Positions 1-57,491 of a DNA stretch of 57,491 bases are shown here, piece by piece. The stretch's first letter is position 1. Every line of letters starts with the position of its first letter. The notes beneath the pieces were generated by a model, which ran no database searches, was not told the DNA's origin, and saw only the letters and a program-made list of their open reading frames with translations. A program made the position numbers and the translations under genes. The stretch is taken from positions 1-57,491 of the forward strand of contig CALMJS010000011.1 in NCBI GenBank assembly GCA_937864535.1, given 5' to 3'. The DNA comes from an uncultured Paracoccaceae bacterium (GTDB lineage Bacteria; Pseudomonadota; Alphaproteobacteria; Rhodobacterales; Rhodobacteraceae).

Positions 1-724
1 CCTTGTAGAAGCCGATGTTGGCATCGCCGTTGATCGTCGAGATCACGCCGACCTTTTTGCCGTCAGCGCCCAGTGCGACAACGTCCGACACAATGGTCGC
101 CCAGTCGGACTGACCGAACGGGGTGTAGTTCACGAAAATATCGGATTCAGCGATACCCTTGGAGGCCAGATAGGCGGCAAGGATGTTGTTCGTGGTGCGC
201 GGATAGACGTAGTCGGTGCCGAGCAGGGCGAATTTTTCCACGCCCAGTTCTTCGAGGAAGTAGTCAACCGCCGGGATTGCCTGCTGGTTCGGGGCAGCAC
301 CGGTGTAGAACACGTTGCGCGACGATTCTTCGCCTTCGTACTGAACCGGGTAGAACATCAGGCCGTTCAGTTCCTCGAGAACCGGCAGAGCCGATTTACG
401 CGACACCGAGGTCCAAGCGCCAAAGATCACATCGACGTTGTCGACGGTCAGCAGCTCGCGAGCCTTTTCCGCAAACAGCGGCCAGTCAGAGGCCGGGTCA
501 ACGACAACCGCCTCGAGCTGACAGCCCAAGAGGCCACCCTTGGCGTTTTGTTGGTCCACCAGCATCAGCATCGTGTCTTTGAGGGTGGTTTCGGAAATTG
601 CCATGGTGCCGGACAGCGAGTGCAGAACGCCGACCTTGATCGGGCAATCAACGGCCATAGCAGACCCTGCACCAGCAATCAGCGCAGCAGTCGAAAGAGC
701 GGGCAGCGAAAATTTTTTGAACAT
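1..724 (-). CDS. urtA: Urea ABC transporter substrate-binding protein UrtA (C-terminus outside window)
   Basis: Periplasmic binding protein of the high-affinity urea transporter UrtABCDE, in the amide/urea-binding (FmdD/AmiC-like) branch of the leucine-binding family. The leftward frame opens with [20 protein letters not shown], a signal peptide with an AMA cleavage site around residue 22, followed by [20 protein letters not shown], the typical start of UrtA. Later blocks such as [33 protein letters not shown] and [14 protein letters not shown] match the family. About 241 residues are present, and the gene runs off the left edge. The ATG at 722-724 has GGGGAC just upstream. The urease operon 10 kb away is the obvious metabolic partner. 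Family assignment is firm; substrate is inferred from family blocks. Confidence 0.93.
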
Positions 725-1261
725 ATGTGTCCCCTGTTGGCAGGGTTCCGGCAAAGCCATCCTGTGCCCTGCCCTCTGTGCAAGACGCCGGAAATCAGCT
801 ATGACAGCACCGCAGCCGTGTTGCTGTTGTCGCGTCGGGGGAGACATCTGCCAGGATTGCCCCCGCGCGGCGTTTTGATCGGTGTTTCCGACCTGAGGCC
901 AGATTGATGAGTGCCGAAGGTTTGTGCAATTTCCTCGATGAACTATCGGTGAAAAATCAGCGCATTAGCTCATATGTTGGGCGTCTTCGATTATTTAGAC
1001 TATTTTTTAATCGACAAGATAACTGGATGTGCCGAGGAGCCGAGAAGTTGATGAAAACTCTGCTCAAAATTGTATCAGGCATAGACGCCAACCTGCGCGG
1101 ACTGCTAACCTAACGGAACCCAGACTATCATGTTTGGCGTGGGGCCATGCCTGCGATCCGCCGCCTTTCGCATATACAGTTTACCCGAATGGCAGATTGT
1201 GGGGACCTCGGTACACAGTATGATAGGTGCCAGATGCCAAGAGTAACCGGAACATAGCTCA
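725..1261. other. Intergenic region between urtA and hybrid kinase
   Basis: A 537-bp divergent region with no convincing gene. The left half is G+C rich and must hold the leftward urtA promoter. The right half, about 900-1110, is visibly more AT-rich. A possible 68-codon ORF from 907 to 1113 has no ribosome-binding site and resembles nothing I recognise, so I do not call it. No clear sigma-54 or NtrC site was found by eye. Confidence 0.4.
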
Positions 1262-3916
1262 ATGAAGAGGCTGACCCCGTTTTCCAGCCTAGGAGCAGAC
1301 GCGCGCCAACAGATGCGCGAGTCGTTTTTGTTCCGCGACCTTGAGGGTTCGCGCTTCCAGATCCTGAAGACCCGCATCGACAGATATGCTGTCCGGCATA
1401 CGCTGGTGTATTTCCTGTTCACCTTTCTTTGGGCCTTTGCGATATCCTATCGGCCCGGTGGACCCAGCCCGACGGAATTGATCGAGAATCTGTTTCCCAG
1501 CACGGTTCTGTGCACGCTGATTATCGGATTCATGGTTTACCCGACACGGTTGTTGCTGATCCCGGTCATCGGCTTTGCAATCCAGTTCTGGATCCTAGCA
1601 TGGTTGCCTTGGGTGGCGCCTTATGTGCCGCAAACCACGCATGATATCGACTCGCTTTACGGGCTCACCTTTGGTCTGAACCTCTTGGCAGCCCTGCCTC
1701 TGGTCATGTTTGCGCGGTTGCTGCACAACCGGTTCAACGGCAAGATACCCGCCTATACGCTCGACCTTGCCATTTCGATCCTGCTGGGTCTGGGGATTAC
1801 CGCGCTGTTGATGATCATCGTTCAGGTGACGTTTCCGCGCCTGTCAGAGGTCTTGCCCGCGCCTGTCATGGAAGAATTCGTGACGCCGGAAACCCTGACC
1901 TCGACATTATTGCGCTGCGGATATGCGGGCGTTGTCGTCCTCGGGTTCATGATCGGCACTCTCCAGTTTCCGAACCCTCGCCACGTACTGCGCGCCTTGC
2001 CGTTTGCCCTGCTGTTCCCGCTGCTCGGAGTGTTCGTGCAACTCGGGCTCACGCTCGATCCGCTACTGGACGTCGTGGTGCTGTGCACGCTGCTGACGCT
2101 GACACTACCTGTCCGCCTGATCGTACCCGCGCTGTCGACCGGTATGCCGATCTACATCGCGATGACGGGCGTGATCGTTTCGACTCCGACGGCCTCGACC
2201 CCGGCCGAATGGGTCCTGACCATCTACGGGCTGATCGCGCTGGCGATGGTGATCCTCATCCTTGGTCTGCGCAGCCTCAGCCAGCACATGCAGGACCAGC
2301 AGAACAAGTCGATCCGGCGCCTGAATACCGTCAGAAACTATGCCGGCGTCGGGATTTTCGCGGTCGACGTCGACTCCCGCCTTGTCACCATCGACTCGGT
2401 GACCCAGCGCATGCTGGGCGCCCCGGCCAAGTTCGACCTCTCCTCGATGATGCGGCGGTTCGATCTGGCCGAACAGCAGGAATTGCGCCGCCTGATGTTC
2501 GAACGTCCCGGCGAGACAACCTCCATGCTGGTGCGGCTTCGGGATGTGCCGGGCATCAGCCTGCCCCGGGTCATCCGCCTGTTCCTGTGGTTTGAAAAAT
2601 CCGTGGACGGCTCGCCTATCGTCTATGGGCTTGTCGTCGATGTGACCGGTGAACACCTGCAGGAACGTGCCCTCAAGGAAACGCTGGCCGAACTTTCGAT
2701 GCGGCAGGACCAGCAGAAACAGATGTTCTCGATCATCAGCCACGAACTCCGGACACCGGCCTCGGTGATCTCGATGCTGGTGGACGATCTGGACGAACCC
2801 GAGGTCGACATGTCCCGCGTCCGCAACCGTCTGCGCGAGGCGACAGACCAATTGCTCGGCGTGCTGTCGGACATGCGGCAGGCCGTGAACCCGGAAAAGA
2901 ACCTACCCGTCAATCTGGTACCCCTGGTCCCCGGCGATCTGGCCGAATCCATCCGCAATACCTTTGAGATGCAGGCCCGCGCCAGCGGCATCATGTTGCG
3001 CTTGCGCCTCGGAGACGGCGCGAACGAGGCCTGCATGGGCGACGCCGTCCGGATCAAGCAGATCCTCGGCAACCTGATCCGCAACGCCATCATCCATTCC
3101 CGCTGCACCACGATCACCATCAGCTATCGCAGCGTTCCCAGTCTGCGCGGCGAAGAGAGACTTGGCGTCTGGTCGATTACCGACGACGGCGTCGGCATCC
3201 GCCCGGAAGAGGTCGAACGCCTGTTCCAACCCTTCCAGCGGGGCGGGGCCGACGTCCGGAACCGGGCCGATGGCTCTGGCCTGGGCCTGTACATCGTAAA
3301 GACAGCGGCGCAACTGCTCGGCGGGTCTGTGGACTATTTTGCCGCCCCCGAGGGCGGTGCCGGCTATCACATCCGCCTGCCGGAACCCTTGGCGCTGAAC
3401 GAACGACTGACAGCCGCCGACGACACCCCCTCGGTCGAGGTCGACTTCGGCAAACTCCATGTGCTCTTGGCAGAGGATAACGCCCTCGTCGCCGAAGTCA
3501 CCAGCGCCCGCCTGCGCAAATTCATGGGCCGCGTGACCGTGGTAGGCTCCGGCGTCAAGGCGCTCGACATGATTGATCGAACCCCGCCCGATGTCGTGAT
3601 CACCGACCTCTTCATGCCGGAAATGTCAGGCGATGAACTGACCCGAATCCTGCGCAACAAAGGCTTTGCCCGACCGATCATCGGCCTGACGGCGGCCGTG
3701 GTGGGCGACGACATGCGCCAGTTCGAACAGGCAGGTGCCTCTTGCGTGATGACCAAACCCCTCGACGACGCCGCATTGATGCGCTTCCTGCGCGACAATG
3801 CTGCCGCCCTGACCGCCTCCGCCACTAACAACGGCAAGATCACACAAGAGGATGTCACCCCGGATGATGCCGCCTCGGGGCTCGATCTGCTCGACCCGCG
3901 GGATCTGGGGCATTAA
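1262..3916 (+). CDS. Membrane-bound hybrid sensor histidine kinase
   Basis: An 884-aa protein. Residues about 45-345 hold a hydrophobic module of roughly 8-10 membrane segments. A PAS-like segment follows at about 355-470, then a dimerisation/phosphoacceptor domain with ISHELRTPASV (His494). The ATPase domain has N box NLIRNAIIHS, G1 DDGVGIRPEE and G2 GSGLGLYIVK. A C-terminal receiver from about 734 begins LHVLLAEDN and has the acceptor Asp782 in VITDLFMPEMSG and the conserved Lys in MTKPL. It should autophosphorylate on His and pass phosphate to its own receiver, then presumably to an HPt protein encoded elsewhere. No partner regulator is adjacent. The sensory membrane module is not one I can name, so the signal is unknown. 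The TfoX-like gene follows after 9 nt. Confidence 0.9.
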   Translation: MKRLTPFSSLGADARQQMRESFLFRDLEGSRFQILKTRIDRYAVRHTLVYFLFTFLWAFAISYRPGGPSPTELIENLFPSTVLCTLIIGFMVYPTRLLLIPVIGFAIQFWILAWLPWVAPYVPQTTHDIDSLYGLTFGLNLLAALPLVMFARLLHNRFNGKIPAYTLDLAISILLGLGITALLMIIVQVTFPRLSEVLPAPVMEEFVTPETLTSTLLRCGYAGVVVLGFMIGTLQFPNPRHVLRALPFALLFPLLGVFVQLGLTLDPLLDVVVLCTLLTLTLPVRLIVPALSTGMPIYIAMTGVIVSTPTASTPAEWVLTIYGLIALAMVILILGLRSLSQHMQDQQNKSIRRLNTVRNYAGVGIFAVDVDSRLVTIDSVTQRMLGAPAKFDLSSMMRRFDLAEQQELRRLMFERPGETTSMLVRLRDVPGISLPRVIRLFLWFEKSVDGSPIVYGLVVDVTGEHLQERALKETLAELSMRQDQQKQMFSIISHELRTPASVISMLVDDLDEPEVDMSRVRNRLREATDQLLGVLSDMRQAVNPEKNLPVNLVPLVPGDLAESIRNTFEMQARASGIMLRLRLGDGANEACMGDAVRIKQILGNLIRNAIIHSRCTTITISYRSVPSLRGEERLGVWSITDDGVGIRPEEVERLFQPFQRGGADVRNRADGSGLGLYIVKTAAQLLGGSVDYFAAPEGGAGYHIRLPEPLALNERLTAADDTPSVEVDFGKLHVLLAEDNALVAEVTSARLRKFMGRVTVVGSGVKALDMIDRTPPDVVITDLFMPEMSGDELTRILRNKGFARPIIGLTAAVVGDDMRQFEQAGASCVMTKPLDDAALMRFLRDNAAALTASATNNGKITQEDVTPDDAASGLDLLDPRDLGH

Positions 3917-3925
3917 ACTCGCCGT

Positions 3926-4258
3926 ATGAGCGATGCGATTACCTCGATTCTCGGGCTAGGCCCCGCAACGGAACTGGACCTGCACCGCGCAGGGATCATG
4001 GATGCGCCGTCCTTGCGCAAGATGGGCGCGGACGCGGCCTACGAACGGCTGCTCGCCTCTGGCAAACACCCGCATTTCATCGGCTACTACGCACTGCATA
4101 TGGCGCTTCAGGGTCGGCCCTGGAACGACTGCAAAGGCGCCGAAAAGGACGCCTTGCGCAAACGGTTCGATGACCTCTGCCGCAACCGGACCGCCACAGA
4201 AGGGCTCTCGCCCGACCTTGCCAAATTCATGAACGAGATCGGACTTATCGCGACCTGA
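3926..4258 (+). CDS. TfoX C-terminal-domain protein
   Basis: A 110-aa protein made of a single TfoX/Sxy C-terminal domain. SILGLGPATELDLHRAGI is the usual helix-hairpin opening, and YYALHMALQGRPWNDCKG with ALRKRFDDL completes the fold. The N-terminal TfoX domain found in full-length competence activators is absent. Such stand-alone domains are common in alphaproteobacteria and have no proven role in competence. The ATG at 3926 lies 9 nt after the kinase stop, so the two genes are probably cotranscribed. The last 20 or so residues are family-typical filler. Domain call is good; function unknown. Confidence 0.85.
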   Translation: MSDAITSILGLGPATELDLHRAGIMDAPSLRKMGADAAYERLLASGKHPHFIGYYALHMALQGRPWNDCKGAEKDALRKRFDDLCRNRTATEGLSPDLAKFMNEIGLIAT

Positions 4259-4317
4259 TTGGAACTTTCGCCGATTGCACCCGTTGGTCAGTCACATCCA
4301 ACAGAAAGGTCGCAGCT

Positions 4318-4476
4318 TTGGACATCTTGCGCGTTATTATCGCCATCTTCATCCCGCCGCTCGGGGTTTTCCTGCAGGTTGGTCTGGGCAAACACTTCTG
4401 GACCAACCTGATCCTGACCTTCCTCGGGTACATCCCCGGAATTGTGCACGCCCTGTGGGTGATCCTGCGGGACTAA
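4318..4476 (+). CDS. Pmp3/YqaE-family small membrane protein
   Basis: A 52-codon gene starting with TTG. The product reads LDILRVIIAIFIPPLGVFLQ, then VGLGKHFWTNLILTFLGYIP and GIVHALWVILRD, which is the complete Pmp3/YqaE (UPF0057) pattern: two membrane segments around an IPPLGVF turn and a GIxHALW end. Family members affect membrane potential and salt or stress tolerance in yeast and plants, and the bacterial role is mostly undefined. AGAAAGG lies 10-15 nt upstream of the TTG, which supports this start. No in-frame ATG precedes it. The 59-nt gap after the TfoX gene leaves open whether it shares that transcript. Confidence 0.85.
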   Translation: MDILRVIIAIFIPPLGVFLQVGLGKHFWTNLILTFLGYIPGIVHALWVILRD

Positions 4477-4490
4477 ACCCCGCTTTTCAG

Positions 4491-4542
4491 CTTTCCCCAA
4501 ATACCTCGGGGGAGGCCCGTCAGGGCCGGGGGCAGAGCCCCC
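4491..4542. repeat. Interspersed intergenic repeat, copy 1
   Basis: Contains CCCCAAATACCTCGGGGG, a GGCCCGTCAGGGCC hairpin and the palindrome GGGGGCAGAGCCCCC. Related copies occur at 7024-7162, 11011-11056 and 38451-38482, always right after a stop codon. It behaves like a REP-type 3'-end element. Confidence 0.8.
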
Positions 4543-4549
4543 AAAAGCA

Positions 4550-4577
4550 AAAGGCCCGCGCAACGCGCGGGCCTTTC
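4550..4577 (-). terminator. Terminator of ndk
   Basis: An 11-bp perfect stem, AAAGGCCCGCG pairing with CGCGGGCCTTT around a 5-nt loop. On the minus strand it is followed by a T-rich run (TTTTGCTTTT). It lies 23 nt past the ndk stop. Confidence 0.85.
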
Positions 4578-4599
4578 AAAACGTCGGATGAACTGGCGA

Positions 4600-5022
4600 T
4601 TAGCCAACCAGTTCCAGACCCGAGAAGAAGAACGCGATTTCCTGCGCAGCGGCTTCCGGCGAATCCGAACCGTGCACCGAGTTTTCACCAACCGACTTGG
4701 CGAATTCGGCGCGCACGGTGCCGGGGGCAGCGTCTGCCGGGTTGGTCGCGCCCATCACTTCGCGGTTCTTCAGGATGGCGCCTTCGCCTTCCAGAACCTG
4801 CACAACGACCGGAGCCGATGCCATGAATTCACACAGCTCGCCATAGAACGGGCGGGCAGCGTGCACTTCATAGAACTTGCCAGCCTGAGCCGGGGACAGC
4901 TGGATGCGCTTGGAGGCGACAACGCGCAGACCAGCGTCTTCGAACTTGGCAACGATCTTGCCGGTCAGGTTGCGTTCGGTTGCGTCGGGTTTGATGATCG
5001 ACAGGGTGCGTTCGATAGCCAT
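4600..5022 (-). CDS. ndk: Nucleoside diphosphate kinase
   Basis: A 140-aa cytoplasmic enzyme that transfers the gamma-phosphate of ATP to NDPs through a phosphohistidine. It begins [18 protein letters not shown], with the conserved KPDA loop. The catalytic His117 lies in the NSVHGSD signature, and Arg/Tyr nucleotide contacts occur in RPFYGEL. Length matches the short bacterial form. The ATG at 5020-5022 is chosen because homologues start at MAIERT; the frame stays open a further 11 codons upstream without support. It stands alone, divergent from the ABC-F gene, with its own terminator. Confidence 0.98.
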
Positions 5023-5148
5023 TGTCTTTAGCCTTTGTTGCAGCGGGGCCAACATGGCCCGGTTACGAATTGCGGCTCCCGTACCATGCCCGCCCTCCCA
5101 AGAAAAGCCGTGATTGACCGCGACCGCGCCTTAGGGCAATCAGCAGCC

Positions 5149-7023
5149 ATGCTCCGGATTGATGATATTTCCTATTCGATAGATGGGCGGGTCCTGATCG
5201 ACCACGCCTCGGCGGTCATCCCCACTGGCCACAAGGTCGGCCTCGTTGGACGGAACGGGACCGGGAAAACCACGCTTTTCAAACTGATACGGGGTGATCT
5301 GCATCTCGACACCGGGGAAATCAGCCTCCCGCGCGGCTGGAAAATCGGCGGCGTCAGCCAAGAGGTCCCCGGCAACGAGGTCTCTCTGCTCGATACGGTT
5401 CTCAAGGCCGACACCGAACGCGCGGCGCTCTTGGCAGAATCAAACTCCGCAACCGACGCGGCGCGGATCGCCGAAATCCAGACCCGCCTTGCCGATATCG
5501 ACGCCTGGAGCGCCGAGGCCCGCGCCTCCTCGATCCTCAAGGGGCTTGGCTTTACCGACGAAGAACAACGCATGCCCTGCTCTGCCTTTTCGGGCGGGTG
5601 GCGGATGCGCGTAGCGCTCGCGGCGGTGTTGTTTTCGGAACCGGACCTGCTCCTCCTCGACGAACCGACGAACTACCTCGATCTCGAGGGCGCGCTCTGG
5701 CTGGAAAACTATCTGACCAAATACCCCCATACGGTCATCATCGTCAGCCACGACCGCGAATTGCTGAACCGCTCCGTCGGCGCGATCCTGCACCTCGAAA
5801 ACCAGAAACTGACGTTCTACACCGGCCCCTACGACAGCTTTGCCCGCCAGCGCGCGGAACAACGCGCGGTCCTGATGCAGGCGGCGAAAAAACAGGACGC
5901 CCGCCGCGCGCACCTGCAATCCTTTGTCGATCGGTTCAAGGCCAAGGCGACCAAGGCCAAACAGGCGCAATCCCGCGTCAAAATGCTGGAAAAAATGGAA
6001 ACCATCCGCGTGCCAGAGGATGCCGCGCGGACTGTGTTTACATTTCCCTCGCCCGAGGACCTCTCGCCCCCGATCATCAGGATCGACGGCGGCGCCGTCG
6101 GTTACGATGGCAAACCGATCCTGCGGCACCTCAATCTGCGCATCGACCAGGACGACCGCATCGCGCTGCTCGGCCGCAACGGCGAAGGCAAATCGACCCT
6201 CTCGAAACTGTTGTCGGACCGCCTGCCCTTGATGGAGGGCGAGAAAACCGCCTCGTCCAAACTACGCATCGGCTTTTTCGCCCAGCATCAGGTCGACGAA
6301 CTGCGCGTCGAAGAAACCCCGCTGCAACACCTGATGCGCGAACGTCCCGAAGAGCATCAATCCAGACTGCGGGCGCGCCTCGCGGGCTTTGGCCTGATGG
6401 CCGCTCAGGTCGAAACCGAGGTCGGTCGCCTCTCCGGCGGCCAGAAGGCACGCCTGTCGCTGCTGCTCGCAACGCTGGACGCACCGCATCTGCTTATCCT
6501 CGACGAACCGACCAACCACCTCGACATCGAGAGCCGCGAAGCCTTGGTCGAGGCGCTCACGGCCTACACCGGTGCCGTCTTCCTCGTCAGCCACGATATG
6601 CACCTCCTGAGCATGGCCGCAGATCGGCTCTGGCTGGTGAAAGAGGGGCGCGTCACCCCCTATGACGACGATCTCGACGCCTATCGCAAAATGCTGCTCA
6701 CCGTCGAAAAACCGGCCGACAAGCCAACCGACAAACCTGACTTGGCGATCCTCGCCCCAAAGCCGCAAAAAGCCGATCGCAACACCATCCTCGCCCTCCG
6801 CGCCGAGGTCCGCAAATGCGAAGAGCGCATCGAGAAAATCAACGAAATACGCGACCGCGTCGCCAGCGAACTGGCCGACCCGAGCCTCTACGAAGACAAA
6901 AACCTGTCGAAACTGGAAAAGCTAAACCGCAAGTGGGCCGAAGCCGTCGAAGCCACCGACCGCGCCGAGGCCCTCTGGATGGACGCGCTCGAGAAACTGG
7001 AACTCGCTGAAAACGGAGCCTAG
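5149..7023 (+). CDS. ABC-F family ATPase (Uup/YheS-like)
   Basis: A 624-aa soluble protein with two ATP-binding cassettes and no membrane domain, the ABC-F architecture of ribosome-associated translation factors. The first cassette has Walker A GRNGTGKTT, signature FSGGWRMRVAL and Walker B LLLLDEPTNYLD. The linker (about residues 240-310) is basic and Ala-rich, like the P-site-tRNA interaction motif. The second cassette has GRNGEGKST, LSGGQKARLSL and LLILDEPTNHLD. The C-terminal 80 residues form a charged coiled coil (LRAEVRKCEERIEKINEIRD) as in Uup and YheS. The start at MLRIDDISYS is chosen because homologues begin there; an upstream in-frame GTG/TTG region encodes no recognisable sequence. 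It is probably involved in ribosome rescue or assembly, but the exact subfamily is uncertain. Confidence 0.92.
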   Translation: MLRIDDISYSIDGRVLIDHASAVIPTGHKVGLVGRNGTGKTTLFKLIRGDLHLDTGEISLPRGWKIGGVSQEVPGNEVSLLDTVLKADTERAALLAESNSATDAARIAEIQTRLADIDAWSAEARASSILKGLGFTDEEQRMPCSAFSGGWRMRVALAAVLFSEPDLLLLDEPTNYLDLEGALWLENYLTKYPHTVIIVSHDRELLNRSVGAILHLENQKLTFYTGPYDSFARQRAEQRAVLMQAAKKQDARRAHLQSFVDRFKAKATKAKQAQSRVKMLEKMETIRVPEDAARTVFTFPSPEDLSPPIIRIDGGAVGYDGKPILRHLNLRIDQDDRIALLGRNGEGKSTLSKLLSDRLPLMEGEKTASSKLRIGFFAQHQVDELRVEETPLQHLMRERPEEHQSRLRARLAGFGLMAAQVETEVGRLSGGQKARLSLLLATLDAPHLLILDEPTNHLDIESREALVEALTAYTGAVFLVSHDMHLLSMAADRLWLVKEGRVTPYDDDLDAYRKMLLTVEKPADKPTDKPDLAILAPKPQKADRNTILALRAEVRKCEERIEKINEIRDRVASELADPSLYEDKNLSKLEKLNRKWAEAVEATDRAEALWMDALEKLELAENGA

Positions 7024-7162
7024 CAGGGGGCTCTGCCCCCTCTGCCTTCGGCATTCACCCCCGGGATATTTAAAGCACAAAGGGACTATGCCGCCGCGGG
7101 CTGCTGCCTTTGTGCTCCAAATATCCCGGGGGAGGCCCGCAAGGGCCGGGGGCAGAGCCCCC
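7024..7162. repeat. Long inverted intergenic repeat, copy 2
   Basis: Two arms of about 60 nt face each other. AGCACAAAGG at 7074-7083 pairs with CCTTTGTGCT at 7107-7116, CCCCCGGGATATTT pairs with AAATATCCCGGGGG, and a GGGGGC(T/A)CTGCCCCC-type palindrome sits at each outer end. It looks like two copies of the interspersed repeat inserted head to head. It lies between the stops of convergent genes and could fold into one very long hairpin. Confidence 0.85.
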
Positions 7163-7166
7163 AAAA

Positions 7167-7197
7167 TAAAAACGGGCCCCGCAGGAGCCCGTTCTTT
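7167..7197 (-). terminator. Terminator of the cyclophilin pair (possibly bidirectional)
   Basis: Stem AACGGGC (7171-7177) with GCCCGTT (7186-7192). A TTTT tract follows on the plus strand and TTTTATTTTGG on the minus strand, so it could end both converging transcripts. Confidence 0.75.
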
Positions 7198-7214
7198 TGA
7201 ACACAGATGACACG

Positions 7215-7763
7215 TTACTGGGTCACAACGACAGTCGTCATCATGTCGGGTTGCCCGACGACGGCACCATTTGCCCCCTCGCCACGCTTGATCTGGTCGA
7301 CGATCTCCATGCCGGATGTGACCTGCCCCACAACGGTGTAATCTCCGTTCAGGAAATAACCCGGCTGGAACATGATAAAGAACTGGCTGTTGGCGGAGTT
7401 CGGATCGGCGGCACGCGCCATTCCGACTACGCCCCGCTCGAACGGCAGGTCAGAGAACTCGGCCGGCAGGTCGGGCAGAGAGGATCCCCCCATGCCCGCC
7501 ATCGACATGTCTTGGCCCATGCGGCCAAACTCGACGTCGCCGGTCTGTGCCATAAAGCCTTCGATCACGCGGTGAAACACCACGCCGTTATAGGCCCCTT
7601 GCGAGGCCAAGGCGGTGATCCGCTCGACATGCTGGGGCGCAACGTCTTCGAACAGGTCGATATGAATGGTCCCGTTCGCCTGACCCGATACCGTCACATC
7701 CAGCCCGGTCGACAAGGCAGGGCCAGCAACGAGGGTCAGCAGGACGGCAGCAAGGTTACGCAT
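7215..7763 (-). CDS. Periplasmic peptidyl-prolyl cis-trans isomerase (cyclophilin)
   Basis: A 182-aa cyclophilin-type prolyl isomerase. The N-terminus MRNLAAVLLTLVAGPALST is a signal peptide, so it acts in the periplasm on folding envelope proteins. The core shows VFHRVIEGFMAQTGD (with the catalytic Arg of the FHR motif), ANSQFFIMF and TVVGQVTSGMEIVD, all standard for the family. The FxxAxGLD cyclosporin-binding Trp region is short, as in bacterial PpiA/B. Its ATG overlaps the stop of the upstream cyclophilin gene by 8 nt, so the pair is translated together. Confidence 0.93.
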   Translation of the reverse strand: MRNLAAVLLTLVAGPALSTGLDVTVSGQANGTIHIDLFEDVAPQHVERITALASQGAYNGVVFHRVIEGFMAQTGDVEFGRMGQDMSMAGMGGSSLPDLPAEFSDLPFERGVVGMARAADPNSANSQFFIMFQPGYFLNGDYTVVGQVTSGMEIVDQIKRGEGANGAVVGQPDMMTTVVVTQ

Positions 7764-8265
7764 CGGCAGCCACTTTCACGCTGATCATTTTGTCCGGGTT
7801 CGCGGGCGGTTCGCCGCGCACGATTTTGTCCACGAATTCCATCCCCGACAGGACGCGGCCATAGACGGTGTATTGGCCATTCAGGAAATGGTTGTCCTTG
7901 AAGTTGATGAAGAACTGGCTGTTGGCCGAGTTCGGGTTCATCGACCGTGCCGCGCCCAGCGTTCCGCGGTCATGCGGCAGGCGCGAAAATTCTGCGGGCA
8001 GGTCCGGCAGATCAGAGCCGCCAGTGCCAGCGCGGCGGATGCTGAAGCTGTCAGAATCGGCGTTGCCATGCTCGACGTCACCGGTCTGCGCCATGAAACC
8101 GTCGATCACGCGATGGAAAACCACGCCATCGTATTTGCCGGCGCGGGCCAGTTCTTTCATCCGTTCGGTGTGCTTGGGGGCGACGTCCGCCAGCAGCTCG
8201 ATGACGACCGCACCATCCTTGAGTTCGATGATGACAGTGTTTTCGGGATCCTTGATCTCGGCCAC
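7756..8265 (-). CDS. Cytoplasmic peptidyl-prolyl cis-trans isomerase (cyclophilin)
   Basis: A 169-aa cyclophilin with no signal peptide, beginning MAEIKDPENTVIIELKDG. It has the catalytic block VFHRVIDGFMAQTGD, the substrate-binding ANSQFFINF and the closing TVYGRVLSGMEFVD. It is the cytoplasmic partner of the exported paralogue immediately downstream, and the two probably arose by tandem duplication with gain of a signal peptide. GAGGGCC upstream of the ATG serves as ribosome-binding site. It diverges from pgk across a 139-bp gap. Confidence 0.94.
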   Translation of the reverse strand: MAEIKDPENTVIIELKDGAVVIELLADVAPKHTERMKELARAGKYDGVVFHRVIDGFMAQTGDVEHGNADSDSFSIRRAGTGGSDLPDLPAEFSRLPHDRGTLGAARSMNPNSANSQFFINFKDNHFLNGQYTVYGRVLSGMEFVDKIVRGEPPANPDKMISVKVAADA

Positions 8266-8404
8266 GGGGCCCTCCTATCTTCGTTGTTTGCAGCTGACAT
8301 AAGCCTGTTACCCTCGCTTGCCAAGTGATGAGCCTTGACGCGGGTCAGATTAGCGATAACCAGAGGCTGCTATCGCATATCACGGCGAATTAACGGAGGC
8401 GAAG

Positions 8405-9586
8405 ATGGCTTGGAAGACGCTCGACGACATGGACCTGAATGGCAAACGCGTGCTGGTGCGGGTCGATATCAACGTTCCAGTTGAAAACGGGGTCGTAACC
8501 GACACCACCCGGATCGATCGGACCGTCCCCACCATCAAGGATATTCTCGCCAAGGGTGGCCTGCCGATTCTTCTCGCGCATTTTGGCCGTCCCAAAGGCA
8601 AGCCCGTCGCCGAGATGTCGCTGCGGATCACCCTCCCGGCACTCGAGGCTGCGCTGGGCCAGACGGTAACCTTTGTCGAGACCCCGAACGGGGACGATCT
8701 CAAATCCCTGCCCGCAGGTAGCGTCGTTCTGGTCGAGAACACCCGCTTTACCCCGATGGAAGAGGCGAACGACCCCAAGATGGCAGCGTTCCTCGCGTCC
8801 CTGGGCGATATTTACTGCAACGACGCGTTTTCCGCTGCACACCGCGCCCATGCCTCGACCGAAGGCGTGGCGCGCCTGCTGCCCTCCTGTGCGGGCCGCC
8901 TGATGCAAGAAGAGCTCGAAGCCCTGGACAAGGCACTGGGCAATCCCGCCCGTCCGGTCGTCGCTGTCGTCGGCGGCGCCAAGGTTTCGACGAAACTGGA
9001 CCTGCTCGGCAATCTCGTGGGCAAGGTCGACCATCTGGTCATTGGCGGCGGCATGGCCAACACCTTCCTTGCCGCCCAAGAGATCGATGTCGGCAAGTCG
9101 CTGTGCGAGCATGATCTGGCGGATACCGCCCGCAGCATTCTGGCCAAGGCCAAAGACGCGGGCTGCGAAATCATTCTGCCGCGCGATGTCGTCGTCGCCA
9201 AGGAGTTCAAGGCAGGTGCCGCCAACGACACCGTTGCCCCCGATGCCGTCGCCGCTGACGGGATGATTCTGGACGCCGGACCGCAGACCGTGGCCTACAT
9301 CGCGCAGGTCCTCGACGCAGCCAAGACGCTGATCTGGAACGGCCCGCTCGGCGCCTTCGAGATCGAGCCCTTCGATGCCGCAACCAATGCCGCGGCCAAG
9401 CAGGCCGCCGCACTGACCAAGGCGGGGAAACTGGTCTCCGTGGCGGGCGGCGGGGATACCGTTGCCGCCCTGAACAAGGCCGGTGCCGCACCCGATTTCA
9501 CCTATATCTCGACGGCGGGCGGTGCCTTCCTCGAATGGATGGAAGGCAAGGAATTGCCCGGCGTTGCGGCCCTGTCGCAGGGCTGA
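8405..9586 (+). CDS. pgk: Phosphoglycerate kinase
   Basis: A 393-aa glycolytic enzyme converting 1,3-bisphosphoglycerate and ADP to 3-phosphoglycerate and ATP. Signature [15 protein letters not shown] lies at residues 15-30, the substrate arm includes [11 protein letters not shown], and the nucleotide site includes [12 protein letters not shown] and GGGMANTFL. The hinge and C-terminal [13 protein letters not shown] are intact. The start [16 protein letters not shown] is preceded by GGAGGCGAAG. The class I aldolase follows 118 nt downstream, so the two form a lower-glycolysis/gluconeogenesis block. Confidence 0.98.
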
Positions 9587-9704
9587 TCTAAAGGCATCAG
9601 GTTCGTTAGCGCCAACAGCGTTGTGTTGGTCGTCCCGCTCGACTATGACCGGGACGACTGACCCCGAAGTCCTTGATAATCCAATATTTCAAGAGGATTT
9701 ACTA

Positions 9705-10592
9705 ATGAACCCGCAGATGGCCGACAAGGCACGTACCGGCAAAGGCTTTATCGCAGCTCTCGACCAGAGTGGCGGCTCCACCCCCAAGGCGCTGCGCCAA
9801 TACGGGATCGAAGAGGACCAGTATTCCTCCGAAACCGAAATGTTCGATCTGATGCATGCGATGCGTGCCCGGATCATCAAGGCACCTGCCTTTACCGGCG
9901 AGCGTGTGATCGGCGCGATCCTCTTCGAAATGACCATGGACCGCGAGGTTGACGGCATTCCGACCGCGCAGTTCCTGTGGGAGCAAAAAGGCGTCGTGCC
10001 CTACCTGAAAATCGACAAGGGCCTCGAAGCCGAGGAAAACGGCGTCCAGCTGATGAAGCCGATGCCCGAACTGGACGCGCTTCTGGCGCGTGCCGGGGCC
10101 AAGGGCGTGTTCGGCACCAAGGAACGCTCGGTCATCAACGCCGCCAATGAAACCGGGATCAAGGCGATCGTCGCCCAGCAGTTTGCCGTGGGCGATCAGG
10201 TGATTGCCGCCGGGTTGATGCCGATCCTCGAGCCCGAAGTGAACATCAAGATCACTGATAAGGCCGAGGCAGAGGCGATCCTGCGCTCCGAACTCCTCGC
10301 ACATCTGGACGCCCTGCCCGCCGACAAAACGGTGATGCTGAAACTGTCGCTGCCCAGCGTCGACAATTTCTATGCCCCGCTGATCGCCCACCCGCGCGTC
10401 ATGCGCGTCGTGGCGCTGTCTGGCGGCTACAGCCGTGACGAGGCGAATGCGATCCTGACCCGCAACGAGGGAATGATCGCCTCCTTCAGCCGCGGTCTGG
10501 CCGAGGGTCTGTTTGCGCAACAGTCAGACGACGAATTCAACAGCACCCTGTCCGATGCCATCGACGGCATCTATCGGGCCTCGCTGACCTAA
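9705..10592 (+). CDS. Class I fructose-bisphosphate aldolase
   Basis: A 295-aa Schiff-base aldolase, cleaving fructose-1,6-bisphosphate to DHAP and glyceraldehyde-3-phosphate without a metal. It begins MNPQMADKARTGKGFIAALD, then GGSTPKALRQYGI; active-site segments include VVPYLKIDKGLE, FGTKERSVI and the Lys of VMLKLSLPSVDNFY. GLMPILEPEVNI and LSGGYSRDEAN are further class I markers. This is the short bacterial class I form found in alphaproteobacteria, unrelated to metal-dependent FbaA. The ATG at 9705 is preceded by AAGAGGAT at 8-nt spacing. A strong terminator follows. Confidence 0.95.
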   Translation: MNPQMADKARTGKGFIAALDQSGGSTPKALRQYGIEEDQYSSETEMFDLMHAMRARIIKAPAFTGERVIGAILFEMTMDREVDGIPTAQFLWEQKGVVPYLKIDKGLEAEENGVQLMKPMPELDALLARAGAKGVFGTKERSVINAANETGIKAIVAQQFAVGDQVIAAGLMPILEPEVNIKITDKAEAEAILRSELLAHLDALPADKTVMLKLSLPSVDNFYAPLIAHPRVMRVVALSGGYSRDEANAILTRNEGMIASFSRGLAEGLFAQQSDDEFNSTLSDAIDGIYRASLT

Positions 10593-10614
10593 GCTGCCAC
10601 CCAGAGCTATTGTG

Positions 10615-10646
10615 ATCCCCCTGACCTTTCAGGGGGATTCCTTTTT
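10615..10646 (+). terminator. Terminator of the aldolase gene
   Basis: A 10-bp perfect stem, ATCCCCCTGA with TCAGGGGGAT around a 4-nt loop, followed by TCCTTTTTC. It lies 22 nt past the aldolase stop. Confidence 0.92.
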
Positions 10647-10691
10647 CGAATCAGATGTGCAATTCTGGACCCAACCGCCCGTCAGTGGCGG

Positions 10692-11006
10692 ATGAGGCAG
10701 ATCATGACACGCAGTACCCGGCCCGCAATGGGCGCCCTGTTCTATTTCGTCGGCGCGATCCTGATGGCGCTCTATTTCACCTTCGCCGCGGTGCAGGGTG
10801 AATATGGCGTGTTCCGCCGCGCCGAAATCGATGCCGAGGCCCGCCTCCTGCAGGCACAACTCGACGTCCTCGACACCAAGGTCGCCCGGATGGAAAACCT
10901 CACGCGCCGCCTGTCCGACGGATATCTCGACCTCGACCTCCTCGACGAACGCGCCCGCGATGTCTTGGGCATGGTGCGCAGCGACGAAATCGTCGTGACC
11001 CGCTGA
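10692..11006 (+). CDS. FtsB/DivIC-like septum formation initiator
   Basis: A 104-aa bitopic membrane protein of the divisome. A short cytoplasmic N-terminus is followed by one membrane segment (MGALFYFVGAILMALYFTF) and then a periplasmic coiled coil (LLQAQLDVLDTKVARMENLT). The end, YLDLDLLDERARDVLGMVRSDEIVV, matches the conserved DivIC/FtsB C-terminus with its LDERAR box. It would help recruit FtsL/FtsQ and activate septal peptidoglycan synthesis. Position after class I aldolase is usual in this group. An alternative start five codons downstream (MTRSTRP) is equally plausible. Confidence 0.88.
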   Translation: MRQIMTRSTRPAMGALFYFVGAILMALYFTFAAVQGEYGVFRRAEIDAEARLLQAQLDVLDTKVARMENLTRRLSDGYLDLDLLDERARDVLGMVRSDEIVVTR

Positions 11007-11010
11007 CCCT

Positions 11011-11056
11011 TTTCATCTTTCTTGAAATACCTCGGGGGTCTGGGGGCAGAGCCCCC
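11011..11056. repeat. Interspersed intergenic repeat, copy 3
   Basis: TTTCATCTTTCTTGAAATACCTCGGGGG is followed by GGGGGCAGAGCCCCC. Same orientation as copy 1. It lies between the converging ftsB and ureG stops. Confidence 0.8.
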
Positions 11057-11064
11057 ATCCGCCG

Positions 11065-11697
11065 TCAGGCGGCCGCCTCTTTCAGCACCAGCCCGCCTTC
11101 GCGCACGATGAACGCGGCGATCTCGCTCGGCCCGATGCCGTTGCGCACCTCGGCAAACACAAAGGGCTTGCCCTTGCGGTGCTCGGTCGCGTCCCGCTCC
11201 ATCCGCGCGACATCCGCGCCGACGTAGGGGGCCAGATCGCGCTTGTTGATGACCAGCAGATCGGACTTGGTCAGCGCGGGCCCACCCTTGCGCGGAATGT
11301 CATCGCCCGCTGCGGTGTCGATCACATAGATCGTCAGATCGGCCAGCTCAGGACTAAAGGTCGCCGACAGGTTGTCGCCGCCGCTTTCGATCAGGATCAG
11401 GTCCAGATCGGGAAACGCCTCGTTCAGTTCGGCCACCGCCGCCAGATTGATACTGGCGTCCTCGCGGATGGCGGTATGCGGACAGCCGCCGGTTTCCACG
11501 CCGCGAATGCGATCCAGCGGCAAGACCTGCATCCGCATCAGCGCCTCGGCGTCCTCGCGGGTGTAAATGTCATTGGTGATCACCGCCATCGAACAGCGAT
11601 GCGCCAGTTCCCGGCACAGCGCCGCCGTCAACGAGGTCTTGCCCGCACCGACGGGGCCACCGATACCGACACGCAAGGGACCGTGGGGCGAAGTCAT
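11065..11697 (-). CDS. ureG: Urease accessory GTPase UreG
   Basis: A 210-aa SIMIBI-class GTPase that powers nickel delivery to apo-urease together with UreD, UreF and UreE. P-loop [11 protein letters not shown] lies at residues 12-22. The nickel-binding Cys-Pro-His motif is in [15 protein letters not shown], the switch region is [13 protein letters not shown], and the guanine-specificity motif is NKRD (LLVINKRDL). The start at [10 protein letters not shown] is chosen because the P-loop then falls at the usual place, and because its ATG overlaps the stop of a short upstream ORF (ATGA). AAGGGA lies about 8 nt upstream. Last gene of the operon. Confidence 0.97.
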
Positions 11698-11807
11698 TTG
11701 GATTTCCCTTCTTCTTCGAATACGTCCGACGCCGCATGCGGCGCCTGTTCCATTTTGGGATTTGGGTCGGCCACCATCACGCGACCTTGGTTCAAACGGT
11801 CGGTCAT
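11694..11807 (-). CDS. 37-codon ORF between ureF and ureG (candidate small protein)
   Basis: On the minus strand the 106-nt gap between ureF and ureG is one open frame. Its ATG overlaps the ureF stop (ATGA at 11804-11807) and its TGA overlaps the ureG ATG (ATGA at 11694-11697). The predicted peptide is hydrophilic and runs [20 protein letters not shown] to an acidic and then basic end ([10 protein letters not shown]), with no membrane segment or metal-binding cluster beyond one His. Two exact ATGA couplings suggest a translated cistron keeping ribosomes moving from ureF to ureG. No strong ribosome-binding site precedes it, so reinitiation would be needed. It resembles nothing I recognise, and it could be a non-functional coupling spacer. 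Confidence 0.5.
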
Positions 11808-12439
11808 GTGCGATAGATCCTTGTCGTTTGGGTTTCATGCCGGATGGCCGCAAGGTCAGCCGCCATGGTTGCCGATCCGATATCGACCTCGCTCGCGGTC
11901 ACGGCCTGATTGACCAGCCGTTCGATAACGGGGGCCATGTCCCGCAATACGCGCTGCGCTACGGTCTGGCCAATGGGCACGCAGCGGGCCGCGATGGTAC
12001 ACAGGTTGCCCGCAAAGGATTGCAGATAAAAGGTCAGGGTTTCCGGCAATGGCAGGCCTGCGCGATTTGCGGCGGCCCCTGCCATGACGGGCAGCGGCCA
12101 CGCGGCCTTCTCACCGCCCCAGACCTCGGCCACGACCGTCCCAAAGGCCCGCCCCTGCGCTATGGTTTCCAGATGCCGTTCAGCCGTTGCCGACAGGGCC
12201 GAAGCCAACTCCGCGACCTCGGCCGCATCGCCCCGATAGGCCAGCGACAGCAGGATCGCGTCCTGCCGCCCTGCCCCGCGCTCCAGCACATCGCCCAGCC
12301 ACTCGGCAAAGCTGGCAGCGTCCGTGACCTCGCCCGCTTCGACCATCGCCTCCAGCCCGTGGGAATAGGCAAAGGCTCCGGTCGGGAAGTTCGCGCCGAA
12401 CCATTGCGCCAGCGTCAGCAGGTCAGTGGGCGTGGCCAT
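11804..12439 (-). CDS. ureF: Urease accessory protein UreF
   Basis: A 211-aa all-helical accessory protein that bridges UreD and UreG in the urease activation complex. After [20 protein letters not shown] comes [16 protein letters not shown], the conserved UreF N-terminal signature (FPxGAFxYSHGLE). [20 protein letters not shown] and the basic end [10 protein letters not shown] are also typical. The start at 12437-12439 lies inside ureE, overlapping it by 17 nt, so translation is coupled. Both overlaps argue for a single polycistronic unit. Confidence 0.95.
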
Positions 12440-12875
12440 GCGTCCTCCCCAGCCCATAGGCACCACCTTCGGGGGTAAAGGGTTCGGTGACACGGCGGAT
12501 GGTCGCGCCGAGCCGCATCAGCATATCGGCCATCACGTGATCCTCGCGGATCAACAGCCGCCCCGCAGCGATCTGGCAGGGCGTGTGCCGATTGCCGATG
12601 TGCCACGCCAGGCGCGTGAGATCCTCGCCCGTCACCTCTATCAATGCCTCGGGCGCAGCGAGGATCGCCACCCCCCGCCCATCCTCGAGCACGAGCAGAT
12701 CTCCATGATCGAGCGAGGTCGTCTCTGGCAGATCCAGCAAAACCGCCTGCCCCTGATCCGTCAGCAGCCGCTTGCGCCGCAGGAACCGGTCCTCGTAGGT
12801 CAGCGTGATGCTCAATCCCACCGGAGGGTTCGGACGGCGGCGGACTTCGCGGGCGGTGAGGGTCAGTTCAATCAT
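12423..12875 (-). CDS. ureE: Urease accessory nickel-binding protein UreE
   Basis: A 150-aa metallochaperone that carries nickel to the UreDFG complex. The N-terminal domain contains LTYEDRFLRRKRLLTDQG. The C-terminal domain has LAWHIGNRHTPCQI, whose His is the dimer-interface metal ligand, and a short histidine-bearing tail, GRTHGHAH. The tail is short compared with the long poly-His of Klebsiella UreE. Its ATG (12873-12875) overlaps the stop of the upstream HNH gene by 8 nt, so the chaperone is translationally coupled to a foreign-looking gene rather than to ureC. Confidence 0.95.
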   Translation of the reverse strand: MIELTLTAREVRRRPNPPVGLSITLTYEDRFLRRKRLLTDQGQAVLLDLPETTSLDHGDLLVLEDGRGVAILAAPEALIEVTGEDLTRLAWHIGNRHTPCQIAAGRLLIREDHVMADMLMRLGATIRRVTEPFTPEGGAYGLGRTHGHAH

Positions 12876-13602
12876 CTTTAAAAACTACAGGTATAGAACC
12901 AAAATGAGCTTCCCGATGGCAGTTAGGGCAAAGTGCTATTGTATTTTCAAAAATATCATCGCCTCCCTGAGAGAGAGGTAACTTATGGTGAACTTCTAAA
13001 TAGGGCTCACCTGTGGCCCGTTTAAATGGTGCTGGCTTTCGACAGCGCCCACAAATGCCCTTTGCCTGACGAAGCCGTAGCTGAACAACCGATGGGTTGC
13101 GACGAAAAGCTGTTGTATAAACAATGACTTTTTCTGGCTTATCCGGTGAACTTTTCGCTTCTCTTTGTAGGTCTTCGACCGACCAGTCGGCTCGCTTATG
13201 CACTTCGGCTTCAAATTCACTTATCAGGTCAGATGAGCCAATCAGCTTATCGAATTCATCGCACAAATTAACCAAACTTAACGAGTTGCCACCATTTTTC
13301 AGAGACGCATAGTACGCGATATGCGCCCTAGCCGCTTTGAGGGCATTCACGAGTGCCGGTGGCCCGAAATCCACTAAGATATTAGAAAAATAATGTCGCG
13401 TGCCTCCTAGACTAAGCGTTCGATGATACCTTTCACCTCGCATCATTTGGCCAAAGTTCCGAATATAATCGCTCGCACTAGAACGATTAAATCCCTCGGC
13501 CACGAGCAAATCTACGGCTGCGCGCTCCGTGATCTGGCGATCCCACCACCGCTTTGCTACTCGATACGCCACTTCGATGTGACTTTGTTCAATTTTCGGC
13601 AT
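12868..13602 (-). CDS. HNH endonuclease embedded in the urease operon
   Basis: A 244-aa protein. Residues about 10-100 (AYRVAKRWWDRQITERAAVD; NRSSASDYIRNFGQMMRGE) form an N-terminal domain seen in several HNH nucleases of restriction or defence type. The C-terminal HNH domain has Zn ligands C184 and C187 (CGRC), catalytic H205-H206 (VHHKLPLSQGG), N220, and C225/C228 (LCPNCHREAHFG); all core residues are intact. It starts 7 nt after the ureC stop behind GAGGGTG, and its stop overlaps ureE by 8 nt. It is AT-richer than its neighbours (60 bases at 13261-13320 are 42% G+C, against 60% at 14041-14100 in ureC), suggesting transfer. No role in urease assembly is known for this family. A restriction-like or homing role is possible, but no methylase is nearby. 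Confidence 0.85.
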   Translation of the reverse strand: MPKIEQSHIEVAYRVAKRWWDRQITERAAVDLLVAEGFNRSSASDYIRNFGQMMRGERYHRTLSLGGTRHYFSNILVDFGPPALVNALKAARAHIAYYASLKNGGNSLSLVNLCDEFDKLIGSSDLISEFEAEVHKRADWSVEDLQREAKSSPDKPEKVIVYTTAFRRNPSVVQLRLRQAKGICGRCRKPAPFKRATGEPYLEVHHKLPLSQGGDDIFENTIALCPNCHREAHFGSIPVVFKDD

Positions 13603-13609
13603 CACACCC

Positions 13610-15310
13610 TCAGAACAGGAAATACCGTTGCGCCATCGGCAGTTCCTTGGCTGGTTCGCAGGTGAGCAGCTCGCCGTTGGCACGGACCTCATAGGTTTCG
13701 GGATCGACCTCTACCTTGGGCATCAGCGCGTTGTGCACCATGTCGGCCTTGCCGATGTTGCGGCAGTTCTCGACCGGCAGGACCTCTTTGCCGACCCCCT
13801 GTCCGATGCCAGCCTCATAGGCGGCCTTGGACACGAATGTCACGCTGCCCGCCAGAAGCCCGCCGCCAAAGGCCCCGAACATCGGGCGGGTGTAGACCGG
13901 CTGCGGTGTCGGGATCGAGGCGTTCGGATCGCCCATTTGCGCCACGGCAATCGTCCCACCCAAGAGGACCATCTCCGGCTTTACCCCAAAGAACGCAGGG
14001 CTCCACAGAACCAGATCGGCGCGCTTGCCGACCTCGACGCTGCCGATGTGACGCGACAGGCCATGCGCGATGGCGGGGTTGATCGTGTATTTGGCGATGT
14101 AGCGTTTGACGCGGGTGTTGTCGTTCGCGCCCTGCTCTTCGGCCAGACGGCCACGCTGGACCTTCATCTTGTGCGCGGTCTGCCATGTGCGGATCAGCAC
14201 CTCGCCCACGCGGCCCATCGCCTGACTGTCCGACGCGATGATCGAGAATGCGCCCATGTCGTGCAGGATATCCTCGGCGGCGATGGTTTCCTTGCGGATA
14301 CGGCTCTCGGCAAAGGCGACGTCCTCGGGGATCGACTGGTCAAGGTGGTGGCACACCATCAGCATGTCGAGGTGTTCCTCGAGCGTGTTGACCGTGTAGG
14401 GCCGCGTCGGGTTGGTCGAAGACGGGATAACGTTCGGCTCGCCACAGACGCGGATGATATCCGGCGCGTGACCGCCGCCTGCGCCTTCGGTGTGGAAGGC
14501 GTGGATCGTCCGGCCCTTCATCGCGGCCACGGTGTTTTCGACAAAGCCGGATTCGTTCAGCGTGTCGGTATGGATCATGACCTGCACGTCCATCTCGTCC
14601 GCCACGGTCAGGCAGTTGTCGATGGCGGCGGGGGTGGTGCCCCAATCTTCGTGCAGTTTGAGGCAGGACGCCCCTGCCCGCACCATTTCGCGCAGCGGGT
14701 CCGGCAGGGACGCGTTGCCCTTGCCGGCGATACCTGTGTTCATCGGCAGTCCGTCGAACGAGCGCAGCATCTGGCCAATGTGCCATGTGCCGGTGCAGGT
14801 CGTCGCCAGCGTGCCATGCGCGGGGCCAGATCCGCCGCCGACCATGGTCGTGACGCCCGAATGCAGCGCGTCATCGAACTGCTGCGGCGCGATAAAGTGG
14901 ATGTGCGTGTCGATCCCGCCTGCGGTCAGGATGCGGCCTTCGCCGGCAATCGCCTCGGTTGCGGGTCCAATGATGATGTTGACACCGGGCTGGGTGTCGG
15001 GGTTGCCTGCCTTGCCGATCCCGGAAATGCGCCCGTTTTTCAGACCCACATCGGCCTTGTAGATGCCAGAGTGGTCTACGATCAGCGCATTGGTGATCAC
15101 GGTATCCACGGCACCCTGTTCGCGGGTGCGCTGGGACTGGCCCATGCCATCGCGGATCACCTTGCCACCGCCGAATTTCACCTCTTCGCCATAGATGGTG
15201 TGGTCCGCCTCGACCTCGATGATCAGGTCGGTGTCGGCCAGACGCACCTTATCGCCCACGGTGGGGCCATACATATCGGCATAGGTTGCGCGGGAAATCT
15301 TGGCTGGCAT
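13610..15310 (-). CDS. ureC: Urease subunit alpha
   Basis: The catalytic 566-aa subunit, hydrolysing urea to ammonia and carbamate at a di-nickel centre. Nickel ligands H136 and H138 are in [10 protein letters not shown], the carbamylated Lys is in [10 protein letters not shown] (about residue 219), and further ligands are in [10 protein letters not shown] and [16 protein letters not shown]. The mobile flap His is in [10 protein letters not shown]. The C-terminal PMAQRYFLF is intact. Full length, with no lesions. Its ATG immediately follows the ureB stop with no gap. Confidence 0.98.
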
Positions 15311-15616
15311 TTACAGCGCTCCCATTACGTTTTGGTTAAACCCATAGACCACCCGGTCGCCCAGCAGCGGCACCAGATGCACTTCGCGTTCCTGACCCGG
15401 CTCGAACCGAACAGCCGTGCCCGCCGCGATATCCAGCCGCTTGCCATGCGCGGCGCTGCGGTCAAAGGCCAGTGCGGGATTGGTTTCGGCGAAATGATAA
15501 TGGCTGCCGACCTGCACGGGACGATCGCCTGTATTCGCCACGAGGATCGTGGTCACCTCGGCACCAGCGTTCAGTTCGATCTCGCCATCGGCGGGGAAAA
15601 TCTCTCCGGGGATCAT
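15311..15616 (-). CDS. ureB: Urease subunit beta
   Basis: The 101-aa structural subunit. It starts [20 protein letters not shown] and contains [18 protein letters not shown], the hallmark loop of UreB, followed by the [19 protein letters not shown] block. It is a separate gene, as in most proteobacteria, not fused to UreA as in Helicobacter. It sits 9 nt after ureA and abuts ureC. Confidence 0.97.
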
Positions 15617-15625
15617 AGGGGCCTC

Positions 15626-15928
15626 TTAGCGGATAGGATGGTGAACAGTGACGAGTTTGGTCCCGTCGGGGAACGTCGCCTCGACCTGCACGTCGTGGAT
15701 CATCTCGGCGATGCCCTCCATGCACATGTCGCGGGTGATGACATGGGCGCCCGCCTCCATCAGATCAGCGACCGAGCGGCCATCGCGGGCGCCTTCGACG
15801 ACGAAATCGGTGATCAGGGCGATCGCTTCGGGGTGGTTCAGTTTCACGCCGCGGGCCAGACGGCCCCTTGCCACCATCGCGGCCAGCGAGACCAGCAGCT
15901 TATCCTTTTCACGGGGGGTGAGGTTCAT
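15626..15928 (-). CDS. ureA: Urease subunit gamma
   Basis: The 100-aa structural subunit. [20 protein letters not shown] opens the protein, and [20 protein letters not shown] and TVHHPIR at the end match UreA over its full length. GGAGCC precedes the ATG. It sits 9 nt downstream of ureD in the leftward operon. Confidence 0.97.
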
Positions 15929-15937
15929 CGGGGCTCC

Positions 15938-16750
15938 TTACATGGTCCAGACGCGGGGCAAATCGCAGCCCCGGAAGTGTTTTAGAAATTCCATAAGCGT
16001 GCGGCGAAGCTGCCGCGGATCAGACTCGAGCAAGCGAACCACCAGACGCCCGCCCCATGCCGAAGCAGGCAGGCCCAGCGCCCGGACCTGATCCAGCCGC
16101 GCCTCGGCATCGGGTCCGACATAGAGAACCGTTGCCATCGCCAGCGCGCCGTTCAGGCACCCGCGCCCCTGATAGGCCGCGAAATCCCCGTCGATCCGGG
16201 TCGCCTCGGCATGGACCAGACGGCCATCGACACGGATACGCCACTGATCGGTGAACCGGGTCTGGGTCAGGGCCTCGCCCATGGCGCGGCGGCCGAAAAC
16301 GACCGGCTCCACGATCAGCAATCGGCTGTCAGCGTCCAGATCGGCGGTGATCCGGCGCGCAATCGCACTGCGGTCAAAGAGGATGGTTTCCTGCGGCAGC
16401 CACGACAGTATCCCGCCGCCCGTCACGCGCAGCGACACATCCATCTGCGCCACATCGGCGCTGGCCTTGTAGACGCGTTCGGCGGTTTGGGTCGCGACCG
16501 TAGCGCTTGCCCCCGCGTTGGCCGACAACTCGACCGTATAGCGATCCCCGCCGGTCAACCCGCCTGCGGTATTGACCAGAACAACATCGGGGACCGGGGC
16601 ATGATTGCGCGGCAAGAGCGCCTTGAGGCTGCCGGACTGGTGCAGATCGACCAGACGGTTTTGCGCGCCGGCAAAGCCGACCATCGCCCGACCGCGTGCC
16701 CGCTGTAGCGCCCCAATTCGCGTGGGATTTGATCCCGAACCGTCTAGCAT
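15938..16750 (-). CDS. ureD: Urease accessory protein UreD
   Basis: The 270-aa first gene of the leftward operon and scaffold for nickel insertion, binding apo-urease and UreF. Family blocks include NTAGGLTGGDRYTVELSANA, TQTAERVYK, GGILSWLPQETILFDRSA and VVFGRRAMGEALT. The start ATG at 16748-16750 is the only reasonable one, but GGGTTA is a weak ribosome-binding site; an alternative is the Met 22 codons in (AMVGFAGAQNR). No clear promoter was seen in the 138-bp gap upstream; readthrough from ade is possible. Confidence 0.94.
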   Translation of the reverse strand: MLDGSGSNPTRIGALQRARGRAMVGFAGAQNRLVDLHQSGSLKALLPRNHAPVPDVVLVNTAGGLTGGDRYTVELSANAGASATVATQTAERVYKASADVAQMDVSLRVTGGGILSWLPQETILFDRSAIARRITADLDADSRLLIVEPVVFGRRAMGEALTQTRFTDQWRIRVDGRLVHAEATRIDGDFAAYQGRGCLNGALAMATVLYVGPDAEARLDQVRALGLPASAWGGRLVVRLLESDPRQLRRTLMEFLKHFRGCDLPRVWTM

Positions 16751-16888
16751 AACCCGTCCCCTGTTCCGGGTTAGCTAGACATTGCGGGGCGCAACAGAAA
16801 AGCACCCCACCGGCAGAACCGCCCAGAAGATAGGCAGCCGAGAGCCAATCTGCCGATTTATCAGGCACATCGCCCGAAATTTAGGCGA

Positions 16889-18583
16889 TCAGGAAATCAG
16901 CTCGAAGCGATGCACATCAACCATTCCGCGATCCGTGATTTTCAGCGCCGGGATCACCGGGAGCGCCAGAAACGCCAACTGCAAAAACGGCTCTTGCAGG
17001 GTGACGCCCAGCGATTTCGCCGCCGCCCGCAGATCGACCAACTGGTCATGCACGGTTTCAAACGGCTCAAGGCTCATTAACCCGGCAACAGGCAGCGGCA
17101 GTTCGGCCAGAACCTGACCGTTTTCGACCACGACAAATCCGCCCTCGATCTGGCCCAACCGGTTCGCCGCGACGGCCATATCGGCGTAGTCCATGCCGAC
17201 CACCGCGATGTTGTGATGATCGTGGCACACGGTCGAGGCTATCGCCCCCCGCTGCAGTCCGAACCCGCGCACAAACCCCGTCGCGATATTGCCGTTCTTG
17301 CCGTGGCGTTCGACGACGGCAATGCGCACCAGATCGCGGCCCGCGTCGGGGCGTTTGTCGCCGTCGATGCTGGGAATATCCTCGGTCAGGAATTCGGTGA
17401 TGATCTTGCCCTCGATGATGCCGATCACCGGGGTCTGCGGGTTGTTGCCGCCGTTGCGGAAATCGTCGGGCACCACCGACGCGGCCTTGACCGAATTGCG
17501 CCCGACCGGGGCAATCACCTCGCGCCGGTCAAAGGCCGCCTGATCCACGACAACCCCGCCCGCGATGACCAGTTTCACATCGCAGCCCTGCAGCGATCCG
17601 ACCGCGACGATATCGGCCCGCTTGCCCGGTGCGATCTGACCCCGATCCTTGAGCCCGAAGGCCTCTGCCGCCGACAGCGATGCCGCGCGATAGGTCGCCG
17701 TAACCGGACAGCCCAGCGCAATCAGCGTGCGGATCATATAGTCCAGATGTCCCTCTTCGGCGATGTCCAGCGGGTTGCGGTCGTCGGTACACAGGCACAG
17801 ATAGGCACTGGTCAGATCGTTGAGAACCGGTTGCAAGGCGTGTAGATCCTTGGACACAGACCCTTCGCGGATCAGGACACGCATCCCCTTGCGCAGCTTT
17901 TCCAATGCCTCCTCGGCAGTGGTTGCCTCGTGTTCGGTCCGGATGCCGGCGGCGACATAGGCGTTCAGGTCCTTGCCCGACAATTGCGGACAATGGCCGT
18001 CGATATGGCCGCCCTCGAACAGACGCAGTTTATCCATGCAGGCCGGATCGCGGAAAATCACACCGGGGTAATTCATGAATTCCGCGAGGCCGACATTCGA
18101 CGGATGCCCCATCACCTGCGCGATATCCTGAGCCAAGAGCGTCGCCCCCGCGGTCTCCATATGGCTGGACGGGACGCAGGACGATAGCTGGACCTTAATG
18201 TCTATGACCGTCCGTTCGCTGGCGGCCTGAAAATAGCGGATACCGTCTAGTCCGATCACATTGGCAATTTCATGCGGATCGCAAATCGCTGTCGTGACAC
18301 CGCGCGGCAGCACACAGCGGTCAAATTCATAGGGTGTGACCAGACTGCTCTCGATGTGCAAATGGGTGTCGATAAAGCCCGGAACCAAGGTCAGCCCGCT
18401 GACGTCGATCACCCGTTTGCCCTTATAGTCGGCCCCGATGCCCACGATGGTATCGCCGCAGATCGCCACATCGCCCGACATGCGCGCGCCCGTTACAACG
18501 CATAAAACCTCGGCTCCTGTGAGCACGAGGTCTGCGGGTTCGTCACCACGGCCTTGGGCGATGCGTTGGGAAAGGTCTGCCAT
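16889..18583 (-). CDS. ade: Adenine deaminase
   Basis: A 564-aa amidohydrolase-superfamily enzyme converting adenine to hypoxanthine and ammonia. Metal-binding motif [15 protein letters not shown], then [25 protein letters not shown] and [12 protein letters not shown] are those of the Ade (cryptic adenine deaminase) family. The start [13 protein letters not shown] is preceded by GGAGCAGACA; the frame is open further upstream but without family sequence. Length is within the usual range. It is oriented with the urease genes and separated from ureD by 138 bp, so purine breakdown and urea hydrolysis may be co-regulated (inference). Confidence 0.95.
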
Positions 18584-18651
18584 TGTCTGCTCCGGCTTGT
18601 TGGTACGGCTCAGTAGACCGCATCCCCCAAGGCGGGGCAAGTCGCAGGCAA

Positions 18652-18894
18652 TCAGAACTCGAGCGTCAGGCGGCCTTTCTCTTCGGATGGCTCTGTTACG
18701 GGCACAAAGAAGAATTCTGCGCTGGGAAACCGGGCACCGGGTGCGAGAACCGATGCGCTCATGTCATTTTGGGTCGGCAGTACCACAGGCGCAGCCACAA
18801 TCGGTCGCTGCACTAGGACGCGCGGCGCAAGGACCGGCAGCGCCAACCCGAGCGACGGAACCAAAATCATCATGGCGAATACGAGGTGTTTCAT
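18652..18894 (-). CDS. Small secreted protein of unknown function
   Basis: 80 aa. [20 protein letters not shown] is a signal peptide. The mature part is Val/Ala/Pro-rich ([19 protein letters not shown]) and ends with an acidic segment and GRLTLEF. No domain is recognised. I start at 18892-18894 because this Met opens the signal peptide. AGTGAGATCT lies upstream and is only a fair ribosome-binding site. It is 68 bp upstream of ade on the same strand and could be in its leader transcript. Confidence 0.55.
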
Positions 18895-19131
18895 GGCAGA
18901 TCTCACTTTCTGGATGTAAGATAGCAAATATTTCCTGCCACCGTGCGATTGCGTCCGCACAGAACCGCTTGCCAAGGGCACACCTCTCCTCTCACTTTTC
19001 GTTGCCGATTACTCCTAAAGGATGACTAAAACGAAATGATACACTCCCGTCGGGATTGCTTGTGCGAAAAATCACTCACCTGCATCAGGGTTGTGCGCGG
19101 GCTGGGCTGACTCGAACCGAAAGGACCTCAA

Positions 19132-19950
19132 ATGGATCATTTTTCCGCCGCTGACGGCACCCGACTGGCCTATCTGGACCACGGCACCGGTCTGCCGGTT
19201 TTGGCGCTGGCAGGATTGACCCGCGACAGCCGGGATTTCGACTACCTCGCCCCCTTTATGACGGGCGTTCGGTTTATCTGCCTCGACAGCCGCGGGCGCG
19301 GGCAATCGGGCTGGAGCGGGGCGGACAGCTATACGCCGCTGCAAGAAGCGCAAGATGCGCTGGCCCTGATGGACCACCTCGGGATCGAACAGTTTGCGGT
19401 CATCGGATCGTCACGGGGCGGAATATTGGGAATGTTGATCGCCGCACTGGCCCCTGCACGCCTGCTGGGTCTGTGCCTGAACGATATCGGCCCGATCATC
19501 GAAACCGCCGGACTGGAGCGGATCGCGGCCTACATCGGACGCCGCCCGACCGCCGGGACGCTGGCGCAGATGGCTGACCGCCTGCCCGCCGCCAACCCCG
19601 GTTTTGACGGGGTGCCCGCCAGTCGCTGGGCCGAGGAGGCCGAGCGGCATTTTACGGTCTGCGAGGATGGTCTGGGCCTGACCTATGACCCTGACCTGGC
19701 CAAATCGTTCCAAGCCGCGATGTCTGCCCCTGCTGTCGATCTCTGGCCACTGTTCGACGCCTGTCAGGGTCGCCCCCTCGCCCTGATCCGCGGAGAAAAT
19801 TCGGATCTGTTGTCGCGCAAAACCGCGCAGGACATGCAAGCACGCGCTCCGGGTCTGGACTGGATCGATGTCCCGAACCGTGCGCATATCCCGTTTCTGG
19901 ATGAACCCCAGTCGATCGCAACCATCACGGGTTGGATAAATCGCCTATAA
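19132..19950 (+). CDS. Alpha/beta-fold hydrolase
   Basis: A 272-aa single-domain hydrolase. The oxyanion region is LALAGLTRDSRDFDYLAP and the nucleophile elbow is IGSSRGG, with Ser about residue 99. The acid is probably the Asp in LNDIGP or later, and the catalytic His is in VPNRAHIPFLDEP near the end. It resembles 3-oxoadipate enol-lactonase or esterase-type members rather than lipases. The substrate cannot be deduced. It stands between ade and the chemotaxis genes, with 217 nt before the STAS gene, so it is probably monocistronic. Confidence 0.85.
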   Translation: MDHFSAADGTRLAYLDHGTGLPVLALAGLTRDSRDFDYLAPFMTGVRFICLDSRGRGQSGWSGADSYTPLQEAQDALALMDHLGIEQFAVIGSSRGGILGMLIAALAPARLLGLCLNDIGPIIETAGLERIAAYIGRRPTAGTLAQMADRLPAANPGFDGVPASRWAEEAERHFTVCEDGLGLTYDPDLAKSFQAAMSAPAVDLWPLFDACQGRPLALIRGENSDLLSRKTAQDMQARAPGLDWIDVPNRAHIPFLDEPQSIATITGWINRL

Positions 19951-20167
19951 GGCGTAAATAAATAATCAAACATTCCAATCACTTGCAGACGGGCATTGTT
20001 TTCTGGACCCTTCGCCGCGCCGGAGTCCCGAATAAAACCTATCGATTTCAAGCCTGTTTCGCCTGTCTGGGCTAAAAATTATCTAGTGGCCAGTCGTTAA
20101 CCCAACGTGCTGAAACAGGCTCCACGGATATTTGACCCGTGATGCCCCAACGCGGGACGACGGTGCA

Positions 20168-20452
20168 ATGACAGAAGCGACAGAACGCGAGACTCTTTTC
20201 TCACTCTCGAATGTCTCGAGCGTCCAGGACCTGGGACCTCTCGGTCAACAAATCGACCTCGCCCTCCAGTCTGGGCCTGTTGGCATCGATCTGACAGAAC
20301 CGCCCTTCGTATCCTTTGCGGTGGTACAATTGTTGCTAGCCACTGTGCAAAGGGCGGAGGCGAGAGATCAATCCGTCACGCTCATTGTGCCGGAAGCGTC
20401 GCCGTACACTGCCATGATCGAGACCTGTCGCCTAACCCCCTGGCTTGATTAA
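20168..20452 (+). CDS. STAS-domain protein at head of chemosensory operon
   Basis: 94 aa. The pattern VQDLGPLGQQIDLALQSGPV, then IDLTEPPFVSFAVVQLLLAT and a final helix resembles STAS (anti-sigma antagonist) domains, with the usual phospho-Ser loop region at VSFAV. Such genes often lead chemosensory clusters in proteobacteria; their role is unclear, perhaps scaffold or phospho-switch. The ATG at 20168 is preferred over an upstream TTG (20132) because the extra residues do not fit the fold. The cheY gene follows after 23 nt. Confidence 0.7.
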   Translation: MTEATERETLFSLSNVSSVQDLGPLGQQIDLALQSGPVGIDLTEPPFVSFAVVQLLLATVQRAEARDQSVTLIVPEASPYTAMIETCRLTPWLD

Positions 20453-20475
20453 AAAGAGAATAGAAAGTCGCTCGC

Positions 20476-20844
20476 ATGACTGTACAAATCCTGACCGTCG
20501 ATGACTCGCCTTCCATGCGCAAACTGATTTCCGTTGCGCTGACCGCGCAGGGGTTTGCGGTGGCCGAAGCGGTCGACGGGGCTGACGGGCTGGCCAAGGC
20601 CCGCACGCAGCGGTTCGATCTGGTGATCAGCGACCAGAATATGCCGAACATGGACGGCATCACCTTTGTCTCGCATCTCAAGCAATTGCCGGCCTATCGG
20701 TCCACCCCGGTCCTGATGCTGAGTTCGGATTCCAGCGACGATCTCAAGGCCCGCGCACGCGCCGCAGGCGCAATCGGCTGGATGATCAAGCCCTTTGATC
20801 AGGCCAAGCTGATTTCGGCCGTGGCCCGACTGGTGCAGCTATGA
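20476..20844 (+). CDS. cheY: Chemotaxis response regulator CheY
   Basis: A 122-aa single receiver domain. The acidic pocket is Asp9-Asp10 (TVDDSPSMRKL), the phosphoacceptor is Asp53 in LVISDQNMPNMDG, Ser/Thr follows in VLMLSSDSS, and the Lys is in GWMIKPFDQ. There is no output domain. It should be phosphorylated by CheA, encoded immediately downstream with a 4-nt overlap. It is the only stand-alone CheY in the cluster, so signal termination must rely on another factor. Confidence 0.95.
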   Translation: MTVQILTVDDSPSMRKLISVALTAQGFAVAEAVDGADGLAKARTQRFDLVISDQNMPNMDGITFVSHLKQLPAYRSTPVLMLSSDSSDDLKARARAAGAIGWMIKPFDQAKLISAVARLVQL

Positions 20845-22946
20845 GCGAGGATCTGACGCAGATTTTTCTGGAAGAACTGACCGAGTTGTCAGAGCAGCTA
20901 GACGATGCTCTGCTTGCCCTGCGTTCGGACCCGACTGCGTCAGACCCCCTGAACGCGGCCTTTCGTAGCCTGCACACCATCAAGGGCAGCGGCGCGATGT
21001 TCGGATTTATCAAACTGTCCGAATTCGTCCACCGCTTCGAGACAACCTTTGACCTGTTTCGCAACGGCAAAGCGGTCATTACCAACGAGGTGATCGAAAT
21101 CAGCTTTCGGGCGCGCGATCTGATTTCGGCATTGCTGGACCCCGATGCGACCACGCTGGCGACGGCACAGGCCACGCTAGAGCAATTGGAACATTGCCTC
21201 GTTGCAGAGATTGCTCCCGTCCCCGTCCCCGTCCCCGCTGCCGATGGCACCGGGTTCGATTTTGATCTGTCATCGGCGGCCCCGGCCGAGGAACCGATGG
21301 CGGCCGATGCGTCATCGCGGCGTCTGACCTTCGGCTTGATCCATGGCGCACTCGGGCTGGGGTCGCGCCCTGACATCATCCTAAAGGACCTGATGGCGCT
21401 GGGTGCGACCGGGATCGTCGCCATGATCGACGACCTGCCGCCCCTAGACCGCATGGACCCGACCGAATGCTATGTCCGCTGGAGCATGTCCCTGCCGCCA
21501 GAGGTGACCGAGGCGCAGATCGAGGATGTGTTCGGGTTTCATGATGCCGAACTGACCATCGAACCCGCCGACGCCCCTGCGACGTCCCCCGTTCAGGAAT
21601 GGACCGGAGAGAGCGTACACCCGACGGGTGGCGGTTTTGACCTTGACCGCGATGCGATCGGTGCGGCTGCCCCTGCCCGGACGATCCCGGTCAAGCCGGC
21701 AGATGAGACCGCCGCCGCGCCAAGCACCCCTCCACCGTTCGAACCGCCGACCGCCGCTGCGCCGCGTTCTGCCGAAGCGTCGGTCAGGGTGGCTGCGGAA
21801 AAACTGGACATGCTGATGGATCAGGTCGGCGAACTGGTGATCGCAGAGGCGCGCCTGACCGAACTGGCCCACGTCATGAGCGATCAGAGCCTGATCGCGC
21901 TGTCGGAACAGATCACGCGGCTCTCCAGCGGGCTACGGACATCGACAATGTCGATGCGGATGGTGCCCTTCCGGCAAATCGTGTCGCGCCTGCGTCGCCT
22001 GATTGTCGGGCTCAGCGAACAACTGGGCAAGGACATCGACTTTGAAGTCGAGGGCGAGGATACCGAACTGGACAAGACCATGATCGAAAAACTGGTCGAT
22101 CCACTGGTCCATATCCTTCGCAATTCGATGGATCACGGCATCGAAGACGCCGCTACCCGCCTTGCGCTCGGCAAACCTGCCACAGGGAAAATCAAGCTGA
22201 CAGCGGTTCATTCGGGCAACGAAGTGCTGGTGATCATCCGCGATGACGGCAAAGGGCTGGATACAAATGCCATTCGCCAGCGCGGGATCGAACGGGGGAT
22301 TATCACCGCCGATCAGAGCCTGCCGGACGAGCGGATCAATGCCCTGATCTTTGAACCCAATTTTTCAACCCGGACCGAGGTCTCCGAACTGTCGGGGCGC
22401 GGTGTGGGCATGGATGTGGTGCGCAAATCCATCGACGGCCTGCGCGGCGGCATCGAGGTCAAGACCGCTCGGGCAGAAGGCACCCAGATCACCCTGCGCA
22501 TGCCGCTGACGCTCGCGATCGTGGAGGGCATGTTGATCCAGGTGGGGGAAGAGAAATTCACCGTCCCCCTGACCTCGGTCAAGGAAATCGTCGACCTGCC
22601 GGCTTCCAAGGCCACCTGCGCGATGTCCGATGATTTCCTCGATCTGCGCGGCAGCTTTGTGCCGTTCCTGCGATTGCGGCGGCTGATCGGGATGCCGGTG
22701 AACAACACGCTGCCCCAGGTCGTGATCGTGGTTCAGGCAGGCACCGACGAAATCGGGATTGTCGTGGACCGGATCATCGGCAAATCGCAAACCGTGATCA
22801 AACAAATGTCGCCGCTGCACGAAAACGTCAGGATGGTGGCAGGTGCGACGATCCTTGGCGACGGGGGCATCGCCCTGATCCTCGACATCTATCACCTCAT
22901 CGAACTGGGGCGGCGGATGGCCAATGACACGAGGAAAAGCGCATGA
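20841..22946 (+). CDS. cheA: Chemotaxis histidine kinase CheA
   Basis: A 701-aa kinase with the five-domain order. HPt domain: His45 in FRSLHTIKGSGAMFGF. A P2-like region with an Ala/Pro-rich linker spans about 125-310. The dimerisation helices start at RVAAEKLDMLMDQVGELVIAE. The ATPase domain has VHILRNSMDHGIED, IRDDGKGLD and ELSGRGVGMDVVR. The CheW-like regulatory domain (LPLTLAIVEGMLIQVGEE) closes the protein. All catalytic motifs are intact. It overlaps cheY and cheW by 4 nt each. Confidence 0.97.
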   Translation: MSEDLTQIFLEELTELSEQLDDALLALRSDPTASDPLNAAFRSLHTIKGSGAMFGFIKLSEFVHRFETTFDLFRNGKAVITNEVIEISFRARDLISALLDPDATTLATAQATLEQLEHCLVAEIAPVPVPVPAADGTGFDFDLSSAAPAEEPMAADASSRRLTFGLIHGALGLGSRPDIILKDLMALGATGIVAMIDDLPPLDRMDPTECYVRWSMSLPPEVTEAQIEDVFGFHDAELTIEPADAPATSPVQEWTGESVHPTGGGFDLDRDAIGAAAPARTIPVKPADETAAAPSTPPPFEPPTAAAPRSAEASVRVAAEKLDMLMDQVGELVIAEARLTELAHVMSDQSLIALSEQITRLSSGLRTSTMSMRMVPFRQIVSRLRRLIVGLSEQLGKDIDFEVEGEDTELDKTMIEKLVDPLVHILRNSMDHGIEDAATRLALGKPATGKIKLTAVHSGNEVLVIIRDDGKGLDTNAIRQRGIERGIITADQSLPDERINALIFEPNFSTRTEVSELSGRGVGMDVVRKSIDGLRGGIEVKTARAEGTQITLRMPLTLAIVEGMLIQVGEEKFTVPLTSVKEIVDLPASKATCAMSDDFLDLRGSFVPFLRLRRLIGMPVNNTLPQVVIVVQAGTDEIGIVVDRIIGKSQTVIKQMSPLHENVRMVAGATILGDGGIALILDIYHLIELGRRMANDTRKSA

Positions 22947-23449
22947 GCGTGCAAACCAAACACCCGCCCGTTGCCACCGCGGCACAGGCCAGCCAGACGA
23001 TGCTGACGCTGCTGATGGGCACACAGAAATTCGCGATTTCCACCGACCTGATCCGCGAGATCATCGACCCTGTCCCCTTTACCCGCGTCCCGGGCGCTGC
23101 TGCGATGACGCCAGCGGTTTTGAACGTGCGGGGGGCGATCATTCCCTTGGCCTATCTGCACATCCCGCTGAATCTGGAACGACTGGAACGGGGTGATCGG
23201 ACCCGCATCATCGTCGTGCAGGTGCCGCAAGAACACGGCGACGTGACAGTCGGCCTCTATGCCGATGCCGTTCTGCACGTAGGCACCGTAGCGCAAAACC
23301 GCGTCACCAAACTTGCCGATACCAGCCATAACTGGCCGGCCGATCTGATCGCGGGCCTGTTCCGCGACGACGGCGACTTTGTCTTAATCCCCGACCTTGA
23401 AACCATTTTCGCCAATCAGCGCCTGCGCCTGATGGCTTCCGAAGCGTGA
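22943..23449 (+). CDS. cheW: Coupling protein CheW (first copy)
   Basis: A 168-aa CheW-fold adaptor linking CheA to receptors. [20 protein letters not shown] is the first strand block. [21 protein letters not shown] has the conserved Pro and Asn-x-Arg-Gly, and [11 protein letters not shown] is the second subdomain. About 25 extra residues precede the domain. ATGA overlap with cheA. Confidence 0.93.
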
Positions 23450-23456
23450 GGACACC

Positions 23457-25139
23457 ATGCGGATCTCTATCAAACTCAAGCTCGTTTCTGTCTTTGCAGT
23501 CACATTGGGTATCTCCGGCTTCGCTCAATGGGAGGCGAACAAGGCGATCCATGCGCTGGATGAACGGGTCAAAATAATCGTCTCCGAACTGAGCGCAGAG
23601 CGGCAGGCAATTACAAACCTGCTGGTCGAGAACCTGATGATCGAGCAGGACTTCCGCGATATGGCTCTGGCCGGAGACGCTGCGGAACGCCAAGAGCATC
23701 GCGACACGCTCGAGCAGACCTTGGAGAATTTTGCCACCGAACACGAAAAGCTCCGGGCGTTGATCGAAGACGATATGCCGGCCGAGATGGCCCAGATCGA
23801 CGCGACCCTCGAAACCCTGATAGAGGATCGCGAACAGGTTCTGGCCTATCTGGAGGCGGACAACATCTTTGCCGCCAGTCGTTTGCTGATGGGGCAACAA
23901 CATCAAAGCGCAGAAGAATTCACAACCGAACTTCAGACACTTGCCGATCGTCTCCGGCAGGAAATGCTCGAATATACCACCGCCTCTGACGAACTGACGG
24001 CCAAGAGCCAGAGTGAATTGATGATTCTGGCAGCCATCGCCGCGGCGATCGCGATCGCGGGCTGTCTGTGGCTGCTGACCTATCTGCACCGCTCGCTTGT
24101 CCGTGCGATCACATTGGCCAAGGCCATTGCCAGAGGCGATCTACGCCAAGAGGCGGAAAATCCCGGCAATGACGAGTTGGGGGATATGCTGACCTACATG
24201 AACCGCATGGTCGTGCAACTGCGCGAGGTGCTGGGCAATGTGAGCGGCGCGACGGAAAACATGACCCTCGGCGCGGCACAGGTTGCGGCAACCTCTGAAC
24301 AGCTGGCGCAGGGGGCCGCGGAACAATCCTCGGCGACCGAACAATCGACTGCGGCAATCAACCAGATGACCGCAAACACCCGGCAATCGGCGGACAACGC
24401 CCGCCGGACCGAAGAAATGGCCCGCAAATCCGCCGAGGCCGCTGTCGAGAGTGGCCGTGTCACCCAAGAGGCCATTCAGGCGATGCAGCAGATCGTCGAA
24501 AAAATTTCGATCGTGCAGGAAATCGCACGCCAGACCGACCTCCTCGCCCTGAACGCGGCGGTCGAGGCTGCGCGGGCGGGCGAACATGGTCGCGGCTTTG
24601 CTGTGGTTGCCGCCGAAGTGCGCAAATTGGCCGAACGCAGCCAGGAGGCCGCCACCGAAATTTCCAGCCTGTCCAACCGGACTGCGGACTCGGCGATGAA
24701 GGCCGGCAAAATGCTGACGGAACTGGTGCCGGATATCGAACAAACCTCGCGTCTGGTCGCCGAAATCTCGGTCGCGATGCGCGAATTGTCGGTGGGGTCG
24801 GACCAGATCAACTCCGCGATCAACGAACTGGACAACGTCACGCAGGAAAACACCGCCGCCGCCGAGGAACTGTCTTCGGCCTCGACGGAACTGGCCAGCC
24901 AGGCCGACGCACTGAACGACTCGATCGGGTATTTCAAATTGCCCGAGAGCCAGTCCGACGCCCGGCAAGACATGGTGACATTAAACAACAGCGACCAGCG
25001 CCGCGCGAAAAAGCCTCGCAAGGCAGCCGCCCCCGTCAACGAACCGGCAAACTCGTCGTCCGGCTACTCATTTGACCTCGATGGCGACATTTCGGACGAC
25101 GAACTGGATCGGGCCTTTGGGTCGGGCAAGCGCCGTTAA
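23457..25139 (+). CDS. Transmembrane methyl-accepting chemotaxis protein
   Basis: A 560-aa receptor. One membrane segment lies near residues 8-22 and another near 183-205 ([20 protein letters not shown]), enclosing a roughly 160-aa periplasmic helical domain with no classical ligand motif, probably of the four-helix-bundle type. A HAMP domain follows, then a signalling hairpin with the canonical tip [20 protein letters not shown] and [20 protein letters not shown], which binds CheA/CheW. Methylation-site-like Glu/Gln pairs flank it. The C-terminal 60 residues are a linker ending in an acidic patch, DDELDRAF, then basic residues. The CheR-binding pentapeptide NWETF is absent. GAGGACACC precedes the ATG. 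Confidence 0.94.
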
Positions 25140-25150
25140 GGAGGCCAAAG

Positions 25151-25621
25151 ATGCGGTTCGAAGGGCCCATCCTCACGCTGGAATGCAACGAGAGCAGCTA
25201 TGCGATCGACATCGGCGCGGTGCAGGAAATCCTTGACGTCCGGCCGATCAAGCCGCTGCCGAATACGCCTGCGTATTTGCTGGGTATGATCGACCTGCGC
25301 GGGATCAATGTGCCGGTGGCGGATCTGCGTCTGCTGCTCGGGGGCTCTGCCGCTGCGGACCAGCCCAGCACGCGGATTCTGGTCACCTCGGTTCGATCCG
25401 ACGGGATCAACCACATCATTGGCCTGCGCTGTGATCGCGTGATCGAGGTCACGCAGATCGACGAAGGCACCTTGGCCAGCATCGACAGCGCCGATTTGCT
25501 GCATTGGTCGGATGCCGGCATGGCGGGGATGGCGCGGGTCAAGTCCACGCCTGTCGCGCTGATCGACCTTGATCGCCTGTTTGCGGCGCTGGGGAACAGT
25601 CCCTTGGCGGTCGCGGGATGA
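25151..25621 (+). CDS. cheW: Coupling protein CheW (second copy)
   Basis: A 156-aa CheW-domain protein. It opens MRFEGPILTLECNESSYAID, continues with IKPLPNTPAYLLGMIDLRGI (Pro plus LRG motif) and IIGLRCDRVIEV, and is clearly divergent from the first copy. Two adaptors in one cluster often serve different receptors, or one acts as a CheV-like buffer without a receiver. AAGGAGGCCAAAG gives a strong ribosome-binding site. Its stop overlaps cheR (ATGA). Confidence 0.9.
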   Translation: MRFEGPILTLECNESSYAIDIGAVQEILDVRPIKPLPNTPAYLLGMIDLRGINVPVADLRLLLGGSAAADQPSTRILVTSVRSDGINHIIGLRCDRVIEVTQIDEGTLASIDSADLLHWSDAGMAGMARVKSTPVALIDLDRLFAALGNSPLAVAG

Positions 25622-26496
25622 CCAGCCATCCCGCAGTACGGCGCACGACGCCAGGTCAGGCCCCCTCATCGTCAGACGCGATGAGCCGGTTCCGGGCGAT
25701 CGTCTATCAGGAGTCCGGCATCGCGCTCCAGGAGACCAAGGATACGATGATCCAGCAGCGCCTGTCCAAACGGATGCGCGCCATCGGGATGACGAATCTG
25801 GACAGCTATCTCAAACGTATCCTCGGGGACGAAAGTTTCCGGGCCGAGAGAACCGCGGCCGTGCAGGCCATGACCACCAATACGACCTATTTTTTCCGCG
25901 AACCGGTGCATTTCGAGGTTTTGCAGGACACCATCGTCCCCGAGTTGTTCCAGAACAATCCGCGGTCGGATCGCACGGTCAGGATCTGGAGCGTCGCCGC
26001 ATCCGAAGGTGCCGAGGCCTACACCGCCGCTATGGCGATGGAGGTCCTGCGCGAGATCTATCCGCTGACCGACTACGAGATCATCGGGACGGATTTTTCC
26101 CACAAGATGCTGACCCGCGCCAGCCGCGGAGTTTACAAGCTGGAACAACTGGAGGGAATACCACTCAGTTTGCGCCGGAAATACGTTCAAACCAGCAAAG
26201 ACCCGAAGTTCATGGACTATGGGCGTATTGCAGACAGCATCCGCAGTCGGTGCCAGTTCCGGCATCTCAATCTGATGGAGAGTCCCTATGCGCTACCAAA
26301 CAATTTCGACGTCGCGTTTTTGCGGAATGTGCTGATCTACTTTACCCCTGCCGACCAGAAGAAAGTCATTTCTTCGGTGATCAAACATCTGGTTCCGGGC
26401 GGCTATCTGATTGTAGGCCATTCGGAATGCATGGCGGTGCAGCGCGATGATCTCACCGCGCTACGACCCACAATTTATCGAAAGTCCCTCACATGA
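25618..26496 (+). CDS. cheR: Chemotaxis methyltransferase CheR
   Basis: A 292-aa SAM-dependent glutamate methyltransferase acting on receptors. The N-terminal helical domain has SRFRAIVYQESGIALQETKD and QQRLSKRMRAIGM. The catalytic domain has TTNTTYFFREPVHFEVL (the FFR motif), RIWSVAASEGAEAYTAAM as SAM-binding loop (the usual GCSTGEE is changed to AASEGAE) and FDVAFLRNVLIYFTPADQ. The changed glycine loop is worth noting, but the fold is otherwise complete. The ATG at 25618 overlaps the cheW stop; a second ATG at 25681 is an alternative start closer to the domain. Confidence 0.93.
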   Translation: MTSHPAVRRTTPGQAPSSSDAMSRFRAIVYQESGIALQETKDTMIQQRLSKRMRAIGMTNLDSYLKRILGDESFRAERTAAVQAMTTNTTYFFREPVHFEVLQDTIVPELFQNNPRSDRTVRIWSVAASEGAEAYTAAMAMEVLREIYPLTDYEIIGTDFSHKMLTRASRGVYKLEQLEGIPLSLRRKYVQTSKDPKFMDYGRIADSIRSRCQFRHLNLMESPYALPNNFDVAFLRNVLIYFTPADQKKVISSVIKHLVPGGYLIVGHSECMAVQRDDLTALRPTIYRKSLT

Positions 26497-27593
26497 CCAT
26501 GGGTGCTGACAAGATTCAGGTTCTAATTGTCGACGACTCGGCCTCGGCCAGGGCGATGCTCCGACATATGATCGAAACCGACCCGCAGATTGTCGTGCAG
26601 AATACCGCCAGCGATGCGTTTATTGCGGTGGACCGGATGAAGCGGCAATTGCCGGATGTCATCCTGCTGGACCTCGAAATGCCGGGGATGAGCGGCCTTA
26701 CCTTTATCGAAAAGATCATGGCCCAAAAGCCGATCCCGATCGTGGTCTGTTCCAGCCATGCCCAGAAGGGGTCGGATGCGGCGCTCTCTGCCCTGCGCGC
26801 CGGCGCGCTAGAAGCCATTCTCAAACCCGCCATCACCGACCAGAGCCAGATTGCCCTCGCGACCCGCGACATTACCCACGCCATTCGCGCCGCCTTTGCC
26901 AGCTCCAAGAGCGCCAAGGCCTCGATGATGTACCGCGAGGAGAGCCGGGACGGAAAAAACAGTCCCGATGTGATCCTGCCCAAACCCGGTCCCAATACCG
27001 CAGCACCGCGAACCGAACCGATTGTCTGCATCGGCGCATCGACCGGCGGCACCGTCGCCCTCGAAAAACTCCTGACCGCCCTGCCCGCAGACTGTCCGCC
27101 CATCCTGATCGTTCAGCATATGCCCCCCGATTTCACCGCCGGGTTCGCGCGCCGTCTGAATAGCGTCTGCACGATCGAGGTTGTCGAGGCGACCAACCAG
27201 CTGCGGCTCTCGCGAGGTACGGCCGTCATCGCCAAGGGGGGCTCCCATCTCCTGCTGAGGCGGATGACCAATATGTACACGACCTCGGTCGTGGATGGCC
27301 CCTATGTGCAACGCCACAATCCATCGGTCGATGTCCTGTTCCGGTCCGCGGCCAATGCGGCCTGTCAGAATGCCATGGGCATCCTATTGACCGGGATGGG
27401 GGATGACGGTGCCTTGGGGCTGCTGGAAATGCGGCAGACCGGCGCGAATACCATCGCGCAGGACGAGGCCAGCAGCGTCGTTTTCGGGATGCCAAGGGTT
27501 GCCATCGAAAAAGGCGCCGCTGGCCGCGTTCTCCCGCTTTCTCAAATGGCCGCCGCGATCATGCAATTCGACCGGCAATACAGGGGGCAATAA
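26493..27593 (+). CDS. cheB: Chemotaxis methylesterase/glutamine deamidase CheB
   Basis: 366 aa. The receiver domain has Asp14/Asp15 and phospho-Asp60 in VILLDLEMPGMSGL. After a linker of about 45 residues comes the esterase domain, with catalytic Ser in CIGASTGGTVALE, His in LIVQHMPPDFTAGFA and Asp in ILLTGMGDDGALGL. It removes methyl groups from receptors when phosphorylated by CheA. Full length and intact. Start overlaps the cheR stop by 4 nt. Confidence 0.96.
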   Translation: MTMGADKIQVLIVDDSASARAMLRHMIETDPQIVVQNTASDAFIAVDRMKRQLPDVILLDLEMPGMSGLTFIEKIMAQKPIPIVVCSSHAQKGSDAALSALRAGALEAILKPAITDQSQIALATRDITHAIRAAFASSKSAKASMMYREESRDGKNSPDVILPKPGPNTAAPRTEPIVCIGASTGGTVALEKLLTALPADCPPILIVQHMPPDFTAGFARRLNSVCTIEVVEATNQLRLSRGTAVIAKGGSHLLLRRMTNMYTTSVVDGPYVQRHNPSVDVLFRSAANAACQNAMGILLTGMGDDGALGLLEMRQTGANTIAQDEASSVVFGMPRVAIEKGAAGRVLPLSQMAAAIMQFDRQYRGQ

Positions 27594-27596
27594 ATC

Positions 27597-29306
27597 ATGA
27601 CCGCCTTGGCATTTTCGACTGTTCGTCAAGACCAGTGGCAGCCCGACAGTGCTGCGCAGTTCAGGGCTGGAACCACCAAGATCGAGAGCTGCTTTCTCTC
27701 CAGCAGCGATCAGTTGGCAAGGGCGTTGGCGAGCACGGGCAATCTCAGTCAGGGCCTCGACCAGCTCAAGGCCGTCGGTGGGTCTCAGGCGCTGGAACAG
27801 CTGGGTAGAACGCTGAACAAACTGGATATCCTCTCTGAAAATCTGGGGAAATCGTTTGGCGGGCTGTCTGAAACCATGTGGCAGGTCATGGGCAAGACCA
27901 GCGAAGTCCGGCAAAGCGCCAAATCGATGGCCCAAATCATCGTGATGATCGAAAGCGGTGCCATTAATGCCCGCATCCTCGCCCGCTATCTGTCGCCCCC
28001 CTCACAGGCCGTCGATGCCTTTGTTCACCGTCTGGCGGAAATGTCGGCCGATGCGCAGCAGGTCCAGACCCGCATCAACGAGGCCCTGTCGGCGGTCACC
28101 AAGAACTCTGAACTGTTACGTCAATCCACGCTCGACCTTGGCCGCCAGATGGAGCGCGACATCGAACCCGTGCTCGACCATCTGGCGCAGGGCGTAGCCG
28201 GCCGCGTCAATCAGGCCAAAGCGAACAGTAGCCTGACCGAGGAAATGGCGCAGGTTTGGGATCGGATCAGTGCCTGCGTGGCGCATCTGTTGACCGACTT
28301 CCAGCAGGGAGATCTGATCCGCCAGCGCTGGGAACATGTCTCGACCATTCTCGATCTGGCGCGGTCGCAAAACGATCCGGCGCTGTTGCAGCTATGCCTG
28401 CTGATCGCACGGGCGCAATTGCACGCCAGCACCGACGACATGGGGGAGCTGATCAAGGGCAGCAGCCGTCGCAGCAAGAGCCTGTCGGAAGATGTGGAGG
28501 CCGCAATCCGACTGGCGCAGTTGCTCTATAATGTCCAGACAGGACAGGCTTCGGCAAACCTCGGAGAGCGGTTGTCCGAAGTGAATGCGACCCTCGGCGA
28601 TGCCGAGATCACCTATCAAAAGATCATTGCCCTTGCCGAGCAACTGGATCAGGCCTCTGACCGGATCGCTGCCGAAGAATCCTCGATCGCCAATACCGCG
28701 CATCATATCCGCCTGTCGGGCCTGAATGCCGCGATTGTCTGCGCGCGGCTTGGCGCTGCGGGTCGCGGACTGAGGGAATTGGCGATGTGGCTGCGCCGAC
28801 TGACCAACGATTGCGAGCAGGCCAGCGCGGCGATTCAGGCCGGAACAAAGGACGTGGTCGGCCACACCAACAATATGCAAACCGTGCAAGTCGCCGAGGT
28901 GGCGTCCCAGTTTATCGAGCTCGCCCCTCTGATCCAGAGCCTTGTCGCCTCCGTTGCGACCTATGACCAGAGCATGGGCAAGGTGGCAGGCATGCTGGCA
29001 GAGGTGCGCCGCGACGTCACCGGGTCGATGACCTCTTGCCAATCAGGGATCGAACAGTTCCAGACGGTTCAGGCGCTCGCGCTCGCGCTCTTGACCGACC
29101 TGACCCGTGAAACGGGTATGGACGCGAACCACAAGGGCGCGATCAGCGACAGTTGGTCGGGCGTTCTGGACAAGATACGCGGCATCTACACCATCGAAAC
29201 CGAACGCAGCATCCACGACGCCGTTCTGGCCGGTGATCCGGCTGCCTATCGGGCCAAGGCGATGGAGCAGATCAAGGCACAGGATCTGGACGACATATTT
29301 TTCTAG
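27597..29306 (+). CDS. Receptor-fold cytoplasmic protein with CheZ-like features (candidate CheY phosphatase)
   Basis: 569 aa, almost wholly helical, with no membrane segment and no signal peptide. Residues about 365-400 resemble a degraded chemoreceptor tip: SGLNAAIVCARLGAAGRGL (N377 at its centre) aligns with [20 protein letters not shown] of the neighbouring receptor but has lost the key Glu residues. Residues 239-243, inside DFQQGDLIRQRWEHV, give D-x3-Q, the spacing of the catalytic Asp/Gln of CheZ-type phosphatases. The last residues, AQDLDDIFF, resemble the acidic C-terminal CheY-binding tail of CheZ (QDxVDDLLxxLGF type). The cluster has no cheZ, cheC, cheX or cheD. I infer a receptor-derived CheY-binding protein, possibly a phosphatase; it could instead be a receptor-like scaffold. 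It starts 3 nt after the cheB stop and ends the operon. Confidence 0.6.
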   Translation: MTALAFSTVRQDQWQPDSAAQFRAGTTKIESCFLSSSDQLARALASTGNLSQGLDQLKAVGGSQALEQLGRTLNKLDILSENLGKSFGGLSETMWQVMGKTSEVRQSAKSMAQIIVMIESGAINARILARYLSPPSQAVDAFVHRLAEMSADAQQVQTRINEALSAVTKNSELLRQSTLDLGRQMERDIEPVLDHLAQGVAGRVNQAKANSSLTEEMAQVWDRISACVAHLLTDFQQGDLIRQRWEHVSTILDLARSQNDPALLQLCLLIARAQLHASTDDMGELIKGSSRRSKSLSEDVEAAIRLAQLLYNVQTGQASANLGERLSEVNATLGDAEITYQKIIALAEQLDQASDRIAAEESSIANTAHHIRLSGLNAAIVCARLGAAGRGLRELAMWLRRLTNDCEQASAAIQAGTKDVVGHTNNMQTVQVAEVASQFIELAPLIQSLVASVATYDQSMGKVAGMLAEVRRDVTGSMTSCQSGIEQFQTVQALALALLTDLTRETGMDANHKGAISDSWSGVLDKIRGIYTIETERSIHDAVLAGDPAAYRAKAMEQIKAQDLDDIFF

Positions 29307-29332
29307 AGAGGCCAAAGGAACTCTGGCCTCTC
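29306..29332. terminator. Hairpin between converging operons
   Basis: GAGAGGCCA pairs perfectly with TGGCCTCTC around a 9-nt loop, immediately after the stop of the last chemosensory gene (29306) and before the stop of the leftward dehydrogenase gene. No T-tract on the plus strand, so termination may be partial. Confidence 0.6.
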
Positions 29333-29342
29333 CGGGATTGGC

Positions 29343-30497
29343 TTACATGCAGTCCGCAAACAGGGCGCGGGTGTTTTCCTGCGTCATCTCGATCGGGTTG
29401 CCACCGCAGGACGGGTCCTCCAGCGCCATTTCGGTCAGCATGTCGAGGTCCTCGGCCTTAACGCCCATTGCCGTCAGGTTTTTCGGGATATTCAGTTCCT
29501 CGCGCAGGGCCAGAACCGCAGCCTTGAACCCGTCGAAACCGCCTGCGATACCCAGATAGGCCGCCGCCTTTTCGATGCGGTCTTCGATAGCGGACCGGTT
29601 GTAGTCCAGCACCATCGGCATCACACAGGCGTTCGTTGTGCCGTGGTGGGTGCCATAAACCGCGCCGACGGGATGCGAAAGCGAGTGGATCGCGCCAAGG
29701 CCCTTCTGGAACGCAACGGCGCCCATGGCCGCGGCGCTCATCATATGCGCACGAGCCTGAAGGTTCGTCGGCTCGCGGTAGGCCACGGGCAGGTTTTCGA
29801 ACACCAGACGCATGCCCTCTAGCGCGATGCCCTGCGACATCGGGTGGTAGAAGGGCGAGCAATAGGCCTCGAGGCAATGCGCCAGAGCATCCATCCCCGT
29901 CCCGGCAGTGATGAACGCCGGCATGCCCATCGTCAGTTCCGGATCGCAGAGCGTGACAGACGGCATCAGTTTCGGATGGAAAATGATCTTTTTCTTGTGG
30001 GTGACAGAGTTCGTCAGAACCCCTGCCCGCCCGACTTCGGATCCAGTACCGGCGGTGGTCGGAACCGCGATGATCGGCGCGATTTTCGACGCATCGGCGC
30101 GGGTGTACCAATCCCCGATGTCCTCGAGGTCCCAGACCGACAGATCGGCGCGCTGGTCGGCCATCAGGGCGATCATCTTGCCCAGATCGAGAGCCGAGCC
30201 GCCCCCAAAGCAGATCACGCCGTCATGGCCGCCCGCCTTGTAGACCGCGATACCGGCGGCCATATTGCCTTCGTTCGGGTTGGGATCGACCTCGGAGAAT
30301 ACCGCACGGCCAAGACCGCCCGCCTCCATCACGTCCAGCGCGGCGGCGGTGATCGGCAGCGCGGCCAGCGCCTTATCCGTCACCAACAGCGGCTTTTTCA
30401 GGCCGACGACCTTGCAGTGATCGGCCAGTTCCTTGATGCGGCCCGGACCGAATTTGATGGCGGTCGGGTAGTTCCAGTTCATGCTGGGGACGGTCAT
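29343..30497 (-). CDS. Iron-containing (type III) alcohol dehydrogenase
   Basis: A 384-aa NAD(P)-dependent dehydrogenase of the Fe-ADH superfamily. The nucleotide-binding region is FGGGSALDLGKMIALM. Metal ligands are expected in the block MDALAHCLEAYCSPFYHP and in the block SLSHPVGAVYGTHHGTTNAC (His residues). The start MTVPSMNWNYP is chosen by family alignment and overlaps the upstream aldehyde dehydrogenase by 4 nt. It is the last gene of the leftward catabolic operon and probably oxidises an alcohol to an aldehyde, or the reverse; the substrate is unknown. Confidence 0.93.
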   Translation of the reverse strand: MTVPSMNWNYPTAIKFGPGRIKELADHCKVVGLKKPLLVTDKALAALPITAAALDVMEAGGLGRAVFSEVDPNPNEGNMAAGIAVYKAGGHDGVICFGGGSALDLGKMIALMADQRADLSVWDLEDIGDWYTRADASKIAPIIAVPTTAGTGSEVGRAGVLTNSVTHKKKIIFHPKLMPSVTLCDPELTMGMPAFITAGTGMDALAHCLEAYCSPFYHPMSQGIALEGMRLVFENLPVAYREPTNLQARAHMMSAAAMGAVAFQKGLGAIHSLSHPVGAVYGTHHGTTNACVMPMVLDYNRSAIEDRIEKAAAYLGIAGGFDGFKAAVLALREELNIPKNLTAMGVKAEDLDMLTEMALEDPSCGGNPIEMTQENTRALFADCM

Positions 30498-31882
30498 TTC
30501 GTCACCTTTTTCAAATGGTAGGATTTGGGACGGGTTACAGAATAGAACCCGAGGACAGAGAGCGAGCCGCCGCGACCGGTGTCCTTGCAGCCGGTCCAGC
30601 ATAGGGCCGGATCAAGGTAATCGCAGCGGTTCATGAACACGGTGCCGGTTTCGATCTGCGCGCCGATCTCTGCCGCGCGGTCAGGGTTTGAGGTCCAGAG
30701 CGAACAGGTCAGACCATAGGGGCTGTCGTTCATCAGGGCGATGGCTTCGGCATCCGAGGACACCTTCATGATCCCGACAACGGGACCAAAGCTCTCTTCT
30801 TTCATAACGCGCATCGAATGGTCGACGTTCACGAGGATCTGCGGCGCGAGGTAGGCACCACCGTCATCGGCGGGGAAATTCGCCGGATCGATCAGCGGTT
30901 TGGCACCGGCGGCAATAGCCTCTGCCACCTGTTCGCGCACCACGGCGGCAAAGCGTTTGTTCGCCATCGGCCCGATCGTGCTATCGGCGTCGAACGGGTT
31001 GCCGAGCTTCAGCGCATTGACCCAAGCCACCGATTTTTCGACGAAAGCGTCATAGAGGCTCTCGTGTACATAGATGCGTTCGATCCCGCAGCAGCACTGG
31101 CCCGCGTTGAACATCGCGCCATCCATCAGGCTATCCACGGCGGCATCCAGATCGGCGTCGTCCATGACATAGCCCGGATCTTTGCCGCCCAGCTCCAGCC
31201 CCAGTCCGGTGAACGTGCCCGCTGCGGCGCGTTCGATGTTGGCGCCGCCACCCACCGATCCGGTAAAGTTGCTAAAGTTGAACGCGCGCTCCTGAATCAG
31301 CGCCTCGGTCACATCGTGGGTCAGATAGACGTTCTGGAACACATCCCCGGGGACACCAGCGGCGTGGAAGGCCTCGGCCAGACGTTCGCCGACCAGCATC
31401 GTCTGGGTCGCGTGTTTCAGGACGACCGTGTTGCCCGCGATCAGTGCCGGAACCAGCGTGTTGATCGTGGTCAGGTAGGGGTAGTTCCACGGCGCGATGA
31501 TGAACACGACGCCCACGGCCTCGCGGGCAATCTGGCGTTTGAAACGGTCGCTGTCCTCGACCACCATCGGGGCGAGGCTGTCAGCGGCAATTTCCGACAT
31601 ATAGGCGGTACGGTCGTTCACGCCGCCGAATTCGCCGCCGAACCGGGTCGGACGGCCCATCTGCCAGGCCAGTTCCTCGACCACTTGGTCCTTCATCTCG
31701 TTCAGCTTGGCGACGCCAGCCTGAACCAGCGCGATGCGCTCGGCCAGCGGACGCGCGGCCCAGTCCTTTTGCGCGGCCTTGGCGCGGGCGGCGGCGGCGC
31801 GTGCCTCGTCCAAGGTCAGGGCCGGACGCTCTGCCCAGACACGGCCGTCGACCGGCGAAATGCACTGGATCATCTTGGTCAT
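30494..31882 (-). CDS. Aldehyde dehydrogenase family protein
   Basis: A 462-aa NAD(P)-dependent enzyme oxidising an aldehyde to an acid. FIIAPWNYPYLTTINTLVPA and ANTVVLKHATQTMLVGERLA form the Rossmann site; general-base Glu is in GLELGGKDPGYV, and the catalytic Cys is in FNAGQCCCGIERIYVHE. The region following EESFGPVVGIMKV is standard. The start MTKMIQCISPVDG follows GGAAAGA; the frame extends 12 codons upstream without support. It pairs with the adjacent Fe-alcohol dehydrogenase for two-step alcohol-to-acid oxidation. Confidence 0.95.
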   Translation of the reverse strand: MTKMIQCISPVDGRVWAERPALTLDEARAAAARAKAAQKDWAARPLAERIALVQAGVAKLNEMKDQVVEELAWQMGRPTRFGGEFGGVNDRTAYMSEIAADSLAPMVVEDSDRFKRQIAREAVGVVFIIAPWNYPYLTTINTLVPALIAGNTVVLKHATQTMLVGERLAEAFHAAGVPGDVFQNVYLTHDVTEALIQERAFNFSNFTGSVGGGANIERAAAGTFTGLGLELGGKDPGYVMDDADLDAAVDSLMDGAMFNAGQCCCGIERIYVHESLYDAFVEKSVAWVNALKLGNPFDADSTIGPMANKRFAAVVREQVAEAIAAGAKPLIDPANFPADDGGAYLAPQILVNVDHSMRVMKEESFGPVVGIMKVSSDAEAIALMNDSPYGLTCSLWTSNPDRAAEIGAQIETGTVFMNRCDYLDPALCWTGCKDTGRGGSLSVLGFYSVTRPKSYHLKKVTK

Positions 31883-31889
31883 TCTTTCC

Positions 31890-32279
31890 TCACTTTGCCG
31901 GGGTTTCCGGCCTGTCATAGCTGGCGACCTCGATCAGGTTGCCGTCTGGATCGTTAAAATACACCGAGGTAATCGGCCCCAAGGCGCCGGTTTTCCCGAC
32001 CGGGCCTTCGACGATTGCAACACCATTGGCCGTTAGACTATCCCTCACTTGGGTAGGCGACCACTGCGTCACAAGACACAGATCCCCGCAGCCAATTGCC
32101 GCATGGTTCCGGGTCTCCTGCCCCAGCGTTTGCAGGTTGATCTTTTGCGAACCCACCTGCAACGCCCGCCGCCCTGCCCCGAAGGTCACGACCGGCAGCC
32201 CGAGGACCCGCGCATAAAAGGCGCAGGCCGCGTCGATGTCGCGCACGGTCAGAACCACATGGTCGATGGCGTCGATCAT
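31890..32279 (-). CDS. VOC-family (glyoxalase/dioxygenase fold) protein
   Basis: 129 aa, two beta-alpha-beta-beta-beta modules. MIDAIDHVVLTVRDIDAACA starts the first with metal-ligand His, and YFNDPDGNLIEVASYD ends the second with ligand Glu. It resembles small VOC proteins annotated as virulence-associated or lactoylglutathione-lyase-like. The substrate is unknown; in this operon it may act on an intermediate aldehyde or on a gamma-glutamyl adduct (inference). Two nt separate it from the ligase gene upstream. Confidence 0.88.
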   Translation of the reverse strand: MIDAIDHVVLTVRDIDAACAFYARVLGLPVVTFGAGRRALQVGSQKINLQTLGQETRNHAAIGCGDLCLVTQWSPTQVRDSLTANGVAIVEGPVGKTGALGPITSVYFNDPDGNLIEVASYDRPETPAK

Positions 32280-32281
32280 CC

Positions 32282-33646
32282 TCAGGCCCGTTCAAATCCC
32301 CGCGCACGGTCCCAATCGGTCACGACGCGCAGGCTCTCTTCGATCTCCCACTGGGCGGCGCGATGGTAATGGGCCACCACATCCGCCCCCATGGCAGCAG
32401 TCAACACAGCCGAATTACGCAAAAGCTCGGCAGCGGCAACCAGCGAATTGGGGATCGTCGCGACGTCACCGGCCTGATAGAGATCGCCATTGATCGCCGG
32501 AGGCAGCTCTAGCCCCTGTTCAATGCCGTCCAGACCCGCCGCCAGCAACGCCGCGCAGGCCAGATAGGGGTTCAGGTCAGCGCCGCCAATGCGGCATTCG
32601 ACGCGCACGCCCTTGGTATCTTCGCCGCAGACGCGGAACCCGGCAGTGCGGTTATCCAGCGACCAGACGGCCTTGGTCGGGGCGAACATGCCGACGCAGA
32701 ACCGTTTGTAGCTGTTCACATAGGGCGCGAGGAAGTAGCTCAGATCGCGGGCATGGGCCAATTGCCCTGCCAGATACTGCTGCATCAGTTTCGACATGCC
32801 ATGCGGCGCGGCAGGATCATAGAACGCGTTGGCGCCATCCTTCCACAGGGATTGATGCACATGCGACGATGACCCGGCGCGGCGATGGTCATATTTGGCC
32901 ATAAAGGTCACGGATTTCCCGTGCGCTTGGGCGATTTCCTTGACGCCCAGCTTAATAATCGAATGCATATCTGCGGTATCGAGGGCGTCCGAGTATTTCG
33001 CGTTGACCTCTTCTTGGCCCGCCTCGGCCTCGCCCTTGGAACATTCGATCGGAATCCCGGCAGCGTAGAGCCCGTTGCGAATGTCGCGCATGACGGGCTC
33101 GTCGCGCGAAGAGCCGAAAATATTGTAGTCGACGTTATAGCGCGCCACCGGCGTGGGATCGGGATAGCCAGCGTCGAACAACTCGGGAAAGCTCTCTTCG
33201 AACAGGTAAAATTCCAGCTCGGTCGCCATCACCGGCTCGAACCCCATCGCGCGGGCCCGCTCGACCTGCCGTTTGAGGACCGAGCGCGGCGCATGCGGCA
33301 CCAAGTCGTGCGTGTGGTGATCCAGCACATCGCACATCACCAATGCGGTCCCCGGCGACCAAGGGATCAGGCGCAGCGTGTCCAGAACCGGCTTCATCAC
33401 ATAGTCACCATAACCGCGCGACCAACTGGAGGCGGCATAGCCAGAGACGGTGACCATCTCCATGTCCGTCGCCAGCAGATAGTTGCAGCAATGGGTTTCC
33501 TCATAGGCGCTATCGACGAAATGACGCGCGTGGAACCGCTTGCCCTGCAATCGTCCCTGCATGTCGCAGATGCAGGCGATCACGGTGTCGATCTCTCCGC
33601 TATCGACAGCAGATTTCAGGGCGTCAAAGGTCAGGTTGGCGGGCAT
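32282..33646 (-). CDS. Glutamine-synthetase-family gamma-glutamyl ligase
   Basis: A 454-aa GS-fold ligase of the gamma-glutamyl-amine branch (PuuA/GlnT/GMAS-like), not housekeeping GlnA: it lacks the adenylylation loop and opens with CICDMQGRLQGKRFHARHF. Metal and ATP motifs are present: ELEFYLFEE, GEAEAGQEEVNAKY, SSSHVHQSLW and ECRIGGADLNPYLACAALLA. It would join glutamate to an amine at ATP cost. Neighbours (two dehydrogenases, an amidohydrolase and a TRAP importer) suggest catabolism of an amine or amino alcohol through a gamma-glutamyl intermediate, as in putrescine or isopropylamine breakdown. Confidence 0.88.
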   Translation of the reverse strand: MPANLTFDALKSAVDSGEIDTVIACICDMQGRLQGKRFHARHFVDSAYEETHCCNYLLATDMEMVTVSGYAASSWSRGYGDYVMKPVLDTLRLIPWSPGTALVMCDVLDHHTHDLVPHAPRSVLKRQVERARAMGFEPVMATELEFYLFEESFPELFDAGYPDPTPVARYNVDYNIFGSSRDEPVMRDIRNGLYAAGIPIECSKGEAEAGQEEVNAKYSDALDTADMHSIIKLGVKEIAQAHGKSVTFMAKYDHRRAGSSSHVHQSLWKDGANAFYDPAAPHGMSKLMQQYLAGQLAHARDLSYFLAPYVNSYKRFCVGMFAPTKAVWSLDNRTAGFRVCGEDTKGVRVECRIGGADLNPYLACAALLAAGLDGIEQGLELPPAINGDLYQAGDVATIPNSLVAAAELLRNSAVLTAAMGADVVAHYHRAAQWEIEESLRVVTDWDRARGFERA

Positions 33647-33665
33647 GGTCTTCTCCTACGGAATA

Positions 33666-33689
33666 CCCCGCCCGACAGTCCGGGCGGGG
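33666..33689 (-). terminator. Intercistronic hairpin between dctP and the ligase gene
   Basis: CCCCGCCCG pairs with CGGGCGGGG around ACAGTC: a 9-bp G+C stem directly after the dctP stop. No T-tract follows, so it more likely stabilises the highly needed binding-protein mRNA or partly attenuates the downstream genes than terminates. Confidence 0.7.
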
Positions 33690-33706
33690 ATCGTGTCATT
33701 CAGGCC

Positions 33707-34744
33707 TTAGCCGCGATAGGGCGCGCCGGCCTTCACCATGGTGTCGTTATAGCGGCGGAAGATATCGACGACCTTGGCCTTCAACTCGCTCTCGGCGGCG
33801 ATTTCGTCCCAGAACTTCTGGGCCGCAGCTTCGAGCGTGGCATAGTCTTCGGCCGGCAGGCTGGTCAGGGTCATATCGGGGCCTTCGACGCGCAGCTTGG
33901 CCTCGCCTGCCCAGTACCACCACTGGCGGCGATAGTGCGACTGATCGAAACAGGTCTGCATCAACTGCTGAAGATGGGCCGGGACTTCATCCCATTTACC
34001 CATGTTGGCAAAGAAGTGGCCGATCCATGCGCCCGAAATGTTGTTGGTCAGGAAGTACGGCGCAACCTTGGCCCAGCCCGAGGTGTAATCTTCGGTGATA
34101 CCGGACCACGCCAGACCGTCCAATTCGCCGGTTTGCAGCGCGACTTCGACGTCTTCCCACGGCACAGTAACCGGGATCACGCCGAACTGAGCGAGGAAAC
34201 GGCCCGCCGTCGGGAAGGTAAACACCCGCTTGCCGTTGAGGTCAGCGAGGCTGTTGACCGGCTCTTTCATGTTGAAATGGCAGGGGTCCCACGATCCGGC
34301 CGAGATGTGTTTGATCCCGACCTTGGCGTATTCCTCTTCCCAGATTTCCTTGAGGCCCCAGCTGTTGAACAGCGCAGGGACGTCAAGCGAGTAGCGCAGG
34401 CCGAAGGGGAAATAGCCGCCGAACACGGTCACTTCGGTCGGCGAGGCCATAGAATCGTCGTCCGATTGCACGGCGTCGATTGTGCCGCCCTGCATGGCGC
34501 GGAACAGCTCGGACGTCGGCACCAACTGGTCAGCGGTGTAGAGTTCGATCTCCATCTGGCCATTGGCGATGGTGTTAAAGGCGTCGATGGCGGGCTTGAC
34601 CACCTCTTCGGCCAGCGCGGGACCGGCATAGGTCTGCAGACGCCATTTGATCGTCGACTGTGCCCGCGCCGGGGCAGCCAGACCAGCAGCAGCGGCCGCA
34701 CCAACGGCCCCTGTGGTTAGAAACTTGCGGCGTGTCGTCGTCAT
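33707..34744 (-). CDS. dctP: TRAP transporter solute-binding protein (DctP family)
   Basis: 345 aa. A twin-arginine leader, MTTTRRKFLTTGAVGAAAAA with an AxA site near residue 28, directs export by Tat. The mature part has KRVFTFPTAGRFLAQFG, in which the Arg is the usual carboxylate-binding residue of DctP-type proteins, and LDGLAWSGITEDY. It delivers an organic anion to the DctQM permease. The ligand cannot be read from sequence. A small CCCCGtttCGGGG hairpin lies in the 55-nt gap to dctM. Confidence 0.93.
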   Translation of the reverse strand: MTTTRRKFLTTGAVGAAAAAGLAAPARAQSTIKWRLQTYAGPALAEEVVKPAIDAFNTIANGQMEIELYTADQLVPTSELFRAMQGGTIDAVQSDDDSMASPTEVTVFGGYFPFGLRYSLDVPALFNSWGLKEIWEEEYAKVGIKHISAGSWDPCHFNMKEPVNSLADLNGKRVFTFPTAGRFLAQFGVIPVTVPWEDVEVALQTGELDGLAWSGITEDYTSGWAKVAPYFLTNNISGAWIGHFFANMGKWDEVPAHLQQLMQTCFDQSHYRRQWWYWAGEAKLRVEGPDMTLTSLPAEDYATLEAAAQKFWDEIAAESELKAKVVDIFRRYNDTMVKAGAPYRG

Positions 34745-34799
34745 GTTTGTTCTCCTAGTTGGGGTGAATGCCCCGTTTCGGGGTCGTTATGAATTGCGG

Positions 34800-36125
34800 T
34801 CAGCGTCCCAGAACCGTCTGGGGCAGCCAAAGGGCGATCTGCGGGAACACCATCACAAGGACCAGCGTCAGCAACATCACCAAGACGAAGGGCGCGACCG
34901 AGCGGTAGATCACCGGCAAGGTGTACTCCTTGGGCGCCAAGGCCTTCATCAAAAACAGGTTATAGCCAAAGGGCGGGGTCAGATAGGCGATCTGGCAGGT
35001 GATCGTATAGAGGATGCCGTACCACACCAGATCGAACCCCAGCGCCTTGGCCAGCGAGACAAAGACCGGGGCGACGATGACCAGCATCGCGGTATCATCG
35101 AGGAACATCCCCATCACCAAGAAGCTGGCCTGCATCAGGATCAGGATCATCCAAGGCGATATGTTCAGGTCTTCGGTAAAGAACGTCTGGATCGCCCGTC
35201 CCGCGCCCAAGCCGTCAAACACCGCGCCAAAGGACAGCGCCGCCGTGATGATCATCATGAACATCACTGTGATAAACAGCGTCTGCTGGGTCGCGGTCTG
35301 GAACACCTGCCATGTAAACCGCCGCTTGATGATCGCGGCCAGCACCGCCGCCAGCGCGCCGATGACCGAGGCCTCTGTGAGGCTTGCCCAGCCCTTGAGA
35401 AAGGGAACCATCATGGCGACGAAAATGAACACCGGCAGCAGACCCGCCCGCAACAGGCGCATCTTTTCGGCGCGGCTGATGCTGGCGCGTTCCTCGGCGG
35501 GCATCGCCGGAGCGAGGTCGGGGTTCAGCTTGGCCCGGATGACGATATAGGCGATGAACAGCACCGCCATCAGCAGACCCGGCACCAGACCGGCCAGCCA
35601 AAGGTTCGACACTGGTTGACGGGCGATCAGCGAAAACAGCACCAGCACCACCGACGGCGGAATCAGAATGCCGAGCGAGGACCCCGCCTGAATTACCCCG
35701 GAAATCATCAGTTTGTCATAGCCGCGACGCTGGAGTTCGGGCAGCGCAATCGTGGCACCGATTGCCATGCCCGCCACCGACAGACCGTTCATCACAGAAA
35801 TCATGACCATCAACAGAATAGTCCCGATGGCCAACCCGCCAGGCAACGGCCCGAACCAGACGTGGAACATCCGGTACAGGTCTTCGGCCAGACGGCTCTC
35901 GGACATGACGTAGCCCATAAAGACGAACATCGGCAGGGTCAGCAGCGGTGTCCATTTCATCAGCTTCATCACAGCCGAATAGCCCATCTGCGTGCCGCCA
36001 TCGCCCCAGAGCATCAGCGCCGCCGCCACTGCCACAAAGCCAATAGCCCCAAAGACCCGCTGCCCCGTCAGCATCATCAGGAGCATGGTCGAAAACATGA
36101 GGAGGGCGATGGTATTATGGTCCAT
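34800..36125 (-). CDS. dctM: TRAP transporter large permease DctM
   Basis: 441 aa with about 12 membrane segments; the translocating subunit, driven by a Na+ or H+ gradient. Typical blocks include PLFVFMGYVMSESRLAEDL, GLSVAGMAIGATIALPELQR, GSSLGILIPPSVVLVLFSLI and GMFLDDTAMLVIVAPVFV. Full length. The start TGATG overlaps the dctQ stop by 1 nt. It is the large-subunit partner of the DctP and DctQ encoded beside it. Confidence 0.95.
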   Translation of the reverse strand: MDHNTIALLMFSTMLLMMLTGQRVFGAIGFVAVAAALMLWGDGGTQMGYSAVMKLMKWTPLLTLPMFVFMGYVMSESRLAEDLYRMFHVWFGPLPGGLAIGTILLMVMISVMNGLSVAGMAIGATIALPELQRRGYDKLMISGVIQAGSSLGILIPPSVVLVLFSLIARQPVSNLWLAGLVPGLLMAVLFIAYIVIRAKLNPDLAPAMPAEERASISRAEKMRLLRAGLLPVFIFVAMMVPFLKGWASLTEASVIGALAAVLAAIIKRRFTWQVFQTATQQTLFITVMFMMIITAALSFGAVFDGLGAGRAIQTFFTEDLNISPWMILILMQASFLVMGMFLDDTAMLVIVAPVFVSLAKALGFDLVWYGILYTITCQIAYLTPPFGYNLFLMKALAPKEYTLPVIYRSVAPFVLVMLLTLVLVMVFPQIALWLPQTVLGR

Positions 36126-36631
36126 CAGATGTCCTGCTTGCGAAGTGTTGCGATGTCACGGATCAGATGCGCACTGGCCTGCAACAGCATGAGAAAGAAA
36201 GAGAATGTGATAATCGACTTGATCGGCCAGAGCACCGGACGCCAAGCCGTCGGGTTCACTTCGTTATATTCGATGGCGTAGAGCGTGCTGTCGAACGATC
36301 CCCAGAGCATCACGCCGAGGTAGAACATCAGGGCAAACACGGTGAACGCATCCCATGCCGCCTGCCCCCGTTTGGACCAGCGGGAATAGAGCAGATCCAT
36401 CCGCACATTGGCGTCCGTTTGCAGCGCCCACGGCGCGCCCAGCATGTAATAGGCCACCAGCGTGAACTGCGCCATTTCCAGCGTCCAGATCGCCGGAACG
36501 CGGTGAATTTTCGTGGCCGAGGACCACAGCATGATCGCCATCATGACGAACAGCAAATACATCGCAAACTTGCCAACCCGGCGGTTCATCGCCTCGACAA
36601 AATGCACATATGAAATCAGGATACCGGGCAT
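36125..36631 (-). CDS. dctQ: TRAP transporter small permease DctQ
   Basis: 168 aa with four membrane segments; the small subunit that couples DctM to the binding protein. VGKFAMYLLFVMMAIMLWSS, YYMLGAPWALQTDANVRMDL (the conserved RxD near the second loop) and SFFLMLLQASAHLIRDI fit the family. It begins directly after the amidohydrolase stop and overlaps dctM by 1 nt. Confidence 0.92.
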   Translation of the reverse strand: MPGILISYVHFVEAMNRRVGKFAMYLLFVMMAIMLWSSATKIHRVPAIWTLEMAQFTLVAYYMLGAPWALQTDANVRMDLLYSRWSKRGQAAWDAFTVFALMFYLGVMLWGSFDSTLYAIEYNEVNPTAWRPVLWPIKSIITFSFFLMLLQASAHLIRDIATLRKQDI

Positions 36632-37399
36632 CTACTGTCCTGCCTGTGGGGGAGAAATCCGCGCCAAAGCCCGCGCCAAGACCGGAGCGAGCCGCTCGGC
36701 CATTGCGGACTGCGCCGCGGGGTCGGCAATCAGATCGTTGCGCACCTCAAGCATCACGTTCGCAATTCCCATCGGGGTGGCTTGTACGGCCAGAGTATGC
36801 GCGACGCCGTCGGCGGCTGAATAGGGTTCATTTAACCGCGTGATCAAATTTTCCGGGGCGGCCTCCACCACGGCCTGCGCCAAACGCGGGTCAGCATCAT
36901 GGATCACCCCGAATTCCACCGCGCGTTGCTGGCCGAAATAGACGGGAGTAAAACTATGAATCGTCACCAAAACCGGATCGAGCCCCAAGGCCAGTCGCCG
37001 GGCAATTTCATGCCGCAGGCGGTCATGGAACGGGAGATAGATCGCATTCGTCCGCGCCAGTCGCTCGGCAGGCGAAATCTGTGCATTGCCGGGAATGTCA
37101 TAGACTTCGGAGCGGGCGGGCATCGCACCCGCCGCATGGGGCGGACGGTTCAGGTCATAGATCAGTCGCGACATTCCGGCATGGATGAGCACCGCATCCA
37201 GACGCTCTGACAGCCCCCGCGCCAAGGCCAAGGCACCGGGGTCCCAAGCGATATGGGCCTGCTGTTGATCCGTCGAAAGCCCCAAGTTTTCAAAGCGTTC
37301 CGGGATCGTATTGCTGGCATGTTCACATACCAGAACGATACGCCCCTGCGCGTTTGCTCTTTCGACGATCACGGCCAGTTCATCGGCGGTGTGATCCAT
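36632..37399 (-). CDS. N-formylglutamate amidohydrolase family protein
   Basis: 255 aa, zinc-dependent amidohydrolase fold related to carboxypeptidases. VLVCEHASNTIPERFENLGL with His-Ala-Ser-Asn is the family signature; HAGMSRLIYDLNRPP carries the substrate Arg and Asn, and VTIHSFTPVYFG a second metal His. The canonical role is hydrolysis of N-formylglutamate in histidine breakdown (HutG-type), but no hut genes are here. In this operon it may cleave a gamma-glutamyl or N-acyl amide (inference). First gene of the leftward operon, diverging from the RpiR-type regulator. Confidence 0.88.
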   Translation of the reverse strand: MDHTADELAVIVERANAQGRIVLVCEHASNTIPERFENLGLSTDQQQAHIAWDPGALALARGLSERLDAVLIHAGMSRLIYDLNRPPHAAGAMPARSEVYDIPGNAQISPAERLARTNAIYLPFHDRLRHEIARRLALGLDPVLVTIHSFTPVYFGQQRAVEFGVIHDADPRLAQAVVEAAPENLITRLNEPYSAADGVAHTLAVQATPMGIANVMLEVRNDLIADPAAQSAMAERLAPVLARALARISPPQAGQ

Positions 37400-37538
37400 A
37401 GTTCCCTGTTCAGTCTTATTGGTTTTGTAACAGCGTCCACGCTGAACCCCGATTCTGTCAATAATATTTCAGCGTAAAAATTTCTGTTACATTCGTTTCC
37501 AAAGGCCGAATCGTCGCCGCGCTCGGGAGGTGCCACTT
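37400..37538. promoter_or_regulatory. Divergent control region of the catabolic operon
   Basis: A 139-bp gap between the leftward amidohydrolase and the rightward RpiR-type gene. 37450-37495 is strikingly AT-rich (AATAATATTTCAGCGTAAAA ATTTC) within G+C-rich surroundings, and CTGTCAATAATATTTCAG has weak dyad ends. It is the natural site for both promoters and the regulator's operator; the exact operator is not defined. Confidence 0.5.
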
Positions 37539-38414
37539 TTGTCAGCAAATCTACCTACGATCGAAGAAACGCTCCGCTCTGGAATTGACGGCATGACGCG
37601 AACAGAGCGGCATCTGGCGACGCAGATCCTGCGCAACTATCCGATGTCGCTCTTGGGGTCCGTCAGCCAATTGGCCAAGACCGCCGAAGTGTCCGCGCCG
37701 ACAGTGGTCCGCTTGGCGCAAAAACTGGGTTATACGGGATATCAAGAGCTGCAAACCGCCGTACGCGCCGAGCTAGAGGCGCGCCTGGAGAGCCCGCTGG
37801 CCAAACACGACAGATGGGCGGATGGCGTGCCCGACACTCATATCCTCAACCGCTTTGCCGATGCGGTTCTGGGCAACCTGCAGCGCACCCTCGCACAGAT
37901 CGACCATGCCGACTTTGATGCAACGGCCCGGCTACTGGCCGATCCAGACAGACGGGTCTATGCGACCGGTGGACGGATCACCCTGTCGATCGCCGAGTAT
38001 TTTGTGACCCAGATGAAGGTCATGCGGCCCAATGTGGAACTGTTGATGCCGGTGTCGAATTCGTGGCCACCTGCCCTGCTGGAAATGCAACCTGGGGATG
38101 TTGTGCTGGCGTTTGACATACGCCGATATGAAAACAACGTGCTGCAACTGGTGGAACTGGCGCGGGAACAAGGGGCGGAAGTCGTGGTGATCACCGACCC
38201 ATGGGTCAGCCCCGCAGCGGCCCTCGCGAAATACAAGTTCTCGGCGCAGATCGAGGTTCCCAGCGCCTGGGACTCTACCGTGGCTCTGACGGTTCTGGTG
38301 GAAACGCTGCTGGCCTCGGTGCAGTCACTGTCATGGGACGACACCGCCGCGCGGATGCGACGGCTCGAAGATCTTTATGCGAAGGCAAGGTTCTTCAGAG
38401 GTCGCGGAAAATAG
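37539..38414 (+). CDS. MurR/RpiR-family transcriptional regulator
   Basis: 291 aa. The N-terminal winged helix has TRTERHLATQILRNYPMSLL, then QLAKTAEVSAPTVVRLAQKL, typical of RpiR. A SIS domain spans about 125-260 (RRVYATGGRITLSIAEYFVT; VVLAFDIRRYENNVLQLVE), normally binding a phosphosugar but here lacking an obvious sugar-phosphate Ser/Thr cluster. I choose the TTG at 37539 because GGGAGG lies 8 nt upstream; the GTG at 37530 overlaps that site. It probably controls the divergent TRAP/ligase operon. Confidence 0.9.
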   Translation: MSANLPTIEETLRSGIDGMTRTERHLATQILRNYPMSLLGSVSQLAKTAEVSAPTVVRLAQKLGYTGYQELQTAVRAELEARLESPLAKHDRWADGVPDTHILNRFADAVLGNLQRTLAQIDHADFDATARLLADPDRRVYATGGRITLSIAEYFVTQMKVMRPNVELLMPVSNSWPPALLEMQPGDVVLAFDIRRYENNVLQLVELAREQGAEVVVITDPWVSPAAALAKYKFSAQIEVPSAWDSTVALTVLVETLLASVQSLSWDDTAARMRRLEDLYAKARFFRGRGK

Positions 38415-38450
38415 GGGCGTCGATTTCGGTCTTGCGGGGCAAGACCGAGG

Positions 38451-38482
38451 CCTCCGGCGGAGGTATTTGGGGAAAGATGAAA
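38451..38482. repeat. Interspersed intergenic repeat, copy 4 (inverted, shortened)
   Basis: Read on the minus strand: TTTTCATCTTTCCCCAAATA followed by CCTCCGCCGGAGG. It has the same CATCTTTCCCCAAATACCTC core as copies 1 and 3, but the GGGGGCAGAGCCCCC end is missing. It sits between converging genes. Confidence 0.75.
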
Positions 38483-38511
38483 AAAGGGCGCAGAGACATT
38501 CCGCGCCCTTT
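38483..38511 (-). terminator. Terminator of glyA
   Basis: AAAGGGCGC pairs with GCGCCCTTT around an 11-nt loop; the minus strand continues TTTTTTCATC. 26 nt past the glyA stop. Confidence 0.85.
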
Positions 38512-38537
38512 GATTGTCTAGCTGGTGACTGCGGCCC

Positions 38538-39827
38538 TTAGAGGGTCGGGTAGACCGGGAATTGGATGCAGAGAGACTCGACCTCGGCCTTGACCTTGGC
38601 TTCGACCTCGGCGTTGCCTTCGGCGCCGTTCTTGGCAAGACCGTCAACGACCTCGACGATCCAGCGGGCAATCTGGCGGAACTCTTCTTCCTTGAAGCCG
38701 CGGCTGGTGGCCGCCGGCGAGCCCAGACGCACGCCCGAAGTCACGGTCGGCTTTTCCGGATCGAAGGGGATGCCGTTTTTGTTACAGGTGATGTGGGCGC
38801 GGCCAAGAGCGGCCTCGGTTTCGTTGCCCTTGACACCTTTGGGGCGCAGGTCGACCAGCATCAGGTGGCTGTCGGTGCCGCCGGTGACGATGTCGAGGCC
38901 GCCCTTCATCAGCTCGTCCGCCAGAGCCTGGGCGTTGGCGACGACCTGCTGCTGGTATTCCTTGAACTCCGGACGCAGGGCTTCACCGAAGGCGACAGCC
39001 TTGGCGGCGATGACGTGCATCAGCGGGCCACCCTGGATCCCCGGGAAGATCGCCGAGTTGACCTTTTTCGCGATATCCTCGTCGTTGGTGAGGATCATGC
39101 CGCCGCGCGGGCCGCGCAGGGTTTTGTGGGTGGTGGTGGTGGCAACATGGGCGTGCGGGAACGGCGAGGGGTAGATGCCGGCGGCAACCAGACCGGCAAA
39201 GTGGGCCATGTCGACCATCAGCAGTGCGCCGACCGAGTCAGCGATTTCGCGCATGCGGGCAAAGTCGATGATGCGCGGAATGGCCGAGCCGCCCGCCACG
39301 ATCAATTTCGGCTGGTGTTCGGTGGCCAGAGCCTGGATCTGGTCGTAGTCGATCTGGCTGTCCTGCTGGCGCACGCCGTACTGGACGGCGTTGAACCATT
39401 TGCCCGACTGGTTCGGCTTGGCGCCGTGGGTCAGGTGGCCGCCAGCGTCCAGCGACATGCCAAGGATGGTGTCGCCCGGCTTGATCAGCGCCTGATAGAC
39501 GCCCTGGTTTGCCTGCGAGCCGGAGTTTGGCTGAACGTTGGCGAAGGTGCAGCCGAACATCTGGCAGGCGCGTTCGATCGCGAGGTTTTCCGCGATATCG
39601 ACGTACTGGCAGCCGCCATAGTAGCGCTTGCCCGGATAGCCTTCGGCGTATTTGTTGGTCATGACAGAGCCTTGGGCTTCCATCACGGCCTTGGAGACGA
39701 TGTTTTCCGAGGCGATCAGTTCGATCTCGTGGCGCTGACGACCCAGTTCTTTGCGGATGGCGTCAAACAGGGCGGGATCGCGGGTCTCAAGGCTTTCGGT
39801 GAAAAAGCCGTTATCGGTGGCAGTCAT
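38538..39827 (-). CDS. glyA: Serine hydroxymethyltransferase
   Basis: A 429-aa PLP enzyme interconverting serine plus THF with glycine plus 5,10-methylene-THF. Blocks: [58 protein letters not shown] and the PLP Lys in [19 protein letters not shown]. The C-terminal [13 protein letters not shown] is intact. The start [13 protein letters not shown] follows GAGGTCCCGCGT; the frame is open upstream but without family sequence. Monocistronic, divergent from nadK. I saw no riboswitch in the 208-bp upstream gap. Confidence 0.97.
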
Positions 39828-40035
39828 ACGCGGGACCTCTGGCTGCGGTTGGATTTGGCCAGTGTTTAGGCGCAAAGGGCCAAAAGGGAAAGTCGCGAAA
39901 ACGTCATAATGAACATGAAAACGAAGCAGGTTTCGCGCGGGTGGTGCCGAATGGCCTCATTTTGCCGCCACCGGAAATTTGGCGGTGCATAGGCGGCATT
40001 CCTTTGTTACCGATGGGTCAAATCCGGAGAGCGCC

Positions 40036-40794
40036 ATGACCAAGATCGCCTTTCTCAGCAGTGACACACCGACAGCCAGGAACGCCCTGGACCGGTTGGT
40101 TGCGCGGTATGGCAACACGCCGGTCGATCAGGCGCAGGTGATTGTCGCGCTGGGCGGGGACGGGTTCATGTTGCAGACCCTGCACGCCACCGAACATCTG
40201 GACCTGCCCGTCTACGGCATGAATCGCGGCACTGTCGGGTTTCTGATGAACGAATACCACGAAGAGGACCTGTCGTTCCGGCTGGCCGCCGCCGAAGAGG
40301 AACATTTCAACCCGCTGTCGATGACTGCCTGGACCCATGAGGGCCGGATTCACCGGGCGCTGGCCATCAACGAAGTGTCCTTGTTGCGGCAGGGGCCGCA
40401 GGCGGCGCGGTTGCGGATTTCGGTGGATGGGCGCATCCGTATGCATGAACTGGTCTGCGACGGGGCGCTGATCGCCACGCCCGCAGGCTCGACCGCCTAT
40501 AACTATTCCGCGCACGGGCCGATTTTACCGATCGGGTCCGATGTTCTGGCGCTGACGGCGGTGGCGGCGTTCCGGCCACGGCGCTGGCGGGGTGCCTTGC
40601 TGCCGAAATCGGCGACGATTACCTTTGAGGTTCTCGATCCCGGCAAGAGGCCGGTGATGGCCGATGCCGATGGCCGGTCCTGCCGCGATGTCGCCAAGGT
40701 CGAGGTGCGTAGCGAAAATGGCGTGACGCACCGTATCCTGTTTGACCCCGGCCACGGGCTGGAGGAACGTCTTATTCAGGAACAGTTTGTGTAG
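40036..40794 (+). CDS. nadK: NAD kinase
   Basis: A 252-aa NAD+ kinase making NADP+. The GGDG motif is in VIVALGGDGFMLQTLHAT, the NE motif in AINEVSLLRQ, and the conserved TPAGSTAYNYSAHGPI binds the nucleotide. Short alphaproteobacterial form. The ATG at 40036 is preceded by GGAGAGCG. It is followed after 9 nt by a VOC gene, so the two are probably cotranscribed. A hairpin (CCGCCA/TGGCGG, 39965-39985) lies upstream. Confidence 0.95.
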   Translation: MTKIAFLSSDTPTARNALDRLVARYGNTPVDQAQVIVALGGDGFMLQTLHATEHLDLPVYGMNRGTVGFLMNEYHEEDLSFRLAAAEEEHFNPLSMTAWTHEGRIHRALAINEVSLLRQGPQAARLRISVDGRIRMHELVCDGALIATPAGSTAYNYSAHGPILPIGSDVLALTAVAAFRPRRWRGALLPKSATITFEVLDPGKRPVMADADGRSCRDVAKVEVRSENGVTHRILFDPGHGLEERLIQEQFV

Positions 40795-40803
40795 AATGGC
40801 CAG

Positions 40804-41193
40804 ATGATCACCCTGTCACGGATTCACCACGCGGCGATCATCGCCAGCGACTATGACCGGTCCCGGCGGTTTTACGTCGAAACACTGGGCCTGACCGTGG
40901 TCGGCGAGGTCTATCGCGACGCGCGGCAGAGTTGGAAGCTCGACCTTGCGTTGCCGGACGGGTCGCAGATCGAACTGTTCACCTTTCCCGGCGCCCCTGC
41001 CCGCCCCAGCTATCCCGAGGCGCAGGGGCTGCGTCACCTCGCCTTTGTCGTGGCTGATGTCGACCAGACCAAGGCCGAGCTGGAATCCGCCGGGGTCATC
41101 GTCGAACCCGTGCGGATCGACGAATATACCGGCAAACGGTTCACCTTTTTCGCGGACCCGGACGGGCTGCCGCTGGAGCTGTACGAGGGCTAG
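40804..41193 (+). CDS. VOC-family protein (GloA2/YaeR-like)
   Basis: 129 aa. RIHHAAIIASDYDRSRRFYV has the first metal His; QSWKLDLALPDGSQIELFTF, LRHLAFVVADVDQTKAEL and ADPDGLPLELYEG supply the others. This is the SMU1112c/YaeR (GloA2) subfamily of unknown reaction. Coupled to nadK by a 9-nt gap. It overlaps the convergent membrane gene by 4 nt at the stops. Confidence 0.9.
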   Translation: MITLSRIHHAAIIASDYDRSRRFYVETLGLTVVGEVYRDARQSWKLDLALPDGSQIELFTFPGAPARPSYPEAQGLRHLAFVVADVDQTKAELESAGVIVEPVRIDEYTGKRFTFFADPDGLPLELYEG

Positions 41194-41561
41194 AGCAGCC
41201 CGCGCCAGACCAGAACACCGATGACCAAGAGCGCGACAATCACCGTATTGGTCGCGATGACCCCGCCGATATCCAGCCACCAATCCGCGCGCCTGCTGCG
41301 CCGATCCATGTCGCGCATCTGTGCCGTCAGCCGCCGTTTGCCGCGCGACAGGCGGCGGTCATCGATCAGCCGGGCCAGTTTGGGGTGACGCGCCATATCT
41401 TCGGCCTGCGCCAGATACCGCAGGTCCCGCCCCATCCACGCCGGAACATGCCGCCGCACCGCGGACAATTGCCGACGCAAATTCCGCGCCCGAATCCCCA
41501 AGCGGGCCGCAATCAGGCGGCGCAGAGGTCTGGTCTGTTTTTGCAGTGCATTCTGGTCCAT
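41190..41561 (-). CDS. Basic single-pass membrane protein, unknown
   Basis: 123 aa. A very Arg-rich N-terminal 85 residues (RQLSAVRRHVPAWMGRDLRY; LARLIDDRRLSRGKRRLTAQ) are followed by one membrane segment near the end (IGGVIATNTVIVALLVIGVL). Orientation would put the basic part in the cytoplasm. No domain recognised. Codon use matches neighbours. The stop overlaps that of the VOC gene by 4 nt. Confidence 0.7.
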   Translation of the reverse strand: MDQNALQKQTRPLRRLIAARLGIRARNLRRQLSAVRRHVPAWMGRDLRYLAQAEDMARHPKLARLIDDRRLSRGKRRLTAQMRDMDRRSRRADWWLDIGGVIATNTVIVALLVIGVLVWRGLL

Positions 41562-41612
41562 AGGCTCTTATAGCATGGTCAACGCACGGCTCCACAGACG
41601 ATTAGGCCCCAG

Positions 41613-42359
41613 ATGCTGCTGAACACCCTGCCCCATGGCACCCCGACCGACGCGCCGACCCTGATGATCGCCCACGGGCTGTTCGGATCGGGCCGCAACT
41701 GGGGCGTGATCGCCAAACGGCTGTCGGATGAACGGCAGGTGGTGGCCGTCGATATGCGCAACCACGGCGCCAGCCCGCGCAGCGACAGCCACAGCTACCC
41801 CGATCTGGCGGGGGATCTGGCCGATACCATCGACGGGCGATGGGACGTGCTGGGCCATTCCATGGGCGGCAAGGCAGCGATGACGCTGGCCCTGACCCAT
41901 CCGGGCAAGGTGCGCAAACTGATCGTGGCGGATATCGCCCCCGTCGCCTATGCCCATACGCAATTGCAGAACATCGCGCGGATGAAGTCCGTTGACCTGA
42001 ACGCCATCACCAACCGCGCCGAGGCGATGGAGGCCTTGGGCGATCTGGACGACAGCCTCAAGGCGTTTTTCCTCCAGAGCCTCGACCTCAAGGACAAGGT
42101 CTGGCGGCTGAACCTCGATGCGCTAGAGGCGAATATGCCGCATATCCTCGGGTTTCCGCAGATCGAGGCGCAGTTCACCGGACCGACGCTGTTTTTGTCG
42201 GGGGGCAATTCCACCTATGTGCTGCCGGACTACCGCGAGCGCATTCTGGGGCTGTTCCCCAAGGCGCGCTTTGCGAAAATTCCGGGCACTGGCCATTGGC
42301 TGCACGCCGAAAAACCGCGCGAGTTCGAGGCAGCCGTCCGCGCCTTTCTCAACGCCTAG
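41613..42359 (+). CDS. Alpha/beta-fold hydrolase (YbfF-like esterase)
   Basis: 248 aa. LMIAHGLFGSGRNWGVIAKR has the oxyanion HG and the YbfF-type FGS; the nucleophile is Ser in VLGHSMGGKAAM; and the catalytic His is in GTGHWLHAEKPREF. Resembles E. coli YbfF and eukaryotic ABHD11 esterases, substrate unproven. The ATG at 41613 has a weak upstream CCCAG. Its stop overlaps a tiny leftward ORF. Confidence 0.9.
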   Translation: MLLNTLPHGTPTDAPTLMIAHGLFGSGRNWGVIAKRLSDERQVVAVDMRNHGASPRSDSHSYPDLAGDLADTIDGRWDVLGHSMGGKAAMTLALTHPGKVRKLIVADIAPVAYAHTQLQNIARMKSVDLNAITNRAEAMEALGDLDDSLKAFFLQSLDLKDKVWRLNLDALEANMPHILGFPQIEAQFTGPTLFLSGGNSTYVLPDYRERILGLFPKARFAKIPGTGHWLHAEKPREFEAAVRAFLNA

Positions 42360-42451
42360 AGAGCCGAGGCAGACACCAGCGCCGCGAGGCACAGGCCGGT
42401 CGTGATGATCAGGTAAACGGCGGACAGGCGGGGGATCAGGGTTGCGGGCAT
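42356..42451 (-). CDS. 31-aa single-pass membrane peptide
   Basis: MPATLIPRLSAVYLIITTGL then CLAALVSASAL: a basic residue followed by one membrane segment running to the end. AAGGAGA lies 6 nt upstream of the ATG (42449-42451), a near-perfect ribosome-binding site, which is the main evidence. It lies 49 nt downstream of another small membrane gene on the same strand and is probably cotranscribed. No family recognised. Confidence 0.6.
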   Translation of the reverse strand: MPATLIPRLSAVYLIITTGLCLAALVSASAL

Positions 42452-42500
42452 CGGTGTCTCCTTTGCCAGATAAACGCCCCTGCCCGTCATTTCCGTCGCC

Positions 42501-42683
42501 TCAGGCCCGCATGATCGCACGGGCCACCAGAACACTGGCCGGTAGCGCCACGACAAAGCCCACACCCGCCGCGATCAGGATCGGCGTCAACGTCGTGTAC
42601 CCCATCACCAAGGCCACAACCACCAGCGCCCCCGCCAAGGTCGTGCTGATCATCCCAAACAGCATCGAAGCAAGCCGTACCAT
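42501..42683 (-). CDS. 60-aa two-pass membrane protein (often mis-annotated CTP synthetase)
   Basis: MVRLASMLFGMISTTLAGAL then VVVALVMGY, TPILIAAGVGFVVALPASVL and VARAIMRA. Two membrane segments. Small proteins of this pattern recur in Rhodobacterales, where databases carry the name CTP synthetase without any similarity to PyrG. TTAGGAGGG precedes the ATG by 6 nt. Function unknown. Confidence 0.8.
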   Translation of the reverse strand: MVRLASMLFGMISTTLAGALVVVALVMGYTTLTPILIAAGVGFVVALPASVLVARAIMRA

Positions 42684-42822
42684 TCCACCCTCCTAACTTG
42701 AGTTCAGGCGGAGGATAGCACGGGAAGGATTAGGATTCCTTGATGTGGGTCAAGGGACAAATATGGGATATATCGACGCCCCAAACACATGCTATAGTAG
42801 AGTAAAATATAGAGAGGCCTCA

Positions 42823-42957
42823 ATGAATAATCCCGAAATCATTAACAATAACGACAAGTCCCATAGCCTAACAATCGATTCTCTACCGAAAGAAGCGATG
42901 CAAGGCATTCTAAAAAAACTCAACGAAAAAAAGCCAAAGGGTGGGAAAACTATTTAA
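42823..42957 (+). CDS. 44-aa hydrophilic protein, first gene of AT-rich insert
   Basis: MNNPEIINNNDKSHSLTIDS, then LPKEAMQGILKKLNEKKPKG and GKTI. Asn/Lys-rich, with a short amphipathic helix in the middle. Its ATG follows AGAGAGG at 5-nt spacing; a GTG at 42745 and an ATG at 42763 are in frame but lack one. TATAGT at 42793 could be a -10 box. It overlaps the next frame by 17 nt, so the two products are probably made together. Base composition is unlike all surrounding genes. Unrecognised. Confidence 0.5.
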   Translation: MNNPEIINNNDKSHSLTIDSLPKEAMQGILKKLNEKKPKGGKTI

Positions 42958-43786
42958 TAAAAATTACAGGATAGATATCAATGATATAAAACAATTGCTT
43001 ACAAAAGTCACACAAGAATTTGACAGTTGCACAGTTTTATCAGCAACCGCGAATGTTAGCGTAAGGCTTGGCAAGAATATTCGCTACGAATTCAGAAACT
43101 GGAAAGAATTTGAAGAATTTGACAAGTCACATTCTGAACGTACATCTTCAGTTCAAACTGAAATTGTAATTGACGTAATAAGAAAAGAAGGCCTTACGCC
43201 CGAAAGATATTCAGTTCAAGTCTCAGCCCAGAACAACCTCAATAATAATAGCTTAATAATGGGCAATCTAGCTTTTGTGAGACCTGGCACATTTCCAGTC
43301 CCCCCGTCAGCACTTGCAGTCGAAATAACCTTTAACAACTACATTATTGGTAAAAACCTTCAATCTACAATCGACAATTGGGAGCAATCCCTGCAAATTG
43401 AAAATAGCAAAATTATAGACATTCTTCAAAAGAAAACCCACATTATCAGTGATGTTATACCATACCTAGCCGCTATATTGTCACTTCTTTTGGCTTACAA
43501 AATCTCCAAATTCGACCTTAAAATAGAAACTTGGATATGCTTATCGGCAGCCTCTACAATGTTCTCCCTTTATATCGGAAACAACATTTCCACCTTCATT
43601 ACGGAAAAATTGGAAAAGATAAATAGAGGAAACATAATCACTCTAACACGCGGCGATGAAAATCACTCCAAGAAGATCACAAAGTCAAATACTACATTGA
43701 TATTGAAAGCCATTGCTAGTTTACTTTTCTTTGTATTGCAGGTGCTGGCAGCATTATACATTGAAAAAATATTCGACAAATTTTAA
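42941..43786 (+). CDS. Three-pass membrane protein of unknown function in AT-rich insert
   Basis: 281 aa. Residues 1-165 are soluble and Asn/Ile/Lys-rich with a mixed alpha/beta pattern (YSVQVSAQNNLNNN; VEITFNNYIIGKNL). Membrane segments lie near 170-188, 196-214 and 252-275. The start is either GTG 42941, inside the preceding gene, or TTG 42995; no ATG is available near the N-terminus, so a sequencing or programmed shift is not excluded. The region 43321-43380 is 30% G+C against about 60% nearby, marking recent transfer. No family recognised. The architecture (soluble sensor plus C-terminal membrane helices, small partner gene) resembles some anti-phage membrane effectors, but this is only analogy. 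Confidence 0.65.
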   Translation: MGKLFNKNYRIDINDIKQLLTKVTQEFDSCTVLSATANVSVRLGKNIRYEFRNWKEFEEFDKSHSERTSSVQTEIVIDVIRKEGLTPERYSVQVSAQNNLNNNSLIMGNLAFVRPGTFPVPPSALAVEITFNNYIIGKNLQSTIDNWEQSLQIENSKIIDILQKKTHIISDVIPYLAAILSLLLAYKISKFDLKIETWICLSAASTMFSLYIGNNISTFITEKLEKINRGNIITLTRGDENHSKKITKSNTTLILKAIASLLFFVLQVLAALYIEKIFDKF

Positions 43787-43791
43787 AATAT

Positions 43792-43818
43792 AAAACCCGC
43801 CTTTCGGCGGGTTTTCTT
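43792..43818. terminator. Bidirectional terminator between insert and lepA
   Basis: AAAACCCGCC-TTTC-GGCGGGTTTT followed by CTTTTAATT, with A-rich DNA on the left side giving T-runs for both directions. 5 nt after the membrane gene stop and adjacent to the lepA stop. Confidence 0.9.
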
Positions 43819-45618
43819 TTAATTATCCATCTTCAGCGCGTTGATGAAGGCTTCCTGCGGGATCTCCACCTTGCCGAACTGGCGCATCTTCTTCTTACCG
43901 GCCTTCTGCTTGTCCAGCAGCTTGCGTTTACGGGTGGCGTCGCCGCCGTAGCACTTGGCGGTCACGTCCTTGCGCATGGCGGAAATCGTTTCGCGCGCGA
44001 TCACGCGGCCACCGATGGCAGCCTGGATCGGGATTTTGAACATGTGGCGGGGGATCAGGTCCTTGAGCTTTTCACACATCACGCGGCCCCGCGATTCCGC
44101 GCGGTCGCGGTGGACCATGATCGACAGCGCGTCGACAGGTTCGTCGTTCACGAGGATCGACATTTTGACCATATTGTCTTCGCGGTATTCCAGCATCTGA
44201 TAGTCGAACGAGGCATAGCCCTTGGTCACGGATTTCAGACGGTCGTAGAAATCGAACACCACTTCGGCCAGCGGCAGGTCGTATTCCACCATCGCGCGGC
44301 TGCCCGCATAGGTCAGGTTCAGCTGCACGCCGCGGCGATCCTGACACAGTTTCAGCACGTCGCCGAGGTATTCGTCCGGCACCATGATCGTAGCCTTGAT
44401 GCGCGGTTCCTGAATGTGCTCGACATAGGTCAGGTCCGGCATGTCGGCGGGGTTGTGCAGGTCGCGCACTTCGCCGTCCTTCATGTGGACCTTGAACACC
44501 ACCGACGGGGCGGTCGTGATCAGATCGAGGTCATATTCCCGCTCTAGACGGTCGCGCACCACTTCGAGGTGCAACAGCCCGAGGAAGCCCATGCGGAAGC
44601 CAAAGCCGAGCGCGGCCGAGGTTTCCATTTCATAGGAGAAGGACGCGTCGTTCAGCGCCAGTTTTTCGATGGCGTCGCGCAGGTCCTCAAAATCGTTGGC
44701 GTCCACGGGGAACAGGCCACAGAACACCACCGGCTGGGCAGGCTTAAAGCCCGGCAGCGGTTTGTCGGTGCCTTTTTTCTCATGCGTGATGGTGTCGCCG
44801 ACTCGGGTGTCGCGCACCTGCTTGATCGAGCCGGTCCAGATGCCGATCTCGCCCGGTCCCAGTTCGGGGATATCCACCATCTGCGGTTTGAGAACGGCGA
44901 GTTTGTCGACGCCGTAGACAGCGCCGGTCTGCATCATCTTGATCCGGTCGCCCTTGCGGATGACGCCGTCCATGACGCGGATCATGACGACGACGCCCAA
45001 GTAGGAGTCGTACCAGGAGTCCACCAGCATCGCCTTGAGCGGGGCATCGCGGTCGCCCTTGGGACAGGGCAGTTTCTGCACGATGGCCTCTAGCACCTCG
45101 GGGATGCCCAGACCGGTTTTGGCGGAAATCGGGATCGCGTCCGATGCGTCGATACCGATCACGTCTTCGATGTTTTCCTTGACCCGCTCGGGTTCGGCGG
45201 CCGGCAGGTCGATCTTGTTCAGGACGGGGACGATCTCATGGCCGGCGTCGATGGCCTGATAGACGTTCGCCAGCGTCTGCGCCTCGACGCCCTGCGAGGC
45301 GTCCACCACCAAGAGCGAGCCCTCGACGGCGCGCATCGAACGGGACACTTCGTAGGCAAAGTCGACGTGGCCGGGGGTGTCGATCAGGTTCAGGATGTAT
45401 TTCTTGCCATCCTTCGCCGGATATTCGATCCGCACTGTGTTCGCCTTGATCGTGATGCCGCGCTCGCGCTCGATATCCATCGAGTCGAGCATCTGCGCCT
45501 TCATGTCCCGCTCGGCCACGGTGCCAGTCATCTGGATCAAGCGGTCGGCCAAGGTAGATTTACCGTGGTCGATGTGGGCAACGATCGAGAAGTTGCGGAT
45601 ATGGTTGAGGTCGGACAT
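43819..45618 (-). CDS. lepA: Elongation factor 4 (LepA)
   Basis: A 599-aa ribosome-associated GTPase that promotes back-translocation and initiation. P-loop is [14 protein letters not shown]; then [15 protein letters not shown] (switch I), [16 protein letters not shown] (DTPGH) and [13 protein letters not shown]. The LepA-specific C-terminus ends [21 protein letters not shown]. The start [13 protein letters not shown] at 45618 gives the standard length. The frame runs further upstream through non-homologous sequence. Confidence 0.98.
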
Positions 45619-45946
45619 GTCGGCGCGGCCTTTTAGCGGGAGGTTCAACGGCCCCCTATGGGGCGGAATGGCCAGATTTGCAAGGGGAGAACCGCGCCAA
45701 AACCGGCCACAGACGACCGTGCGGCGGGTCCGCCTGTGGCCTTTAGCACACGATTGCAGAGCGATACGGCAAAGTTTGCCCGCTTCTCGCGACCCTATCC
45801 ATCTCAACACTTGATTTATACCGGCACCGGTGCCATCTGACATGGTGTAATGCATTAGACGACTGTTCCCTTCTGCGGCCAGATTCGAATTGTGCTGCCG
45901 ACGCCGCCGCGTGGTGCGGGCGGTGATAAAATGAGAGGGAATTCCC
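45619..45946. other. Intergenic region between lepA and cspA
   Basis: A 328-bp divergent gap with no gene. TTGATTTATACC near 45810 and TGGTGTAATGC near 45842 are AT-rich and may be promoter elements for cspA. The roughly 100 nt before cspA would form its 5' leader, with a stem CGCCGCC (45902-45908)/GGCGGTG (45919-45925) just before AGAGGGA. Structured leaders are usual in cold-shock genes. Confidence 0.5.
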
Positions 45947-46153
45947 ATGCCTGCTGGCAAAGTAAAGTGGTTCAACGCAACCAAAGGTTTCGGCTTCATC
46001 CAGGTTGATGGCCGTAAAGACGACGTATTCGTTCACATCTCCGCTGTTCAGCGTTCGGGTCTGACCGAACTCAAGGACGGTCAGGCTGTGACCTTTGATC
46101 TGCAGTCCGGCCGTGACGGCCGTGAATCCGCGACGAACCTGGTTCTGGCCTAA
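45947..46153 (+). CDS. cspA: Cold-shock-domain protein
   Basis: 68 aa, a single cold-shock fold binding RNA and single-stranded [23 protein letters not shown] has RNP1 (KGFGFI), and [11 protein letters not shown] has RNP2 (VFVHI). It would melt mRNA structure at low temperature or growth transitions. AGAGGGA lies 7 nt upstream. Its leader can form a hairpin, and it has its own terminator. Confidence 0.96.
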
Positions 46154-46182
46154 TCGCCAGACCATCGTCCGGTTCGGATGTG

Positions 46183-46212
46183 AAAAGGGTGCATTCGTGC
46201 GCCCTTTTTTTA
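46183..46212 (+). terminator. Terminator of cspA
   Basis: AAGGGTGCA-TTCG-TGCGCCCTT with a long T-run (TTTTTTTATTTTTC). Stable UUCG-type tetraloop. 29 nt past the cspA stop. Confidence 0.92.
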
Positions 46213-46377
46213 TTTTTCTGGCTCAGGAAAACTCATAGGTCGATGGCTAGCAAATCCTTGCTGACACACAGCGGGCCAGATGGACATCGGGGGCGGCATC
46301 TGGCACTGTGCGCCCGACGAATTTGGCCCGCAAAGATCCGTCCAGCGGACGATGGGCCATCAGAGCAGAGGTCGAGA

Positions 46378-46707
46378 ATGGTCCGAATTTTCATCGCCGC
46401 ACTGGCATGCGTTGCTCTTGTGTCCTGCGGAGGCGGTCGCAGCCGAGGCACTCCCAGCGCGTCGGGCGAGATGTCCCGCGCCTGTATGCAGGCAGGTCGC
46501 GACTCGGCCTCGGCTTCGCTGTGTGGCTGCGTTCAGGCGGCGGCGAACCAGACCTTGAACGGATCAGATCAGGCCCGCGCGGCAGAGTTCTTTGCCGATC
46601 CGCAAAAGGCGCAGGACACCCGCACCTCTGACAACAGCGGCACCGAGGCATTCTGGCAGCGCTATCGTACCTTTGTGTCGACCGCAGAGGCGCTGTGCCG
46701 CAGCTAA
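46378..46707 (+). CDS. Small lipoprotein, Cys-containing
   Basis: 109 aa. MVRIFIAALACVALVSCGGG is a lipoprotein signal with lipobox LVSC, cleaved before Cys17. The mature part has SRACMQAGRDSASASLCGCV, which could form disulfides, and FFADPQKAQDTRTSDN, and ends LCRS. This pattern recurs in Rhodobacterales under unreliable names. GAGGTCGAGA is upstream of the ATG. Codon bias is normal. Role unknown. Confidence 0.75.
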   Translation: MVRIFIAALACVALVSCGGGRSRGTPSASGEMSRACMQAGRDSASASLCGCVQAAANQTLNGSDQARAAEFFADPQKAQDTRTSDNSGTEAFWQRYRTFVSTAEALCRS

Positions 46708-46775
46708 GTCGGCACACATAGAGAATGCCGGGGACCATCCCCTGGCAGCCTTGTGTTTCGCGAAAGAGAAACGGC

Positions 46776-47405
46776 TCAGGCCCTGCGGCGACGCAAAGCG
46801 GCCAAGGCCAGCCCTGCCCCCGCCAACATCGGCAGCGAGGCCGGAACCGGCACTGCGGGCAGCGGTTCGTCATTCGTGTAGAACGTGATCTCCGACAGGA
46901 ACGTCCACATCCAGGACTCGGACATATAGGGATCGACCGACATCGCCAGGCTATCGTCATAGACGTTGTTCAGGTCCACGGTCACGACCTGAGGACCGCC
47001 CGCAAAGGTCGCCATCCCATCTGCACGCCCTACGGCGCTGGTCGTGCCTGCATTGCTGACCACACTGACCAGCGACGGGGCGCTGACGCCACCATTGGCG
47101 TTGTCGAACACCACCTCTACCCGGTCAAACACATAGTGCTGATCAAAGGTAAACGTCCAATTCAGGATGGTCTGCCCCTGATAGCCAACCCAAGGCGCGA
47201 GCGAAGAGGTCAGAGCCGAATTATACGAGGTCAGAGCCACGACCCCATCCAGAAGTTCGGTCCAATTGGGCAAGAGGCTGTCAGAGTAACAATAGGTACC
47301 GCATTCGCCCTGCCCCGGCCCTGTAAAGCTGACGGGGGTTACGACCGCAGCGGACCCGAGGGACGGCACCACTGCCGCGACCAAAGCCAAGACACGATTT
47401 TTCAA
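46776..47405 (-). CDS. Secreted VPLPA/PEP-CTERM-type anchored protein
   Basis: 209 aa. The N-terminal hydrophobic KNRVLALVAAVVPSLGSA is a signal peptide. The end VPVPASLPMLAGAGLALAAL plus RRRRA is a VPLPA-CTERM sorting signal: short motif, membrane helix and Arg cluster, processed by an exosortase. In between is a beta-rich domain with LNWTFTFDQHYVFDRVEVVF. A TTG start (47403-47405) is chosen because GGGGGA lies 5 nt upstream; the GTG at 47417 overlaps that site. The exosortase gene is not in the window. Confidence 0.75.
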   Translation of the reverse strand: MKNRVLALVAAVVPSLGSAAVVTPVSFTGPGQGECGTYCYSDSLLPNWTELLDGVVALTSYNSALTSSLAPWVGYQGQTILNWTFTFDQHYVFDRVEVVFDNANGGVSAPSLVSVVSNAGTTSAVGRADGMATFAGGPQVVTVDLNNVYDDSLAMSVDPYMSESWMWTFLSEITFYTNDEPLPAVPVPASLPMLAGAGLALAALRRRRA

Positions 47406-47510
47406 TTGATCCCCCACACTATTCTAAAACAATCGTGCCACAAAACCATCAGATCCCGATCCTGTCCAGTAAGGATTGCCCACCCCCGAGGCGGTTTGTG
47501 TCTGGAGTGG

Positions 47511-48668
47511 CTATGGCCTCTGGGCCGAGGACGGGCGCAAATAGCTGGCAAGGCTCGCTGTGACGACGGCCAAAACCGTCAACAGAGCCAGCGATCCGTT
47601 CAGCCCGACCACCTCGGCCACGAAGCCGATCAACGGCGGCCCGATCAGAATGGCGCCGTAGGACAGCGTTGCGACACTGGCGATGGCCTGTCCCGGTGCG
47701 ACATCTGGATCATTCGCCGCCCGGCTAAACGCCAAGGGGATCACCATCGCATAACCCAGTCCAAAGAACACAAAGCCGACCAGAGCCACCGTCAGACCCG
47801 GCGCGAACATCACGATCAGCGCCCCGATGCCCGCCGATATCCCCGACAACCGCGTCGCGCCCACCGGACCCAATGCGGCAACGATCCACTGGCCCGACAG
47901 ACGGGTGCCAACCATGGCCACAGAAAACACCGTATAGCCCAATGCAGCCTGCGCAGCGGTGGCCTGCTTGGCATGGGTCAGGATCAACGCCGACCAATCG
48001 ACCATCGCGCCTTCGCCAATGGCCGAGGAGAACGCGACCAGACCGACGAGCAGCAGCGCCCCTTTGGGCAGAGCGATCAAGGGACCGCGTGACTGGGTCT
48101 GCGTGGTGCGGCTGACCCATGGAATATGGGCGAACGGCATGGTCACGACTGCAATAATCGCGACCGCGATCCAGAAATGGACCAAGACCGAGGCATCCCA
48201 GCGCAGGGCCAGATAGCCCGCCGCAGCACCGACCCCGGCCCCCAGCGAGAATACCGCATGGAACCCTGACATGACGGCCCGACCGATATGACGTTCAACC
48301 TCGGAGGCCCAGGCGTTCATCGCGACGTCCTCGCCGCCGTGGGTCAAACCGACCAAGAGCAGCGCCGCCCCGAGCAGCCAGACGTTTGGCATCAACGGCA
48401 ACAGCAGAAACACCGCCAATGACGCCCAGGCAAACAACAGGGTCGTATTGCGCGCCCCGCGCGCATCGGTCATGCGGCCCGAAATCGGAAATCCGAGGAT
48501 CGCCCCGACCGCGATGCACAGCAACAAGAGCCCCAATGTCGCGGGCGAGAGGTCGAACCTCTGGGCAAAGTCAGGGATACGCGCGGCCCAAGTGCCAAAT
48601 AACCCGCCATTCAGGAAAAACATGGCCGATATCGCGCACCATGCGCGCGTGTTCGAGATCGCCGTCAT
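47511..48668 (-). CDS. MFS transporter (YbjJ-like)
   Basis: 385 aa with about 12 membrane segments. NGGLFGTWAARIPDFAQRFD is a YbjJ-type N-terminus, and GFPISGRMTDARGAR is the loop-2 motif. The second half starts near LVGLVAFSSAIGEGAMVDWS. E. coli YbjJ is a putative exporter of unknown substrate. The start is an ATG with upstream GGGAGGGGAG. Monocistronic by spacing. Confidence 0.88.
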   Translation of the reverse strand: MTAISNTRAWCAISAMFFLNGGLFGTWAARIPDFAQRFDLSPATLGLLLLCIAVGAILGFPISGRMTDARGARNTTLLFAWASLAVFLLLPLMPNVWLLGAALLLVGLTHGGEDVAMNAWASEVERHIGRAVMSGFHAVFSLGAGVGAAAGYLALRWDASVLVHFWIAVAIIAVVTMPFAHIPWVSRTTQTQSRGPLIALPKGALLLVGLVAFSSAIGEGAMVDWSALILTHAKQATAAQAALGYTVFSVAMVGTRLSGQWIVAALGPVGATRLSGISAGIGALIVMFAPGLTVALVGFVFFGLGYAMVIPLAFSRAANDPDVAPGQAIASVATLSYGAILIGPPLIGFVAEVVGLNGSLALLTVLAVVTASLASYLRPSSAQRP

Positions 48669-48746
48669 AGCTCCCCTCCCTGAAATCTAAAACGATTACG
48701 GAGGTGGTAGCCGGAGTCTGTTTCCTGAACAAGAGGTCAAAATAAC

Positions 48747-48774
48747 AACGGCCCGACACGATGGGCGGGCCGTT
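48747..48774 (-). terminator. Terminator of the copper-chaperone operon
   Basis: AACGGCCCG pairs with CGGGCCGTT around a 10-nt loop, followed by TTATTTTG on the minus strand. 16 nt past the stop of the chaperone gene. Confidence 0.85.
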
Positions 48775-48790
48775 GCCAATTGTGTTACAG

Positions 48791-49312
48791 TCAGTTGCCG
48801 GCAGGCGCCGTGCCGTGCATGGCGGAATGATCCATCGCGCCGTGCTGGCCATGATCCATGCCCTGCATAGCCTCTGCCTCTTCCATGGTGAGAACCGGGA
48901 CCGAGATAACAACCTCGCCCGCGTCGCGGAACACCAGAGTCAGGTCAAAGACTTCGCCCGGCACCAGCGGCGCATTCAGCCCCATGAACATCACATGGTC
49001 CGCGCCGCGTTGCAGCATATGTTCGCCGCCCGCCGGAATGGCAAAGCCGCCCTCGACCTGACGCATTTTCGCAACGCCATCTTCCATGATGTGGGTATGC
49101 AGTTCGACCCGGGCCGATACGTTTGCGCGGGCATCGATCAACTGATCGTCGGCATCTGCGCTGTTGTGAATGACCATAAAGGCAGCCCCTGCCATCGCGC
49201 TCGCGCCGGCAGAGATTGCATAGGGGTGGTCAACGGTGATTTCGGCCTGTGCAACAGTTGCAAACGACAGGGCGGCAGCCGCCGCAGCGGTCAGAGATTT
49301 GAGCATTTTCAT
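48791..49312 (-). CDS. Periplasmic copper chaperone PCu(A)C
   Basis: 173 aa. Signal peptide MKMLKSLTAAAAAALSFATV with AQA cleavage. The copper-binding motif family H(M)x10Mx21HxM is seen as HTHIMEDGVAKMRQ and GGEHMLQRGADHVMFMGL. The Met/His-rich C-terminus (GMDHGQHGAMDHSAMHG) should bind more copper. It delivers Cu(I) to cytochrome oxidase Cu-A or Cu-B. AAGGAAATG precedes it. Probably in an operon with the DUF2946-like gene upstream (31-nt gap). Confidence 0.94.
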   Translation of the reverse strand: MKMLKSLTAAAAAALSFATVAQAEITVDHPYAISAGASAMAGAAFMVIHNSADADDQLIDARANVSARVELHTHIMEDGVAKMRQVEGGFAIPAGGEHMLQRGADHVMFMGLNAPLVPGEVFDLTLVFRDAGEVVISVPVLTMEEAEAMQGMDHGQHGAMDHSAMHGTAPAGN

Positions 49313-49343
49313 TTCCTTTGAGTGTAAGACCTGAGTTTTGGGA

Positions 49344-49691
49344 TCAAGCCGTCAAAGGGGGGCCTCTTGCGGGTCGGGTCGGATCAGTCCGCGCGTGCCA
49401 GAGCGACGCCTGCGCGCTGGCATGGACCGCCAACCGGGGCCTTCCGGCTGAGATCTGCGCGCCCGGCGCGGGGAGAGTGGCCAACAGGTGCAGGGTACAG
49501 TCAGGGCAATCATGTGACCGCCCGACCGGCGCGCCGGTCGCATCGACCGGAACCACAACCGCAACATCGTCAATGCAGAACTCCATCACGCCGACAGCGA
49601 CATCGGCGTGGCGCATGATCGCATGCTGCTGGCTGGTCAGAACCAACAGCGCGACGAGCACCGCAGAAAAGAGTGAGGACAGACGTCTCAT
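49344..49691 (-). CDS. Small exported Cys/His protein (DUF2946-like)
   Basis: 115 aa. N-terminal hydrophobic SSLFSAVLVALLVLTSQQHA is a signal or anchor. The HDCPDCTLHLLA motif resembles the C-x2-C of DUF2946-type proteins found next to copper genes. GC-rich tail. It lies 31 nt upstream of PCu(A)C in the same direction. Function likely in periplasmic copper handling (inference). Confidence 0.7.
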   Translation of the reverse strand: MRRLSSLFSAVLVALLVLTSQQHAIMRHADVAVGVMEFCIDDVAVVVPVDATGAPVGRSHDCPDCTLHLLATLPAPGAQISAGRPRLAVHASAQASLWHARTDPTRPARGPPLTA

Positions 49692-49751
49692 GCGCTGCCC
49701 TTAGCACGCCCCCCAATTCCCGAAAAGGCCCCACGATGCCGCATCGGACTG

Positions 49752-50642
49752 CTAGCCTTTTACTGCACCTTCGCTCAGCCCCTTCACGAGATAGCGCTGG
49801 GCAATCAGAAACACGATGGTGATCGGCAGTCCCGACAGCACGGCCGCCGCCGCAAAGTCGCCCCAGAGGTAACGGAATTCATTGAGATAGAGCCTTGCAC
49901 CGACGGCCAGCGTCATTTGGTTTTCGGACCTGATCAGCACAGAGGCAATCGGGTAGTCGTTGATAAAGCCGATAAAGGCCAACACAAATACCACCGCCAT
50001 GATCGGCACTGCCAGCGGCAGGAACACATAGCGGAAGGTCTGCCACGGTGTTGCGCCGTCAATGGCCGCTGCATTGTCGAGCGCGCGGTCGATCGAGTCG
50101 AAGTAGCCCTTGATCGTCCAGATATGCAAGGTGACGCCGGACAGGTAGATCAGGATCAAGGCAACATGGCTGTCCAGACCCAGAACCGGCGTCACCTCTC
50201 CGAGCGTGTCAAAGATCGCAAAGATTGCAACCAACGCCAGAGTGGTCGGGAACATCTGGATCAGAAACAGCCCGTCCAGCATGGCAGCCTTGCCCCGAAT
50301 GCGGATGCGGCTGAACGAATAGGCCGAGATCGTGGCGATCGCCAACACGCCCACCCCGGCAATCACGCCAATCTTGATCGAATTCCACATCCACACAAGC
50401 ACAGGATACGGCGGCGACACGACCTCTCCGGTCGGGCGCGTATACTCGAACCCAAAGGCCAGAACCCAGTGTTCGAGCGTCGGATTCTCGGGGATCAGCG
50501 CCCCGACCGAAAAGTTGCCTTCTCGAAAACTGATCGAGAGGACCATGAGAAACGGAAACAGGATGAGTGTCAGGAAAAACAGCAGGAAACCATGGGCCAG
50601 GATCTTTTTGACCAGCAAATCTCTTGGGCGTTCGACGATCAT
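49752..50642 (-). CDS. malG: Maltose-type ABC transporter permease MalG
   Basis: 296 aa with six membrane segments. The EAA loop AAIDGATPWQTFRYVFLPLA contacts the ATPase. A long periplasmic segment after the first helix (FGFEYTRPTGEVVSPPYPVL) and the C-terminal GLSEGAVKG are MalG-like. Its ATG overlaps malF by 4 nt. Partner of MalF. Confidence 0.93.
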   Translation of the reverse strand: MIVERPRDLLVKKILAHGFLLFFLTLILFPFLMVLSISFREGNFSVGALIPENPTLEHWVLAFGFEYTRPTGEVVSPPYPVLVWMWNSIKIGVIAGVGVLAIATISAYSFSRIRIRGKAAMLDGLFLIQMFPTTLALVAIFAIFDTLGEVTPVLGLDSHVALILIYLSGVTLHIWTIKGYFDSIDRALDNAAAIDGATPWQTFRYVFLPLAVPIMAVVFVLAFIGFINDYPIASVLIRSENQMTLAVGARLYLNEFRYLWGDFAAAAVLSGLPITIVFLIAQRYLVKGLSEGAVKG

Positions 50643-52168
50643 GCACCTACTCCTGACCGGCGCGCGGCAACCCGGCGCATAGCGACAAAATTGGCATAAC
50701 TGATCGCTGCGACGACCAGAAAGATGATGAGCGTAATCGCCCCCGCGAGCCCGAACTCTTGTCCTGCGTTGTCAAAGGCCAATCGATACGTAAACGACGC
50801 CAGAACATCCGTCTGGCCAGCGGGAATGACCGTCCCCGGGATATCGGGCAGCCCCCGCGTCAGCAGGAAGATCAGTACGAGGTTATTGAAATTGAAGGCG
50901 AATGCGGCGATCAGCAGCGGCAGGAACGGCGGTATGATCTGTGGCAGGGTGATTGCGAAAAACACCCGCAAGGCGGAGGCCCCTTCCAGTGCCGCAGCCT
51001 TTTTGTGATCCTCGGGCACGGATTGCAGGAACCCCATCGCCAGCAACATCATATACGGGTAGCCGAGCCAGACGTTGACGATGACGACCATAGTGCGGGC
51101 CAGCGTCGCGTCCGAAAACCAGTTGGGTCGAATGCCGAACAGCGCCTGAAGGATCATGTTGATTTCGCCAAAGTTCTGATTGAACAGCCCTTTGAAAACG
51201 AGGATCGAAATGAACGACGGCACCGCATAGGGTAGGATCAGCAGCACACGATAGACCGGCTTAAAGCGCAGGTGCTCCCATTGGAGGATCACCGCCAGCA
51301 AAAGCCCGACCGCAAAGCAGAAGAACACGGACAGACCTGCGAAGGCGAAGGTCCAGATAAAGATCGAGAGAGTCGGACCGCGTATGCCCTCTGAGGTGAA
51401 TATGCGCTCGAAATTGTCGAGCCCGATCGCGACGCGCCATCCGGGCGGGACCTGTTCCCCTTCGGATGTCTCGAAAAAACCGCTGCGATGATTGGCAATC
51501 AGAACGGTTCCGTCACGGCGGGTCAACTCGTCCGGCCCGGTTCGGACATATTCGGGGACGACAGAGGCAAAGGTACGCAGCCCCGCATTCCGAAGCTGAA
51601 CGCCATCCGGCGTTTCCAGCGTCAACAGCCCCAGCCCCTCGCGCAGGGCGATTGCATCGCGCCGTTCCAGAAGCGTCACCGGGGCATCCGATTGTTCCAA
51701 GGGTGCCGTTTCTTCCACGGATAGCGTGACAGGGGCGGACAGCAACCGACTGTCAGGCATCCAGATACGATAGGTTTCGCCCTCTCGCGCGACAGCAAAG
51801 GGCTGTTCGGTCGATTGATCGATGCTCACGCGCGAGGTCAGAACCTCGACAGTACGGTCAAAGGTCAACAGGTTGAACGAACTGTAGTTGGTAAAGCCGA
51901 TCCAGATTGTATAGGCCACCGGAAAGGCGATGAACACGAGAACAGCGGCAATCCCGGGAAAGATAAAGCGAACGCCGTAATATTTCCCCGAGCTGAAAAT
52001 CACCGCGAAACACGCCGCCAGACAGAGCAGGATCGCCCCGAAGAGCGCCTGCCCGACAAGATAGAGCGAGAAGGCTGCCCAGAGCATGCCAGCCGCGACC
52101 AGCAAGACGACAGCATAACGGAACCACGGCTTGGCCGGCAACGCGGAGTGCATCTGTGTCACGGTCAT
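50639..52168 (-). CDS. malF: Maltose-type ABC transporter permease MalF
   Basis: 509 aa. Three N-terminal membrane segments precede a periplasmic domain of about 170 residues (RTVEVLTSRVSIDQSTEQPF to NLSGFFET-like region), as in E. coli MalF and unlike the shorter 290-aa sugar permeases. The EAA loop is AAALEGASALRVFFAITLPQ. It pairs with MalG. The gap to malE holds an 8-bp perfect hairpin (52193-52222), recalling the malE-malF intercistronic repeats of enterobacteria. Confidence 0.92.
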   Translation of the reverse strand: MTVTQMHSALPAKPWFRYAVVLLVAAGMLWAAFSLYLVGQALFGAILLCLAACFAVIFSSGKYYGVRFIFPGIAAVLVFIAFPVAYTIWIGFTNYSSFNLLTFDRTVEVLTSRVSIDQSTEQPFAVAREGETYRIWMPDSRLLSAPVTLSVEETAPLEQSDAPVTLLERRDAIALREGLGLLTLETPDGVQLRNAGLRTFASVVPEYVRTGPDELTRRDGTVLIANHRSGFFETSEGEQVPPGWRVAIGLDNFERIFTSEGIRGPTLSIFIWTFAFAGLSVFFCFAVGLLLAVILQWEHLRFKPVYRVLLILPYAVPSFISILVFKGLFNQNFGEINMILQALFGIRPNWFSDATLARTMVVIVNVWLGYPYMMLLAMGFLQSVPEDHKKAAALEGASALRVFFAITLPQIIPPFLPLLIAAFAFNFNNLVLIFLLTRGLPDIPGTVIPAGQTDVLASFTYRLAFDNAGQEFGLAGAITLIIFLVVAAISYANFVAMRRVAARRSGVGA

Positions 52169-52192
52169 TTCCCTGTCCCCGGCAGTAAAGGA

Positions 52193-52222
52193 CTGTGCCC
52201 GGCAACATTTTGCAGGGCACAG
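52193..52222 (-). terminator. Intercistronic hairpin between malE and malF
   Basis: CTGTGCCC pairs perfectly with GGGCACAG around a 14-nt loop in the 78-nt gap. No T-run, so it more likely protects the malE mRNA 3' end or attenuates malFG than terminates. Confidence 0.7.
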
Positions 52223-52246
52223 TGTGAATGTTCAAACCTGACGCGG

Positions 52247-53404
52247 TTATTCGCCCAGAATGCGGGCGGCCGCGTCGTTCAAGGCGGCCTCCGGCTCTTG
52301 GGCGCCACTGGTGATATTGGTCAGCGCCGGTCCCATCGCAGCCCAGAAGGCACCCATTTCAGGGTTCGACGGCATCGGGACGCCGGTAGCCGCGACAGCC
52401 AGCATCCCGGTGATATTGGCATCGTCCTGCGCCGCGGCAGCCGAGGTGTCAGCCAAAGCCCCGAGCGCCCCGCCAGCGTTCCACGCGGCCAGCCCGTCGT
52501 CCGTAAGCAGAAAGTTCTCCATCAGTTCGATGGCGAGATCCGCATTCGGCGAGGCTGCATTTACCGCAAGCGCCTGAACGCCGAGGAACGGCGGCGCGCC
52601 GGCACCATCCACGCTGGGGATCGGTGCGACAGCGAAATTGATGCCCGATGCCTTCAGACCCGGCCAGGCCCAGGGACCGTTCAGCACCATCGCCACCTCG
52701 CCCTTGTTCATCGCGCCGTCCATCACGCCATAATCCACGCCGGCGGGCATTACGCCTTCCTTGATCAGACGCTCCAGCATCTTGGCGCCCGCGACAGCGC
52801 CTGCATTGTTCACGCCGGTCGTCGACCCGTCGTAGGTGCCGTCGACCTTTTCAAAGGCAAAGCCGCCCTTCGCCATCAGGAGGGGCATCGTAAAATAGGT
52901 ATTGTTGTAGTCCCAAAGGATCTTTTGACCGTCAAAGTCCATCGCGATCAGATCTTCGAACGAGGCGGGCGGCGTGTCGATCAGATCGGTATTGTAGATC
53001 AGGTGCACAGCCTCGACGCTGACCGGATAGCCCCACGTCGCCCCGTCGAATGTGACCGCATCAACCGCTGTTTCCAGCACGCCGTCCAACCAGGCCGCCG
53101 ACGGCTGAACCGGAGCAATCAGACCACCCGAGGCCCATTCGCCAAAACGGTCATGGGCCCACATGACGATGTCCGGACCGTCGCCTGTCGCGGCGGCCTG
53201 CTGGAATTTCTGCGGCAGATCCGGATCAACGACCTCGACCGTGACCTTGACGCCATACTCCTCCGCAAAGGGCTGCACAGCCGCCTCGAGCGCGGCCTTG
53301 TCGCGGTTGGCGCCGGTCCAGATCAAAATCGCACCGTTTTCGAATGCGAACGTTGGCAAGGCAGTGGTGATAAGCAAGGCCGCAAGGCCGATAGTTCTGG
53401 TCAT
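52247..53404 (-). CDS. malE: Maltose/maltodextrin-type sugar-binding protein MalE
   Basis: 385 aa. Signal peptide MTRTIGLAALLITTALPTFA. The mature protein begins FENGAILIWTGANRDKAALE; PDIVMWAHDRFGEWASGGLI and ALAVNAASPNADLAIELMEN follow the MalE template. It delivers an alpha-glucoside to MalFGK. GGAGAACACC precedes the ATG at 53402-53404. No amylase or alpha-glucosidase gene is in the window. The promoter faces a LacI-type gene. Confidence 0.93.
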   Translation of the reverse strand: MTRTIGLAALLITTALPTFAFENGAILIWTGANRDKAALEAAVQPFAEEYGVKVTVEVVDPDLPQKFQQAAATGDGPDIVMWAHDRFGEWASGGLIAPVQPSAAWLDGVLETAVDAVTFDGATWGYPVSVEAVHLIYNTDLIDTPPASFEDLIAMDFDGQKILWDYNNTYFTMPLLMAKGGFAFEKVDGTYDGSTTGVNNAGAVAGAKMLERLIKEGVMPAGVDYGVMDGAMNKGEVAMVLNGPWAWPGLKASGINFAVAPIPSVDGAGAPPFLGVQALAVNAASPNADLAIELMENFLLTDDGLAAWNAGGALGALADTSAAAAQDDANITGMLAVAATGVPMPSNPEMGAFWAAMGPALTNITSGAQEPEAALNDAAARILGE

Positions 53405-53570
53405 GGTGTTCTCCTCCAAACGCCAGAGTGCCGAGAAATGCTCAGTGGGACTTCGGTGACACCGCCCCCCCCTTGCGACGCAACGGAACGGAACAGACGA
53501 ACCCGACAAAAACGACTGCGCCGCCACCGCACCCTCACTGATTCACCCGAATAGTAGCAGTCCTCCAAAA

Positions 53571-53590
53571 CTTTTCAAAACGTTTTAAAT
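53571..53590. promoter_or_regulatory. Putative LacI-family operator
   Basis: TTCAAAACGTTTTAAA at 53574-53589 has a perfect AAAACGTTTT core with the CG centre of LacI-family operators. It sits 170 nt upstream of malE and 76 nt upstream of the regulator. A related half-site TTCAAAACTG is at 53631-53640. Confidence 0.75.
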
Positions 53591-53665
53591 TTATTTCTGT
53601 GCTGTAAATTAGCAGTATTTTGTGCAATTCTTCAAAACTGAATGGAACTGATCGCAAGATTTTTG

Positions 53666-54733
53666 ATGACCACCCTCAAAGACATCGGAATAGAGCTGGG
53701 GCTATCGCCCGCGACCGTCAGCCGCGCACTGAACGGGTTTCCCGAAGTTTCGGCAAAAACACGCGATCGGGTTCAGGAAGCCGCCGCCAGACTGGGATAC
53801 CGCGCGAACCGCAGTGCGCAGCGACTGGTGTCCGGCCGGTCGGGCATCGTCGGAATGATCGTCAAAACGGGTTCGGATTTACGCGCGGACCAGACCTTTA
53901 TGGAGGTACTGGTGGGGATGTCGGCAGCGCTGGCGGCCCGCGACGCCGATCTGGTCCTGGCCGTTGATCAGGGCCGCGATCCGGTCGCAGCCTATCGTCG
54001 AATGCTCGAACGGGACATGCTGGACGGGTTCATCGTGAATGCCCCGGTCATGGATGATCCCCGCATCAACTTTCTGCGGGACGAGGGCATCCCCTTCGTG
54101 GTGCACGGACGCGATCGTCCGAGCCCGGACTATCCGTTCTATACCATCGACAATTTCGCGGTCGCCGCCGAATCTGTGCAACTTCTGGCGGCTCTCGGCC
54201 ACAAGAGGATCGCCTACCTGAACGGCCCCGAACTCTACAGCCACGCCGTCCGGCGGCGCGCCGGATATCTAGACACGATGGCAAAACTCGGGTTGCCCGT
54301 GGCCGAAGGCGCATTGACCCATAACGAACCGTCCGAAGCTGCGGGCTATCGTCAGGCAGTAACGCTACTGGCGGGCCAACGCGGCGAACGTCCGACGGCG
54401 TTTATCTGTAGCTCGATGCTGTTGGCCGACGGTGTCATGCGTGCGATCAAAGACCAGAAACTCTCTGTTCCCGGCGATGTCTCGGTCATGGCCCATGATG
54501 ACGATTTGCCGTTTTTGCGCGCAATGAGTTTCACGCCAGCGCTGACGGTGACGCGCGCGCCGCTACGCGATGCCTGCTCACCCTTGGCCAACGACCTGAT
54601 GGACCTGATCGGTGGCGCCGATCCCTTTCACTTGCAGACCCTGACCAATGCCGAATTGATAGTTCGGGATTCGACCGGCCCTGCCCCCCAGAACGGAGAG
54701 ACCCCATGGCCTTGGACACCGCCAAACCGTTAG
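53666..54733 (+). CDS. LacI-family regulator of the maltose-type system
   Basis: 355 aa. The DNA-binding domain TLKDIGIELGLSPATVSRAL with hinge NRSAQRLVSGRSG is at the very start; the sugar-binding core follows with GRDRPSPDYPFYTIDN and HDDDLPFLRAM. The ATG at 53666 (MTTLKDIG) is preferred to 53642 because the helix-turn-helix normally begins within the first residues. AGGTTT-type ribosome-binding sites are weak. It overlaps malK by 28 nt. Confidence 0.92.
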   Translation: MTTLKDIGIELGLSPATVSRALNGFPEVSAKTRDRVQEAAARLGYRANRSAQRLVSGRSGIVGMIVKTGSDLRADQTFMEVLVGMSAALAARDADLVLAVDQGRDPVAAYRRMLERDMLDGFIVNAPVMDDPRINFLRDEGIPFVVHGRDRPSPDYPFYTIDNFAVAAESVQLLAALGHKRIAYLNGPELYSHAVRRRAGYLDTMAKLGLPVAEGALTHNEPSEAAGYRQAVTLLAGQRGERPTAFICSSMLLADGVMRAIKDQKLSVPGDVSVMAHDDDLPFLRAMSFTPALTVTRAPLRDACSPLANDLMDLIGGADPFHLQTLTNAELIVRDSTGPAPQNGETPWPWTPPNR

Positions 54734-55791
54734 CTCTATCCTCACGCAACCTCGGAAAATGCTACGGTGGCGTCGAGGTCCTGCATGACATCGATTTTGA
54801 CATGGCCAAGGGCGAATTCCTGGTCCTGGTCGGCCCGTCGGGCTGTGGAAAATCGACGCTTCTGAACTGTATTGCGGGCCTCGAAGACATTTCGTCAGGC
54901 ACGCTGACGATTGCGGGGCGTGACGTCACCAACGAGCCGCCCAAAGACCGCGACATCGCAATGGTGTTCCAGAGTTATGCCCTCTATCCGACCATGAGCG
55001 TCGCCGAGAACATCGGCTTTGGCATGAAAATCCGCCGCGTCCCGAAAGTGCAGGCGCAAGCCAAGGTCACAGAGGTCGCCAAACTCTTGCAGATCGATCA
55101 CCTGCTCGATCGCAAGCCCAGCCAACTCTCCGGCGGTCAGCGCCAGCGCGTCGCGATGGGGCGGGCCCTTGTCCGCGACCCGCAATTGTTCCTGTTCGAC
55201 GAGCCCCTGTCGAACCTAGACGCCAAGCTGCGGGTTGAGATGCGCGCGGAAATCAAACGGCTGCACCGCACGACCGGAGCGTCAATCGTTTATGTCACCC
55301 ACGACCAGATCGAGGCGATGACGCTCGCCACACGGATCGTGGTCCTCAAGGACGGTTTCGTTCAGCAGATCGGGACCCCGCAGGAAATCTACGAGCAGCC
55401 AGCAAATACTTTCGTGGCCGATTTCATGGGAAGCCCGCCGATGAACCTGTGCCCGGGCACCTTTGAAGCAGGCACTCTAAAGCTCGGCGACTACGCGATC
55501 AACGTAGACGCGGACCTGCCGCGAGAGGTGATCTTTGGCATTCGCCCCGAAGATATCAGCCGAAGCGAAACACCTGACCTGACCGTGACACCGACCATGA
55601 TCGAAAACACCGGCGCCGAGTGTTATGTGCAATTTCAACTGGGCGCTGTGACCATGACAGCCAAATTTCCCGGCCGCCTCGATGAAACTGCGCTGGAGCC
55701 GATCGGGTTGACCATCGATCGCAGCAAGATGTCATTTTTCGACAAGCAGACCACCAGTGCGATCAAGGGCTGGCAAAGTACCCGCAGGTAA
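54706..55791 (+). CDS. malK: ABC transporter ATP-binding protein (MalK/UgpC type)
   Basis: 361 aa. Walker A VGPSGCGKSTLLN, Q-loop VFQSYALYP, signature LSGGQRQRVAMGRAL, Walker B LFLFDEPLSNLD and His in YVTHDQIEAM. The C-terminal regulatory TOBE-type domain (about 240-361, GIRPEDISRSE) is that of MalK/UgpC. It energises MalFG. The ATG lies inside the regulator gene, so the two are cotranslated. No frame lesions. Confidence 0.95.
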   Translation: MALDTAKPLALSSRNLGKCYGGVEVLHDIDFDMAKGEFLVLVGPSGCGKSTLLNCIAGLEDISSGTLTIAGRDVTNEPPKDRDIAMVFQSYALYPTMSVAENIGFGMKIRRVPKVQAQAKVTEVAKLLQIDHLLDRKPSQLSGGQRQRVAMGRALVRDPQLFLFDEPLSNLDAKLRVEMRAEIKRLHRTTGASIVYVTHDQIEAMTLATRIVVLKDGFVQQIGTPQEIYEQPANTFVADFMGSPPMNLCPGTFEAGTLKLGDYAINVDADLPREVIFGIRPEDISRSETPDLTVTPTMIENTGAECYVQFQLGAVTMTAKFPGRLDETALEPIGLTIDRSKMSFFDKQTTSAIKGWQSTRR

Positions 55792-56117
55792 ATCACGCCC
55801 TACCGCAACCCGAGCCGGCGGGTCACTGGCTCGGCCGACGGCCAGTCGAGCGCATAAAACGAGAGAGAGCCTAAAGCCGCATGAATAGCTGGAGGCAGTG
55901 TCGATCAGATGCTTGCTTGGCTAAAATGGTGCCCCCGGCCGGCACCAATCATTTGTGTCAGCGCGTGTCTATGCGTGTCACAGCCAAAATTATAACCTTG
56001 TTTTTTGGGTATATTTACCCCTAATCGTGTCAGGACGTGTCTATGCGTGTCACGCCATCCCACGCCAAGTGTGGGACCTAGTGTGGGACCGAATGTGGGT
56101 CTGTGACAGGGGGAAAA
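55792..56117. repeat. Intergenic repeat array upstream of integrase
   Basis: No gene. 55955-55981 and 56027-56053 are two 27-nt direct repeats (25 of 27 identical); each contains three GTGTC words spaced 10 bp apart. Between them is GGGTATATTTACCC (56007-56020) in an AT-rich stretch. Then 56069-56105 has GTGTGGGACC twice plus a third, degenerate ATGTGGGTCT. The pattern suggests binding sites for a DNA-binding protein, perhaps the integrase arm sites or an att region. Not a standard CRISPR. Confidence 0.6.
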
Positions 56118-57320
56118 ATGAAAAACAAGCTAACCGCCGTGCGAATCAGGGCAGCTGCCGACACCTGCAAACTCTACGATGGCGCGGGATTGATGCTGGT
56201 GCGATCCAAGGGCGTCGGGAAGTGGGTTTATCGATACACCTACGCAGGCAAGCGCAAGGACATGGGCCTTGGCCCGCAATCCGTGTTGTCACTCGCCGAG
56301 GCCCGGAAACTGCGGGACAAATGGGCCGTGGTTCTGGCGGGCGGCAACGATCCGATGTCGACCCGCGCCGAAGAAACCGCCGCTACGACCGTGGCTGAGC
56401 CGAGTTTTGCCGAGATGACCCGGATGGTCTTTGAGGCGCGCAAAGACAGCCTGCGCGGCGACGGTGAACGCGGCCGCTGGATGAGCCCGCTCACGCTCTA
56501 CATCCTGCCAAAAATCGGCGCGATCCCGATCAGCAAAGTCCGCCAGTGGGATATTGAACAAGCGCTGCGCCCGATCTGGAAAACCAAGCACCCGACCGCG
56601 ATGAAAGCCCTGCGTCGCACCCGGATCGTTCTGCGCGGCGCCAAGAGCCGCCGGTTTGACGTTGATCCGTTCATCGCCGATGGCGCGGCAGAGGTTCTCG
56701 GCACGGTGCATCACACCGAAGCGCATTTGGTCGCGACGCCTTGGCAAAATATCCCCGACCTCTATCGTCGGCTGGCCGAGAGCAACAGCATGTCGGCCGA
56801 TTGCCTGCGGCTCGCCATCCTGACCGTCGTGCGCAGCGATGCCATTCGCGGGATCCGCGCCGAAGAGGTCGAGGGCGACATTTGGACGGTGCCCGAGGAG
56901 CGGATCAAAGGCACCAAGCGCGGCGCCAAAGCGTTTCGCGTGCCGCTGTCGGCCGAAGCGCTATCCATCATCAATGCAGCCCGCGACATCGTCGACAGCG
57001 GCCCCCTCTTCTGCCCGTCCCGGTCGTCCAAGAAGGGCTACCTGACCGACCAGGCCCTGACCCTCTATCTACGCCGGATGGGGATCGAGAAAGATACTGT
57101 GCACGGATTCAGGACGTCCTTTCGCACATGGGTCCAGGACACCGACGCCTGTCCCTACGAAGTCGCAGAAACCGCCCTCGGCCACCAAATCGGCTCCAGC
57201 GTCGAACGCTCTTACGCCCGCTCCGACCGTCTGGAACAGCGCCGCATCGTCATGCAGAAATGGGCCGATTTCGTAACAGGGAAAGAGGTGGACAGCACGG
57301 TTGTCCAGTTCAGGCGGTAG
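56118..57320 (+). CDS. Tyrosine recombinase (P4-type integrase)
   Basis: 400 aa. The N-terminal Arm-binding domain (about 10-85) has KLYDGAGLMLVRSKGVGKWV and GKRKDMGLG. A core-binding SAM-like domain has FAEMTRMVFEARKD. The catalytic domain has the Arg in RSDAIRGIRAEEVEG, HGFRTSFRTW (His-x-x-Arg), ALGHQIG and the Tyr nucleophile in ERSYAR. All catalytic positions appear intact. The ATG at 56118 follows GGGGGA; a GTG at 56103 is in frame. No tRNA is adjacent in the window, so the attachment site may lie beyond the right edge. Confidence 0.93.
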   Translation: MKNKLTAVRIRAAADTCKLYDGAGLMLVRSKGVGKWVYRYTYAGKRKDMGLGPQSVLSLAEARKLRDKWAVVLAGGNDPMSTRAEETAATTVAEPSFAEMTRMVFEARKDSLRGDGERGRWMSPLTLYILPKIGAIPISKVRQWDIEQALRPIWKTKHPTAMKALRRTRIVLRGAKSRRFDVDPFIADGAAEVLGTVHHTEAHLVATPWQNIPDLYRRLAESNSMSADCLRLAILTVVRSDAIRGIRAEEVEGDIWTVPEERIKGTKRGAKAFRVPLSAEALSIINAARDIVDSGPLFCPSRSSKKGYLTDQALTLYLRRMGIEKDTVHGFRTSFRTWVQDTDACPYEVAETALGHQIGSSVERSYARSDRLEQRRIVMQKWADFVTGKEVDSTVVQFRR

Positions 57321-57491
57321 ACGCCCAATAACTTCGCCGACGCTCGACGGCAGATCCAAACCGCGACAGGCGTACTTCTCTTTCGTTCAACCGAAGTCTG
57401 GCACTTGAAAAGATTACAAGTGACCTTCAATTGAAATGACCTGCCACAGAACTTTCATCCAGCCGCGACCGGAGCCCGGTTGGTGTTTACG
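57321..57491. other. Right-edge sequence after the integrase
   Basis: 171 bp with no gene, tRNA or clear terminator. 57403-57435 is AT-richer (GAAAAGATTACAAGTGACCT). If the integrase belongs to an island, its body would continue to the right. Confidence 0.4.

Follow-up and report, generated by a model that had tools for sequence, protein, structure and literature searches.

In the CheY phosphatase CheZ, an Asp and a Gln act at the CheY aspartate, the Gln positioning the attacking water, and the tail of the protein binds CheY. The primary TlpC paper of 2002 reportedly found that protein to be needed for chemotaxis in R. sphaeroides, the only species for which this need, and the location of TlpC in a cytoplasmic cluster, have been reported. 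TlpC has been in print since then, as cited in PMC6829392, PMC3964821 and PMC10924463, whose accounts all place the R. sphaeroides protein in the cytoplasmic cluster. This cluster is described in PMC6829392 as more diffuse without TlpC, and the two-hybrid partners given there are CheA3, CheW4 and TlpC itself. The kinase served by TlpC is disputed, being CheA3 according to PMC6829392 and CheA4 according to PMC10924463. According to PMC3964821, TlpC shows no significant homology to canonical receptors in structure, HAMP or methylation region, and PMC6829392 describes it as having no obvious adaptation sites. It is termed non-essential in PMC3358273, which is taken here as referring to viability. 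CheT of Sinorhizobium meliloti, described in PMC12654446 as a non-CheZ protein that carries DXXXQ, is encoded in a che cluster and dephosphorylates one of two CheYs, is on that description a precedent for a D-x3-Q phosphatase outside CheZ.

The window, which is the whole stretch of DNA analysed here (57,491 nucleotides from an uncultured Paracoccaceae bacterium), contains a che operon that is encoded throughout on the + strand. Its gene order is STAS-like protein (20132–20452), CheY (20476–20844), CheA with Hpt, dimer, kinase and CheW domains (20841–22946), CheW, MCP, CheW and CheR (together 22943–26496), CheB (26493–27593) and, after a gap of three bases, a TlpC-family gene (27597–29306) that closes the operon. 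The genes from cheY to cheB were assigned by profile matches, and the last by its open reading frame (ORF) and a family alignment; the match of the STAS-like protein, at 27.9 bits, lies just under the Pfam cut-off of 29.2. This protein at the operon head may be CheS-like, a kind named in PMC12654446. CheY is the candidate substrate of the activity considered below for the product of the last gene, termed P0001.

A sequence-only reading of the DNA had described P0001 as a 569-aa protein free of membrane segments, with D239-x3-Q243 and the C-terminal end AQDLDDIFF, all of which is borne out by the ORF and by hydropathy: the highest 19-residue value is 1.41, against 2.57 in the window's own membrane receptor, so that the protein is soluble by this measure. 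It had also pointed to a degraded receptor tip, and this was found at SGLNAAIVCARLGAAGRGL, from residue 374, within a sub-threshold match to the Pfam signalling domain PF00015 (residues 330–481; 30.4 bits, below the cut-off of 34.6). What that reading missed was the TlpC identity of the protein, a first tip (SGAINARI), a conserved YTxxxERxxH element and, in another part of the genome, a second chemotaxis cluster.

P0001 is a member of the TlpC family. The four primers with which tlpC of R. sphaeroides was replaced in PMC3358273 match one homologous locus, L077, with no mismatches; the upstream site stops at the start codon, and its downstream counterpart starts right after the stop codon. The gene product of L077 is 580 aa, the length given for TlpC in PMC3964821. 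Together, the primer match and the length identify the homologues of P0001 as the TlpC family. P0001 matches the family profile at positions 2–574 of 574, being itself one of the profile's nine rows, and full-length pairwise matches to family members were also found from P0001 alone. In Cereibacter and Luteovulum, which we take to be the R. sphaeroides group, the TlpC-family gene comes after the cheB of a cheA-cheW-cheW-cheR-cheB operon. The place immediately downstream of cheB, in an operon of the CheOp2 type, is that of the gene in the window and in 21 of 24 loci overall. The three exceptions (L097, L107 and L109) are second Cereibacter/Luteovulum copies located between MCP genes; these paralogues lie near another cheA, and that of L097 ends in Leu and not Phe.

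Of 295 genomes sampled from the window's GTDB family, 19 encode a full-length TlpC, and remote members occur at three further loci (L050, L051 and L076). A class sample of 142 alphaproteobacterial genomes, roughly one per family, yielded two TlpC genomes outside the window's family. The 24 TlpC genomes examined for CheA3 (see below) consist of 22 from this family and two others. The TlpC-like genes of these two other alphaproteobacterial families are L203 and L204, and both genomes also encode CheZ. At L075 (G262:C1) TlpC-like pieces lie in two overlapping frames, as would result from a disrupted gene or a sequencing error, and the che genes of L076 (G260:C1) are encoded on the other strand. 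Plasmid searches with one TlpC and one MCP-Z protein (see below) gave no match at the limits set.

When the TlpC profile is split in two, its N-terminal half aligns to its C-terminal half (hhalign P 5.8e-9), NARI falling opposite NAVI; TlpC is therefore made up of two tandem receptor hairpins. Both align to receptor tips in profile comparisons. The first, degraded tip (SGAINARI) occupies residues 120–127 of P0001 (27954–27977, + strand), where A125 is kept in 42 of 44 aligned sequences and R126 in 40; the second (residues 374–392; 28716–28772, + strand) contains N377, which is kept in all 44. PF00015 is matched by 7 of 24 TlpC-family members at E <= 0.1. The AlphaFold model of P0001 is all-helical (pLDDT 82, pTM 0.56, with low packing confidence), and Foldseek searches with this model returned receptors (2ch7_A at rank 25, TM 0.52 by target length) and generic coiled coils, with CheZ not among the best 50 of 997 matches. 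A profile search for CheZ, proposed in the sequence-only reading, likewise gave no such match for P0001 (Pfam, E <= 1) or for the 24 members, CheZ being absent from the 25 families listed, of 40 matched, at E <= 0.1. Pfam, NCBIfam and PDB sequence searches of P0001 found receptors or coiled-coil noise, and again CheZ was absent.

The putative active site lies in the region of residues 235–248 (FQQGDLIRQRWEHV; 28299–28340, + strand), with D239 at 28311–28313 and Q243 at 28323–28325, inside a helix predicted by AlphaFold to span residues 137–256; in the numbering of R. sphaeroides TlpC the pair is D237 and Q241. Since P0001 contains four D-x3-Q sequences, against 2.7 expected from its composition, the motif by itself means nothing; it rises above chance because it is conserved across the family. 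The alignment used consists of P0001 and 43 further sequences, with a median pairwise identity of 19% (range 12–97%), and as it includes close pairs its 44 rows are not 44 independent cases. Conservation among homologues, which the sequence-only reading had set as a test for motif and tail, was found for both. Q236, D239, Q243 and R244 are identical in 44/44 rows, G238 in 43 and R242 in 42, giving a conserved patch, Q-x-G-D-x2-R-Q-R-x-E, at the end of the first hairpin. Twenty columns are conserved at >=90%, and 8 of them lie in residues 235–247 (hypergeometric P 6e-10, on rows that include close pairs); only one D-x3-Q in the alignment reaches that level. No column pair corresponding to the E-x2-N of CheC, CheX and FliY was conserved at 90%.

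The acidic C-terminal tail AQDLDDIFF (residues 561–569; 29277–29303, + strand) ends in a column that is Phe in 42 of 44 rows, 40 sequences terminating exactly there; the exceptions are two with an extra Gly, one with a Leu end, and the remote L051, which is tail-less. Between the second tip and the tail lies YTIETERSIH (residues 531–540; 29187–29216, + strand), the YTxxxERxxH element, in which Y531, E536 and R537 are each conserved in 44/44 rows and which is also found in some MCP-Z proteins. Two of the rows, L051 (tail-less) and L108 (extended frame), are included in these counts and left out of the hhalign set, which holds 42 of the 44. Outside the 44 rows stands the distant member L076 (578 aa), in which SDRLAQRLDHL and YTMEEERAVH are followed by the terminus DDLDDILF. 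Three distant members, namely L076, inside the window's GTDB family, and L203 and L204, outside it, retain D-x3-QR together with the YTM element and the F-end.

The name MCP-Z is coined here for receptor-hairpin proteins that carry FQD-x3-Q and an acidic, F-ended tail, often beside cheB. The first of these, L013, is a weak match that encodes a 409-aa receptor-like protein right after cheB; the protein contains FQDRTKQRLENVI and terminates in GGDVELF. MCP-Z loci were collected by similarity to L013, itself motif-bearing, and among the resulting 29 ORFs the 14 best all have FQD-x3-Q and an [IV]E[LM]F end; the 15 ranked lower are ordinary receptors with neither FQD-x3-Q nor an F-ended tail. In 9 of the 14 loci cheB ends at most 90 bases upstream on the same strand. 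A profile of the MCP-Z C-terminal segment matches 116 of 349 Pseudomonadota genomes; some of these matches are to CheZ genes themselves, as with G096:C13:290827-290991, which falls inside a CheZ match. At the best 30 loci, where ORFs were picked by motif and not by tail, 30/30 have an ORF with [FLM]Q-x(0-2)-D-x3-Q and an F end. An ordinary-receptor profile is matched by 27 of these 30 (E <= 1e-5), and not by L179, L185 or L199. Pfam (13 proteins) and NCBIfam (9) scans of MCP-Z gave receptor models only, and nothing informative for the tip-less L179. The latter (L179:1498-2067) is a stand-alone protein of 189 aa with FQFYDKLTQRLDHV, YTMEEER and DDIELF that has neither a receptor-profile nor a CheZ Pfam match, and other short frames matched by the MCP-Z profile (G543, G706 and G744) may resemble it. 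Across L141–L154 and L172–L201, MCP-Z proteins with F[QE]D-x3-Q, ending mostly in [DE][IV][DE]LF, were observed in many Pseudomonadota, their genes often adjoining cheB, cheW or cheY.

The elements of TlpC recur in MCP-Z in the same order: L152 and L153 have a single hairpin followed by FQD-x3-QRLEH, YTMxxER and an IELF end. In L151 (L151:1489-3579), a 696-aa protein, two MCP-Z modules stand in tandem and the second copy is without D-x3-Q, as in TlpC, making this a possible parallel to the origin of TlpC.

Profile comparisons with CheZ used 29 alphaproteobacterial sequences, L127 having been left out of 30 as it had no ORF with the CheZ motif. MCP-Z aligned to this set with P 1e-6 and Prob 91 (hhalign), FQD..Q being in register; none of 200 shuffles reached the score, and the best P among 40 ordinary-receptor sets was 0.0038. 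Because masking the motif drops P to 0.003, the MCP-Z–CheZ link rests mainly on the motif region. The first TlpC hairpin aligned to MCP-Z with P 1.3e-11 and DxxxQR in register, and with P 2.3e-7 when the motif was masked, compared with 1.5e-5 for ordinary receptors; for the second hairpin, aligned via the YTM element, P was 5e-11, against 2.4e-10 for ordinary receptors. The direct TlpC–CheZ comparison was weak, with a score of 30, P 0.006 and Prob 6%, in the right register. This score lies just above the maxima of 200 shuffles (27.0) and of 40 clean receptor sets (29.2), and under the maximum of 31.4 that was obtained when the receptor set still held the MCP-Z protein L151; masking the motif lowered it only slightly, from 29.8 to 27.5. 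The ordinary-receptor set was filtered for one tip and for no FQD-x3-Q after the tip, so that absence of the motif is by construction and absence of the tail is not: 0/25 clean receptors end in F, L151 having been the sole F-ended protein of 26. A position-specific scoring matrix derived from the 29 CheZ sequences gave the motif the top rank in no more than 23 of the 44 family rows, P0001 scoring within background. As direct similarity between TlpC and CheZ is weak, the claim that they are related runs through MCP-Z.

How far D239 and Q243 are exposed was judged by helical-wheel angles alone. Measured from the hydrophobic face, the Asp and Gln lie at 121 and 161 degrees in TlpC, where the hydrophobic moment is weak (0.22 per residue), at 110 and 150 degrees in CheZ and at 95 and 135 degrees in MCP-Z, from which both residues are estimated to occupy the polar side of their helix in TlpC, as in CheZ. 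The suggestion in the sequence-only reading of a receptor hairpin with a CheZ-type site was upheld in part, MCP-Z linking TlpC and CheZ in register, and gained no CheZ profile match.

These results suggest, with the chances about evenly balanced, that the TlpC-family protein is an array-embedded CheY~P phosphatase of the CheZ type. The receptor fold and CheW would hold the protein in the chemoreceptor array, and its acidic tail would capture CheY~P at the same face that CheZ and FliM engage. D239 and Q243 would then be inserted at the CheY aspartate, with the Gln positioning the attacking water as in CheZ, and the signal would thereby be terminated from within the array. A broader proposal is put forward more tentatively, and falls somewhat below an even chance: TlpC and MCP-Z may together be a single, widespread class of CheY~P phosphatases built into chemoreceptors, in which TlpC would have arisen by tandem duplication of the module, with the site kept in the first copy, and would be the missing CheZ of the window's family. 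CheZ is present in 12 of the 14 MCP-Z genomes and in both TlpC genomes from outside the window's family, which counts against a simple replacement of CheZ.

None of 295 genomes of the window's family gave a CheZ match, compared with 55 of 142 in the class sample (53 of them over the curated cut-off). The sequence-only reading had noted the lack of cheZ, cheC and cheX in the cluster; this held, and searches of the whole genome matched none of CheZ, CheC or CheX. The genome does carry a second chemotaxis cluster, on another contig (L214; G000:C15:170000-189000), with a 448-aa CheA without Hpt, CheR, CheB, CheW, an MCP with PAS and HAMP, a receiver, and a 1085-aa CheA3-like protein with Hpt and CheW domains. 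The genes beside this cluster look flagellar and were read, from their sequence, as fliF/fliG. Such a split CheA pair is the CheA4/CheA3 layout of R. sphaeroides, as described in PMC6829392 and PMC3964821. Given the CheA3-like protein, P0001 is not the sole phosphatase candidate of its genome. The middle region of CheA3, published as a CheY6~P phosphatase region, was matched in 9 of 24 TlpC genomes, the window's own included, and gave no match in the other 15 (one query, E <= 0.001). Thirteen genomes of the window's family have TlpC as the sole CheY~P phosphatase candidate matched, a figure for which CheC and CheX were searched in the window's genome only and which includes one genome (G005) apparently outside the CheZ sample. 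No conserved D-x3-Q was found in the phosphatase region of nine CheA3-like proteins, and an invariant one is present in their Hpt domain, where no phosphatase site is expected, showing that the motif alone is not diagnostic.

The main rival, considered rather unlikely, is the published view that TlpC is a non-catalytic receptor or array component feeding the CheA3 phosphatase. TlpC would then organise the cytoplasmic cluster and act as a regulator of CheA3, and the conserved patch would be a CheA/CheW or subunit contact. In favour of this view are the two-hybrid contacts with CheA3, CheW4 and TlpC itself, the more diffuse cluster seen without TlpC (PMC6829392), the receptor hairpins, and the CheA3/CheA4-like cluster in the window's genome. 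The 15 TlpC genomes that lack a match to the CheA3 middle region make regulation of CheA3 unlikely as the general job of TlpC, and conservation is densest around D-x3-Q and not at the second tip. The two-hybrid table of PMC6829392 does not list CheY as a partner, an absence that leaves room for a CheY contact.

Improbable by comparison with catalysis at D239 and Q243 is a role for the tail in holding CheY or CheY~P in the array as a buffer, sink or delivery platform. Such a role would be in keeping with the conservation of the tail and with its resemblance to alphaproteobacterial CheZ ends such as QDDIDDILNKLL and to the E. coli CheZ end DDLLDSLGF; a pure binder, however, leaves unexplained the invariance of D239 and Q243 in the MCP-Z/CheZ register. 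It is quite improbable that the F-terminal tail tethers CheR or CheB in the manner of the receptor pentapeptide, with the D-x3-Q patch being structural, for although cheB lies directly upstream in 21/24 loci and MCP-Z tails, mostly IELF or VELF, are acidic with Phe last, as are pentapeptides (PMC7390727), position 2 of the pentapeptide is described there as predominantly Trp, whereas it is mostly D, S, A or E in TlpC and I or V in MCP-Z, and published TlpC is described in PMC3964821 as having no recognisable methylation region.

CheZ, TlpC and receptors are already known; what appears new, against the open-licence literature, is the combination of receptor hairpins with a putative site and tail of the CheZ type. 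Titles and abstracts of the open-licence literature, a body that does not extend to the primary TlpC paper, yielded no report of a CheZ-like site in TlpC or receptor-like proteins, and the word 'CheZ' is absent from the available text of PMC6829392 and PMC3964821. The conserved patch narrows a test of the biochemical role of TlpC to two residues. If TlpC is an array-embedded phosphatase, this would suggest how the CheZ-less bacteria of the window's family switch CheY off, would place signal termination inside the receptor array, and would extend to proteins of other Pseudomonadota for which the scans gave matches to receptor models alone.

Compared with the canonical chemoreceptor (PF00015), P0001 differs in that both of its tips are degraded and that it has no membrane segment by hydropathy. 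Like CheZ (PF04344), it ends in a peptide that is both acidic and hydrophobic and carries D-x3-Q in a long helix, on what is estimated to be its polar face, and the motif context D-x-T-x-Q-R-[LI]-x-x-V is common to many TlpC members and CheZ. Unlike CheZ, it is a 569-aa protein with receptor hairpins, most of the CheZ ORFs used being 170–290 aa, and has no PF04344 match and weak direct profile similarity. CheT is alike by description, as a non-CheZ protein with D-x3-Q from a che cluster, and unlike P0001 in its CheZ-like predicted structure, the description in PMC12654446 mentioning no receptor hairpins. From R. sphaeroides TlpC, P0001 differs in an identity of about 22–23% and in the MCP gene located here between two cheW genes. 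It shares with that protein its operon position after cheB, a similar length (569 against 580 aa), the YT element, the motif (there LQAGDSARQRFEHV) and the tail (there EEDLADIFF).
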